Of a stretch of 46,007 nucleotides of DNA, positions 1-46,007 are shown in pieces. This DNA is from Alkalinema sp. RU_4_3 (lineage in GTDB: Bacteria; Cyanobacteriota; Cyanobacteriia; Leptolyngbyales; Leptolyngbyaceae): contig JAAUSA010000013.1 of assembly GCA_012031975.1 (NCBI GenBank), positions 1 to 46,007 of the forward strand, given 5' to 3'. The notes beneath the pieces were generated by a model. It did no database searches. It saw nothing but the letters and a program-made list of their open reading frames with translations, and was not told the DNA's origin. The position numbers were made by a program, and so were the translations under genes. Within the stretch, counting starts at the first letter, position 1. Every line of letters begins with the position of its first letter.

Positions 1-1
1 A

Positions 2-124
2 CCGTTTGAGGATCTTAATGGCATGCGATACCACGACCACTGGTTGAAAAACCTGCTTATCGCCAGTTCTATGAATGGTAGAAATACTGGTAAGCCTGTT
101 TCACTCAAAACTATGGAGAACTAG
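2..124 (+). CDS. Open frame running in from the left edge, C-terminal fragment, unknown
   Basis: An open frame enters from the left edge and ends at a TAG at 122-124; about 40 codons are visible. I do not recognise the residues. The same frame continues open directly after the TAG into the ATP-binding protein fragment (125-1111). Two readings are possible: this is the tail of a different upstream gene, or it is an upstream part of the same gene split by a nonsense codon (CAG to TAG would restore it). I did not recognise AlbA_2-domain residues in it, which slightly favours a separate or rearranged gene. Confidence 0.3.
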   Translation, partial: PFEDLNGMRYHDHWLKNLLIASSMNGRNTGKPVSLKTMEN

Positions 125-1111
125 CAAGATTGGTTTTCTCAACCCGCTCGGATAGATGCCAGCCCTGAAGACATCATCGCTCTCCTCGACACCCAGACCT
201 ACTTTGAACTCCTCGGTATCCCCTACCCCACCCACCGTGATGCCGTCCTTGAAAGACTCAAAAGCCAAGACCTGATCCAACCCTCTGCCCAAGGGTGGAA
301 TATCACCAATATGGCCGCGATCCTCCTGGCAAGGAAACTTGATGCCTTTTCTCGAAGCCTAGCGCGCAAAGCCCCACGCTTCATCATCTATGAAGGCATC
401 AGCAACTCCAAAACCCGCGCTGAACAGATTGGGACAAAAGGCTATGCCGTTGGGTTTGAAGGGTTAGTCACCTTCGTCCATACCGCCGCACCCCAAAATC
501 GCTTCATTGAAGAAGTCGTCCGCGAAGAAGTAAAAATGTTCCCACGACAAGCACTTCGAGAGCTGATCGCCAATGCCCTAGTCCATCAAGACTTTCTTGC
601 TACAGGCACTTCACCCATGATCGAGATGTATAGCGATCGGGTCGAAATATCCAATCCCGGCATACCTCCGATCGCTGTCGATCGATTTATTGATGAAAAC
701 CGTTCCCGTAACGAAAAACTTGCCGATCTCATGCGATGGTTCCACATCTGCGAAGAAAAAGGCAGTGGCATTGATAAAGTCATAGAAGCCGCAGAAGTCT
801 TTCAACTCCCCGCCCCTGATTTTCGCGTTGGCACCATTCACACCACCGCCGTTCTATTTGCCCATCAAGAGTTTTCCGATATGAGCAAATCTGATCGGAT
901 TCGAGCCTGCTACCAACACTGCTGTTTGTTGTATGTCACAAACAGACGGATGTCTAACCAAACCCTTCGCGATCGATTTAGATTTGACGAATCCAAAAAT
1001 GTTCTCGTCTCTCAAGTGATTAGTGCTACCAAGGATGCAGGTTTGATCAAGGCTGATTACTCCGTCTCAAACTCGACTCGCTATGTTCGTTACCTCCCCT
1101 TTTGGGCCTAA
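125..1111 (+). pseudogene. ATP-binding protein of the AlbA_2/HATPase_c_4 type, N-terminally truncated
   Basis: About 328 codons are open after the TAG at 122. The first ATG is at 311, which gives a 266-residue product. The content matches the C-terminal two thirds of the AlbA_2-domain ATP-binding proteins (often annotated as RecG-like or as putative transcriptional regulators): a winged-helix-like stretch just after 125, then a GHKL-type ATPase region with RELIANALVHQDF (the N-box-like helix), EMYSDRVEISNPG (the D and G motif) and EEKGSGIDKV (the glycine loop), and a C-terminal winged helix ending in a conserved aromatic-rich tail. The N-terminal AlbA_2 domain of roughly 130-150 residues is not visible. 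Such genes are often found beside type I restriction genes, which fits the HsdR-like gene downstream. No start codon exists between 125 and 311, so if translated it would lack the AlbA_2 domain. Function in this organism is unknown. Confidence 0.6.
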
Positions 1112-1287
1112 AAGTGCTTAAACGCAAACCAATTTTAGCCCTATCCAAAGCTTGAAACCCCTGCAAAATAAGCAAAAAAGTGCTTAAACACAAATCCAAT
1201 CCATAGATAATATCAATCAAATCCATAGATAAATTGATAGGTTCTGATGCCGTCTTTCAGGGTTTAAATTGTCTCCGCAGTGCGGAG
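1110..1287. repeat. Intergenic direct repeats and a small hairpin before the HsdR-like gene
   Basis: The 240-bp gap between the ATP-binding fragment and the HsdR-like gene has no gene. It holds two near-identical copies of AAAAGTGCTTAAAC(G/A)CAAA at 1110-1133 and 1175-1200. There are two copies of ATCCATAGATAA at 1199-1210 and 1221-1232. A perfect hairpin with stem CTCCGC/GCGGAG and loop AGT lies at 1273-1287, about 65 bp before the next start codon. The role is unknown. The repeats could be binding sites or relics of slippage or duplication. Confidence 0.5.
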
Positions 1288-1351
1288 GCAATTACAATAG
1301 ACACAATCTCAATCCTGAAATCCACGGAGTCTCCCAAACCTCCATTACCCC

Positions 1352-3671
1352 ATGAACGAAGCCGAAACCCGCGCCGAACTCATCGACCCCGCCCTCAAAG
1401 CCGCCGGATGGGGCACCATCGAACAGAGCCGTATCCGCCGCGAACTCATCGTCCCCGGTCGCCTCCTCGGCCATGGCAAACGCGCCCCCTCAGAATCCGC
1501 CGACTACGTCCTCGTCTACAAAGGCGAAAAACTCGCTGTCATCGAAGCCAAAAAACGCGACCTCCCCGACACCGAAGGCGTCGGCCAAGCCAAAAACTAC
1601 GCCGAAAAACTCGAAACCCGCTTCGCCTACTCCACCAACGGTCGCCGCATCTACCAAATCGATCGCCACACCGGGGCCGAAACCTACATCGAACATTACC
1701 CACCCCGACCAACTCTGGCACCTCACCTTCAGCCAGGAAAATCTCTGGAGAGACCGTTTCGCCACCATCCCCTTTGAAGACCGCAGCGGCACCTGGGAAG
1801 CCCGCTACTACCAACACAACGCCATCAAACACGTCCTCGAAGCCCTCTGCAACGGCCAAACCCGCATCCTCCTCACCATGGCCACAGGCACAGGCAAAAC
1901 CTTCATCGCCTTCCAACTCGCCTGGAAACTCTTCCAAAGCCGCTGGAACCTCAGCCAACAACCCACCCGACTTCCACGCATCCTCTTTCTCGCCGATCGC
2001 AACATCCTCGCCAACCAAGCCTACAACGACTTCTCCGCCTTCCCCGACGATGCCCTCGTCCGCATCGACCCCGACGAAATCCGCAAAAAAGGCCGCGTCC
2101 CCAAAAACGCCAGCATCTTCTTCACTATCTTCCAGACCTTCATGACCGGAAAAGACGAAGCAGGCAACCCCACCCCAAAATTCAACGACTACTCCCCCGA
2201 CTTCTTCGACTTCATCATCATCGACGAATGCCATCGCGGCGGCGCAAAAGACGAAAGCACCTGGCGCGGCATCCTCGAATACTTCTCCCCCGCCTTCCAA
2301 CTCGGCCTCACCGCCACCCCAAAACGCAAACACAACGCCGACACCTACGCCTACTTCGGCAATCCCGTCTACACCTACGCCCTCAAAGACGGCATCAACG
2401 ACGGCTACCTCACCCCCTTCAAAGTCCGCCAAATCGAAACCACCCTCGACGAATACACCTACAGCCCCGACGACGACATCCTCGAAGGCGAAATCGACGA
2501 CACCAAAACCTACACCGAAGCCGACTTCAACCGCATCATCGAAATCGAAGACCGCGAACGCTATCGTGTCCAGATTTTCATGGAAGCGATCGATCAAAAC
2601 CAAAAAACGATCGTCTTCTGCGCCAACCAAGAACACGCCCTCGCCGTCCGAAATCTGATCAACCAAATGAAGATCAGCACCCACCCCAACTACTGCGTCC
2701 GCGTCACCGCCAACGAAGGCAAACTCGGCGAACAGCACCTCCTGACCTTCAAGGACAACGAGAAAACCATTCCCACCATTCTCACCACCTCCCAAAAATT
2801 ATCCACTGGCGTTGACGCCCGTAACGTTCGTAACATCGTCCTCATGCGCCCGATCAACTCCATGATCGAATTCAAACAAATCATCGGTCGTGGTACCCGC
2901 CTGTTTGACGGCAAAGACTACTTCACCATCTACGACTTCGTCAAAGCCTACGAACACTTCAAAGATCCCGAATGGGACGGAGAACCCCAAGAACCTACAC
3001 CCGTCACATCCAGAGGACCACGCGAACTGGAAGGCGGCTACGATCCACCGCCTAGGGATCCCGACGACACCCCCCGCATTCTCAAAATCAGAATCAAACT
3101 CGCCGACGGCAAACATCGCATCCTACAAAATCAAAGCAGTACCAGCTTTTGGAGCCCGGACGGCAAACCACTTACAGCAGCGGAATTCGTTGAGCGGCTC
3201 TTTGGCGAAGTTCCAGAACTCTTCAAAAACGAAGCAGAGCTACGCGCTTTATGGAGTCGCCCTGACACGCGTAAAGCCTTACTTGAAGGACTGGAAGAGC
3301 GCGGATATGGCTACGATCAGCTCATCGAAATTAGCCGCCTGATTGATGCTGAAAAAAGTGATCTCTATGATGTTCTAGCCTATATTGCCTACACGACAGA
3401 ACCGATCAGCCGCTACACTCGCGTCACAATGCGCAAGCTATTTATCCTCTCCAAATACCATGGCAAACAGCAGGAATTCTTAGACTTTGTGCTGGAGCAA
3501 TACATTAAAGAAGGGGTTGGCGAACTCGATCGGTCAAAATTGCCACAATTATTAGAGCTAAAATATCACGCTGTTCGTGACGCAGTAGAAGTCTTAGGCA
3601 GCGTACAGACTATTAGCGAAGTATTTATTGGATTCCAGCAATACCTGTATTATCAAGACCAAGCAGCTTGA
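1352..3671 (+). pseudogene. Type I restriction enzyme R subunit-like helicase/nuclease, frameshifted
   Basis: This is an HsdR/EcoEI-like R subunit of about 773 codons once one frame break is repaired. Residues 1-115 (1352-1699) are an HSDR_N nuclease domain with the D...EAKK signature (SADYVLV, then VIEAKKRD). The frame then shifts within the C-rich tract at 1700-1706, and the second frame continues with the SF2 helicase core: Walker A MATGTGKTF, DECH box IIDECHRG, motif III LTATPKR, and motif VI-like IIGRGTRLF. The C-terminal part matches the EcoEI_R_C region. In the intact enzyme this subunit uses ATP to translocate and cut unmodified DNA together with HsdM and HsdS, neither of which is in the window. 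The gene is unusually rich in C-ending codons up to about position 2560, unlike its last third. A single-base insertion or two-base deletion explains the break; it may be an assembly error or true inactivation. Confidence 0.8.
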
Positions 3672-3695
3672 TTCTTAGGTCATATCGAAAATAAG

Positions 3696-3758
3696 AAAGA
3701 GAAAAAGTAGAGAACAATAATAAAAGGAAAGGAATACAAAAGAGAAAAAGCAGAGAAC
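3696..3758. repeat. 20-bp A-rich direct repeat pair
   Basis: Two copies of AAAGAGAAAAAG(T/C)AGAGAAC lie at 3696-3715 and 3739-3758, identical at 19 of 20 positions, in the gap after the HsdR-like gene. Nothing else is recognisable there. The role is unknown. Confidence 0.5.
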
Positions 3759-3785
3759 TAGTTTTCCTTATCTGCGAAATAGTTT

Positions 3786-3834
3786 TTATAGTGATAGGGA
3801 GGCCACTAGACAGCCTTCTCGTTTTCACTATAAT
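3786..3834 (+). promoter_or_regulatory. Inverted repeat and TATAAT box before the exported-protein gene
   Basis: TTATAGTGA at 3786-3794 and its exact complement TCACTATAA at 3825-3833 form a 9-bp inverted repeat with a 30-bp spacer. The right arm contains a perfect TATAAT at 3829-3834, 18 bp before the ATG at 3853. No good -35 box is visible at 16-18 bp. A regulator bound across both arms would cover the -10 element, but this is inference. Confidence 0.35.
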
Positions 3835-3852
3835 TCACGCCTGAAAATCGCT

Positions 3853-4384
3853 ATGATAGTAAACACCCCCAAGCTCCGTTCGATCGCCCCCATTATCCTT
3901 GCAGGCCTGACCCTATTCGCCCTACTCAATGGGCTCACACCCAGCTACGCCACAGCCTCCCAGGGCGAACTCGTCGGAGAATGGCGCGCCAAAATTCAAT
4001 TCAAAGACGGCATCCTAGAGCCCTACAAAGATTTAGAATTCATGTACAGCTTTAATTCCGGCGGCACCCTCACCGAATCCAGCAACCACGACAGCAATCC
4101 CCCCGTCCCCCCCCGCCTACGGCATCTGGCGACAAACCGCCCCCCGCGAATTCCAAATCAAATACGAATACTACGCCACCGAAGCCCCAGCCGACATCGC
4201 CACCCTCCTCAACGGCGGTGGCTGGAAACCCTCCGCCAGAGGCGTACTCAAGGAAACCATTAAACTGTCCAATGACGGCAAAACCTATACCTCCACAGTT
4301 CGCCTCGATCTATTCAATCCCGCAGGCCAGCCGATCGCCGGCGGCGGCACGGCTCTCGCCTCTGGCAGAAAGCTGGTCTTCTAG
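3853..4384 (+). pseudogene. Exported lipocalin-like protein, frameshifted in a C8 run
   Basis: The gene starts with a signal peptide (hydrophobic segment in residues 9-28, AYATA-like cleavage region) followed by GELVGEWRAKIQF. The first frame runs to the C8 homopolymer at 4107-4114. From there the +1 frame continues with YGIWRQTAPREFQIKYEY and ends at TAG 4382-4384. Joined, the product is about 176 residues and looks like the small secreted beta-barrel proteins in which a GxW start and a YGIW-type segment frame a lipocalin-like fold. One C too many (or two too few) explains the break. Left as it is, the first frame would end in a meaningless Arg/Pro-rich tail at 4263. No function can be assigned. 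A strong terminator follows. Confidence 0.65.
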
Positions 4385-4422
4385 GCTAGCAAGAAAAGGA
4401 TCCTTCAATTCACCGTCAAACC

Positions 4423-4460
4423 AAAGGCGATCGCCCCCCAAGGAAACGATCGCCTTTTTT
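4423..4460 (+). terminator. Rho-independent terminator after the exported-protein gene
   Basis: The 11-bp stem AAAGGCGATCG (4423-4433) pairs with CGATCGCCTTT (4447-4457), with a 13-nt loop, and the T tract runs to 4460. It lies 39 bp after the stop of the upstream gene and just before the convergent psb27 stop. The A-rich left arm could let it serve in both directions. Confidence 0.8.
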
Positions 4461-4478
4461 CTTCTACCTAACTAAAAA

Positions 4479-4883
4479 TTATTGGCCGCGATTCAAAGAA
4501 ATCCGCACCTGCTTAAACTCATCCAAGATCCTGGCCTTCATCTTGTCCGGCACCGCCCGATTCGGGTAGGAACTATAGTGACCCGCCAGGGAATTCAGCG
4601 CCGTCCGCATCGTCGTGAAAGAAGACAGCTTCATCACCGAGCCATTGCGCCGATAGCGGGAAGCAAAATCATTGATCTTCATCCGAGCCTCAGACAGTAG
4701 CTTAGGACGATCGGGATTATCAGAGGTCAAATCGATGGCCCCACTGAGCACCTCGATCACATCCACCACATCATCCGCATACTTCCCCGTCAGACTGTCG
4801 GCATTAGCCGCCCCCGACAACCCTGTCAGACCAATGACCACCACACAGACAATCGCCATTAGGCGAGACAGAAAACGCTTCAT
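4479..4883 (-). CDS. psb27: Photosystem II assembly protein Psb27
   Basis: Psb27 binds the lumenal side of CP43 in PSII assembly and repair intermediates and keeps the manganese cluster from assembling too early. The mature part shows the family's four-helix signature: LTGKYADDVVDVIEVL, then INDFASRYRRN, and the very conserved SFTTMRTALNSLAGHYSSYP. The length of 134 residues is typical. I chose the ATG at 4883 (MKRFLSRLMA) because homologues start there; an upstream ATG in frame adds 11 residues that do not look like a leader. The N-terminus is a signal peptide ending near GAANADS. Cyanobacterial Psb27 usually carries a lipobox cysteine at this point; none is present here, so signal peptidase I processing at ANA-D is more likely than lipidation. 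The gene lies 57 bp downstream of pstB on the same strand. Confidence 0.9.
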   Translation of the reverse strand: MKRFLSRLMAIVCVVVIGLTGLSGAANADSLTGKYADDVVDVIEVLSGAIDLTSDNPDRPKLLSEARMKINDFASRYRRNGSVMKLSSFTTMRTALNSLAGHYSSYPNRAVPDKMKARILDEFKQVRISLNRGQ

Positions 4884-4940
4884 ACCTAAAATCTGACCAC
4901 TCAATAAAGACCGCACCCTATCCTACCGTGTTTCTTCCCC

Positions 4941-5747
4941 CTAACCAAACCGACCACTCACATAGGCCTGGGTCGCCTGTTCCTTCGGATTCTGGAAAAT
5001 CATCTCCGTGCGATCGTACTCCACCACATGGCCCACCCGACCCTGGGGCGTCGCCTCCACATTGAAAAAGGCCGTATAGTCCGAGGCCCGCGAAGCCTGC
5101 TGCATATTGTGGGTGACAATGATGATCGTGAACTGTTCCTTCAGTTCCTGGAGCAAATCCTCCACCTTCAGGGTCGAAATCGGATCAAGCGCCGAACAGG
5201 GCTCATCCATCAAGATCACATCGGGCTGCATGGCGATCGTCCGGGCAATACAAAGCCGCTGCTGCTGACCACCCGAGAGAGCCGTCCCGCTTTCCTTGAG
5301 CTTGTCCTTGACCTCATCCCACAGCGCCGCACCCCGGAGCGACTGCTCCACCAACTGATTCATATTCCCCTTGTAGCCCACCAATCGGGGACCAAAGGCA
5401 ATATTGTCATAGATACTCTTGGGAAAAGGATTAGGCTTCTGGAACACCATCCCGATCCGACGGCGGACCTCCACGGGATCGACCTCCGGCGCATACAGAT
5501 CCTGGCCGTGGTAGAACACCTGACCCCGCAGGCTGAAGCTCTTAATCAAGTCATTCAGTCGGTTGAAGCAGCGCAGCACCGTGCTCTTCCCGCAGCCCGA
5601 GGGGCCAATAAAGGCTGTAATAGCGTTTTTGGGAACCGCGAGCGTCACATCCCGCACCGCATGGAACTTGCCGTAATAGATATTCAGATTTTCCGCCTGG
5701 AGAACGGTATTCGTCATCTGAGCCGGGGACTTGAGTTGAGCCGTCAT
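4941..5747 (-). CDS. pstB: Phosphate ABC transporter ATP-binding protein PstB
   Basis: This is the ATPase of the high-affinity phosphate importer, acting at the inner face of the plasma membrane with PstA and PstC. Visible motifs, counted from the chosen start: Walker A GPSGCGKS (48-55), Q-loop in [20 protein letters not shown] (a PstB hallmark), signature LSGGQQQR, Walker [14 protein letters not shown], and the switch histidine in [10 protein letters not shown]. Length is 268 residues. I chose ATG 5747 (MTAQLKSP); an ATG at 5717 (MTNTVLQ) and an upstream alternative at 5783 are also in frame. It is the last gene of the pstS-C-A-B operon, 58 bp after pstA. No phoU follows. Confidence 0.95.
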
Positions 5748-5805
5748 AAAATTTACCAATTTGTGTTGAGTCAGAAAAATCAAACCATTTTCTACAAACC
5801 CTTAC

Positions 5806-6675
5806 CTAAGCTCGCCGTCTCACCACAAGACGCGCGATCACATTCAATGCAAATACAAACAGGACGAGTAATAGGGATGCCGACCAAGCCAGCGACTTCT
5901 GATTATCAAAGGGCGAGGTCGCAAACTTGTAGACCAGCAAAGAGAGGGTGTTGGTCTGATCCCACACAGAGCCAATCCAAGTATGCCACCCCAACACCGT
6001 AAAGATCACCGGAGCGGTTTCCCCCGTGGCCCGAGCCACCGACAGCATTACCCCAGTTAGGATACCGGGCAGCGCAGCGGGCAACACGACACGACTGACG
6101 GTTTGGAACTTGGTAGACCCCAGGCCCACCGATGCCTGGCGGATCTCCGACGGCACCAGCTCCAAGGCCTCCGTCGCCGTCCGCACGATCACGGGTAGCA
6201 TCAGCACCGCCAGGGCCAGTCCCCCAGCCACGGCGGAATAGCGTTTGGTTGTCGCCACGACCGCACCGTACATAAAGGCGCCCACCACGATCGAGGGCAC
6301 CCCACTCAGCACATTTGTAGCAAACCCGATCCAGCGAGCCGCCCGCGTATCCCGCACAAACTCGGATAAAGAACCGCCGCCAACTACGCCAAAGGGGACG
6401 GCTAGGGCGATCGCAATCCCCACTGTGTAAAGCGTACCCTGAATCGCATTGCCCACCCCACCACCAAGTTCTCGGGGCGCTGGCTGAACTTGCGTCAACA
6501 GCGACAGGTCAAATCTCGACAGACCATTGACCAACACATAGCCCAGCACCGCAATCAAGGGCACCAGGGCAAGCAGCGCACAGAGCATGACCACCCCACT
6601 CATGGTGGTCGAAAATAGGGTCCTCGGAGCCCAGGGATTGCGCTGGAGACTGCGATTTTGTAAAAGCTCACTCAT
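5806..6675 (-). CDS. pstA: Phosphate ABC transporter permease PstA
   Basis: This is an inner-membrane permease of the Pst importer, 289 residues with about six membrane spans. The EAA loop contacting PstB is visible as EIRQASVGLGSTKFQTVSRV, followed by LPAALPGILTG and ARATGETAPVIFT, all characteristic of PstA. The start ATG at 6675 is 2 bp after the pstC stop, indicating translational coupling. Nothing is unusual in the protein. Confidence 0.95.
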   Translation of the reverse strand: MSELLQNRSLQRNPWAPRTLFSTTMSGVVMLCALLALVPLIAVLGYVLVNGLSRFDLSLLTQVQPAPRELGGGVGNAIQGTLYTVGIAIALAVPFGVVGGGSLSEFVRDTRAARWIGFATNVLSGVPSIVVGAFMYGAVVATTKRYSAVAGGLALAVLMLPVIVRTATEALELVPSEIRQASVGLGSTKFQTVSRVVLPAALPGILTGVMLSVARATGETAPVIFTVLGWHTWIGSVWDQTNTLSLLVYKFATSPFDNQKSLAWSASLLLVLFVFALNVIARLVVRRRA

Positions 6676-6677
6676 GA

Positions 6678-7633
6678 CTACACCTTCATGCGGACGCGCC
6701 GCACAATTAATTCGGCCAGAACATTCACTACCAGCGTGATCAAGAACAGCACAAAGGCCGCATACATCAGCGCTGAAATCTCCAAATCCTTGGCCTCAGC
6801 AAACTTGTTCGCGAGCAGTGAGGCAATGGTCGAACCCTGATCGAAAATCGAAATGTTAATCCGGTTAGCATTGCCGATCACCATCGTGGTGGCCATGGTT
6901 TCACCCATTGCCCGGCCTAGGGCCAGCATCACCCCACCCACAATGCCCGAAGAAGCCGTGGGTATAACCACCTTCAAGAGGGATTCCCATCGAGTTGCAC
7001 CTAGGCCGTAGGCCGCCTGACGCAGTTCCGGAGGCACCGACGACAGGGCATCGCGGGCGATCGCCGCAATAATCGGCAGAATCATGATCGCCAGAATCAC
7101 CCCTGCCACGTACATCCCCGGCCCGATCGGCTGTGTACTAAAAAATGGGATCCAACCTAAACCCCTATGGAGATTCAGCCCAACGCCCTGCAATAGCGGG
7201 GTCAGCACATAAATCCCCCACAGACCATAGACCACACTGGGAATCGCCGCCAACAGCTCCACCATAAATACCAAGGGACGCTGCAACTTGGGGGGTAAAA
7301 AATCTTCGCTCAAAAAATCGAAACCCCTAGGCCAATCGGCAGGGCCAAGGCCAGGGCGATCGTACTACTGATCAAGGTGCCATAGATCTGAGGCAAGGCA
7401 CCATAGGTGTCCGTATCTAGACTCCACTTTCCGGATGTCAAGAAACCCAGCCCCAACTTACCCACCGCTGGCATTGAATCTAGCCCAACCTTTGCCGCAA
7501 TCACCAGCAGCAGCAGGGCAACGCCAACCCCAAAAACGCCAGTTAATCGAACAAATCCCGCATCCAACTGGCGCGCCAGGACCGATCGCTGGCGGGGCAT
7601 TTGCGCAGGCCGTTTATCCGTGGATATAGCCAT
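6678..7633 (-). pseudogene. pstC: Phosphate ABC transporter permease PstC, frameshifted in a T6 run
   Basis: This is the second permease of the Pst importer. The first frame begins at ATG 7633 (MAISTDKRPAQ), with one membrane span and the family segment LPQIYGTLISSTIALALALPIGLG, and stops at TGA 7310-7312 after GVSIF. The next frame resumes immediately with SEDFLPPKLQRPLVFMVELL, AIPSVVYGLWG, and the EAA loop ELRQAAYGLGATRWES, and ends at 6678. Intact PstC proteins read ...IFLSE.. here, which is restored by one extra T in the run of six at minus-strand positions 7317-7312. The repaired protein is about 319 residues, normal for PstC. Since pstS, pstA and pstB are intact and a Pho box precedes the operon, a sequencing indel is more likely than real loss. 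A TTG at 7313 could in theory restart translation of the second part. Confidence 0.9.
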
Positions 7634-7750
7634 AGGTTCCGTGTAAAAACATGATGTGTAGTGGCCCAATCGTCCCAACAGTTCTCTCAAACCAGGCCTA
7701 TCCTAGTATGGAAAGCGACTCTCACCCTGTCATAAACCTTACATCTTTCA

Positions 7751-7777
7751 GGGACTTCAGCCGTAAGCTAAAGTCCC
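7751..7777 (-). other. Stem-loop in the pstS-pstC intergenic gap
   Basis: In the 155-bp gap between pstS and pstC, GGGACTT (7751-7757) pairs with AAGTCCC (7771-7777). An inner AGC/GCT pair (7759-7761 with 7767-7769) closes a 5-nt loop, with a 1x1 mismatch between the two stems. No T tract follows on the minus strand, so it is not a classic terminator. In binding-protein-dependent operons such hairpins often protect the upstream mRNA and let the binding protein be made in excess; that role here is inference. Confidence 0.5.
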
Positions 7778-7788
7778 CTCCGTCAAAC

Positions 7789-8901
7789 TTACTTCGCGAC
7801 CTTAATCGCATCCACAGCCGTCAGGACCTTAGCACTCACTTCATCGGGCAAGGGAATGTAGCCCAAGTCGGTCACGGCTGCCTTCCCATCCTTTGCTGAC
7901 CACTTCATGAAGTTCTTGATCTGGTCAACCTTAGTCTGGTCAGGATAGTTTTCATAGAACAGCAGCCAGGTCAAGCTAACAATAGGATAGGCATCCTTTG
8001 CTTCCGGATCGGGCACAGAGAGCGCAAAGTCTTCCGGAATGGTCACACCTGCCAAGGCCTTCGCTGCGGACTCAGGGGTTGGAACAATGAATTCGCCGCC
8101 TTTGTTTTGCACGGAAGCCATGGCTAGCTTATTTTCCTTCGCATAGGAAAACTCGGTGTAGCCAATAGAACCCTTGGTCTGTTGGATCTGAGCTGTGACG
8201 CCTTCGTTCCCTTTGGCCCCGATACCGACACCCCATTCCACGGATTTGCCCGGTTCAAGCGCCCAGGTGGGGCAGGCCTTTTTAATATGCTTCGAGAAGA
8301 TAGAAGTCGTACCGCTGCCGTCAGAACGGGATACAAAGGTCACAGGCACATCAGGCAGGGTGACACCCGCATTGTCCTTGGCGATCTTGGGGTCCTTCCA
8401 AGTCTTGACGCTGCCGTCGATGATGCCACAGAAGGCCTCACGGGAGAGCTTCAGGTTCGCCACCCCATCCAAATTGTAGGCAAACACCACAAACAAACCC
8501 GTCGAAGGCACCTGGATCGCCTTACCACGCTTGACCGGGAACTTCGATCGCTCATCTTCCTTCAGGGCCGAATCCGTCGCGCCAAAATCCACGGTCTCCG
8601 CCAGAAACTGCTTAATCCCGGCACCGCTGCCAATAGACTCATAGCCAATCTGAGTATTATTTGTCTTGCCAAAATCTGAGAACCACTTTTGATAAAGCGG
8701 ATAGGGCGCTGTTGCCCCAGCACCTTTAAGAGAGCCAGCCATGCCCCCCGGAGCCGGAGCAGATGTCGCTGCAGAACCTGTCGATGCCGCATTGGGTGCT
8801 GGCGCTTGCTGGGTGCTAGTGCCACAGGCTGAGAGACCTAGGGCGAGGGAAAAACCTGCAGCCGAGAGAAGCCAGGGGGACCGGAGACGAGAAAATGTCA
8901 T
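7789..8901 (-). CDS. pstS: Phosphate ABC transporter substrate-binding lipoprotein PstS
   Basis: This is the periplasmic phosphate-binding protein, 370 residues from ATG 8901 (MTFSRLRSP). The leader has a type II signal peptide with lipobox LSAC, followed by a flexible Ala/Pro/Thr-rich linker. The mature domain opens with LKGAGATAPYPLYQKW. Phosphate-binding segments are visible as IGSGAGIKQF, the DFGATDSAL region, and SRSDGSGTTSIF (the RSDGSGT signature). An ATG three codons upstream (via an 8910 alternative) is possible but adds nothing. The gene is first in the pst operon, preceded by a Pho box array. It is intact. Confidence 0.95.
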   Translation of the reverse strand: MTFSRLRSPWLLSAAGFSLALGLSACGTSTQQAPAPNAASTGSAATSAPAPGGMAGSLKGAGATAPYPLYQKWFSDFGKTNNTQIGYESIGSGAGIKQFLAETVDFGATDSALKEDERSKFPVKRGKAIQVPSTGLFVVFAYNLDGVANLKLSREAFCGIIDGSVKTWKDPKIAKDNAGVTLPDVPVTFVSRSDGSGTTSIFSKHIKKACPTWALEPGKSVEWGVGIGAKGNEGVTAQIQQTKGSIGYTEFSYAKENKLAMASVQNKGGEFIVPTPESAAKALAGVTIPEDFALSVPDPEAKDAYPIVSLTWLLFYENYPDQTKVDQIKNFMKWSAKDGKAAVTDLGYIPLPDEVSAKVLTAVDAIKVAK

Positions 8902-8929
8902 ACAGCTCACACTTGTAAGTATCGTAGGT

Positions 8930-8970
8930 TACAAACCACGGTATAACCTGACCGTAAAGCCTAGGTTAAG
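8930..8970 (-). promoter_or_regulatory. Pho box array upstream of pstS (predicted PhoB/SphR binding)
   Basis: On the minus strand, 29-69 bp upstream of the pstS start, four 8-bp half-sites occur at exact 11-bp spacing: CTTAACCT (8963-8970), CTTTACGG (8952-8959), GGTTATAC (8941-8948) and GGTTTGTA (8930-8937). The first matches the cyanobacterial Pho box consensus PyTTAAPyPy(T/A), the second partly, and the others are weaker. Tandem 8-bp sites with 3-bp gaps are the known binding pattern of PhoB-type regulators. This predicts induction of the operon by phosphate starvation. Confidence 0.7.
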
Positions 8971-9064
8971 AAAAGTAAAAAATCAAGCGATCCATTGAAG
9001 AAGCTACATCCAAGCGTTTTCACCCACAGTGGTAACCCAGTTGTTAACTGTCGCCCAGTTGTCA

Positions 9065-9080
9065 CCAAGTCCTAACTTGG
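9065..9080. other. Small inverted repeat in the pstS-rbp divergent region
   Basis: CCAAGT (9065-9070) and ACTTGG (9075-9080) form a 6-bp stem with a CCTA loop. Just upstream, CCCAGTTGT occurs twice (9037-9062 region). The 330-bp divergent region between pstS and the RNA-binding protein gene otherwise holds the Pho box and the rbp promoter. The role of these small repeats is unknown. Confidence 0.3.
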
Positions 9081-9136
9081 ATGAGAGTAGACACTCTCAA
9101 TTTTTGTTAAATTTCCAAGATTCTTGCCCATGGCTC

Positions 9137-9164
9137 TTTCCATCAGAAAGGGGTTCGCTATAAT
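9137..9164 (+). promoter_or_regulatory. Candidate promoter of the RNA-binding protein gene
   Basis: A perfect TATAAT lies at 9159-9164 with a weak -35-like TTTCCA at 9137-9142 (16-bp spacer). It would give a leader of about 60 nt before the GTG at 9232. Long leaders are usual for cyanobacterial cold-induced rbp genes; regulation by temperature is inferred from the family only. Confidence 0.5.
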
Positions 9165-9231
9165 CAGAGAGCAATTGAATTTTAGGGCACCAAAGCCTTA
9201 AAAGCTTTCGTCATTGGATTCGGAGCGTATC

Positions 9232-9483
9232 GTGACTATTTATATCGGCAATCTTTCCTTCCAGGCTGCGGAAGAAGATATTCGGGAAGTGTTCGCAGAG
9301 TACGGCACAGTCAGCCGCGTCAGTCTTCCCATCGATCGCGAAACAGGCCGCAAACGCGGGTTTGCCTTTGTTGATCTCTCTTCGGATGCAGAGGAGGACG
9401 TCGCCATTGAAGCCCTAGATGGTGCTGAATGGATGGGCCGCGATCTTAAGGTGAATAAGGCCAAGCCTCGGGATGCCCGTTAG
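9232..9483 (+). CDS. RNA-binding protein, single RRM, cyanobacterial Rbp type
   Basis: This is an 83-residue protein consisting of one RNA-recognition motif. RNP2 is IYIGNLSF at residues 3-10 and RNP1 is KRGFAFVDL near residues 42-50, with the typical EYGTVSRVSLPIDRETGR segment between. I chose GTG at 9232 (VTIYIGNL) over the TTG at 9214 because homologues begin M(S/T)IYVGNL and GGAG stands 7 bp before it. There is no glycine-rich tail, so it belongs to the shorter class of Rbp proteins that bind RNA and are linked to cold response or mRNA localisation at thylakoids; the exact role is not known. Confidence 0.9.
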   Translation: MTIYIGNLSFQAAEEDIREVFAEYGTVSRVSLPIDRETGRKRGFAFVDLSSDAEEDVAIEALDGAEWMGRDLKVNKAKPRDAR

Positions 9484-9513
9484 CGCTTCTTCATAGGTTA
9501 ACAGTACAGCAAA

Positions 9514-9543
9514 GGGGGCGCAGCGCTTAAAATCTGCGTCCCC
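9514..9543. terminator. Hairpin between convergent rbp and DUF937 genes
   Basis: GGGGGCGCAG (9514-9523) pairs with CTGCGTCCCC (9534-9543), ten pairs including one G-T, with a 10-nt loop. It sits 30 bp after rbp and 22 bp before the DUF937 stop. Only a short T run is seen on the minus side, so termination efficiency is uncertain. Confidence 0.55.
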
Positions 9544-9564
9544 ATTCTGCTATGACTGCGCTCT

Positions 9565-10137
9565 TTAGCGGTTACGCAGGTATTGGCTCGCCATATTGAG
9601 GGCATCGCCGAGGTCCACAGTGCCGCTGCGATCGCTATCTAAGAAAGCATTGAGCAGGGGATTTCCGCCTGTGGAAGCCTGTTGCTGAGGCATGGCACCG
9701 CCCATGTTCCCCATATCCATGCCGCCACCCTGCTGCGAGCCCCCATTGATTAGGTTCAGCACCACTGGCACTAGAACAGGCAGTAGCCCCAAAATCAACC
9801 CAGCATCCAGCCCAGTCCGTTGGGAAATGCCACTGGCTACCTGCTGCTGCATGCCAGGATTGAGAATCGCCCCTAGGGCATTCGGGTTGTGGGAGGTGCC
9901 ACTGAATTGGCTAAGTAGGCCCATGACATGCTCGGGACCCATGGTGCTCTGCTGTTCTTGCAGAGAAGACTGAACGGCACCACCCACCAGGGACATTACG
10001 GTCTGCATCATCGCCGGGTCGATGCCGTTGGAACCGCCAAGCTGATCGACAGCACCCAAGATACCGCCGAGTTGATCCGCAGAAGCCTGCTGCTGGGGAT
10101 CTTCTATGGCCGACAAAATCTGGTCAAAAAAGCTCAT
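9565..10137 (-). CDS. DUF937-like protein with C-terminal EF-hand-like loop
   Basis: This is a 190-residue protein from ATG 10137 (MSFFDQILSA); an upstream start at 10167 adds a non-conserved basic stretch. The N-terminal two thirds resemble DUF937: QQASADQLGGILGAV, repeated MM..VMSLVGGAVQSSL and LGAILNPGMQQQVAS segments, then a hydrophobic LILGLLPVLVPVVLNLI helix. A Gly/Met/Gln-rich linker leads to a C-terminal DSDRSGTVDLGDAL, which has the spacing of a single EF-hand/dockerin-like calcium loop. There is no signal peptide. DUF937 proteins are of unknown function; calcium binding is predicted from the loop only. Confidence 0.75.
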   Translation of the reverse strand: MSFFDQILSAIEDPQQQASADQLGGILGAVDQLGGSNGIDPAMMQTVMSLVGGAVQSSLQEQQSTMGPEHVMGLLSQFSGTSHNPNALGAILNPGMQQQVASGISQRTGLDAGLILGLLPVLVPVVLNLINGGSQQGGGMDMGNMGGAMPQQQASTGGNPLLNAFLDSDRSGTVDLGDALNMASQYLRNR

Positions 10138-10261
10138 AACAAATCTATCCTTGCGTAAACGACGCAAACAAGGGAAACCAAGGAAATTGTATCGGGTTAT
10201 TCTGGGAAAGAGGCGCCTCGCGCGCTTAAAGAATTGCTAAAAGAATTTACCTGGTTTCCCT

Positions 10262-11840
10262 ATGCCCCTAGCTCGACTTATTGCCCTGATTCTGGGGATC
10301 TGCGTGATCCTCGGCATGGTGATCTGGCTAATTGACTCCCTGACAAGGCTGTCAGGGGTCTTGGCCATGGTGCCACCTTGGCTGGCTTCGGTGCTGGTGG
10401 GTCTGCTGGTGGCGCTGGTACTGGTGCTGGTGGGTGTTTTTTGCTACTACTTTTTTATTCTGCCGCGCCAGGAATCCAAACGCGCTAGGCGGCGAGTGGC
10501 CCCCAAGGCCCCGGTGGAGAAGACCGAGGCGGCCAAGGAAAACATCAATGCCCTTCGGCAGCAGTTGGAGCAGCTCCAGGATGAGGTTTCCCGCCAGGCC
10601 TTGATCAGTCGATCGCGGGAGATCGAAGACAGCCTAGCGCGCGGTGAACTGGTGATCGCCCTCTTTGGCACCGGCTCCTCGGGCAAAACCTCCCTGGTCA
10701 ATGCCCTGATGGGTCGGATCGTCGGGGAAGTCGGGGCCACCATGGGGACGACGGATATGGGAGCCAGCTATCGGATGAAAATCAAGGGTGTCGATCGCGA
10801 AATCCTGATCACCGACACCCCCGGTATCTTGGAAGCAGGCAACGCTGGAGGAGAGCGGGAAAACCGAGCCCGCAAACTGGCCGCCGATGCGAATTTGCTG
10901 TTGTTCGTTCTAGACAGTGATTTGCGCCAGTCGGAGTTCAAACCCCTGACGGAGTTGATTGCGATCGGTAAGCGATCGATTGTGGTGCTCAATAAGATCG
11001 ATCGGCTGGCGGAAGCCGATCTCGAAGCGATCCTGGGGAATATTCGCTCAAAGCTGAAGGGCTATGTGGGGCCGACCGATGTTGTGGCGATTTCGGCCAA
11101 TCCCCAGGCGATTCGACTGAACACAGGGGAAGTGGTCACGCCGGATCCAGATATTCTGCCCCTGATTCGCCATATGGCAGCGGTGGTGCGCGCGGAAGGT
11201 GATGACCTGCTGGCCGACAATATTCTGCTGCAATCCCAACGCCTCGGGGATGAGACCCGCAAACTGATTGACAGCCAGCGCCGCCGCCAGGCCGAGAAGG
11301 CGGTCGATCGCTACAAGTGGATTGGGGCCGGGGCCGTCGCTGTGACCCCCTTGCCCGTGATTGACCTGTTGGCGACGGCGGCGGTGAATGCCCAGATGGT
11401 GGTGGAGATTGGCAAGATCTATGGCTGTGACATTACGCCCGATCGCGGTCGGGGAGATGGCCATTTCCCTGGGGAAGACCCTGGCGAGCCTGGGGATTGT
11501 CAAAGGGGTGGTGACCCTGGTGACGACCTTTTTGCAGGTGAGTGTGGCGGGGTTGATTGCGGGGCGGGCGATCCAGGCGGTTAGTGCGGCCTACTTGACC
11601 CATATTGCCGGGCGGAGTTTTATCGAGTACTTTCGCCAGGACCAGGATTGGGGGGATGGCGGCATGGGGGAGGTGGTGCAGCGACAGTTTGAGCTGAATC
11701 GGCGGGATGAGTTTGTTAAGGCCTTTGTGAAAGATGCCTTCGATCGCGTGGTCAAGCCCCTGCAAACGGAGGCGCAGTTGGAGGGCGATCGCGAGCCAGG
11801 GCTGCCGCCGGGGAGAGATCCCAAAGGCCCCTACCGATAG
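10262..11840 (+). pseudogene. Membrane-associated GTPase with DUF697 domain, frameshifted in a G4 run
   Basis: This Era/Obg-like GTPase has two N-terminal membrane spans (residues about 3-27 and 40-67) and a coiled-coil stretch (about 85-115). G motifs are G1 FGTGSSGKTS, G3 TDTPG, and G4 VVLNKIDR, with an SA(N) G5-like AISANPQ. After KIYGCDITPDRGR the frame breaks at the G run 11451-11454 (one G too many) and the next frame continues with EMAISLGKTLASLGIVKGVVTL (split here only in the frame), a DUF697 membrane/binding domain, ending at TAG 11838-11840. Joined length is about 525 residues, normal for cyanobacterial members. The family is probably involved in membrane or stress functions, but its role is not established. 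Without repair the first frame ends at 11584 in a Gly/Asp-rich artefact tail. Confidence 0.8.
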
Positions 11841-12332
11841 AAACCCACGATGCAGCAGCGATAGTGGCGGGCCTCCGCTTCACCCCAGATGGAGGCTTCG
11901 CCGAGCCAGTCGCGGATGGTGGTTAGGGCTTCTTGGAGGGGGCGATCGCTCCATCAAATGGGTGTTGGCGAGTTTTAGGTAGGCTTCGTAAATATCCTCC
12001 GATCGCCAATAACCGACCAAAGGGAAAATCGGTGCCGAGGGCAGGGCCAGGGGCGGGGACTGAAACACCAGGTCCGCCAACTGGAGTTGGGGAATCCCGA
12101 GTTTAGAGAGAGCTTGATCCACCTGTTCCATCCAGTCGAAGGGACAGGGGGAAAAGAGATGATTATTTAGGGAAGTGACGCTCCAGCGATCGCAGGCAGC
12201 TTCAAATTCGTCGAGGAAATCCACCACAGCACTGTGGTCTTGGTCCAGATGGTAGATGCGATCGGCCTGACTTTCAAAGAACGATTGAAGGTCGCGATCG
12301 CGTGGGGCGTACACTGTCAGACCGTAGGACAT
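11831..12332 (-). pseudogene. DUF7691-like small protein, frameshifted
   Basis: From ATG 12332 (MSYGLTVYAPRDRDL) the frame runs through a segment with FDWMEQVDQALSKLG and IYEAYLKLANTH, then a one-base extra at about 11954 breaks it. The adjacent frame continues sensibly as WSDRPLQEALTTIRDW, LGEASIWGEAEARHY and CCIVGFYR to a stop at 11831-11833, giving about 166 residues. The start and the tail resemble the DUF7691-type proteins, whose function is unknown; this family label is from memory and moderate in certainty. The repaired end overlaps the convergent GTPase gene by 10 bp. In the raw frame the product would run to 11880 with a basic nonsense tail. Confidence 0.6.
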
Positions 12333-12430
12333 AATATGTACCAGGCAGATAGGACGCTTCACTTTTCTAAGGTGCCCGAAGCGGGTAGCAGATCTCCTCG
12401 GTCATCTGGCCCATTAGGCTTTCTGTAAAA

Positions 12431-12562
12431 CTACCAAAGCAGGCCCAGGTCTGCCGGGATCATTTCGCGGTTGTCCAGGATTTGGACCATCACGAGGTAG
12501 GCGATGCCGAGCAGAAGGGAGATCGCGCCCGTGAGAATGGCGATAAATTTGGAGCGTTCCAT
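12431..12562 (-). CDS. Small single-span membrane protein, conserved in cyanobacteria
   Basis: This is a 43-residue protein from ATG 12562: MERSKFIAILTGAIS, a transmembrane helix LLLGIAYLVMVQILD, and a short acidic/polar tail. An upstream frame opening to 12682 is not supported because that part is not hydrophobic or conserved. I recall very similar short proteins in many cyanobacteria, but none has a known function to my knowledge. It is divergent from the ABC ATPase gene at 12702. Confidence 0.7.
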   Translation of the reverse strand: MERSKFIAILTGAISLLLGIAYLVMVQILDNREMIPADLGLLW

Positions 12563-12701
12563 GGCTTGAAAGTTTGAAGGATATAGTTTCAGCCTAACCG
12601 AATCCGAAGGGCACAACAACGCATTGGGGCTTGTGCGATCGCGGGCATTAGCCATTAAGCTAGAAGGCGTCGATTTCCTCACGCGTCAGATCTGCCCCGC
12701 C

Positions 12702-13661
12702 ATGGAACCTGTTTTGGATGCTTCTTCTGCTAATTCTGTCCCCGCCATTACCACCCAAAACCTCAGCAAGCAGTATCGCACGGGGTTTTGGCTAAATCAG
12801 CGGGTGCGATCGCTCTCACAATTGGACCTGACGGTGTACCAGGGGGAAACCTTTGGACTGCTCGGCCAGAACGGCGCGGGCAAGACGACCTTGATTAAGA
12901 CGCTGCTGGGGATTATTCGGCCCAGTCGCGGGAAGGCAACGGTGTTGGGTCGCCCGATTGGCAATCGCGCGGTCAAACAGCGCATCGGCTATCTGCCCGA
13001 AAACCCCTACTTCTACGAGACCCTCACGGGTTGGGAAGTGATGGAGATGACGGCGGGGTTGTTTGGGCTCAGTAGGGGGGCGGTGCGATCGCGGATTCCA
13101 GAATTGTTGGATTTGGTGGGGTTGCCCCAGGAGGCCGCACGCAAGAAGCAGTTGCGGCAGTATTCCAAGGGGATGCTGCAACGCATTGGCATGGCCCAGG
13201 CCTTGATTAATGATCCGGAGCTGCTGTTTTTGGACGAGCCGATGTCGGGCCTCGATCCGATGGGGCGGTTCCAGATGCGGGAGATTATTCTTCAGTTGAA
13301 GAAACAGGGACGGACGATTTTCTTCAATAGTCATGTGCTGTCGGATGTGGAGAAACTGTGCGATCGCGTGGCCATTCTCGATCGTGGCGAGATGATCGCT
13401 ATGGGTTCCTTGCAGGAGTTGCTGGGGGATTCCCAGGCCTACCAGGTGAAGGTGCGGGGGGGCAATCCAGAGATTTTGAAGCAGCGGGTGGACAATCTCC
13501 ATTTTCAGGAGGGTCTGTGGGTCGGAACGCTGAAGGGGGATCCGCAGGATTTCATTGCCAGTTTGCGGCTGATCAAGGCCCAGTTGGTCAGTATTAACCT
13601 GGCGCGGCCCAGCTTGGAAGACTTCTTTGTGGGGCAATTGGAATCTAGGGGCTTAGCGTAG
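12702..13661 (+). CDS. ABC transporter ATP-binding protein, ABC-2 (CcmA-like) type
   Basis: This is a 319-residue ATPase. Motifs: Walker A GQNGAGKTT, Q-loop-like IGYLPENPYFYETLTG, signature YSKGMLQRIG, Walker B LLFLDEPMSGLDP, and switch histidine FFNSHVLSDVE. The C-terminal DUF4162-like extension and the YSKGMLQR signature place it with exporter ATPases that pair with ABC-2 permeases. No such permease is adjacent, so its partner must be elsewhere; substrate unknown. ATG 12702 (MEPVLDASS) fits homologues better than the upstream opening at 12624. Confidence 0.9.
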   Translation: MEPVLDASSANSVPAITTQNLSKQYRTGFWLNQRVRSLSQLDLTVYQGETFGLLGQNGAGKTTLIKTLLGIIRPSRGKATVLGRPIGNRAVKQRIGYLPENPYFYETLTGWEVMEMTAGLFGLSRGAVRSRIPELLDLVGLPQEAARKKQLRQYSKGMLQRIGMAQALINDPELLFLDEPMSGLDPMGRFQMREIILQLKKQGRTIFFNSHVLSDVEKLCDRVAILDRGEMIAMGSLQELLGDSQAYQVKVRGGNPEILKQRVDNLHFQEGLWVGTLKGDPQDFIASLRLIKAQLVSINLARPSLEDFFVGQLESRGLA

Positions 13662-13725
13662 TAGTCGTTTGGACAGGGAGTTGCTAGGCTATAGAGCCAG
13701 TCAGGCAATGTAAAGGAATATTAAC

Positions 13726-14961
13726 GTGAGTGCGATCGCCAACCTTTCTCCCACCAACCGCCGAAATTTGCAGTTTATGTTCTTTGGAGCGCTGCTGTTT
13801 TGGGCCTGTATGGCGGCAATGCTACCCGTGATGTCTGTGTATCTACAGGGATCGGGGGCCAATAATCAGCAGGTGGGCTGGATTATGGGGGCCTTTGCCG
13901 TGGGGCTTTTGGCCTTTCGATCGCGCATGGGTTTATTGGCCGATCGCAAGGGGCGGCGGGGCGTGATGCTGATTGGGATTACGGTGGCGGCGATTGCGCC
14001 CCTTTGCTATCCCTTAACCAATAATTTGCTTCTCTTGACGGCGATTCGGGTGTTTCACGGGCTGAGTATTGCGGCCTATACGACGGGCTATAGTGCTTTG
14101 GTCGCGGATTTGGCTCCGCCTGAGAGTCGGGGTGAAGTGATCGGCTACATGAGCCTGTCGAATCCGATCGGCATGGCGATCGGCCCCGCCCTGAGTGGCT
14201 ATTTGCAGCCGATCGTCGGGGATGCGAAGGTGTTCTATCTTTGCAGTGCCCTGGCCCTGGGGAGTTTGCTCCTGAGTTCGCGGATTCGGACTGGACCGCC
14301 GCCGCAAAAGCCGGAGGGATTTGAGGAAGTTGAAACTGTGGGACTCTGGGCCTTGGTGTCGGGCGATCGCCTGCGAATTCCCACCCTGAATATGCTGACC
14401 GTGGGCTTGGCCTTTGGGATTTTGAGTACCTTCGTGCCGCTGTTCGTCCGGGAGATGAAAATCGATGTGAATGTGGGGCTGTTCTATACCATGGCAGCGG
14501 TGTCGAGCTTTGGCAGTCGGTTCATTGTAGGCAAGGCCAGCGATCGCTATGGCCGGGGACCCTTTTTGATGTTGGGCTTGGTTTGTTACTGCGCGGCCAT
14601 GGTGCTGCTGTGGCGGGCGGATACGGCCTTTGAAATCCTGTTCGCGGGCTTGGTCGAAGGCTTTGGGGGCGGCACCTTTTTGCCCTTGACGATCGCCTTG
14701 GTGAGCGATCGGGCCTACCCCCATGAGCGGGGTAGGATGTTGGGGCTTTGCATTGGCGGGTTTGACCTGGGGATTGCTTTGTCAGGGGCAATGCTCGGGC
14801 AGGTGGCTGATTGGTTGGGCTACCGGATGTTGTTTGGGGTGGCGGCGGGGTTTGTGTTGGTTGGGATCGTCGTATTTTTGACGTTGTCGAGTAAAGATGT
14901 GCGATCGTCGATGCGATTTGCAATGGGGCGGGGCAGGGATTTGTATGCGTTGCCCCGGTAA
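13726..14961 (+). CDS. Major facilitator superfamily transporter
   Basis: This is a 411-residue protein with about 12 membrane spans, starting with GTG at 13726. The MFS motif A between spans 2 and 3 is visible as GLLADRKGRRGVML, and a second copy in the other half as GKASDRYGRGPFLM, as expected for the internal duplication. LAPPESRGEVIGYMSLSNPIG is typical of the drug/metabolite efflux branch. Substrate cannot be predicted. Its stop abuts the stop of the convergent FetB-like gene with no spacer. Confidence 0.9.
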   Translation: MSAIANLSPTNRRNLQFMFFGALLFWACMAAMLPVMSVYLQGSGANNQQVGWIMGAFAVGLLAFRSRMGLLADRKGRRGVMLIGITVAAIAPLCYPLTNNLLLLTAIRVFHGLSIAAYTTGYSALVADLAPPESRGEVIGYMSLSNPIGMAIGPALSGYLQPIVGDAKVFYLCSALALGSLLLSSRIRTGPPPQKPEGFEEVETVGLWALVSGDRLRIPTLNMLTVGLAFGILSTFVPLFVREMKIDVNVGLFYTMAAVSSFGSRFIVGKASDRYGRGPFLMLGLVCYCAAMVLLWRADTAFEILFAGLVEGFGGGTFLPLTIALVSDRAYPHERGRMLGLCIGGFDLGIALSGAMLGQVADWLGYRMLFGVAAGFVLVGIVVFLTLSSKDVRSSMRFAMGRGRDLYALPR

Positions 14962-15723
14962 TTACCATTGGATCAACCGATCGCCCCCCCCAAAACACTT
15001 CTTCTCCATCAACATCACAACAAGAGCGATCGTCACCAACGTCCCAAACCCCGACAGCAACAGCAGCAACAATTCATAGGCCGCCGCCTGCAAAGGGTCC
15101 ATCTTGCCTAGAATCCCCCCAGCCATTAAGGGCGGCATCGTGATCAAACCCAATAGGGTGAGGCTGTTGAGCGTGGGCAGCAATCCGGCGGCAACGGCGC
15201 TCTGACGGTAGGGGGCCATGGCCTGCTGGCGACTGGCTCCCAGACAAAGGCGGGCTTCGATTTCACCGGGGCTGTAGCGCAGGTTGCTGAGAAAGCGTTC
15301 TCCGGCGATCGCCCCCCCGGCCAAGGCATTGCCCGACACCACCCCAACCAGCGGCAGCCAAATCTGCGCCTCGTACCAAGGATTCGGCTGCACCACCAGC
15401 AAAACGCCGTAGCCCACGGCCAATCCGACTCCTAGGGGTAGGGCAATGAAAGCGATGTTGCCAAACCCGGACGGATGATTCACCCAGCGGCTTTTCAAAA
15501 GCGCCGCCGCCAACAGCAGGAGCAAAACCACGGCCCCCAGGGTGATAGCGGGCTGGCGCAACTCTACCACCAGCGCCACCAGGTAGCCAAACACGAACAA
15601 CTGCAACAGGCCCCGCCCCACGGCCACGATATAAACCACCGCATCTAGGCGTAGCCAAAGCATCAGAGCTACCGTGGGGACGACTAAACCGAGGCCCCAG
15701 AGTAATTGCAGCGGTGTTTCCAT
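14962..15723 (-). CDS. FetB/YbbM-like ABC permease (UPF0014 family)
   Basis: This is a 253-residue membrane protein with about seven spans. The family segments are VVSGNALAGGAIAGERF, EIEARLCLGASRQQAM (conserved EARLALGA-like loop) and LTLLGLITMPPLMAGGILG. UPF0014 members form the permease half of an iron exporter (FetAB) in enteric bacteria. A FetA-type ATPase is not adjacent; the ABC ATPase at 12702 is on the other strand and of a different subtype. Iron export is therefore only a family-based guess. Confidence 0.85.
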   Translation of the reverse strand: METPLQLLWGLGLVVPTVALMLWLRLDAVVYIVAVGRGLLQLFVFGYLVALVVELRQPAITLGAVVLLLLLAAALLKSRWVNHPSGFGNIAFIALPLGVGLAVGYGVLLVVQPNPWYEAQIWLPLVGVVSGNALAGGAIAGERFLSNLRYSPGEIEARLCLGASRQQAMAPYRQSAVAAGLLPTLNSLTLLGLITMPPLMAGGILGKMDPLQAAAYELLLLLLSGFGTLVTIALVVMLMEKKCFGGGDRLIQW

Positions 15724-15818
15724 AAGGTCGGGTATCAGAGCGGGCGATCAAGCTTTTGAAAAGCATACCCTGCAATCCTGTACCCTATTGAATGATCCTT
15801 CGAGTCGGTAGATCCCCT

Positions 15819-16928
15819 GTGAGCACGATCGTCCCTGCATTTGACCTATCCCAGCAGTTCCAAGCCATTGGAGATGCCCTCAACCAGGCGACCCTCAAGG
15901 TGCTGGCCAGTGGGCGCTATATCGGCGGCGAAACCATCGAAACCTTTGAAAAACAGTTCGCCAGTGCGATGGGTTCGGCCCATGGGATTGCCTGCAACTC
16001 CGGCACCGATGCGCTCTATCTGGCCCTGCGGGCCTTGGGCATTGGTCCGGGCGATCGCGTCATCACCCCCTCCTTCACCTTCATTGCCACGGCGGAAACC
16101 GTCAGCATGGCCGGGGCGACGCCTGCGTTTGTGGATATCGATCCGGTGACGTTTAACCTCGATCTTCAGAAACTAGAGGCGGCGATTACCCCCGAGACCA
16201 AGGCGATCATCCCGGTCCATCTGTTTGGACGCGCCGCCGATATGACCGCCGTCATGGAAATTGCCAAACGCCACAACCTATATGTGATCGAAGACTGCGC
16301 CCAGGCGACCCAGGCCCAATGGCAGGGTCAGACCGCTGGCAGCATCGGCGACATCGGCTGCTTCAGCTTCTACCCAACCAAAAACCTCGGTGCCTGCGGG
16401 GACGGCGGCGCCATGACCACCAACAATCCGGAACTCGCGACGAAACTGCGGGTGCTGCGGGACCATGGCCGCACGGACACCTACTACCACGAACTGATCG
16501 GCATGAACAGCCGCCTCGATGGCATCCAAGCCGCTATTCTGACGGCAAAACTTCCCCATCTACCCGAGTGGAACCGCCAGCGAACCGCCATTGCCGATCG
16601 CTACCAAGCCGCCCTCTCCCATCTACCGGGGATCAAACTCCCCCAGGGTTCTCCAGGCTGTGTTTGGAATCAGTACACAATTCGGGTGTTGGATGGGGGG
16701 CGCGATCGCCTGCGCGAACAGCTCCGCGATCTGGGCGTGATGACGGCGGTTTACTACCCGATCCCCATTCACCTCCAGCCCGTCTACAGGTCCCTGGGCT
16801 ACGGCGTTGGCACCTTCCCTGAATCGGAACGGGCCGCCTTAGAAGTGCTATCGCTGCCGATGTTCCCGGAGCTGTCTGGGACGCAGCAAGGGATCGTAAT
16901 TTCTGCGCTCGAAAAGATTTTGGGCTAG
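15819..16928 (+). CDS. DegT/DnrJ/EryC1/StrS-family sugar aminotransferase
   Basis: This PLP-dependent aminotransferase of about 369 residues makes amino sugars on nucleotide-sugar substrates, usually for cell-surface glycans. Visible are the N-terminal PAFDLSQQFQAIGDAL, the cofactor-binding GTDALYLALRALGIGPGD, PSFTFIATAETV, IEDCAQATQA (PLP-ring aspartate), and the Schiff-base lysine in FYPTKNLGACGDGG. I chose GTG 15819 (MSTIVPAFDL) because homologues start at this point; an ATG at 15792 is also in frame. No sugar biosynthesis neighbours are present, so the substrate is unknown. Confidence 0.9.
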   Translation: MSTIVPAFDLSQQFQAIGDALNQATLKVLASGRYIGGETIETFEKQFASAMGSAHGIACNSGTDALYLALRALGIGPGDRVITPSFTFIATAETVSMAGATPAFVDIDPVTFNLDLQKLEAAITPETKAIIPVHLFGRAADMTAVMEIAKRHNLYVIEDCAQATQAQWQGQTAGSIGDIGCFSFYPTKNLGACGDGGAMTTNNPELATKLRVLRDHGRTDTYYHELIGMNSRLDGIQAAILTAKLPHLPEWNRQRTAIADRYQAALSHLPGIKLPQGSPGCVWNQYTIRVLDGGRDRLREQLRDLGVMTAVYYPIPIHLQPVYRSLGYGVGTFPESERAALEVLSLPMFPELSGTQQGIVISALEKILG

Positions 16929-16994
16929 GGTAGGGGCGTCACCAAAATCGGTGCTAGTCTATTTTTACGGTTTTGCAACCCTTCCTCTCTCCTC

Positions 16995-17720
16995 ATGTTG
17001 AAGCAAGCTATGAACGGCGATTTTCCTTTGAAGTTGACGCGCGCCCTGGGTCCTGTGGGGATGGCGATCGGTCTCGCCCTCGCGGATATGCCCGCCCAGG
17101 CCCAACAATCTCTCTTTGCCCAACAGGAAACTGCCCAGGGTAATTTTGTCGCCGTGGCGGCGCCCTACGGCGGTGGCACAGCCCACCAGTTAATGGTGAT
17201 CGAGCAGATCCGCAACAGTCAGGCCTGCTGGGGGGAAACCCGTGGCCCTGGTCCCACCCAGATCGAGCCTTTACTGATCAACTTCGACTTTACGGGGATC
17301 TGTGGCCGCAGCCTCGATAGCAATGGCTATTCGATCCGTATGGGCGGCGAGGATCTAGCCCTGCGCTATGCTCTGCGGATCATCCGCACCGAAGATGACA
17401 TGGTGCTGATGGGCATGCCCAACCGTCCAGACCTACCGATGCTGGAACTGGGCCGTACCCAGGGGGTCAGCAGTGGGTTTACCAAAATTCAGCTCAATCC
17501 AGGGTGGCGGTTTACCCGCCGCAGCTATCGCGGCCAGACCCTGGGCCATGTGTATTTGACCCACGATAGTCCGATCACCACAATGCTTTCCCAGCCCGTT
17601 TCCCAGCCGACGCCCAACGTCGCTACACCGGAGACGCAACCCACCAACGGTCAGCCCCCCAAGGAAATCATCTTCTCAGCGCCTTTGCCCCCACCGACCC
17701 CCTTACCCCCCGCGCGGTAG
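16995..17720 (+). CDS. DUF3747 domain exported protein
   Basis: This is a 241-residue protein with an N-terminal signal peptide ending near MPAQAQQ. The DUF3747 core is clear: NFVAVAAPYGGG, HQLMVIEQIRNSQACW, LLINFDFTGICGRSLDSNGY, SIRMGGEDL. A Pro-rich low-complexity tail follows. DUF3747 is a cyanobacterial family of unknown function, probably periplasmic or outer-envelope. Cysteines in QACW and GICGR are conserved-looking and may form a disulfide. Confidence 0.85.
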   Translation: MLKQAMNGDFPLKLTRALGPVGMAIGLALADMPAQAQQSLFAQQETAQGNFVAVAAPYGGGTAHQLMVIEQIRNSQACWGETRGPGPTQIEPLLINFDFTGICGRSLDSNGYSIRMGGEDLALRYALRIIRTEDDMVLMGMPNRPDLPMLELGRTQGVSSGFTKIQLNPGWRFTRRSYRGQTLGHVYLTHDSPITTMLSQPVSQPTPNVATPETQPTNGQPPKEIIFSAPLPPPTPLPPAR

Positions 17721-17849
17721 GGAAACCACGCTCTAGAATGGGTTTTCTTTGTGTAGTTTTGCATACTAAAATAGGAGAAATCGTAAGATTACGTAATTAA
17801 TAGAGAGGTAGGTGACTCAACCTATCCGCTGTTTATGTAGTTCTTCAAA

Positions 17850-19613
17850 GTGGAGTATCGCGCCGTGGCCCACTCTCAACAGTCCTTCGGTCAGCTCAGA
17901 CGCTATGACGCTGAGGCCATCGCCCGCGAATTTCGCTGGAAGCCCTGGAAACCCCTCCTAAGATCTCTCCATGTGACCGGAGCCTTCGCTGGGTTGTTTA
18001 TTGGACTCAAACTCGATGAGTCCATGGGCAAGGTGGAAGGGAATCAGCAGGAGAGGGCTGAACAGGTCCGGCAGATTCTCACCGACCTCGGTCCAACCTT
18101 TGTGAAGGTGGGGCAGGCCCTATCGACTAGGCCCGATCTGGTGCGCCAGGACTTTTTAGACGAGTTGGTGCGTCTCCAGGATCAGCTGCCGCCCTTTGAC
18201 ACTAGCGTTGCCTTTAAGATTATCGAAACGGAATTGGGCAATCCCATGCGATCGCTCTTCCGTGAAATCAGTCCCGAACCCGTAGCCGCCGCCAGCCTCG
18301 GCCAAGTCTACCGGGCCAAACTGCACAGCGGCGAAGATGTTGCTGTCAAAGTGCAGCGGCCCAACCTCCAGCCGATCCTCATGCAGGATCTATTCCTGAT
18401 GCGCTGGTTTGCGCGTTCCTTTGGGCGATTTTTGCCCTTGAATTTGGGCCATGATCTAGCCGTGATTGTCGATGAATTCGGCACCAAACTCTTTGAAGAA
18501 ACCGACTACCAAAACGAAGGTCAAAACGCCGAACGGTTTGCGGCGAATTTCAAGGACGATCCCTACGTAAAGGTCCCCAAGATCTACTGGGACTACAGTA
18601 GTCATCATGTTTTAGTACTCGAATGGATCGATGGGATTAAGCTAACCCAGACGGAGCTGGTCGAGGCGAAGGGGCTCGATGAGGACACGATCATTCAAAT
18701 TTGCGTGAATGCAGGCCTGCGCCAGCTCCTAGAGCATGGTCTTTTCCACGCCGATCCCCACCCTGGCAACCTCTTTGCCCTAGGGGCCGATCCCGCCAAT
18801 CCCAACGGTCCCAAGGGCCGCATGGCCTATATTGACTTTGGCATGATGGACCAGCTCAATGAGCCCATGAAGGAAAGCCTGGTGGACTCGGTGGTGCATT
18901 TGATTAACCAGGACTATGAGGAACTGGCCAAGGATTTCGTTGCCCTCGGGTTCCTTGCCCCCGACGCCGACATCCGTCCGATCATTCCAGCCCTCGAAAC
19001 CGTCTTTGCCGATGTGATGGGCCAGAGCGTGGGCGACTTCAACTTCAAAACTGTGACCGACAAGTTTTCGGACTTGATGTTTGAATATCCCTTCCGGGTG
19101 CCCGCCAAGTTTGCGCTGATCATCCGATCGCTCGTCACCCAAGAGGGCCTAGCCCTGTCCCTCAACCCCAACTTCAAAATCGTCGAAATCGCCTACCCCT
19201 ACGTGGCAAAACGTCTGCTCACTGGGGAATCCGCCAGACTCAGGGAGCGACTGTTGGAGGTGCTATTCAAGGATGGCAAGTTCCAGTGGCAGCGGCTGGA
19301 GAATATGATTGCGATCGCCCAAACGGACACCAGCGGCTTTGACCTACTGCCGACGGCCCAGATGGGCATGCAGTTCTTGATGTCAGAGGAAGGAGCCGAT
19401 CTGCGGCGGCAGATTATTCTGGCCCTGACCGAAGACAATCGCCTGCATACGGAAGAGGTCCAGCGCCTTTGGGCCTTAGTCAGCCAGGAGATTAAACCGG
19501 ACAAACTGGCGACCGCTGCCTGGAATGCCTTCGTGGACTTTTCCAAAAAGAGCGCCGCTGAATTTTTGCCCGCTGCCCTAGCTTCTTTGACGCGGACTCC
19601 TCCCCAACGGTAA
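17850..19613 (+). CDS. AarF/ABC1/UbiB-family atypical kinase
   Basis: This is a 587-residue member of the UbiB/ADCK family, linked in plastids and cyanobacteria to prenylquinone metabolism and thylakoid lipid droplets. Key motifs: KxGQ helix KVGQALSTRPD, the alanine-rich loop AAASLGQVYRA that replaces the glycine-rich loop, the ATP-binding lysine in VAVKVQRP, catalytic HADPHPGN, and metal-binding DFGMM. All are intact. The start is GTG at 17850, with another GTG at 17865 equally possible. It is the first of three close, co-directional genes (39-bp and 6-bp gaps). Confidence 0.9.
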   Translation: MEYRAVAHSQQSFGQLRRYDAEAIAREFRWKPWKPLLRSLHVTGAFAGLFIGLKLDESMGKVEGNQQERAEQVRQILTDLGPTFVKVGQALSTRPDLVRQDFLDELVRLQDQLPPFDTSVAFKIIETELGNPMRSLFREISPEPVAAASLGQVYRAKLHSGEDVAVKVQRPNLQPILMQDLFLMRWFARSFGRFLPLNLGHDLAVIVDEFGTKLFEETDYQNEGQNAERFAANFKDDPYVKVPKIYWDYSSHHVLVLEWIDGIKLTQTELVEAKGLDEDTIIQICVNAGLRQLLEHGLFHADPHPGNLFALGADPANPNGPKGRMAYIDFGMMDQLNEPMKESLVDSVVHLINQDYEELAKDFVALGFLAPDADIRPIIPALETVFADVMGQSVGDFNFKTVTDKFSDLMFEYPFRVPAKFALIIRSLVTQEGLALSLNPNFKIVEIAYPYVAKRLLTGESARLRERLLEVLFKDGKFQWQRLENMIAIAQTDTSGFDLLPTAQMGMQFLMSEEGADLRRQIILALTEDNRLHTEEVQRLWALVSQEIKPDKLATAAWNAFVDFSKKSAAEFLPAALASLTRTPPQR

Positions 19614-19652
19614 GCTAGCGATTGGCCCGAACCCACAATTAACCAAACTTTC

Positions 19653-20066
19653 ATGGAAAACATCGATCTCGACTCAATTGATATGGAAGCGTTTTTGCGC
19701 TACTACTACAGTGAGCCACCCTATTTGCTCGTTGGGTTGGGGCTGGTGGCCAGCATTCTCTCCGGCCTCGCCTTCCAAACGGTCCTGCGAGAGCTAATTC
19801 AAGACTGGCAGCGGAACCGATCCACCCGCAGTATTTCAGAAATGCGCGGCTGGCGACTGCTGACCCCCTTTTTGGGCATGGCCGGCGGCTCCCTAATTTT
19901 CCTCGCGGCAGGTGTCCAGATCTTTGGATTGCCCGCGAAGTTCGCCTACGGGTTGTCTTTCGTCCTGACCGCCGCCATCGGTCGCCTGGTCTGGTGGCAG
20001 TTGGGGAAACTCCTCAAGCAGCTTGAAGAAGGCGGTTCCGCTGCCATTGATCTCGATGGAATGTAA
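19653..20066 (+). CDS. Membrane protein of unknown function between ubiB-like and PSII S4 genes
   Basis: This is a 137-residue protein with three hydrophobic segments: PYLLVGLGLVASILSGLAF, LLTPFLGMAGGSLIFLAAG and FAYGLSFVLTAAIG, and an acidic N-terminus (MENIDLDSIDMEAF). I do not recognise a named family. It lies 39 bp after the UbiB-like gene and 6 bp before the PSII S4 gene, so all three are likely one transcript; a role in thylakoid membranes or quinone metabolism is suggested only by this context. Confidence 0.7.
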   Translation: MENIDLDSIDMEAFLRYYYSEPPYLLVGLGLVASILSGLAFQTVLRELIQDWQRNRSTRSISEMRGWRLLTPFLGMAGGSLIFLAAGVQIFGLPAKFAYGLSFVLTAAIGRLVWWQLGKLLKQLEEGGSAAIDLDGM

Positions 20067-20072
20067 TTGACT

Positions 20073-20852
20073 ATGCTGCCCAGAGAAGACCTTCTGAAGG
20101 GAATAGAAAACCGCGATGTTGTCGCCCGAGTCATCGATCGTGCCGAACAGGCGATCAAAACCTGGGAAGTGGTCTGTACGGATTTTCTATCTCCCCCCGA
20201 GCTAGCGGAGGCCCAAACAGCCTTCAAGCGGCTCACCGAGGTTCAATTGTTCCCCTGGGGTGGCTATCCCCAGGCGGAACGGCAGCGCCTAGCCATCGCT
20301 CGGGTCGATCTGCCCCTAGAGGCTAGCCAGACGGAACTGGCGGCCATTGAGATTGCCGGGAATTTCCTGTTTGACTCCGCCACCCACCGAGATTTTCTAG
20401 GGGCACTGCTGGGCACGGGGATTGTGCGCGAAAAAGTCGGTGACATCATTGTATTGGGGGAACGGGGTGCCCAGGCGGTGGTGGTGCCCGAACTGGTGAC
20501 ATTTTTGGAGGAACAGTTTAAACAGGTGCGATCGGTGCCCGTCAAGGTGCGCAGTATCCCCTTTGAAGCGCTGCAAATCCGCGAACCCAAGAAGAAAGAG
20601 ATGGTGACGACCGAGGCTTCAATGCGCCTGGATGCCGTGGCTTCCGCTGGGTTTGGCATGTCCCGCAGCAAGATGGCTGACTTGATTACGGGGGGTGAGG
20701 TGCGGGTCAATTGGAAAGACACGACCTCCGCGAGTTACACCATCAAGTCCGGCGATCTGGTCGCCATCCGGGGCAAAGGTCGCCTGGAGATTGGAGAAGT
20801 GATGATTACCAAGAAAGAGCGCTATCGGATCAATTTAGTTCGATTTATTTAA
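20073..20852 (+). CDS. Photosystem II S4 domain protein
   Basis: This is a 259-residue YlmH-like RNA-binding protein of the cyanobacterial/plastid family annotated as photosystem II S4 domain protein. The N-terminal part has QLFPWGGYPQAERQRLA and EIAGNFLFDSATHRDFLGALLGTGI, both typical. The C-terminal S4 domain covers RLDAVASAGFGMSRSKM and GGEVRVNWK, with SGDLVAIRGKGRLEIGE closing it. ATG at 20073 (MLPREDLL) is preferred; TTG at 20067 adds two residues. S4 domains bind structured RNA; the link to PSII comes from the family name, and its molecular role is not settled. Confidence 0.9.
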   Translation: MLPREDLLKGIENRDVVARVIDRAEQAIKTWEVVCTDFLSPPELAEAQTAFKRLTEVQLFPWGGYPQAERQRLAIARVDLPLEASQTELAAIEIAGNFLFDSATHRDFLGALLGTGIVREKVGDIIVLGERGAQAVVVPELVTFLEEQFKQVRSVPVKVRSIPFEALQIREPKKKEMVTTEASMRLDAVASAGFGMSRSKMADLITGGEVRVNWKDTTSASYTIKSGDLVAIRGKGRLEIGEVMITKKERYRINLVRFI

Positions 20853-20917
20853 TAAATTGACGTATTTTTCAACACTTAGTAAACAAGATATGAGATTTCC
20901 CTCTATTTAGAGATTAT

Positions 20918-20944
20918 GCCAGGATTTTGGGTAGGAATCCTGGC
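20918..20944. other. Stem-loop after the PSII S4 gene
   Basis: GCCAGGATT (20918-20926) and AATCCTGGC (20936-20944) form a perfect 9-bp stem with a 9-nt loop, 66 bp after the PSII S4 stop. No T tract follows, so it may stabilise the mRNA end rather than terminate. The rest of the 20853-21087 gap shows no gene. Confidence 0.45.
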
Positions 20945-21146
20945 GCCTGCGAGTGCTCAAGAACGATCGAGCATGTTACATTACTCAAGGGTAATGATAG
21001 CTAAGTGGTGTTGAGAGGGTGTTAGGGATATCTCGATCGAAACAGTACGAGTTCTCTAGAAGTTCACACAGATCAAGGTTCCAGACCGTGGCCGTGCGAA
21101 ATCGCAACCTGCAAAAATATTAGGGCGAATCGGTCTGTTAGGTCTG

Positions 21147-23408
21147 TTGGCCATTTTTACACTGCCCCTAGGTATTCTGGTGCGGCAGCTCGTGTTCGAA
21201 ATTGATCAGCGGATTGAGTTCATTGAGAAGGAGAGACGCGGCCTTCACTACAATCGCCTTCTGCGTAACGTGCTAGAAAAGAGTTTGGCCTATCGTAGTC
21301 AGACCCATGAGGTGGTGACAAAGGGCGATCGATCGATCGCTTCCCTGGTGGATTTAGAAACGCAGATTGAAAGTATATTTCAAGGGATTGAAATCAATGA
21401 AAGACGAGACAGCAAAATTCTAAAAACAACGCCGAACTGGTCCCGAATCCAGGCCACCTGGCGATTTAATCGGAAAGCCCTCCTTCAGAATAATCTATCT
21501 CCTGAGGAACTCTATTGTCTGCAATCAGGATTCATCACAGATATTGTCAAACAGATCACCCATGTTGGGGATACCTCCAATATGATTTTAGACCCTGACT
21601 TAGATACCTATTATTTCCTAGATACCTTAATTACTAAACTTCCAACCGCTACATTTTTGACCGCAGAAATTCGCGATCTGCCCAAGGTCAACTGCATCAG
21701 TCAAGAAAGGGATCCAGAACAGCATCTCTTTTTGTTGAGCAGTCGTCTTGACCAAAGCATTCTTTCCATTGCCCATGCCCGCCAGACCATTCTTGAGCAA
21801 TATCCGGAAGCCAATATTCCAACCAGTTCCTATGTGACAACGGTTCAGAGCACCCATCGGTTTGTCCAAGTCATTGAGCAATTGCCCCTCGATCGTCAGG
21901 TCAATAATTTAGACCTGCAAAAACAGAGTCAATATTCCTTAGATGCCCAGTTTATGCTCTATGATGCCGTAGAGCCCCTAGTCCAGGAAAAGCTAAGTCT
22001 GCGGGTGGAGCAGCTTAAGGCACGCAAATCCTCGGCAGTCATTTTCACATTTTTAGTTCTATTTATTATTATTAGCATCTATATCGCCCTAACCTTGAAT
22101 TGGCTCTATATTCGACTGCTCGATCGCCGCCTTAGCCTCCAGTATCGCACGGCCAGTGTGTTAGCCGAGGCCCAGAGCTTGGAATGGGCAATCGATCGCA
22201 TTTTGCCCAATATTTGTCAGCAATTGCAATGGGACATTGGCGAGCTATGGCAGGTGACACCTATCAATGGGGAAATTAAGATTTCCTGTGTTAAAAACTG
22301 GCAGCGCTCTCCCAATCCGCGCCTCGGACAACGTGCCGATCTTTCTGCGGATAAACCCAGTATTGTCTCCAGGGCCTTCAGTCAAAAACAACCCATCTGG
22401 CGCAGCGAAGTGATGCAATATCGCAATGCGCTCATCTATACCTCCCGAACAGAATTCCATGAATTTCCCCATGCCCTAGCGCTGCCGATTTTACATGAGG
22501 AAGAAGTAATCGGGGTCATGGCATTTTTTAATCGTGAATTGCCCGATCAATCCGATGAACAGCTGACGACATTGCTAGCCGTCGGTCGGCAGATCGCACA
22601 ATTTATCCAGCGTCAGAGGATTAGTCAGGAATTGTCCGATGCGAAGGAAGTTGCTGAAGTGGCATCTCGGGCCAAGAGTCAGTTCCTCGCCAATATGAGC
22701 CATGAGTTTCGCACCCCGCTGAATGCGATTATTGGCTATGGTGAGATGCTCCATGAGGAATCCGAGGACTTTGAAAATACAGTTTTGACCGATGATTTGA
22801 GTAAAATTGTCACCGCAGGTCGCCACCTTCTCAAGCTGGTCGAAGATGTCTTAGATATCTCGAAAATTGAGGCAGGCCATATGCGGCCGTACCTAGAAGA
22901 ATTTAATATTTCTCTGATGCTGGAAGAAGTTGTCGCCACAACAAGACCCCTAATTCAGAAAAATAAAAATGCCTTTGTGCTAAAGTGCGATCCTGAGGTG
23001 ATTAATATTTACAGTGACTTTCTGAAGCTCAAACAAATTCTGATCAATCTACTCAGCAATGCCGGAAAATTCACCCATGGTGGTTTGGTTCAATTAGAGG
23101 TGATGCGGGAGATAGGAGCAAACCAGACTTTTATCCTCTTTCGAGTTAAAGATTCAGGCATTGGCATCAGTGCGGAACAAATCCAAAAACTGTTTCGGGT
23201 CTTCACCCAAGCCGATGATTCGACAACTCGCAAATATGGTGGAACGGGATTGGGCCTGGCGATTAGTCAGGCTTTCTGTCAGATCATGGGAGGCACCTTG
23301 ACGGTCGATAGTGTGGTCGATCAGGGGACTGTCTTCACAGTACGCCTGCCCGAAAGACCCACCAACCCTTCTCCAACAATGCCCATTTCAGAGGTCAATC
23401 ATGGCTAA
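21147..23408 (+). CDS. Membrane sensor histidine kinase with GAF domain
   Basis: The kinase has a first membrane span at the N-terminus, a large sensory region of about 250 residues (mostly helical, no known name), a second span SSAVIFTFLVLFIIISIYIA, then a GAF-like domain and the kinase core. HisKA: FLANMSHEFRTPLNAIIG with His519. HATPase: N box LINLLSNAGKF, G1 DSGIGIS, F box FRVFTQ, G2 GGTGLGLAIS. The start is unclear. TTG 21147 cuts into the first span, whose hydrophobic run begins upstream (LGRIGLLGLL). A GTG at 21088 reads MAVRNRNLQK and would join this frame if one A were added to the A5 run at 21113-21117; this is probably the true start. The stop overlaps the receiver gene. Signal unknown. 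Confidence 0.85.
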   Translation: MAIFTLPLGILVRQLVFEIDQRIEFIEKERRGLHYNRLLRNVLEKSLAYRSQTHEVVTKGDRSIASLVDLETQIESIFQGIEINERRDSKILKTTPNWSRIQATWRFNRKALLQNNLSPEELYCLQSGFITDIVKQITHVGDTSNMILDPDLDTYYFLDTLITKLPTATFLTAEIRDLPKVNCISQERDPEQHLFLLSSRLDQSILSIAHARQTILEQYPEANIPTSSYVTTVQSTHRFVQVIEQLPLDRQVNNLDLQKQSQYSLDAQFMLYDAVEPLVQEKLSLRVEQLKARKSSAVIFTFLVLFIIISIYIALTLNWLYIRLLDRRLSLQYRTASVLAEAQSLEWAIDRILPNICQQLQWDIGELWQVTPINGEIKISCVKNWQRSPNPRLGQRADLSADKPSIVSRAFSQKQPIWRSEVMQYRNALIYTSRTEFHEFPHALALPILHEEEVIGVMAFFNRELPDQSDEQLTTLLAVGRQIAQFIQRQRISQELSDAKEVAEVASRAKSQFLANMSHEFRTPLNAIIGYGEMLHEESEDFENTVLTDDLSKIVTAGRHLLKLVEDVLDISKIEAGHMRPYLEEFNISLMLEEVVATTRPLIQKNKNAFVLKCDPEVINIYSDFLKLKQILINLLSNAGKFTHGGLVQLEVMREIGANQTFILFRVKDSGIGISAEQIQKLFRVFTQADDSTTRKYGGTGLGLAISQAFCQIMGGTLTVDSVVDQGTVFTVRLPERPTNPSPTMPISEVNHG

Positions 23409-23775
23409 GGTTCTTTTAGTTGAAGATAATGACGTGAATCGGGAAATGCTAGTGCGGCGGCTGGCCAAGCGTGGTTTCGATATGGTAGTGGCCATTGATG
23501 GGGAAGATGCCCTGGGTGTCGCCCGTAATGAACAACCCGATATCGTGTTGATGGATATGAGTTTGCCTGTACTGGATGGCTGGGAAACCACCCGCCAGCT
23601 CAAGGACAATCGCGAAACGGCCCATATTCCAGTGATTGCCCTGACCGCCCATGCGATGATCGAAGACCGCAATCGCTGCTATGCCGCTGGATGTGATGAT
23701 TATGACACGAAGCCTATTGAGATCGATCGCCTGATCAGCAAGATACAGACGCTGATCCATCGGCTCAGCCGTTAA
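23401..23775 (+). CDS. CheY-like response regulator, receiver domain only
   Basis: This is a 124-residue single receiver domain. Acid pocket E8-D9, phospho-acceptor D52 in MDMSLP, T82 in ALTAHA and K104 in DTKPIEI are all present. It overlaps the kinase gene by 8 bp (ATGGCTAA serves both), so the two are translationally coupled and almost certainly form one phosphorelay. There is no output domain, so it must act by protein-protein contact. The neighbouring PAP2-like and EAL genes are possible but unproven targets. Confidence 0.95.
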   Translation: MAKVLLVEDNDVNREMLVRRLAKRGFDMVVAIDGEDALGVARNEQPDIVLMDMSLPVLDGWETTRQLKDNRETAHIPVIALTAHAMIEDRNRCYAAGCDDYDTKPIEIDRLISKIQTLIHRLSR

Positions 23776-23867
23776 TTCAGTCCGTAGATTTCCATGCATT
23801 TTGCTCCACATCTTCTATCATGGCGGCTTGGGTTGATCGCAGTTGTTGATCAGATAAGGAATAGGTT

Positions 23868-24446
23868 ATGTCTAAAAACGCAAGATTGGTCTCAGAGGTC
23901 TTTAACCCCTTAATCAACCCGATCGTCACCTTTCTGGTCCTAGCCATGGACGACCCGGCACAACCCACGGCAAAAATTTTTCTCAACTGGGCCGTCGCCA
24001 TTGCCTTCGCCTCGGGCTTGATTTTCCTCTACATCGCCTATCTCAAGCAGAAGCGGGTGATCGAGTCCACGGAGCTGGTCATCCGAGAACAGCGGATTAG
24101 CCCCCTGACCTTCGCTGTGCTGAGCTATGCCCTAGGCTTTGGGGTATTGACGCTGCTGAATGCCCCTTGGCTAATGCGGGGGCTGATGTTCTGCTATGCG
24201 ACGAATACGATGGTGGTGCTGATGATTACCCGGCGCTGGAAGATCAGCATTCATACCACGGGCATTGCGGGACCTCTGGTGGCTCTGACCTATCAGTTTG
24301 GCTGGATGCTACTACCGCTCTACATTCTGATTCCGATTGTCGGTCTATCTCGGGTCAAGATGCACCGTCATACCCCCCTTCAGGTTGTGGCAGGTGGGAT
24401 CCTGGGTGTGGCTATGACGATAGTTCAGCTTTACTATTTCCGCTAG
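23868..24446 (+). CDS. PAP2-like membrane protein with divergent phosphatase motifs
   Basis: This is a 192-residue protein with about five or six membrane spans. In the second half, ISIHTTGIAGP stands where PAP2 phosphatases have (P)SGH, and SRVKMHRHTPLQVVAGGILG stands where they have SRxxxxxHxxxD...AG. The SR and the histidine are kept, the aspartate is replaced by Q/V. It resembles the PAP2-related family found in cyanobacteria and archaea; whether it is an active lipid or undecaprenyl pyrophosphate phosphatase cannot be told. ATG 23868 is 92 bp after the receiver gene stop. Confidence 0.7.
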   Translation: MSKNARLVSEVFNPLINPIVTFLVLAMDDPAQPTAKIFLNWAVAIAFASGLIFLYIAYLKQKRVIESTELVIREQRISPLTFAVLSYALGFGVLTLLNAPWLMRGLMFCYATNTMVVLMITRRWKISIHTTGIAGPLVALTYQFGWMLLPLYILIPIVGLSRVKMHRHTPLQVVAGGILGVAMTIVQLYYFR

Positions 24447-24542
24447 TATTTGTATGCGATCTGAGGCGGGGGCGAGGGTTTTATCGATCCAGTAAAGAAA
24501 TTTCCCCTCCACGGTTTACACCTGAGATTTGCTTGAGCTAGA

Positions 24543-24604
24543 ATCTTAGTACAATGTGTGTCCTAAGATACAAACCTCCCCTACAGGTCCCTCGCTGTTA
24601 GGAC
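24543..24604 (+). promoter_or_regulatory. Mutually exclusive hairpins in the EAL gene leader region
   Basis: In the 244-bp gap before the EAL gene, CTAAGAT (24563-24569) is the exact complement of ATCTTAG (24543-24549), while the overlapping GTCCTAA (24560-24566) is the exact complement of TTAGGAC (24598-24604). Only one of the two 7-bp stems can form at a time, and the second is followed by GTCACTGTTTTT. This is the arrangement of an attenuator or switch, about 90 nt upstream of ATG 24691. No known riboswitch class is recognisable, and the pairing may be fortuitous. Confidence 0.3.
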
Positions 24605-24690
24605 GTCACTGTTTTTCTAGGTTTTCCCCTTCCAAGTATTGGATTAACTGATTTACTTCATTTCAATCTAGGACGCATCTTATCTTTCTC

Positions 24691-26102
24691 ATGTTAACTT
24701 TTTCGCCCCTAGTGGGCTTGTCTAATGTTTTGACGCCGTTTGCTCCTTATATTCCGAAGTTGATTGCAGCGTTGGCGCAGATGGAGGCCTTTACGGGGGA
24801 GAGGCGATCGCTACGCGACTGGCATGAGTTAAAACTTGCGGCCCTCCAAACGGTCCTGGGGGCGGATAATGTGGTGCTCTGGCAGGGCGAGACTACGGAA
24901 AGTATCCAGCCGATTTGTCAGAGTAATTTGGCCGCAGACAATGGCAGCGGAGTCCTTAAGATGGGTTTGAATGCGCGGGGACGGCGCGTATTTTTGCGCC
25001 GGAGTCCTGTGGGGTCTGTTTACCGGCGGCGGCGGGTGGGGTTGTTTTGGTGCCTGTGGCGTCGGAGGATCAGGTGATGTTTTTGGCGCTGCATGGGGTT
25101 CTGGGGGATGCGTTGCAGGAGCCCCTGGCCTGTTTGGTGTCGCAGTTTTATCAGATTGATGGGGAGGGCTTAAGCGATCCGATCAATGTGGAAGGGCTGT
25201 TAATTGATGCTTGGAAACGACGCTTTCAATTTGTGCCGTCCAGTCTATACGAGCGGCGGTTTACGCTGTTTTGTGAACGGTTGAAGCAGATGCAGGTGTT
25301 TTTCCAGCCGATCGTTCAGTTGAGGCCCTTGATGCTAAGTGGCTGGGAGGCCTTGGCGCGCGATCGCATCCATCATCAGACGCCCGTGGATCTATTCCGG
25401 GTGGCGGAGCTGTGGGGCAGGTCATTTATTATTGAGCTGGATCTACATTTTCTGAAGGTGGCCACGCAGACCTACCGGGAACAGACGGAGCAGTATGGGA
25501 TCGCGCCGCTGCCGCTGTCGATCAATGTCTACCCGGATTCGCTGCTGCACAAAAGTTATTTGACTTGCCTACAAAAACTGGTGAGCCATGGGGTGATCGA
25601 ATCGAGAAATTTGGTGCTGGAGATTTCCGAAAAACAGGAAATTGTCTACAAGCCTGCCTGGAGTAATCACAGCCCAGTCAACCAGAGCTTTCGTAAAAAA
25701 CTCAAGGAAATCGCCCGGTATATTCCCCATATTCGGTTTGCCATCGATGACTATGGCTCTAACCATGCCACGGTATCGCGGTTGTTGGGGTTATGTTTGG
25801 ACTATGTGAAGATCGATCGTGAGGTGCTCTATTGCGATCCGGATGCCTGTCGTACGGTACTGCGGTTTATTCAAAATCTGATGATTGAGCAGGGTTGTTT
25901 TCACCCCTATATTGTGATGGAGGGAGTGGATACGGACTGTCCCATGAAAATTGGGGAATTGAGCAGCCTAGGCATTTCCCATATCCAGGGCTTTGGGGTG
26001 GGTACACCCCAGGAACGGATCTATGCGGATCTCTCCCCCGAACTGCGTGAGTATCTGTCGCAGCAGTTGCAGCCCGATGGGAGGATGCTGCCGACGTTTT
26101 GA
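24691..26102 (+). pseudogene. EAL-domain protein with GAF-like N-terminus, frameshifted
   Basis: The first frame (ATG 24691, MLTFSPLVGLSNVL) has a GAF-like stretch with LKLAALQTVLGADNVVLWQ. Around 24955-24966 the frame must shift: the adjacent frame reads GFECAGTARIFAPESCGVC, then GGVVLVPVASEDQVMFLAL and continues through the EAL domain to TGA 26100-26102. One missing base (perhaps in the GGG at 24963) explains it. EAL motifs: WEALAR, LSINVYPDSL, LEISEK, AIDDYGSN, VKIDRE, MEGVDT, and IQGFGVGTP. The metal and c-di-GMP residues seem mostly present although DDFGTG, EGVET and the usual QGYxx are altered, so phosphodiesterase activity is possible. Joined length is about 470 residues. No GGDEF domain is present. 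Confidence 0.75.
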
Positions 26103-26108
26103 TCCCGA

Positions 26109-28475
26109 TCAATCGGGGATCTTGCTCCAGCCCGCACTGATTGTATAGGCATAGGCGGCCTGATTCAGATAGATGGGGATGCGATTGGTGCTGGTGTAAT
26201 AGTTGACAATGCGGATGGAACCCTTGGGCAGCGAGATCAGTAGATCCTCACCCTGCAATTGTGCTTGAACTTGGTCAAGGCGATAGTTGGCTAAATCCAA
26301 AATATCGTTGCGGTCTGTACCTTCTAGGCGATCGTTCCCCCCATCCTGTCCGGGGTCATAGCCCCCGAATCGATTGCTGGCTGAGTTAGCTATAATTTGG
26401 TCATCGCTCTTCGAAGTCATCACATTCTCTAGCACGGTGTTGTAGGCAATCACAGTCCCAAACGGCGTGGCATAGTAGGGCATTCGATCCTGCTGGGCAT
26501 AGTAAATCTGGCGATCGCGATCGATCTGCGTTGTAATCCAACCACCGCTGTTGAGATTAATCGAATAGCCGCCATCGACTGGGGCCAATTGAGATAGGTC
26601 CAAGGTGTCAATGCCTTGGCTGTCCCAGAGGGTTTGTTTAATCGGGGTTTTGGCTAGGCCAAAGGTTTCGGATGCGACTTCGTATTGGTAAACCGTGGTG
26701 AATTGGTAGGTGGTGGCGTTGCTATTGGATCGTTTTGCACCGTAGAGGTGTTGGAGCGCGCGGATGTCGTACTCCATCGGGGTAATGGGGGAGCTACCTG
26801 GGGTGTTGTAGCTCATGATGGTATTGCTGGTGTTGTCATTATTCGGGAGCAGGTAGGGACCTTCTGTGCCAGTGCCTACTACGTCATAGTTGCCGGGATG
26901 TTTGAGGCCGAGGGCATGGAGGGTTTCGTGGAGGAGGGTCATGTAGCCATGGTTGCCGGGGCCGAGTCCGAACCCGTTTTTGGCATCGCTCTCCCAGCGA
27001 TCGCTCAGATGGACATCCCCGCCAGTGGTGCTATCTGGATAAAATGCATAGGCGTAGGAATTGCTATTTGTATCTTGAGTAAACATATAGCGCAGGGGCA
27101 CATATTCATTGTCGGCGGTTTCAATAAACTGGACATTGATATAGCGTTCGATCGTCTTTAAAACTTCACGAATATTGGCTTTAATGGGTTCTGTTAGTTC
27201 CGTTGAGGTCTCTTCAATATAGTCCTTTGCGCCTGGACGATAGAAGCTAAAGGGAATAAATCCACCATTTTGCGAGGTGTCCCAATAGGCGCCTGCACTG
27301 TTAATTAAAGCGTCAATTTCAATCTGCCCTGATTTCTGGGCCTGACCAATGGTAGGACTGACCAGAAAAGCAGGTTTAGCATCAAATTCCTGAACATCGA
27401 TCGCCGTCACATCTTTACCCATACCCAGATTGAGATTGTTACTTTCTTGCGCTTCTTTAATCAGATTATCGCCGTCAATAATCATGCCAATGTAGTAGGT
27501 GCCAGGGCCATCCCAGAAGTTGTTTTGGCTACTGGGGAGGGTGATTTGAATGGTATCGGTCTTTGTGCTGTTGCTGTAGAGATTGGCGATCGTGCTTTGA
27601 GTAAGGAGATAGTCGTCCGGGGCGATCACCTCATCCTTGGATAGATAAAAACTTACCTGCACATTTTCCGTGGCCACAAGACTATTGGTAACGCTATGTT
27701 TGAGTCCTAGCATATAGCCAGGGGCAACGAGACCTTCTGTGACGCTGAGACCATTGCCGGATAGTTCACTGACGGCGGCGTCATATTCCCATTGATCGCC
27801 CCCAAAAGATCCAGTCAGGGGACCTTCGATTCGAGCTTGTTCGCTGCCTAGACCCTTGTCCCCAGCCATTTGACGAACTGGGATAAAGCTTTGGCCTGTG
27901 GCATCCACGTCATAGTAGCGATCGACGAATACCTGCTGGGTCGAATAGCGATCGCCTCCCTCTGTCATGGCAGTGATGAAGTAGCGACCATTTTTTCCGG
28001 TTGTATTGTTCTTTTCAGTCGGATCGTAGAACTGGCCTACTTGGTAGGTGCCACTACGAGCATAGGTGTAACCTGTATAGTAATCACTAGTATTGTCTTT
28101 GCCATTGAAGTAATATTCAAATTGATAACGCTGATAGCTCTGAACATTAATAGATAGGCTGTAACGGCTGTCTCCGCCGTATTGCTGGACCTGAGCATAA
28201 TATTGGCCCGGTTGAAGATCGCGTTCGATCAGCTCCGGCGTGGTGCCTGCCAAGAAAGAAGCTTGGATGCTTTCCCCTTGATCGTTGAGCAGTTGGATAT
28301 CTAGATCTTCACGGAGATTGCCCAATTCAAGTTTGACGGCGCTCAGGCTGGTGATGTTGAAGGCGTAGAGGTCCCGTGGATTCCATTGGCTAATATTATC
28401 CTGCAGATTAATCGGGGCACCATTGGCATTGAGCGTGAGCGATCGGGCAGCGCGCAATTGTTCGGCGATCGACAT
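26109..28475 (-). CDS. Serralysin-like metalloprotease with PPC and CARDB-like domains
   Basis: This is a 788-residue protein with no N-terminal signal peptide. Residues about 15-115 look like a pre-peptidase C-terminal (PPC) domain (RDLYAFNI, RDLQPGQYYAQVQQYGG). A middle region around 240-350 resembles a CARDB domain (EAQESNNLNL). The peptidase domain has the zinc site HETLHALGLKHPG (H516, E517, H520, H526) and Met-turn NTIMSYN, as in M10/serralysin proteases. A short calcium-binding haemolysin-like stretch SDDQIIANSASNRFGG and NDRLEGTDRNDILDL follows, with fewer RTX repeats than classic serralysins. Lack of a leader and the RTX end suggest type I secretion, but no T1SS genes are nearby. It is convergent with the EAL gene, 6 bp apart. 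Confidence 0.85.
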   Translation of the reverse strand: MSIAEQLRAARSLTLNANGAPINLQDNISQWNPRDLYAFNITSLSAVKLELGNLREDLDIQLLNDQGESIQASFLAGTTPELIERDLQPGQYYAQVQQYGGDSRYSLSINVQSYQRYQFEYYFNGKDNTSDYYTGYTYARSGTYQVGQFYDPTEKNNTTGKNGRYFITAMTEGGDRYSTQQVFVDRYYDVDATGQSFIPVRQMAGDKGLGSEQARIEGPLTGSFGGDQWEYDAAVSELSGNGLSVTEGLVAPGYMLGLKHSVTNSLVATENVQVSFYLSKDEVIAPDDYLLTQSTIANLYSNSTKTDTIQITLPSSQNNFWDGPGTYYIGMIIDGDNLIKEAQESNNLNLGMGKDVTAIDVQEFDAKPAFLVSPTIGQAQKSGQIEIDALINSAGAYWDTSQNGGFIPFSFYRPGAKDYIEETSTELTEPIKANIREVLKTIERYINVQFIETADNEYVPLRYMFTQDTNSNSYAYAFYPDSTTGGDVHLSDRWESDAKNGFGLGPGNHGYMTLLHETLHALGLKHPGNYDVVGTGTEGPYLLPNNDNTSNTIMSYNTPGSSPITPMEYDIRALQHLYGAKRSNSNATTYQFTTVYQYEVASETFGLAKTPIKQTLWDSQGIDTLDLSQLAPVDGGYSINLNSGGWITTQIDRDRQIYYAQQDRMPYYATPFGTVIAYNTVLENVMTSKSDDQIIANSASNRFGGYDPGQDGGNDRLEGTDRNDILDLANYRLDQVQAQLQGEDLLISLPKGSIRIVNYYTSTNRIPIYLNQAAYAYTISAGWSKIPD

Positions 28476-28631
28476 AGGGGCAATCTCGTGACAACAGAGA
28501 GGTTGTGTTTAGATTGCCCCATGGGGGGATAGGGATTGTAGGTGATGTAGCGGAGCTTCTGGGCAAGCAGTGGGGGCGATCGCCTGGGATCTACGCAGAA
28601 GCAGGCCGATTCGATCCCATGGCGCCGATCG

Positions 28632-29324
28632 CTAGACCAACAGCCGATCGATCGACTCCTGCTCGCCTAGGACCACCATCACCGCGCCCGCCACCAAAAC
28701 CGCATCCGGTAAGGGATTCGTTACCACGCTGCCCGCCTGGCTGATCGCCAACACCGTCACCCCATAGTCTCGCCGTAGCTGCAACTGCCCGATACTCTTG
28801 CCATCGAAGGCCTTCGGCACCACCACCTCCACAATGCCATGGCGATCGCCCAATTCAAACTGCTCCAATATGCCTGGACGACTCAGCGATCGGCCCAGGG
28901 CACAGCCCATCTCATGCTCCGGGAAGACCACCCGATCGGCCCCGACCTTTTCCAACAGCCGCCGATGGATATCGGAAGAAGCCTTCGCCACCACCCGCGC
29001 CACCCCGGCCTCCTTCAGATGGAGGGTGGCAATCACGCTCTCTTCAACATAATTGCCAATCGCCACAACCACCGTATCCATCTCAAACACCCCCGACTCC
29101 CGCAATGCTGCGGCATCCGTCACATCCAGGGCGAGTGCATGGGTGACTTTGCCCTCCAATAAAATCTGTGTGACCCGCTCTTCTTGGCGATCGATCGCCA
29201 AAATATCATAGCCCTGGGCACCCATCGTCAAGGCCACCGCCCGACCAAACCGCCCCAGCCCCAACACCGCAAACTGCTCATTCTTAGATGAATTGCCCAA
29301 TCGCAGCCGATTTAATAAACCCAT
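28632..29324 (-). CDS. ktrA: Potassium uptake regulatory subunit KtrA (TrkA-N/RCK)
   Basis: This 230-residue cytoplasmic subunit gates the KtrB channel-like transporter. The RCK Rossmann fold shows FAVLGLGRFGRAVAL (dinucleotide/ATP loop), the acidic residue in ILAIDRQEERV, and ALALDVTDAAAL. A TrkA-C domain follows (GKSIGQLQLRRDYGVTVLAI). The start at 29324 is 2 bp after the ktrB stop, indicating coupled translation. In cyanobacteria Ktr (KtrABE) is important for osmotic adaptation. Confidence 0.92.
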   Translation of the reverse strand: MGLLNRLRLGNSSKNEQFAVLGLGRFGRAVALTMGAQGYDILAIDRQEERVTQILLEGKVTHALALDVTDAAALRESGVFEMDTVVVAIGNYVEESVIATLHLKEAGVARVVAKASSDIHRRLLEKVGADRVVFPEHEMGCALGRSLSRPGILEQFELGDRHGIVEVVVPKAFDGKSIGQLQLRRDYGVTVLAISQAGSVVTNPLPDAVLVAGAVMVVLGEQESIDRLLV

Positions 29325-29326
29325 GT

Positions 29327-30690
29327 CTACCCCACCAATAGATTCTCTTCTGGATACTGCACCAACCGGGGCTTGGCTTCCCCAAGCAATGCACTCATCC
29401 CCAGTAAAACTCCCACCCGGCCCAAATACATCGCCAATACTAGCAAAAGTTTCGCCCCCACCGATAGCTGTGGATTTACGGTCATCCCTGTAGAAAGCCC
29501 CACCGTGGCAAAGGCTGAAATCGTGTCAAACACAATCTGACTAAACGGAATCTCTGGGTCACACAATGCGATCGCGTCGTAATCAAAGCCACACAGCCAA
29601 CGGATCCCATCAAGACTCCCACCGCCTTTAATACCAGCGACATCGGAATCTGCCGTCGATAGAGCACCACCACCTCCCGCCCCCGCAAAATTGTCCTCGT
29701 ACAGCTCATTAAAATCCGCAATGTTGTCGTTTTGATCCCCCCGGCTGTGCCCCCCGGACAGCCACCGATGAACATCAAGGCCATGGTAATAGACAATCCC
29801 GCCGTACTCATCTTACTAATATCAATGGTATTAAACCCCGCCGTCCGGGTCGTCACCGACTGAAACCCAGCGGCCAGGAATTGGTCCATGGGCGAAAGGG
29901 CGGAGATCGTTTGGGGATTGTGGCTTTCGATGATCCAAAAGGCTAGGGTGCCCAGGCTCAATAGGGCGATCGTCGTACTTACGGCCACCTTGAAATTCAG
30001 GGAAAACATCGCTAAGGTTCGACGCGATCGCCCCCAGAAAAAGGCCTCAAATATTACCTCATAGCCAATCCCACCGAGGACGATTAAACTAGCGATCGCA
30101 CCATTGACGATCCAATTGCCCTGGTAGCTGATCAAATTATCCGGCATCAAACTAAAGCCCGCGTTATTCCAAGCGCTCACGCTCAAAAACCCAGCGAGCC
30201 CTAGCCTAGATAGCGGCGTGGCAAATCGACCTTCAAATAGAACATCCAGTCGTTTGTCTGCCATAAAGGCGCACCAAAGGACGATCACCCCCGTCAATTC
30301 CAATAGTAAAGTCGTGGCTATGATGGAATTGAGTAGCTGTTTTAAACCCTGGAGTTTGGTCCGATCTAGGGCGGCGGCGATCGCCACCTTATCCTTCAGG
30401 TCAAACTGTTTTCCCAGTAAAAACAGCAGGCCCGTGGTAACGGTCATATAGCCTAAGCCACCGATCTGCACGAGAGCCACCATGACAATCTGCCCCCAGA
30501 CCGTAAAATAGGTCCCCGGATCCACCAGACTATGGCCCGTGACGCAGACCGCTGAGGTGGACGTAAACAATGCCACTACAAGATGGTCCCAGCCCCAGGA
30601 CTGCGTTGAAGCCCCCGGGAGTGCCAGCAAAATTGTGCCCACCAGAATCACCGCTGCGAAGCCGCAGCAAATTTGACGGGGAATACCCAT
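29327..30690 (-). pseudogene. ktrB: Potassium transporter KtrB, frameshifted near the last pore loop
   Basis: This is the membrane pore of the Ktr potassium uptake system. From ATG 30690 (MGIPRQICCG) the frame gives pore loops 1-3: SAVCVTGHSLVD, AWNNAGFSL and TRTAGFNTID, with the KtrB gating-loop region GGCPGGTAGGIKTTT. After GCVALITT the frame is lost at the HIP1-like GCGATCGCG at 29569-29577, and the next frame continues with ALCDPEIPFSQIVFDTISAF and loop 4 ATVGLSTGMT to the stop at 29327. One missing G restores the reading ITT-A-I-A-LCD. Repaired length is about 454 residues, normal for KtrB. As all selectivity glycines are kept, a sequence error or very recent mutation is likely. Confidence 0.88.
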
Positions 30691-30759
30691 AGATAAAACT
30701 CCATACACCACCTAATAATTCTGTCGTAACCAGCGATTTATCGCCCTCCCAGCATGACA

Positions 30760-32412
30760 CTAAAATGGGCTTTTTCCTTTGCTATGGGCATCCAACATTT
30801 TTTCCGCCAACCCGCACCATTCCTCCCGCAGCGGTGCATCCTTGGCATCGGCATTCAAGGGCCGACCCTGCAATTCTGGGTGGCGATCGTACAGTCTCTG
30901 ATTTACTTTGCCGTAAAATTGGTTAGAAGGAATGTTAAATTCCTTATGTCGTGCCACGGTCTCGGCGCAACTTCTAGTTTTGCCATTGGTCTCCTCACCG
31001 CCCCCAAAAATGCCATCAAAATTAGGGAATTTCGGCAGTTCTAGGGCAGGTATCTTAGGCAACTCAAATTTCCCTAGCAAACCACCACCGATCACCACTG
31101 CCAATACCAATGCCCCCAGCATCACCAAGCGAAACACCAAGGTCATCACCCAATCCACCACCTTCGCCCCACCCCACAGCATCTTAAAGATCCACCTCAG
31201 CAGCCGGAAGGGCAGCAGCAATAGCCAACCCAGCCCCCGAGCAATCCCATGGACAGGATCGAGCGATCGCCTCTCCTCTTCATAGAAATCATCCGCCTCA
31301 GGGCTAGGCAAAGGCGGTTGTAGCGGCGCTCTGATCGGTCCCAAGGGTACTGGAACGGCGGCTTTAGGTACTTGCTGCGCTGGGCGGCGGGGCGCGGCGG
31401 GGGCAACGGCAACGGTTTTGATGTTGGAGAGAGAGGGCGGCGGTTTTGGAACGCTGGCCTGGGGGGGAACCATGGGTGCGGGTGGGGCGATCGCCAGCCC
31501 CTGGGTCGAAAGACCATTCAAGGCCTGCTGAAGCAACGCCGCCGTCGGATAGCGGTTTTGTGGAAAGGTCGCAAGCATCCGATCGAGGATATCCCCCAGG
31601 CCTGAATTCAGGGTGAGCCGCGATCGCCACCGCCAGGCCTGTTGCTGTTCGTCATAGAAATCCGTCGGCGCCCGGCCTGTGAGCAACACCAGGGTCGTCA
31701 CCGCCAAGGAATAGAAATCACTGCTCGGATGCACCTCCCCCCGGAACTGCTCGGGGGGCGTATAGCCGAGTTTGTGAATCTGGGTCAGCACAGGCCCCGA
31801 ACCCAATAGTTTCATCGCCGTGGTCGCCACCTGCTTGACGCTGCCAAAATCGATCAACACAGGCTTGCCCAACTTACTATCGCAGATCAGATTGTCCGGG
31901 GAGATATCCCGGTGGATCACCCCCCGCGAATGGATATAGTCCAGCACAGGCATCAAATCCCGCAAAAACTGAATTGCCTCGCCTTCCGTTAGACGCAAAC
32001 CGCGATCGATCCGTTGCGCATAGGACTCACCCTGAATAAACTGCTCCACCAAAAAGAGCGACTGTTCCTGGTTAATCGACACCGTCAACAGGGCACGAAA
32101 CTCCGGGATCTGGGCATGCTGCAACTGGTATAAAATCCCTGCCTCTCGTTCAAACAGCTCCCGCGCCTTCCGCAGCAAATCCGGCTGATGCAACTGCGGC
32201 GCAAACTCCTTCAGCACACAGGGCTCATTGAACCGATGGCTATCTTCGGCCAAATAGGTGCGGCCAAACCCACCCTGGCCCAAAACATGGCGAACCAGGT
32301 AGCGATCGTTGAGGACAAGTCCAGGAGATAGGGGTGCGGGCAGTGGCATGGATTGAGGGATCAAAAGATGGGACGCAGCGGGAACTCTTGTAAACTTAGA
32401 TTCAGCTAGCAT
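30760..32412 (-). CDS. Membrane-anchored serine/threonine protein kinase
   Basis: This is a 550-residue protein with a Hanks-type kinase domain (residues about 38-310): glycine loop GQGGFGRTYLA (45 on), catalytic-pocket lysine K68 in CVLKEF, HRD at 167-169 with N174, DFG at 188-190, and TPPEQF in place of APE. A Pro/Ala-rich linker (about 315-380) leads to two hydrophobic segments (LLLLPFRLLRWIFK and LVMLGALVLAVVIGGG), then a C-terminal domain of about 90 residues with two cysteines (CAETV, WCGLA) likely on the far side of the membrane. ATG at 32412 is preferred. Substrates are unknown; it is divergent to ispD. Confidence 0.9.
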   Translation of the reverse strand: MLAESKFTRVPAASHLLIPQSMPLPAPLSPGLVLNDRYLVRHVLGQGGFGRTYLAEDSHRFNEPCVLKEFAPQLHQPDLLRKARELFEREAGILYQLQHAQIPEFRALLTVSINQEQSLFLVEQFIQGESYAQRIDRGLRLTEGEAIQFLRDLMPVLDYIHSRGVIHRDISPDNLICDSKLGKPVLIDFGSVKQVATTAMKLLGSGPVLTQIHKLGYTPPEQFRGEVHPSSDFYSLAVTTLVLLTGRAPTDFYDEQQQAWRWRSRLTLNSGLGDILDRMLATFPQNRYPTAALLQQALNGLSTQGLAIAPPAPMVPPQASVPKPPPSLSNIKTVAVAPAAPRRPAQQVPKAAVPVPLGPIRAPLQPPLPSPEADDFYEEERRSLDPVHGIARGLGWLLLLPFRLLRWIFKMLWGGAKVVDWVMTLVFRLVMLGALVLAVVIGGGLLGKFELPKIPALELPKFPNFDGIFGGGEETNGKTRSCAETVARHKEFNIPSNQFYGKVNQRLYDRHPELQGRPLNADAKDAPLREEWCGLAEKMLDAHSKGKSPF

Positions 32413-32501
32413 CAAGATTCAGTGTAGCGGGTCCAGATTCCTAATAGTCAGCTACCTGAATTAAACTCTGGTCCTCCCTATTCAGTCAGGAGATTTTCAC
32501 C

Positions 32502-33188
32502 TTGTATTTGTTGATTCCAGCGGCAGGCTCCGGAAAACGGATGGGCCACGATCGCAACAAAGTCCTCCTACCCCTCCTGGGCCAACCGATCTTCGCCTGG
32601 ACCCTCCTGGCCGCCGAAGCCGCCACCAGCATTCAGTGGATTGGCATCATGGGTCAGCCGATCGACTTCCCGGACTTCCAAGCCTGCATTGATACCCTGC
32701 CCCTGACCAAACCCGTCCAACTAATCATCGGCGGATCCACACGCCAGGAATCGGTTTACAACGGTTTACAGGCCCTGCCGCCTGAGGCCGAACAGGTGCT
32801 GATCCATGACTGTGCGAGGTGTTTGGCCACGCCCGATCTGTTCGATCGCGCCACCCTTGCCTTGCAAACCCAGCTCGGCCTGATCGCTGCTGTCACCGTC
32901 AAGGACACCATCAAAGTGGTGGATGGGGACCTGTTGGTGCAAAACACCCCCGATCGCGCCAACCTCTGGGCCGCCCAAACCCCCCAGGGCTTTTCGGTCA
33001 AACAGCTTAAGGATTGTCACGAGAGGGGTTTAACCGAGGGCTGGGAGGTGACGGACGATGCCGCCCTGTTTGAGCGCTGTGGGTTGCCCGTGCATATCCT
33101 GCCGGGGGAAGAGACCAATCTGAAGGTGACGACACCTGTGGATCTGGCGATCGCCGAATTCATCCTGCGCCAACGCCAGAACCAATAA
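32502..33188 (+). CDS. ispD: 2-C-methyl-D-erythritol 4-phosphate cytidylyltransferase
   Basis: IspD transfers CMP from CTP to MEP in the plastid-type isoprenoid (MEP) pathway, feeding chlorophyll, carotenoid and quinone synthesis. The CTP-binding loop LIPAAGSGKRMG with following DRNKVLLPL, GGSTRQESVYNGL, LIHDCARCLATP, AVTVKDTIKVV, LWAAQTPQGF and the C-terminal VTDDAALFE and LKVTTPVDL are all present. Length is 228 residues, typical. The start is TTG at 32502; homologues begin MxLLIPAAG, so no residue is missing. The usual HD(A/G)AR motif reads HDCAR here. Confidence 0.95.
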   Translation: MYLLIPAAGSGKRMGHDRNKVLLPLLGQPIFAWTLLAAEAATSIQWIGIMGQPIDFPDFQACIDTLPLTKPVQLIIGGSTRQESVYNGLQALPPEAEQVLIHDCARCLATPDLFDRATLALQTQLGLIAAVTVKDTIKVVDGDLLVQNTPDRANLWAAQTPQGFSVKQLKDCHERGLTEGWEVTDDAALFERCGLPVHILPGEETNLKVTTPVDLAIAEFILRQRQNQ

Positions 33189-33199
33189 CAATCGTCAAG

Positions 33200-33272
33200 T
33201 GCGCCGTGCTGGAATCGAACCAGCCTGAAAGCGAATTATGAGCTCGCTGCCTCCCCAATCGGCCAACGGCGC
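33200..33272 (-). tRNA. tRNA with anticodon CAT (probably elongator Met)
   Basis: A full cloverleaf of 73 nt folds by hand: acceptor GCGCCGT/ACGGCGC, D arm GCC/GGC, anticodon arm GCGAG-CTCATAA-TTCGC with anticodon CAT, and T arm GCTGG-TTCGATT-CCAGC; discriminator A, no encoded CCA. The paired first base (G1-C72) and the absence of three G-C pairs in the anticodon stem argue against initiator tRNA. Elongator Met and the Ile-specific CAT tRNA (lysidine-modified) cannot be told apart with certainty by eye. It is convergent with ispD, 11 bp away. Confidence 0.9.
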
Positions 33273-33421
33273 GGGGTTTGTAGCCCAAGATTTCGGGCTG
33301 TTAATCATTTTAAGCGAAGAATCGGGACTTGGCGAGCCAAAACTTTCCAGTAGTCATTGCACGATCTGGCAAAACTCCGATTAGAATACCCAACAGATAG
33401 CCCTAGCCCATTGCAGTTCCT

Positions 33422-34099
33422 ATGAAATTCAACTCCACAGTCGTCTACACCTTCGTCCTGCTGTTCCTGATGATTGGGGCCGGGGTGGCTAGTGCTGTTT
33501 CGGGGTTTTCCATGGGGCGTGAGGCCTTGAAGGGGATCACCCAGCCGGATTCGCGGCCCAATAAGGGAAAGGCCAATAGAACGGGTGTGGTGGCAAAGGA
33601 AGACCTGCAACTGCTCAAGGAAGATGACATCGTCAAGTCCATGAAGGAGCGTATCGACAGCAGTGCCAAGAATGGCGCCAAGGCCCCGGAAAAGCCTGAG
33701 AAATCTGAGAAAGAAAAGACTAGCGAAAAGCCCAAGGCAGAAAAAAACGCCAAGGTTGAGCTGCCCGTTACCGCTGAGAGCGAAGGGGTCGCCATGGAAG
33801 TCCTGTCCCGACGCCAAGAGGGGGACAGCACCCTGTTCGAAGTGGCGATGAAGAACAGTAGCGATCGCCCCGTCTCCTTCCGCTACAACTTCATGAACAT
33901 TACGGACAACAAGGGCCAGATCGTTAATGCGGAGGCGATCGGCCTGCCGGAGGCGCTCCCGGCAAAGAGCGAAAAATTCTCTGGGTCCGTTAAGATCGCC
34001 ACTGGATCCCTGGAGAAGGTGGAAAATGTTACGCTTCAGCTTTCCGACTACCCAGAACAGAAGATTCAGCTACGGTTGACGGATATCCCGGCCCATTAG
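33422..34099 (+). CDS. Membrane-anchored protein of unknown function with a Lys/Glu/Pro-rich linker
   Basis: This is a 225-residue protein. One N-terminal membrane span (FVLLFLMIGAGVASAVSGF), then a charged region, a low-complexity Lys/Glu/Pro-rich linker at about 80-115, and a C-terminal domain of about 100 residues that looks beta-rich (MEVLSRRQEGDSTLFEVAMK, SSDRPVSFRYNFMNI). The last part has the look of a DUF4352- or FixG-like immunoglobulin fold, but I cannot name the family. It lies 29 bp before the CBS-domain gene and may be co-transcribed with it. Confidence 0.65.
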   Translation: MKFNSTVVYTFVLLFLMIGAGVASAVSGFSMGREALKGITQPDSRPNKGKANRTGVVAKEDLQLLKEDDIVKSMKERIDSSAKNGAKAPEKPEKSEKEKTSEKPKAEKNAKVELPVTAESEGVAMEVLSRRQEGDSTLFEVAMKNSSDRPVSFRYNFMNITDNKGQIVNAEAIGLPEALPAKSEKFSGSVKIATGSLEKVENVTLQLSDYPEQKIQLRLTDIPAH

Positions 34100-34128
34100 A
34101 GATAGATGTAGATCTGTTCCAGTTCTCT

Positions 34129-35541
34129 ATGTCCCCTGTTCTTCCCTTAGCCCACCTAGTCCAGCCGGAAACCTCGACCGAAATAGGCGTGCGACTCCTC
34201 TCTATTGCAACGCTGATCGCCATTAATGCCTTCTTTGTAACAGCGGAATTCTCCATCGTTTCCGTACGGCGATCGCGGATCAACCAGCTCATCGATGCAG
34301 GCGATCTCCAAGCGCGCACCGTCCGGGATTTGCAGCAGGGGATCGATCGATTACTTTCCACCACACAACTGGGCATCACCCTGTCGAGCCTGGCCCTGGG
34401 TTGGATTGGGGAGCAGGTGATGGTGGATCTGGTGGCCAGTGGGTTGGTCAGGCTGCCGATCGATCGCGCCACACGCACCATGCTGGCCCATTCCTGTGCC
34501 ACGCCCATTGCCTTTTTGTCGATCGCCTATCTGCAAATTGTCCTGGGGGAACTCTGCCCCAAGTCCGTGGCGATGCTCTATGCGGAAAAAATCGCCCTGG
34601 TCCTGGCACCCTTTAGTGTGGCGATCGGCAGACTGTTTAATCCATTTATTTGGGTGTTGAATCGATCGACCCAGCTGATTTTGAGGCTGCTGGGGATTCA
34701 TTACTCCGGTCAGGGCTGGTACAACCAGGTGACGTCGGAGGAGTTGCAGCTGATGATTGAGACCTCCAGTGAGTCGATTGGTCTCGAAGAAGAGGAGCGG
34801 GAGCTGCTGAGCAATGTGTTTGAGTTTGGAGAAGTATCGGCGTCGGAGGTGATGGTGCGGCGGCCAAGCATGGTGGCGATCGAGATTAAGGGGACGGTGC
34901 GCGATCTGCTGGAGGAGGTGTCCTACTCGAACCATTCGCGCTATCCGGTGATGGATGGGTCCCTAGATGATATTTGCGGGGTGATTCACCTGAAGGAACT
35001 GGCGGAGCCGTTGATCCAGGGGACCTTGACCTTGGATGGCTCAATTCAGCCCTGGGTCAGGCCCGTGCAATTCGTGCCGCAGTACACTTCCCTGGCCGAT
35101 CTGCTGACGCTGATGCAGGCCTCGGGTCAGCATATTGTGATCGTGGTGGATGAGTTTGGGGAGACGGCGGGGCTGGTGACGATTCAGGATTTGGTGACGC
35201 AGCTGATCGGGGAGTCGCCGGAGTCGGGGGATGAAAAGGCGCTGACGATCCAGTGGGTGGACCAGCATAGCTGTCTGGTCCAGGCCCAAATGGACATTGA
35301 GGAGGTCAACGAACTGCTTCAGCTCAACCTGCCCCTGTCGGTGGAATACCAGACCCTAGGGGGCTTCCTGCTCTATGAATGGCAATGCATCCCCAAGGAA
35401 GGAGAAACCTTGCAGTATGGGGACTGTGAGTTGACGGTGGTCTCGACTGAGGGGCCGCGTCTGCACCAGATCAATATTCACCGTATCAGTCCGGTCCAGG
35501 AACGCGAAACATCCGAGGATTTACTCGCCCCCCCTGCATAA
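34129..35541 (+). CDS. CNNM/CBS/CorC-type membrane protein (HlyC/CorC family)
   Basis: This is a 470-residue protein with the standard order: CNNM (DUF21) transmembrane domain (residues about 20-205, with ERVRRSRINQLIDAGD-like start VSVRRSRINQL and TTQLGITLSSLALGWIGE), a CBS pair (about 225-350, VMVRRPSMVAIEIKG, YPVMDGSLDDICGVIHLKEL, IVIVVDEFGETAGLVTIQDL), and a C-terminal CorC_HlyC FAD-like domain (about 365-455). The family is tied to magnesium/cobalt transport or efflux. The older name haemolysin is misleading. ATG 34129. Confidence 0.92.
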   Translation: MSPVLPLAHLVQPETSTEIGVRLLSIATLIAINAFFVTAEFSIVSVRRSRINQLIDAGDLQARTVRDLQQGIDRLLSTTQLGITLSSLALGWIGEQVMVDLVASGLVRLPIDRATRTMLAHSCATPIAFLSIAYLQIVLGELCPKSVAMLYAEKIALVLAPFSVAIGRLFNPFIWVLNRSTQLILRLLGIHYSGQGWYNQVTSEELQLMIETSSESIGLEEEERELLSNVFEFGEVSASEVMVRRPSMVAIEIKGTVRDLLEEVSYSNHSRYPVMDGSLDDICGVIHLKELAEPLIQGTLTLDGSIQPWVRPVQFVPQYTSLADLLTLMQASGQHIVIVVDEFGETAGLVTIQDLVTQLIGESPESGDEKALTIQWVDQHSCLVQAQMDIEEVNELLQLNLPLSVEYQTLGGFLLYEWQCIPKEGETLQYGDCELTVVSTEGPRLHQINIHRISPVQERETSEDLLAPPA

Positions 35542-35620
35542 CCCTAGGGCTATGGTCGTTATATACAAATCGCGTTAGGTGTGCCCACGGTTTCTTTTCT
35601 CCCTACCCAAGAGTCCTTCT

Positions 35621-36190
35621 ATGACCATTGCCAAATCGATTAAGGGTCGGTTCGCCTGTTTGATGGGTCTCCCCTTGCTGATGTCTATCGGCGGCAGTTT
35701 GGTCTGGCCCCAGTCGGCCTCGGCCTGCGGTCGGGTATCCATAACGGCCCAGTCGGTTAAATTCAAACCAGAACCGATCGCCCAAACCCAGCAAAACCAC
35801 CGCCCAGCATCCGACTGGAACGGCAACTACGAATTTTTTGAGACCGTCAGCACCAATTCTGTGGTCAAGACCCGCTTCTACCGCATTAGTATGTTGCAGG
35901 TCCGCTGCGGCTGGCAGGCCCAGGTGCGCCTGAGCGGTGACGATACGCCACAGACCTCCGTCGGGGTGAATGTCCGCTACCTCAGCGACAACGAAATTGG
36001 CCTCTACTACAACGGCGACAAGTATGACGGGCGCGATCGCGGTCAGTTTCAAACTGGCCAGCTCCTCCTGCGAATCCGGATTGACAATGCCGATACCCAC
36101 CGAATTTTCTTCGAGGGCATTGAGCCTCTAGTCGAAACAAACCGCACTTCGGGACTGGCCACCGATCCACCGATTCCTAGCCGTTACTAG
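35621..36190 (+). CDS. Exported protein of unknown function
   Basis: This is a 189-residue protein from ATG 35621 (MTIAKSIKGRF) with a signal peptide (FACLMGLPLLMSIGGSL, cleavage likely near ASA). An upstream opening at 35579 would put non-leader sequence before it. The mature part is polar, with two cysteines (ACGRV and VRCGW) that may pair. No family recognised. The last 4 bp overlap the end of the convergent radical SAM gene. Confidence 0.65.
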   Translation: MTIAKSIKGRFACLMGLPLLMSIGGSLVWPQSASACGRVSITAQSVKFKPEPIAQTQQNHRPASDWNGNYEFFETVSTNSVVKTRFYRISMLQVRCGWQAQVRLSGDDTPQTSVGVNVRYLSDNEIGLYYNGDKYDGRDRGQFQTGQLLLRIRIDNADTHRIFFEGIEPLVETNRTSGLATDPPIPSRY

Positions 36191-37752
36191 GCAGCTGCCT
36201 TGGTTTTGGGCGTGAGGACAAAGACCTCGCCCTTGGGTTGCTGGGCCATTTGGGCCTCAATTTGATCGCGGACGATCGATCGGTATTCTAGGAAGTGTTC
36301 CCCCAGGGCCAGAATGCCAAGGTAATGCTCCCAGACCTTGGGGTTGTGCCAGAGAATCCCCACCAGATGGTGCCAGAATTTCCACCGGGTTTGGCGGACA
36401 ATGCCCTGGCGCCAGATGAGGGTAAACAGCGCCTTTAGGTTGCTTTTGGTCACCTGGCGGCGACCGCCCTTACTGCGGGGGGCGCCCAGAATTAAGAAGT
36501 GGCGGTAGGTGCGATCGATATAGGCCACGGGGTCATAGAGCCGCCAGAAGGCATCCACATATTCCCTGGCAATATCCTCTAGGGGACGGGTCGGCACAAA
36601 GTTCATTAGGGTGGTTTGGTTCATGCCGGAGTTGGCTTCCCGCAGGCGACCTTCCCTGTTCAGACGATGCCACAGGGCCGTGTCGGGGAGGGCCTGCAAC
36701 ATGCTGAACATGGCCATGGGGACTGTGGTGTCCTCGACAAACCGGACGATCCGATCGCCCGCCCCCTTTGCTTCCCCGTCAAAACCGATGATGAAGCCCG
36801 CCATGACGCGCAGGCCCGATCGGACGATCGCTTCGACAGAGTCGTTTAGGGTACTACGGGTATTTTGGAACTTCTGGGTCAGGTTCAGACTGGCTTCGTC
36901 GGGGGTTTCAATCCCCAGGAAGACGGCGTTGAAGTTGCAGTCCACCATCATCTCCATCATTTCCGGGTCCTGGGCCAAATCGATCGAGGCCTCGGTGTTG
37001 AACCGGAAGGGATATTCATGGTCCTTCATCCAGGGCTTGAGGGCCGTCAGCATCCGTTTGACATTGCGCTTATTGCCGATGAAGTTGTCGTCCACCATGA
37101 AGATCGCCCGCCGCCAGCCCAGGTCGTAGAGGCGCTGGAGTTCTGCCAGGAGCTGCTCTGGCTCCTTGGTACGGGGTTTGCGGCCATACAGAACAATGAT
37201 GTCGCAGAATTCGCACTGGAAGGGACAGCCTCGGGAGAACTGCACGGACATGCTGTCGTAGGCCTCCATTTCCAGGAGTTCGTAGCGGGGAATCGGCGTG
37301 GTGGTCACATCGGGTTTGACGCCATCGGAGCGAAAGGTCCCGGAGGTGGCACCCTGGGCGATCGCGGCTGTAAACATCGGCAGCGTAATCTCGCCCTCAT
37401 CCAAAATCAAATAGTCAGCGGCTTCCACCTCCTGGGGCAGGGCCGTGGCGTAGGGTCCGCCTAGGGCCACGCGTTTATTCCGACGATGGGCCTCTTCAAT
37501 CACCGCCAACACATCGGGCTTCTGGACGATCATCGCCGACATCAGCACCATGTCCGCCCAGGCCCATTCTGCCTCCGTGACGGCGCGGACATTGCGATCG
37601 ACGAGTTTGAATTCCCAGTCCTGGGGGAGTATGGCAGCCACGGTGATCAGGCCTAAAGGGGGCAGCATGGCCTTGCGATCGACGAGGGCTAGGGCCTTCT
37701 CAAAGGACCAAAAGCTGGGCGGGAATTCTGGATAAATCAACAAAACACGCAT
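36187..37752 (-). CDS. B12-binding radical SAM protein with DUF4070 domain
   Basis: This is a 521-residue protein with a cobalamin-binding Rossmann domain (about 1-140, VALGGPYATALPQEVEAADY and LILDEGE), a radical SAM core with the iron-sulphur motif C176xxxC180xxC183 (RGCPFQCEFCDI), FMVDDNFIGNKRNVKRML, and FLGIETPDEASL, and a C-terminal DUF4070 domain (ALPDTALWHRL, TLMNFVPTRPLEDIA, YREYVDAFWRLYDP-like). The family is widespread in cyanobacteria and related to the hopanoid methylase HpnP, but it is a distinct branch, so I do not call it hpnP. The reaction is unknown; a methyl transfer at an unreactive carbon would fit. Confidence 0.9.
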   Translation of the reverse strand: MRVLLIYPEFPPSFWSFEKALALVDRKAMLPPLGLITVAAILPQDWEFKLVDRNVRAVTEAEWAWADMVLMSAMIVQKPDVLAVIEEAHRRNKRVALGGPYATALPQEVEAADYLILDEGEITLPMFTAAIAQGATSGTFRSDGVKPDVTTTPIPRYELLEMEAYDSMSVQFSRGCPFQCEFCDIIVLYGRKPRTKEPEQLLAELQRLYDLGWRRAIFMVDDNFIGNKRNVKRMLTALKPWMKDHEYPFRFNTEASIDLAQDPEMMEMMVDCNFNAVFLGIETPDEASLNLTQKFQNTRSTLNDSVEAIVRSGLRVMAGFIIGFDGEAKGAGDRIVRFVEDTTVPMAMFSMLQALPDTALWHRLNREGRLREANSGMNQTTLMNFVPTRPLEDIAREYVDAFWRLYDPVAYIDRTYRHFLILGAPRSKGGRRQVTKSNLKALFTLIWRQGIVRQTRWKFWHHLVGILWHNPKVWEHYLGILALGEHFLEYRSIVRDQIEAQMAQQPKGEVFVLTPKTKAAA

Positions 37753-37911
37753 AGATCACTCCTTTCTCGCTTCCGGTCCCAGCTTAGCTCGAAGCTTCGG
37801 GTTCGGTGGCTCCTGTTTATTTCGTCTTTATATTTAGGGGCATTTGGCCCGCGACTGAAGGATACTGCTGGCGAATTCAATTCGGGTGCTAACTGACGAT
37901 CGCATGGCCCA

Positions 37912-38055
37912 CCTGGGATTAAAATCCCAGGCTAACAGCTCAAACCCGTTGAAACGGGGCTAGGGTTGGAAGTCCCTTCAGGACTGTGATTGATAGCTCT
38001 CGATCGCGGGAATTTACCAGGTAAGACAGCCTCCAAATTTAGTCCTGAAGGGACT
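37912..38055. repeat. Cluster of palindromic and inverted intergenic repeats
   Basis: The 571-bp gap between the radical SAM gene and the next gene holds no ORF I trust but several dense repeats. CCTGGGATT-AA-AATCCCAGG is a perfect 20-bp palindrome (37912-37931). CCCGTT-GA-AACGGG is a hairpin (37945-37958). AGTCCCTTCAGGACT (37971-37985) and its exact complement AGTCCTGAAGGGACT (38041-38055) form a 15-bp inverted repeat. Both copies are preceded, reading toward the repeat, by GGGCTA some 8 nt before, so they look like two copies of one short element in opposite orientation. This resembles small dispersed palindromic elements common in filamentous cyanobacteria. Confidence 0.6.
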
Positions 38056-38223
38056 GCCAGGTGTTAGCCCGCAAATTCCATTCGCGGGGCGGAGCAGAAG
38101 CGTAGCGAAAAATTTTCTGTGGGAGGATTTTTGAATGTGGAATTTCTGTCTCTACCCTAGGACCTTCAAACTTTATCTCCCAGGGCAGATAGGGAACAAA
38201 GGGGCGGGGTTTTACGATCTAGA

Positions 38224-38250
38224 AAACACGAGAGTTCTGTCAAACACGAG
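38224..38250 (+). promoter_or_regulatory. Direct repeat AAACACGAG upstream of an exported-protein gene
   Basis: AAACACGAG occurs at 38224-38232 and again at 38242-38250, an 18-bp period, about 75-100 bp before ATG 38324. This could be a tandem regulator site; no matching known consensus is recognised. Confidence 0.25.
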
Positions 38251-38323
38251 CGGTTGGTGATTGCGAAGACCCGTTATGTCCGACCCGTTAGTAAACCCTC
38301 AAAATTTCGGAGATCTCTCTTCT

Positions 38324-39160
38324 ATGTTTTCACTAAAAAATTTCAAAACAGCCCCGATCTTGGCGGCCATGGTCGTCGGCAGTACGATCGCCCTTCCCCT
38401 AGCCGTCACCCTTCCCACCCCCGTCGCCCAGGCCCAAATCAACGACCCTGGTTTGACGCCCGATCCCATGCCCAGCCTCCCCGCCGTCACGGAGGCCAAA
38501 CTCCTGAAGGCGGTAGCCAAGCAGTTGCGGGTGCCCGTTAAGCAATTGAAGGTGGAGCGATCGCAGTTGGCGACCTTTAGCGGCTGTCTGGGGATCTATG
38601 TCCCAGGGCAGGCCTGTACAGCTATAGCGATTTCGGGCTGGAAGGCTGTGCTGAGCCGGACCCGACCTGGCGCTGTCCCCACCAACTTGGTCTATAATCT
38701 GGACCAAACTGCCAGCCAAATTGCCTTCAATGCCACCGCCAGCGGCGGCACGATCCTGCCAGTATTTGATCAGTTTGGTGGACCGATCAATCCGTCCTTT
38801 GAACCCAATCTGGTCTTCCGCTCCTATGACATAGGCAGCAATTCCGGCCAAATGGTCTACCACACCCTGACCACCGACGGTAAGATTACCCGGCTTGTGA
38901 CGGGACCGACGATTCGATCGCGCCCGGTCCTGGTTCGTCAGCTCACCCCGACCCAGTTGAAGCAGTTCCAGAAGTCCCTGGAGACCAACCGCCTGCCCAA
39001 CCTGAATGGGTATAGCTACCTGACCAGCGCCTCCTTCGCCGATGCCCCCACCATCACCTTTGATGTGGGCTCCGTGGTGCAGTACACCCAACAGGACCTC
39101 AACAAAGCACCCCTGGCCCTGCGACGGATTGCTCGGGACTGGAACAACCTAATCAAATAG
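38324..39160 (+). CDS. Exported protein of unknown function
   Basis: This is a 278-residue protein from ATG 38324 (MFSLKNFKTAPIL), with a signal peptide ending at about VAQAQ. Upstream in-frame starts at 38261 and 38276 would put a polar stretch before the leader. The mature part has VTEAKLLKAVAKQLRVPVKQLKV, and two cysteines (GCLGIYVPGQAC) that probably form a disulfide. No family recognised. A perfect terminator follows. Confidence 0.7.
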   Translation: MFSLKNFKTAPILAAMVVGSTIALPLAVTLPTPVAQAQINDPGLTPDPMPSLPAVTEAKLLKAVAKQLRVPVKQLKVERSQLATFSGCLGIYVPGQACTAIAISGWKAVLSRTRPGAVPTNLVYNLDQTASQIAFNATASGGTILPVFDQFGGPINPSFEPNLVFRSYDIGSNSGQMVYHTLTTDGKITRLVTGPTIRSRPVLVRQLTPTQLKQFQKSLETNRLPNLNGYSYLTSASFADAPTITFDVGSVVQYTQQDLNKAPLALRRIARDWNNLIK

Positions 39161-39177
39161 GCGGTTCACGAAATTTT

Positions 39178-39205
39178 ATGGAGCGATCGGGGGCGATCGC
39201 TCCAT
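39178..39205 (+). terminator. Hairpin terminator after the exported-protein gene
   Basis: ATGGAGCGATCG (39178-39189) and CGATCGCTCCAT (39194-39205) form a perfect 12-bp stem with a GGGG loop. It starts 17 bp after the stop at 39160. Only TT follows, so it is a strong hairpin with a poor T tract. It is built on HIP1-like sequence, as at 4423. Confidence 0.55.
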
Positions 39206-39237
39206 TTCCTGCGGTACCTAGGTAGACAAGTTTAAGC

Positions 39238-40410
39238 ATGGCCCCGAAATACGGCCAAACCACAATGACCTCTACTACCCTAGAAATCCGCAACAGCCAG
39301 AAACAGCAGCTGGCTCCCCTAAATCTTCCCAACCGTCTCCTGCTCGGCCCCGGCCCCTCCAATGCCCACCCGACGGTTCTACAGGCGATGGGCATGAATC
39401 CCCTCGGCCACCTGGATCCGCAATTTCTAGGCGTAATGGATGAAATTCGATCGATGCTGCGCTACGTCTGGCAAACCGAGAATGCCATGACGATCGCCGT
39501 CAGCGGCACCGGGAGCGCTGCCATGGAGGCCACCCTCGCCAACGCCATACACCAGGGCGAAACGGTCCTGATCGCCAGCATGGGCTACTTTGGCAACCGT
39601 CTGATCGACATGGCGGGCCGCTACGGCGCCCAAGTCAAGAGCATCACCAAACCCTGGGGCGAAGTGTTCTCCCTGGCGGAACTGCGCAGCGCCATGGAGA
39701 CCCACCGCCCCGCCATACTCGCCCTAGTCCATGCCGAAACCTCCACTGGCGCTTGCCAACCCATGGACGGCATCGGCGATCTCTGCCGGGAGATGGGTGC
39801 TTTGCTGATCCTCGACACCGTCACCAGCATGGGCGGCGTCCCCACCCACCTGGACGATTGGGGCGTGGATCTGGCCTATAGCTGTAGCCAAAAGGGCATC
39901 GGCTGCTCCCCTGGGGCCTCGCCCTTTACCATGGGCGATCGCGCCTGGACCAAGCTTCAAGCCCGCACCACACCTGTGGAAAACTGGTACTTGGATATGA
40001 ACCTGCTCTCTAAATACTGGGGACCGGAACGGGTCTACCACCACACCGCCCCCGTCAACCTCTACTACGGTCTGCGTGAAGCCCTACGCCTCCTCTGTGA
40101 AGAAGGGGTGGAAAACGCCTGGAAACGCCATCAGACTAACGCGGAATATCTCTGGCAGCAGTTGGAATCGATCGGCCTGTCCATGCATGTGGACAAACAG
40201 TACCGCCTACCCACCCTCACCACCGTGCGAGTGCCTGAAGGCGTTGATGCCAAGGCGGTTTCGGCGCGGATGCTGAAGGAATTTGACCTGGAAATCGGCA
40301 ATGGGTTGGGGGAATTGGCTGGAAAAGTATGGCGTGTGGGCCTGATGGGCTACAACAGTCGCAGGGAAAATGTTGATCATTTAATTGACGTTTTCAAGCA
40401 AGTGTTGTAA
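39238..40410 (+). CDS. Alanine/serine-glyoxylate aminotransferase-like PLP enzyme
   Basis: This is a 390-residue class V (fold I) aminotransferase. LLLGPGPSNAHPTVLQAM, GTGSAAMEATLANAI (PLP phosphate site), VHAETSTGACQPMDGI, ILDTVTSMGGVP (PLP-ring aspartate) and the Schiff-base lysine in YSCSQKGIGCSPG are all present, followed by YYGLREALRLL. The family converts glyoxylate to glycine with alanine or serine as donor, which in cyanobacteria belongs to the photorespiratory pathway. Exact donor cannot be read from sequence. The start could be ATG 39238 or ATG 39265 (MTSTTLEIR). Confidence 0.9.
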   Translation: MAPKYGQTTMTSTTLEIRNSQKQQLAPLNLPNRLLLGPGPSNAHPTVLQAMGMNPLGHLDPQFLGVMDEIRSMLRYVWQTENAMTIAVSGTGSAAMEATLANAIHQGETVLIASMGYFGNRLIDMAGRYGAQVKSITKPWGEVFSLAELRSAMETHRPAILALVHAETSTGACQPMDGIGDLCREMGALLILDTVTSMGGVPTHLDDWGVDLAYSCSQKGIGCSPGASPFTMGDRAWTKLQARTTPVENWYLDMNLLSKYWGPERVYHHTAPVNLYYGLREALRLLCEEGVENAWKRHQTNAEYLWQQLESIGLSMHVDKQYRLPTLTTVRVPEGVDAKAVSARMLKEFDLEIGNGLGELAGKVWRVGLMGYNSRRENVDHLIDVFKQVL

Positions 40411-40531
40411 ATTGCAAAGCTATTTGCCTCAAACCTATGGCTAGCTGGCCTGGACCCTGATTTGCTGGGACCCAACCACCGATCGATCCATCCCTGACCC
40501 AAACGGGGACAGATACAGGCGAAAAACTTTA

Positions 40532-40564
40532 CTGGGCGGGCTTTACAGGTAAAAGTCCACCCAG
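40532..40564. other. Imperfect hairpin between the aminotransferase and HU genes
   Basis: CTGGGCGGGCTTT (40532 on) can pair with AAAGTCCACCCAG (to 40564) with one C-A mismatch and one G-T pair. It lies in the 296-bp gap before hup, which otherwise holds only the hup promoter. Possible terminator for the aminotransferase; no T tract. Confidence 0.35.
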
Positions 40565-40641
40565 CATGGGTTTCAGCCCCATTGTCCCCTCAAAACCCCA
40601 GCCCGAAGCCGTTCGATTCTAAGAAAAAACTAAAAAAAAGG

Positions 40642-40669
40642 TTGCATTTTTTCAATCCCGACATAGAAT
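40642..40669 (+). promoter_or_regulatory. Candidate sigma-70-type promoter of the HU gene
   Basis: TTGCAT (40642-40647) and TAGAAT (40664-40669) are separated by 16 bp and preceded by an A-rich tract (40621-40639) that may act as an UP element. It predicts a leader of about 30 nt before ATG 40707. Confidence 0.55.
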
Positions 40670-40706
40670 ACGGGAAATGCTAAATGCAAAGGAATTTGGA
40701 CAAGTT

Positions 40707-41009
40707 ATGAACAAGGCAGAATTAGTTGATGCTATCGCTGAGAAGGCATCTGTGAGCAAGAAAGATGCTGATGCGATCGTGAGTGCGACGGTCGAAGTGA
40801 TCATGGAAGCTGTGTCTAACCAAGACAAGGTGACCCTGGTGGGCTTCGGCACCTTTGAAGCTCGTGAGCGCAAGGAACGCGAAGGGCGTAACCCTTCGAC
40901 GGGTCAGGCCATCAAGATCCCCGCCACCACTGTGCCTGCATTCTCCGCTGGTAAGGGTTTCAAGGACTTGGTCGCTGAAAAAGCTGGCAAGGGCGCTAAG
41001 AAGAAGTAG
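40707..41009 (+). CDS. hup: DNA-binding protein HU
   Basis: This is a 100-residue HU-family nucleoid protein. MNKAELVDAIAEKASVSKKDAD, VTLVGFGTFEARERKEREG, the DNA-arm RNPSTGQAIKIPA and VPAFSAGKGFKDLV are all canonical. A Lys-rich tail (GKGAKKK) extends slightly beyond the minimal 90 residues. ATG 40707 is chosen over an upstream ATG at 40677 since HU begins MNKAEL. A terminator follows at 41040. Confidence 0.97.
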   Translation: MNKAELVDAIAEKASVSKKDADAIVSATVEVIMEAVSNQDKVTLVGFGTFEARERKEREGRNPSTGQAIKIPATTVPAFSAGKGFKDLVAEKAGKGAKKK

Positions 41010-41039
41010 GCGATCGCCCTGATTTTATAATGTGAAGAG

Positions 41040-41069
41040 AGGGAAGGCATGGAAATGTCTTCCCTTTTT
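41040..41069 (+). terminator. Rho-independent terminator of hup
   Basis: GGGAAGGCA and TGTCTTCCC pair over 9 bp (one G-T) around a 6-nt loop TGGAAA, followed by TTTTTC. It lies 31 bp after the hup stop. Confidence 0.85.
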
Positions 41070-41176
41070 CTCTGGCTATGCCTGTCCGAGGGTCTGGGGA
41101 GTAATGATTTTCGTAAAGCTTTACGGATTGTGGCCGATCGGGTCCGGAGAAAGAAGCATCAATCTCCCAGCTTTGA

Positions 41177-41374
41177 ATGATGATGCGCCACCCCAATTTT
41201 TCCCGACGAAATCTGACGATTGCTAGCTTGACCGCCCTCAGTCTTGTATGGTTGGTGCCTTCCTTGGTCCACAATATCCGCCTGGCCATGGCCCAAGGGG
41301 TCTGGTGCAGCCTCAGCAACGGTGACCAGCTCGACTCGCCCCGGATGATTCACTATGGCAAGGACTGCCCCTAG
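41177..41374 (+). CDS. Small exported peptide, hypothetical
   Basis: This is a 65-residue ORF with a leader-like N-terminus: basic MMMRHPNFSRRN, hydrophobic IASLTALSLVWLVPSLV, and a MAQG region that may be cleaved, leaving about 25 residues with two cysteines (VWCSLS and KDCP). Three ATG codons stand in a row at the start. No family recognised and the ribosome site is weak; could be spurious, but the leader and paired cysteines argue for a real gene. Confidence 0.45.
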   Translation: MMMRHPNFSRRNLTIASLTALSLVWLVPSLVHNIRLAMAQGVWCSLSNGDQLDSPRMIHYGKDCP

Positions 41375-41495
41375 GCCATCGGGGCGCAATAATGATGCCT
41401 AGTATACAGTTTGGCCTAGGGAACTACGCTATCTAATTAGAAGGTGCTCTAGGTTACACTGCGCTATGGCCCTTTAAGAAACTGTATTTGTCTCA

Positions 41496-42533
41496 GTGCC
41501 CCAGATTTTCCCAACCCAGCCGTCTATGGATACGAATGATCTCGGGGGTATCAGCATACCTGCGGCCTATTCGACGCTTTCGGTCTCGGCCATTGTGGCG
41601 GAGTTGCTCTCCCGTTATGGTATCCCGGAGGTGCGGATCTGCCAGTTTTGGAGGCGGGGACTGAGTGATGTGTACTGGGTGGAGACAACGGATGGATCCA
41701 GCTATATTCTACGGATTTCCCACCATCAATGGCGATCGCGGTCGGATGTGATCTATGAGCTAGAGTTCTTGGAGCATCTGCATCGGCATCAGTTGCCTGT
41801 GGCCTATCCTCTGCGAACGAAGAATGGGGAACTCTGTCTAACGGTGCGGGCTCCGGAGGGCGATCGCTTTGCCAGCTTATTTATCTATGCGCCGGGATCG
41901 GTGCCGATCGGGGATTTGAATTTGGTCCAGAGTCGGGTGCTGGGCAGGACGGTGGCCCAGGTTCATGCCAGCGCCCAGTCGTTCCAGTCAACGGTGGCGC
42001 GATCGCCCCTTGATGCCGAACAGTTACTGGATCGCTCCCTGACCAATCTCGATGGGTTCCTCGGCGATTATCCAGAGCAGCGGCAGGCGATCCATGGCAT
42101 TGCGGCTAACCTATCCCAGCGCCTTGCGACCTTGCCCAAGGCGTCACCCTATTGGACGGTTTGTTGGGGGGATCCCCATAGTGGCAATACTCATTTTGCT
42201 TCGGATACAGCCCTGACGTTGTTTGATTTTGACCAATGTGGGCCGGGGTGGCGGGCCTTTGAGTTGGGTAAGTTTTTGCAGGTGGCCATGAGCTGTGGGG
42301 TGGCTCGCAAGGTGCGGCGGGCTTTCTTGGAGGGGTATGAGTCGATCGCACCCCTAGAAGCGGTGGAGCGTGAGATGATTCGGCCCTTGACCCAGGCGGC
42401 TTATCTATGGAACTGGTCGATTGTGGTCAACTATGCCCAGTTCCATGATTACTGTCGGTTGGATGCCCACCATCTCCGGAAGCGGTTTGAGATGTTTAAG
42501 ATGCTGGGGGTGAATGATTGTCACCTGTTTTAG
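41496..42533 (+). CDS. APH/choline kinase-like phosphotransferase
   Basis: This is a 345-residue kinase-fold protein. Nucleotide-binding GLSDVYWVETTDGSSYILRIS, Brenner motif VCWGDPHSGNTHF (with catalytic D and N), and metal-binding LFDFDQCGPGWRAFELGKFL are the aminoglycoside phosphotransferase/homoserine kinase-type signatures (the usual HxDxxxxN reads WGDPHSGN). It probably phosphorylates a small hydroxylated molecule, not an antibiotic. The start is GTG 41496 or ATG 41526. It lies 15 bp before moaE. Confidence 0.85.
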   Translation: MPQIFPTQPSMDTNDLGGISIPAAYSTLSVSAIVAELLSRYGIPEVRICQFWRRGLSDVYWVETTDGSSYILRISHHQWRSRSDVIYELEFLEHLHRHQLPVAYPLRTKNGELCLTVRAPEGDRFASLFIYAPGSVPIGDLNLVQSRVLGRTVAQVHASAQSFQSTVARSPLDAEQLLDRSLTNLDGFLGDYPEQRQAIHGIAANLSQRLATLPKASPYWTVCWGDPHSGNTHFASDTALTLFDFDQCGPGWRAFELGKFLQVAMSCGVARKVRRAFLEGYESIAPLEAVEREMIRPLTQAAYLWNWSIVVNYAQFHDYCRLDAHHLRKRFEMFKMLGVNDCHLF

Positions 42534-42548
42534 GGGGCCTGTGGGAAG

Positions 42549-43073
42549 ATGGTCTATGGAGACTTTTGTAGATTAATCGCCGTGGATTTTCTGACTGCCC
42601 CTGTCCTGACTACTGTGCCGAAGAAACATCCGGGGGATTCCCTGGTCCTGACGATCGCGCCTCTTTTCGTCGAGGAGGTTTATACTCTGGCGGATGATGG
42701 GGCCAATGGGGCGGTGGTGCTGATGAGTGGGATGGTGCGCAATAGGACGGACGGGCGGGGGGTGATATCCCTGGAGTATCAGGCCTATGCGCCCATGGCG
42801 GAGCGGGTGTTTTGTCAAATTGCCACGGAGGTGCGCTTGCGTTGGCCCGAGGTGACAAGGGTGGTGATTCATCACCGGACGGGGCATTTGGGGGTGGGTG
42901 AGATTAGTGTGCTGATTGCGATCGGCTCTCCCCACAGGCGCGAAGCCTTTGAGGCCTGCCAGTTTGCAATAGATACGCTGAAACATGCTGCACCTATATG
43001 GAAGAAAGAACATTGGCAAGATGGGTCGAGTTCCTGGGTAACGATTGGCAGTTGTGAGCAACTAAGCTGTTGA
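42549..43073 (+). CDS. moaE: Molybdopterin synthase catalytic subunit MoaE
   Basis: MoaE, with the sulphur carrier MoaD, makes molybdopterin for nitrate reductase and other molybdoenzymes. [69 protein letters not shown] and DGSSSWV are all classical; the two lysines in WKKEHW are catalytic. The 174 residues from ATG 42549 include an N-terminal extension of about 35 residues; a GTG at 42615 would give a length nearer the family's. No moaD is adjacent. Confidence 0.93.
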
Positions 43074-43132
43074 CTTTGTCCTATGATGACGGGGTGCGAT
43101 CGGACTTGTCGGACCTTGGGAGACATTGGGCT

Positions 43133-44506
43133 ATGCGGATTTTGTTTGTGGCGGCGGAAGTGGCTCCCTTGGCGAAGGTCGGAGGGATGGGCGATGTGGT
43201 GGGTGCCCTGCCGAAGGTGCTGCGGGCCATGGGCCACGATGTGCGAATTTTCATGCCCTACTATGGTCAGATTAGTAAAAAAATCCAGGTGCCGAGTGAG
43301 CCTGTGTGGAAAGGCTACGCAATGTTTAATGACTTTGCGGTCTATGAGACGTTGCTGCCGGGTACGGATGTGCCGCTGTATTTGATGGGCCATCCGGTGT
43401 TCGATCCGCCTCGGGTCTATGGGGGGACGGATGAGGATTGGCGGTTTATATTTTTCTCGAATGGGGCGGCGGAATTTGCTTGGAACCATTGGAAGCCGGA
43501 GATTATCCATTGTCATGATTGGCATACGGGGATGTTGCCGGTCTGGATGCATCAGTCGCCGGATATTGCGACGGTGTTTACGATTCATAATTTGGCCTAC
43601 CAGGGGCCTTGGCGGACGAAGCTCGATCGAATGACCTGGTGTCCTTGGTATATGCAGGGTCACAATACGATGGCGGCGGCGGTTCAGTTTGCGGATTGGG
43701 TGAATACGGTGTCGCCAACCTATGCGGCCCAGATTAAGACGGCGACCTATGGGGAGAAATTGGAAGGGTTGATGTCGTTTGTGAGTGAAAAGTCTTCGGG
43801 GATTGTCAATGGGATTGATGTCGAAAGTTTTAATCCTGAAACGGATAAGGCATTGAAGCAGACCTTTAGTTCGACAACGCTAGAGAAGCGCGTGACAAAC
43901 AAAACTGCAATCCAAGCGGAAATGGGTTTGGATGTCGATCCAGATATTTTCTTGGTGGGTGTGGTTTCGCGCCTAGTAGAACAGAAGGGCGTCGATTTGA
44001 TGTTGCAGATTCTCGATCGCTATTTGGCCTATAACAATTCTCAGGTGACAATTTTGGGGACGGGCGATCGCTATTATGAGACGGCGCTGTGGGAATTGTC
44101 GGCGCGCTATCCGGGAAGGATGGCGACCTATTTGCTCTATGACGATAGTATGGCTAGAAGAATCTATGCGGGGAGCGATGCCTTTTTGATGCCGTCGCGG
44201 TTTGAGCCCTGTGGAATTAGTCAGATGCTGGCGATGCGCTATGGCTCGGTGCCGATTGTCCGGCGGACGGGGGGCTTGGTGGATACGGTGGCGGCCCATG
44301 TGCCGTCGGAGCATGAGGGTACGGGTTATTGTTTCGATCGCTATGAGCCGTTGGATTTGTTTACCTGTATGGTGCGGGCGAGTGAGGCGTTCCGGTTTAA
44401 GGATCAGTGGCGGGAGTTGCAGCAGCGAGGTATGGCGATGGACTTTAGCTGGGAGCGATCGGCGGTAGAATACGAGAAGATTTACCAGAAGATTACGAAT
44501 AAATAG
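43133..44506 (+). CDS. glgA: Glycogen synthase (GT5) GlgA
   Basis: This 457-residue ADP-glucose-dependent glycogen synthase builds alpha-1,4 glucan, the night-time carbon store. [21 protein letters not shown] (substrate KxGG at 15-18), [52 protein letters not shown] and the C-terminal [28 protein letters not shown] are all present. ATG 43133 is chosen because homologues begin MRILFVAAE; the frame opens earlier at 43070. The stop TAG at 44504-44506 lies within the target duplication of a MITE. Confidence 0.95.
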
Positions 44507-44509
44507 TAT

Positions 44510-44629
44510 GGCTCTACCGGATCTCCCGTGGTCGATCCTAGATGTAGCTGCCTGAAAAGCCAGTTTTGCGGGTCCGCTTGGGTCACTACACCAGATGCAG
44601 TGACCCTCCACAGGAGATCCGGTAGACCC
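44510..44629. mobile_element. 120-bp MITE with 22-bp inverted ends and 8-bp target duplication
   Basis: The ends GGCTCTACCGGATCTCCCGTGG (44510-44531; shown as 22 bases only in pieces: GGCTCTACCGG, ATCTCCCGTGG) and the complement of 44608-44629 (GGGTCTACCGG, ATCTCCTGTGG) match at 20 of 22 positions. AATAGTAT flanks the element on both sides (44502-44509 and 44630-44637), a perfect 8-bp target site duplication. GG(C/G)TCT ends and 8-bp duplications are features of the ISL3 family, so this is likely a non-autonomous ISL3-type element. It has an inner hairpin GGTCACT/AGTGACC (44581-44587 with 44599-44605) and no ORF of its own. Confidence 0.85.
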
Positions 44630-44635
44630 AATAGT

Positions 44636-45186
44636 ATGGAAGACTATGGGGCTGTTTTAGATCAGGCGGTGGGTGGGGGCGATCGGCCCTCCACGGCGGA
44701 GGTGACCTTGGCACTTTTGCAGATGGAGCGGGCGCAGCGGGGGCGATCGTTTAGGGCGGAGGCGCTCTTTGGGGAATGGCGGTTGTTTTTTCGAGTCGGG
44801 GGAAGGTGAAGCTGGGGGATAAGGGTTTGCGGGGCTTTTACCTGCCGAGTTGGCTGCCGGCTCAGATTGGGTTTGGGCCAAACGATCGAGATGAAGCGCC
44901 CCTAGAGGTGACCAATCGGGTGATGGTGGGTTTGATTAATCTCAAACTCACGGGTCCGGCCAGGTTTAGTGAAAAGAAGAATTTACTGGCGTTTGATTTT
45001 ACGCGGCTGGAGGTGAAGGTTTTGGGGCAGGTTGTTTACAAAGGGAAGTTTCCCAGCCCTCGGAAGGATAAGATTTTCATGGATATTCCGGTGGGGAAGC
45101 TGCCGTTTTTTGCTTTTTTTGAGGTGGGCGATCGGTTTATTGCGGCGCGGGGTCGGGGAGGCGGGTTGGCTATTTGGGTGAAATGA
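44636..45186 (+). pseudogene. PAP/fibrillin-like protein, frameshifted in a T6 run
   Basis: From ATG 44636 (MEDYGAVLDQAV) the frame goes through LLQMERAQRGRSF and FGEWRLFF, then breaks at the T run 44786-44791. One more T leads into SSRGKVKLGDKGLRGFYLP, the segment LEVTNRVMVGLINLKLTG, KKNLLAFDFTRLEVKVLG, and the C-terminal FFAFFEVGDRFIAARGRGGG, which resembles cyanobacterial members of the plastid lipid-associated (fibrillin) group. Repaired length is about 183 residues. Fibrillins associate with plastoglobules/thylakoids; here the function is unknown. Its ATG overlaps the right target duplication of the MITE, so before the insertion it lay 1 bp after the glgA stop. Confidence 0.7.
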
Positions 45187-45243
45187 GAATACGCCTGTGG
45201 ATATGTCCAACTGATGCTACAGCGATCGGAGCGATCGTGATCT

Positions 45244-45660
45244 CTAAGAAGCTTGGCTGAAAGCACTGGAGAGAAACTGGGTGATGCGTTGAACTAAGGG
45301 GTGCTGTTGAAGATCGTGGATCTGTGCTGCGGTTGGATTTTGGGCAAAGGTTTGGGCAATGATAGCGATCGAGGGTACTGCGACACAGACTTGGTAGGGT
45401 GCCCTGGTGGCAGCTGGGAGTAAATATCCCATGAGGGCTTGTTCGCGTTCTTTAGCTTGGGCTAGATTATCGGAATCAGCATCAACGACTAAGAGAACAG
45501 GTCTAGATCGGACTGACATAATTGTTCCTGCTAAGGAAACAGCAGAATATTTCTTCTTTGCAGAAACAACTTCTATCTCCTGTAGTAGTTCTGCTGGTAA
45601 AAGCTGCTTTAAGAAATGAGCAGCTTCCTCAGTTTCAGTCACTAAATAAGCAGCCTTCAT
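45244..45660 (-). CDS. TOPRIM-like protein of unknown function
   Basis: This is a 138-residue protein. The N-terminus AAYLVTETEEAAHFLKQLL and LLVVDADSDN have the spacing of a TOPRIM fold: conserved glutamate in the first strand-loop and a DxD at the second. Between them, SLAGTIMSVRSRPVLLVV is reminiscent of DUF3226/DUF4435-type TOPRIM proteins, which often accompany ATPases or nucleases in defence loci. Its ATG overlaps the stop of the Mrr-like gene upstream by ATGA, so translation is coupled. Catalytic activity is not shown. Confidence 0.55.
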   Translation of the reverse strand: MKAAYLVTETEEAAHFLKQLLPAELLQEIEVVSAKKKYSAVSLAGTIMSVRSRPVLLVVDADSDNLAQAKEREQALMGYLLPAATRAPYQVCVAVPSIAIIAQTFAQNPTAAQIHDLQQHPLVQRITQFLSSAFSQAS

Positions 45661-45875
45661 AATGTCTCTCCAATTTGCAAACTATAGTCTGACAATCCTC
45701 GCTCAATACAGTAGCGATATTTTGCTAGTAACCCAGTTCTAAATTGGCGGTTTTGCAATGCGCATTCTACATCGCTCCCATCCCAAAGAAGTATGGTTTG
45801 ATTTGCACCATATCGGGCCAGAATTTTCGTGGCCTCAGTAAACCCTGTGCTACTGAATACCAAGCCAACGATTCC
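45657..45875 (-). pseudogene. Mrr-like restriction endonuclease, C-terminal fragment cut by an insertion sequence
   Basis: About 72 codons are left: IVGLVFSSTGFTEATKILARY, QTILLWDGSDVECALQN, FRTGLLAKYRYCIERGLSDY. This matches the C-terminal end of Mrr-type restriction endonucleases, which carry the TGF(T)xxA and QTILLW segments. Upstream of about 45875 (to the right on the + strand) the frame soon meets a stop and the sequence changes to an insertion sequence end, so the catalytic N-terminal domain is separated or lost. Overlaps the TOPRIM-like gene by 4 bp. Confidence 0.6.
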
Positions 45876-46007
45876 TAAGGGGGTCTCAGCTTAAGGCGGG
45901 AAATACCCTCAGTGTAGGGACTTAAGCCAGTTGTGTTCGAGAAGACTTCCTAGACTTTCTAGGCAGGGGAAGTTCACCGACTTGAGTGAGAATCGATTCA
46001 AACAAAT
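45876..46007 (-). mobile_element. End of an insertion sequence with transposase C-terminus
   Basis: From about 45876 to the right edge the sequence is unlike the nuclease gene. On the minus strand a frame from 46005 to a TAA at 45922 reads LFESILTQVGELPLPRKSRK and ends SSRTQLA, similar to the basic, Pro/Arg-rich tails of IS4-type transposases. The remaining 46 bp to the junction contain the small repeat CCCT...AGGG and end CTGAGACCCCCTTAG. CCTAGA-CTT-TCTAGG (45949-45963) is a hairpin. The family is a guess. The other end and the duplication lie outside the window. Confidence 0.45.

What the first reader, a model, noticed from the sequence alone, without database searches (positions are those of the whole stretch)
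45244..45875. Coupled Mrr-like nuclease and TOPRIM-like gene pair, cut by an insertion sequence
The TOPRIM-like gene has a glutamate and a DxD motif and shares an ATGA overlap with the end of an Mrr-like restriction nuclease gene. Pairs of a DNA-binding or cutting enzyme and a small TOPRIM protein recur in anti-phage loci. This two-gene combination is not one I can name. The nuclease gene is broken by an insertion sequence, as is common for defence genes. This is the best candidate for an undescribed module in the window.
Basis: partly seen in the sequence, partly recalled or inferred. Interest (0 to 1): 0.5.

Follow-up and report, generated by a model that had tools for sequence, protein, structure and literature searches.

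The report
Nuclease and TOPRIM-fold partner gene pair
A DNA-cutting enzyme gene and a small partner gene travel together through many bacterial phyla, and the cutter is often lost while the partner stays, which hints that the partner keeps the cutter safe; in this genome the cutter is already broken.

Summary
Window 45244-45660 (-) encodes a 138-residue protein whose predicted fold matches OLD-nuclease TOPRIM domains. It overlaps by ATGA the last ~70 codons of an Mrr-like PD-(D/E)xK nuclease gene, cut off at 45880/45881 by a repeat present at 7 other contig ends of the genome. The pair is a real, recurrent, apparently unnamed module. All 79 loci found with the nuclease also hold the TOPRIM-like gene (72 both whole), in at least 8 phyla, with no fixed third gene. 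Two facts suggest how it works. (1) The nuclease active site is nearly invariant (D 66/66, E 65/66, K 64/66), while the TOPRIM acidic triad is complete in only 53 of 85. (2) Decay is one-sided: of 35 loci found from the TOPRIM side, 15 have a damaged or missing nuclease beside an open TOPRIM-like gene; none has a whole nuclease without its partner. Best reading: the nuclease is the active arm, and the TOPRIM-fold protein is its obligate partner, restraining and perhaps aiming it. Its nearest relatives sit beside ATPases (PARIS, HEC-01, MADS); here it sits beside a nuclease. No function, anti-phage or other, is shown.

The parts
45244..45660 (-). TOPRIM-like partner gene, 138 aa, with E9 and D60-A-D62; a short form lacking the ~45-residue helical insert of most relatives
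   Evidence: ORF; alignment A4 of 85 rows; AF2 pLDDT 89.4, pTM 0.85; VIA-align top five rows are OLD TOPRIM domains
45657..45879 (-). 3' remnant of an Mrr-like PD-(D/E)xK nuclease gene (homologue residues ~107-180); catalytic residues missing from the window
45657..45660 (-). ATGA: stop of the nuclease frame overlapping the start of the TOPRIM-like frame
   Evidence: sequence; the same -4 spacing in 48 of 81 distinct pairs
45880..46007 (.). End of a multicopy repeat (probable insertion sequence) that interrupts the nuclease gene; runs to the contig end, transposase not visible
   Evidence: 7 further copies at contig ends with different flanks; not found in 41 other family genomes

Best explanation
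SHOWN: a conserved two-gene cassette, nuclease gene first, TOPRIM-like gene second, the two usually overlapping by ATGA. It is present in at least eight phyla and has no fixed third gene. INFERRED: the ~182-residue Mrr-like PD-(D/E)xK protein is the active DNA-cutting arm. The OLD-type TOPRIM-fold protein is its obligate partner and acts mainly by binding (restraining the nuclease, and perhaps releasing or aiming it on foreign or damaged DNA) rather than always by its own catalysis. An unpartnered nuclease would harm the cell, so cells lose the nuclease first and keep the partner. In the window that loss has happened: a mobile element cut the nuclease gene and left the TOPRIM-like gene open.
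For: Pairing: 79 of 79 nuclease loci hold the TOPRIM-like gene, 72 with both whole. Eight weaker nuclease-like loci (six long Mrr-type frames, two fragments) have none, so the link is specific to this nuclease subfamily. Spacing -4 in 48 of 81 distinct pairs, overlap in 57 of 81; nuclease and partner trees correlate, r 0.85, 0 of 2000 permutations as high. Nuclease D72 66/66, E85 65/66, K87 64/66, against a complete TOPRIM triad in 53/85. Nuclease model pLDDT 94.2, with restriction nucleases among the best matches. One-sided decay: of 35 TOPRIM-first loci, 17 whole pairs, 15 with damaged or absent nuclease and open partner, 1 both damaged, 2 cut by contig ends, 0 whole nuclease with damaged or absent partner; sign test 15:0 p 6e-5. 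dN/dS of the partner is mostly well below 1.
Against: No toxicity, binding or cutting is shown. The sign test assumes independent losses; 3 of the 15 lie in one genome (Leptolyngbya sp. NIES-3755), and some damage may be sequencing frameshift. Without those three it is 12:0. Several partner genes beside broken nucleases are 90-96% identical to partners in whole pairs, so retention may only be recency. dN/dS does not separate orphan from paired partners, and one comparison (L031/L091) is near 1 on very few changes. 53 of 85 partners keep a full triad, and so does the window copy, so catalysis by the partner is not excluded. Toxin-first gene order is not typical of toxin-antitoxin pairs (recalled).
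Confidence: 0.5

Rival explanations
1. A two-subunit restriction-like enzyme: both proteins are needed to cut, the TOPRIM protein supplying a second nicking site or DNA-end binding, as large and small subunits do in R.BspD6I.
For: The nuclease model matches the small subunit of heterodimeric R.BspD6I (2p14 Z 12.7, rmsd 3.0, 152 aligned). The nuclease is a single ~182-aa protein with no other recognised domain (only Mrr_cat, in 54 of 66). 53 of 85 partners keep the full acidic triad. The gene pair is tightly coupled.
Against: Loss of either gene should then be equally tolerated, yet losses are 15:0 one-sided. 32 of 85 partners lack the full triad.
Confidence: 0.3
2. A DNA repair, recombination or RNA-processing pair with a cellular, non-conflict role.
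For: Neighbours are mostly ordinary genes; the nuclease model also resembles the repair nuclease EndoMS and Holliday junction enzymes at lower Z or weaker E.
Against: Patchy presence (21 of 386 phylum genomes), several copies per genome and copies on plasmids, phyla intermixed in the tree (16 label changes, least possible 7), frequent loss of the nuclease.
Confidence: 0.1
3. The TOPRIM protein is the effector, as AriB is in PARIS, and the Mrr-like protein senses or activates it.
For: Weak similarity of the partner to HEC-01B, mad4, AriB and AbiLii; fold closest to OLD TOPRIM.
Against: The partner's acidic residues vary while the nuclease's do not, and the partner is the gene that survives alone.
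Confidence: 0.08

Closest known systems
PARIS (AriA ATPase + AriB TOPRIM) and split OLD-type systems
   Same: Two-gene unit with a small OLD-type TOPRIM protein; AriB, HEC-01B, mad4 and AbiLii models hit members weakly.
   Different: The partner is a PD-(D/E)xK nuclease, not an OLD-type ATPase; no ATPase is a fixed neighbour. For PARIS the authors excluded a toxin-antitoxin design because deleting either gene was not toxic (passage in PMC9122126).
Mrr / type IV restriction nucleases
   Same: Mrr_cat domain (54 of 66 members) with the D...ExK site.
   Different: Small single-domain protein with a TOPRIM-fold partner; no other Pfam domain found.
HEC-01 (PADLOC candidate) and MADS mad3-mad4
   Same: 28 of 85 partners match the most frequent HEC-01B model at E <= 0.01 (best 6e-7) and 6 match mad4 (best 3.5e-7).
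   Different: The A component or mad3 (ATPase, recalled) is not a fixed part of this pair.
R.BspD6I heterodimeric endonuclease
   Same: The nuclease model resembles its small subunit (2p14).
   Different: The partner here is TOPRIM-fold, not a large nickase subunit.
XisH-XisI pairs of cyanobacteria
   Same: XisH is a small fold relative (2okf Z 7.5, 2inb Z 7.2); two-gene cyanobacterial modules (recalled).
   Different: Z at background level; partner different (recalled).

Membership tests
TOPRIM superfamily, OLD class | TOPRIM alpha/beta fold | tested here: met
   AF2 model pLDDT 89.4; VIA-align 6nk8 Z 12.1 (rmsd 3.5, 127 aligned), 6njw 11.1, 6njv 11.0, 6p74 10.9, 6njx 10.9, next row 8.4. Foldseek alone: no hit at E <= 0.001 and no TOPRIM entry in its 50 rows.
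TOPRIM superfamily, OLD class | Conserved E and DxD metal-binding residues | tested here: inconclusive
   Present in the window protein (E9, D60, D62); complete (D or E allowed at 62) in 53 of 85 family members.
OLD / Gabija / PARIS-type systems | OLD-type ABC ATPase as partner or fused domain | tested here: not met
   No recurrent ATPase neighbour among 79 loci; the direct partner is a nuclease.
Mrr-like PD-(D/E)xK nucleases | Mrr_cat domain with D, ExK site | tested here: met
   Whole homologues: Mrr_cat in 54 of 66; D72 66/66, E85 65/66, K87 64/66. The window fragment lacks this part.
Type IV (Mrr) restriction enzymes | N-terminal DNA-recognition domain beside the catalytic domain | tested here: not met
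   Only Mrr_cat found in 66 members at E <= 0.01; proteins are mostly 177-196 aa. That Mrr has such a domain is recalled.
Type IV (Mrr) restriction enzymes | Cuts modified DNA | not testable with these tools
   Needs protein.
Toxin-antitoxin pair | Toxin gene not found without antitoxin gene | tested here: met
   0 whole nucleases without the partner in the 386 and 42 genomes and the 79 loci searched.
Toxin-antitoxin pair | Nuclease toxic alone, partner neutralises | not testable with these tools
   Needs expression assays.
HEC-01 | B component homology | tested here: inconclusive
   28 of 85 at E <= 0.01 for the most frequent model, best 6e-7; the window protein has no hit.
HEC-01 | A component next to it | tested here: not met
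   Partner is an Mrr-like nuclease; no fixed third gene.

The most novel reading that the evidence does not exclude
An OLD-type TOPRIM fold, elsewhere a nuclease, has been turned into the immunity or sensor subunit of a PD-(D/E)xK nuclease, giving a new class of guarded-nuclease (toxin-antitoxin-like) module that spreads by itself across bacterial phyla.
Probability: 0.35. Interest if true: 0.75.

Novelty: new variant of a known kind. Interest (0 to 1): 0.58.

Why it matters
TOPRIM partners of this class are known beside ATPases that sense phage. A widespread, ATPase-free pairing with a nuclease would suggest that the TOPRIM fold can serve as a regulator rather than an effector. It also gives a minimal two-protein system in which that can be tested directly. 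One-sided decay across phyla turns 'which gene is the danger' into a simple laboratory question.

Tried and rejected
Fixed third gene (ATPase, methylase, regulator): clustering of neighbours in 79 loci gave no family beyond the pair that recurs outside groups sharing synteny or common superfamilies such as ABC transporters. A Walker A scan found ATPases of different kinds and orientations, none fixed. Early AAA_21 and mad3 tallies among 132 neighbours (7 and 5 members) therefore reflect scattered genes.

Defence-island context: PADLOC hits at E <= 1e-10 among 132 neighbours touched a few members each (at most 5 per family; 246 families, 25 shown). No matched control was run, so enrichment is neither shown nor excluded.

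Phage carriage: no relative of the nuclease in viral contigs or phage records; plasmids 3 records.

Other half of the window nuclease: C34:3474-3740 of the same genome holds residues 1-89 of a related nuclease, broken by a different, single-copy element with an IS5-like transposase (family name recalled). It may be the missing half after rearrangement or a separate dead copy; unresolved.

Naming the repeat at 45880-46007: no plasmid match, no copy in 41 other family genomes.

Solved relatives by sequence: partner profile only one hit at E 0.5, nuclease profile none. Curated families: NCBIfam gave nothing near its cut-offs. Foldseek by itself put the partner nearest to Rossmann-like folds such as lumazine synthases at E >= 0.018; only the VIA-align second look raised OLD.

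Print: searches found no description of the pair. Only passages were seen of PMC3710099, PMC9122126, PMC12839542, PMC10952713, PMC5512222 and PMC10586767. The library lacks most subscription papers and all preprints. [quoted passage not shown]

Full report
What is there. At its right end, on the minus strand, an ORF of 138 codons (45244-45660) starts inside the stop of an upstream frame through ATGA at 45657-45660. The upstream frame is homologous to residues ~107-180 of whole nucleases elsewhere (53% identity) and stops at 45880/45881. There a ~127-base sequence begins that recurs at 7 other contig ends of the same genome, 98-100% identical, each time with different flanks. So a mobile repeat interrupts the gene. 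Its transposase is not in the contig and its family could not be named. The shared length of about 127 bases probably reflects assembly overlap (inference).

The partner protein. The window protein alone has no Pfam or PADLOC hit of note. Relatives were collected from 8 of 42 family genomes (14 places), 21 of 386 phylum genomes and from genome contigs. An alignment of 85 rows (A4; fragments and near-duplicates left out by me) shows the TOPRIM signature: E9, D60-x-D62, and an invariant P96 with E99 in most rows. Some members hit DUF3226 (13 of 85), OLD-like_TOPRIM (4) and DUF4276 (4) at E <= 0.01, and HEC-01B (28 for the most frequent model), mad4 (6), AbiLii (3) and AriB (1) at E <= 0.01. The AF2 model has pLDDT 89.4 and pTM 0.85. 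Foldseek gave no hit at E <= 0.001 and listed other alpha/beta folds. VIA-align on Foldseek's top 1000 put five OLD TOPRIM entries first (Z 12.1 to 10.9, rmsd 2.9-3.8, 124-127 aligned), the next row being lumazine synthase at 8.4. I take the OLD-type TOPRIM fold as established for practical purposes.

The nuclease. Whole homologues are mostly 177-196 aa, with Mrr_cat in 54 of 66. D72, E85 and K87 are conserved in 66, 65 and 64 of 66. The AF2 model of the L013 homologue (pLDDT 94.2) matches restriction nucleases: MspJI by Foldseek E 1.6e-5, and AF1548, BspD6I subunits, FokI, HindIII and CRISPR ancillary nucleases at Z of about 10 to 13. The window copy has lost the part with these residues.

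Recurrence. The scan of genome contigs with the nuclease alignment gave 79 loci in Cyanobacteriota, Chloroflexota, Planctomycetota, Bacteroidota, Myxococcota, Pseudomonadota, Thermodesulfobacteriota, Acidobacteriota and one KSB1 bin. In 72 both genes are whole; in 6 the nuclease is partial and the partner present (in one of these, L159, the partner is frameshifted too, and L157 is the same locus as L020); in 1 both are partial. Eight weaker nuclease-like loci fetched (six long Mrr-type frames, and the fragments L075 and L077) have no partner. Among 81 distinct pairs (duplicates and incomplete genes dropped), 48 have the exact -4 overlap and 57 overlap at all. Trees of the two genes correlate (r 0.85, 0 of 2000 permutations as high); shared ancestry of the hosts contributes to this. 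Phyla are partly intermixed in the nuclease tree, 16 label changes against a minimum of 7, which fits transfer but does not prove it. Three of the four copies of Leptolyngbya sp. NIES-3755 are on plasmid contigs, and a Rhizobium conjugative plasmid carries a nuclease annotated 'restriction endonuclease' followed by an overlapping 'hypothetical protein'. No third gene is fixed.

One-sided decay. From the partner side there are 35 distinct loci (14 and 21 further ones; the four G423 rows counted once). By my reading: 17 whole pairs; 15 loci with an open partner and a damaged or absent nuclease (L010 the window, L011, L012, L015, L018, L020, L023, L031, L035, L036, L037, L038, L043, L045, L050); 1 with both damaged (G423); 2 undecidable at contig ends (L019, L046). 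No whole nuclease with a damaged or absent partner was found there, nor in nuclease-side searches of the same 386 and 42 genomes. Lesions differ: repeat insertion, frameshifts, an in-frame stop, an internal deletion, 5' truncations, a fusion, clean absence. The sign test 15:0 gives p 6e-5 if independent; three of the 15 share a genome, leaving 12:0. L031 still keeps the catalytic part and lacks only the first ~35 residues. In genome contigs, where the search pattern favours an intact nuclease start, four further cases appear (L121, L122, L143, L147) and no reverse case.

How it most likely works. If both proteins were equal subunits, loss of either should be equally tolerated. The pattern instead says that the nuclease is not tolerated without its partner. 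Together with an almost invariant nuclease site and a TOPRIM triad complete in only 53 of 85, I infer that the nuclease is the active arm and that the TOPRIM-fold protein binds and restrains it, possibly releasing it on foreign or damaged DNA. Whether the outcome is restriction, abortive infection or plain addiction is open. Partner genes beside broken nucleases remain open frames with dN/dS similar to paired ones, but many of these losses look recent, so an independent function of orphan partners is not shown.

Comparison with the known. The relatives of the partner are TOPRIM subunits of ATPase-based systems. PMC12839542 (passages) describes TOPRIM linked to OLD-ABC ATPases, and OLD-ABC ATPases paired with other nucleases instead of TOPRIM; the present pair is the reverse, a TOPRIM with another nuclease and no ATPase. 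PMC3710099 (passages) mentions an N-terminal domain fused in different proteins to TOPRIM or to Mrr-like domains, not this pair. No paper in nine searches described the pair; the library is incomplete. I rate it a new variant of a known kind.

Noticed in passing
G000:C45:2370-3451 (L021, L024): The same genome holds a second, whole nuclease + TOPRIM-like pair.
   Followed up: partly
G000:C34:3474-4441 (L025): N-terminal 89 residues of a third nuclease copy (or the window gene's other half), interrupted by a single-copy element with an IS5-like transposase (family name recalled).
   Followed up: partly
44509-44630: 23-nt inverted repeat (91% complementary) around a 76-nt spacer just after the glycogen synthase-like gene (named by eye). 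Its ends recur in a list of 30 matches in the genome, many near contig ends, so it is probably a MITE related to an insertion sequence.
   Followed up: partly
44636-45186: Two overlapping + strand frames (44528-44809 and 44776-45186) look like one gene split by a frameshift, possibly a fibrillin-like (PAP) gene by eye; no Pfam hit for the second frame.
   Followed up: no
L158:7848-9552 (Aureicoccus marinus): Two tandem nuclease genes precede one TOPRIM-like gene.
   Followed up: no
L160:8007-8298 and L035:1390-2046: In L035 the start of the nuclease is fused to a whole TOPRIM-like gene; in L160 only the start of the nuclease and the end of the TOPRIM-like gene remain, close together.
   Followed up: no
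window 45244-45660, L011, L020, L136, L141, L150, L151: Short partner forms lack a ~45-residue helical insert found in most relatives; meaning unknown.
   Followed up: no
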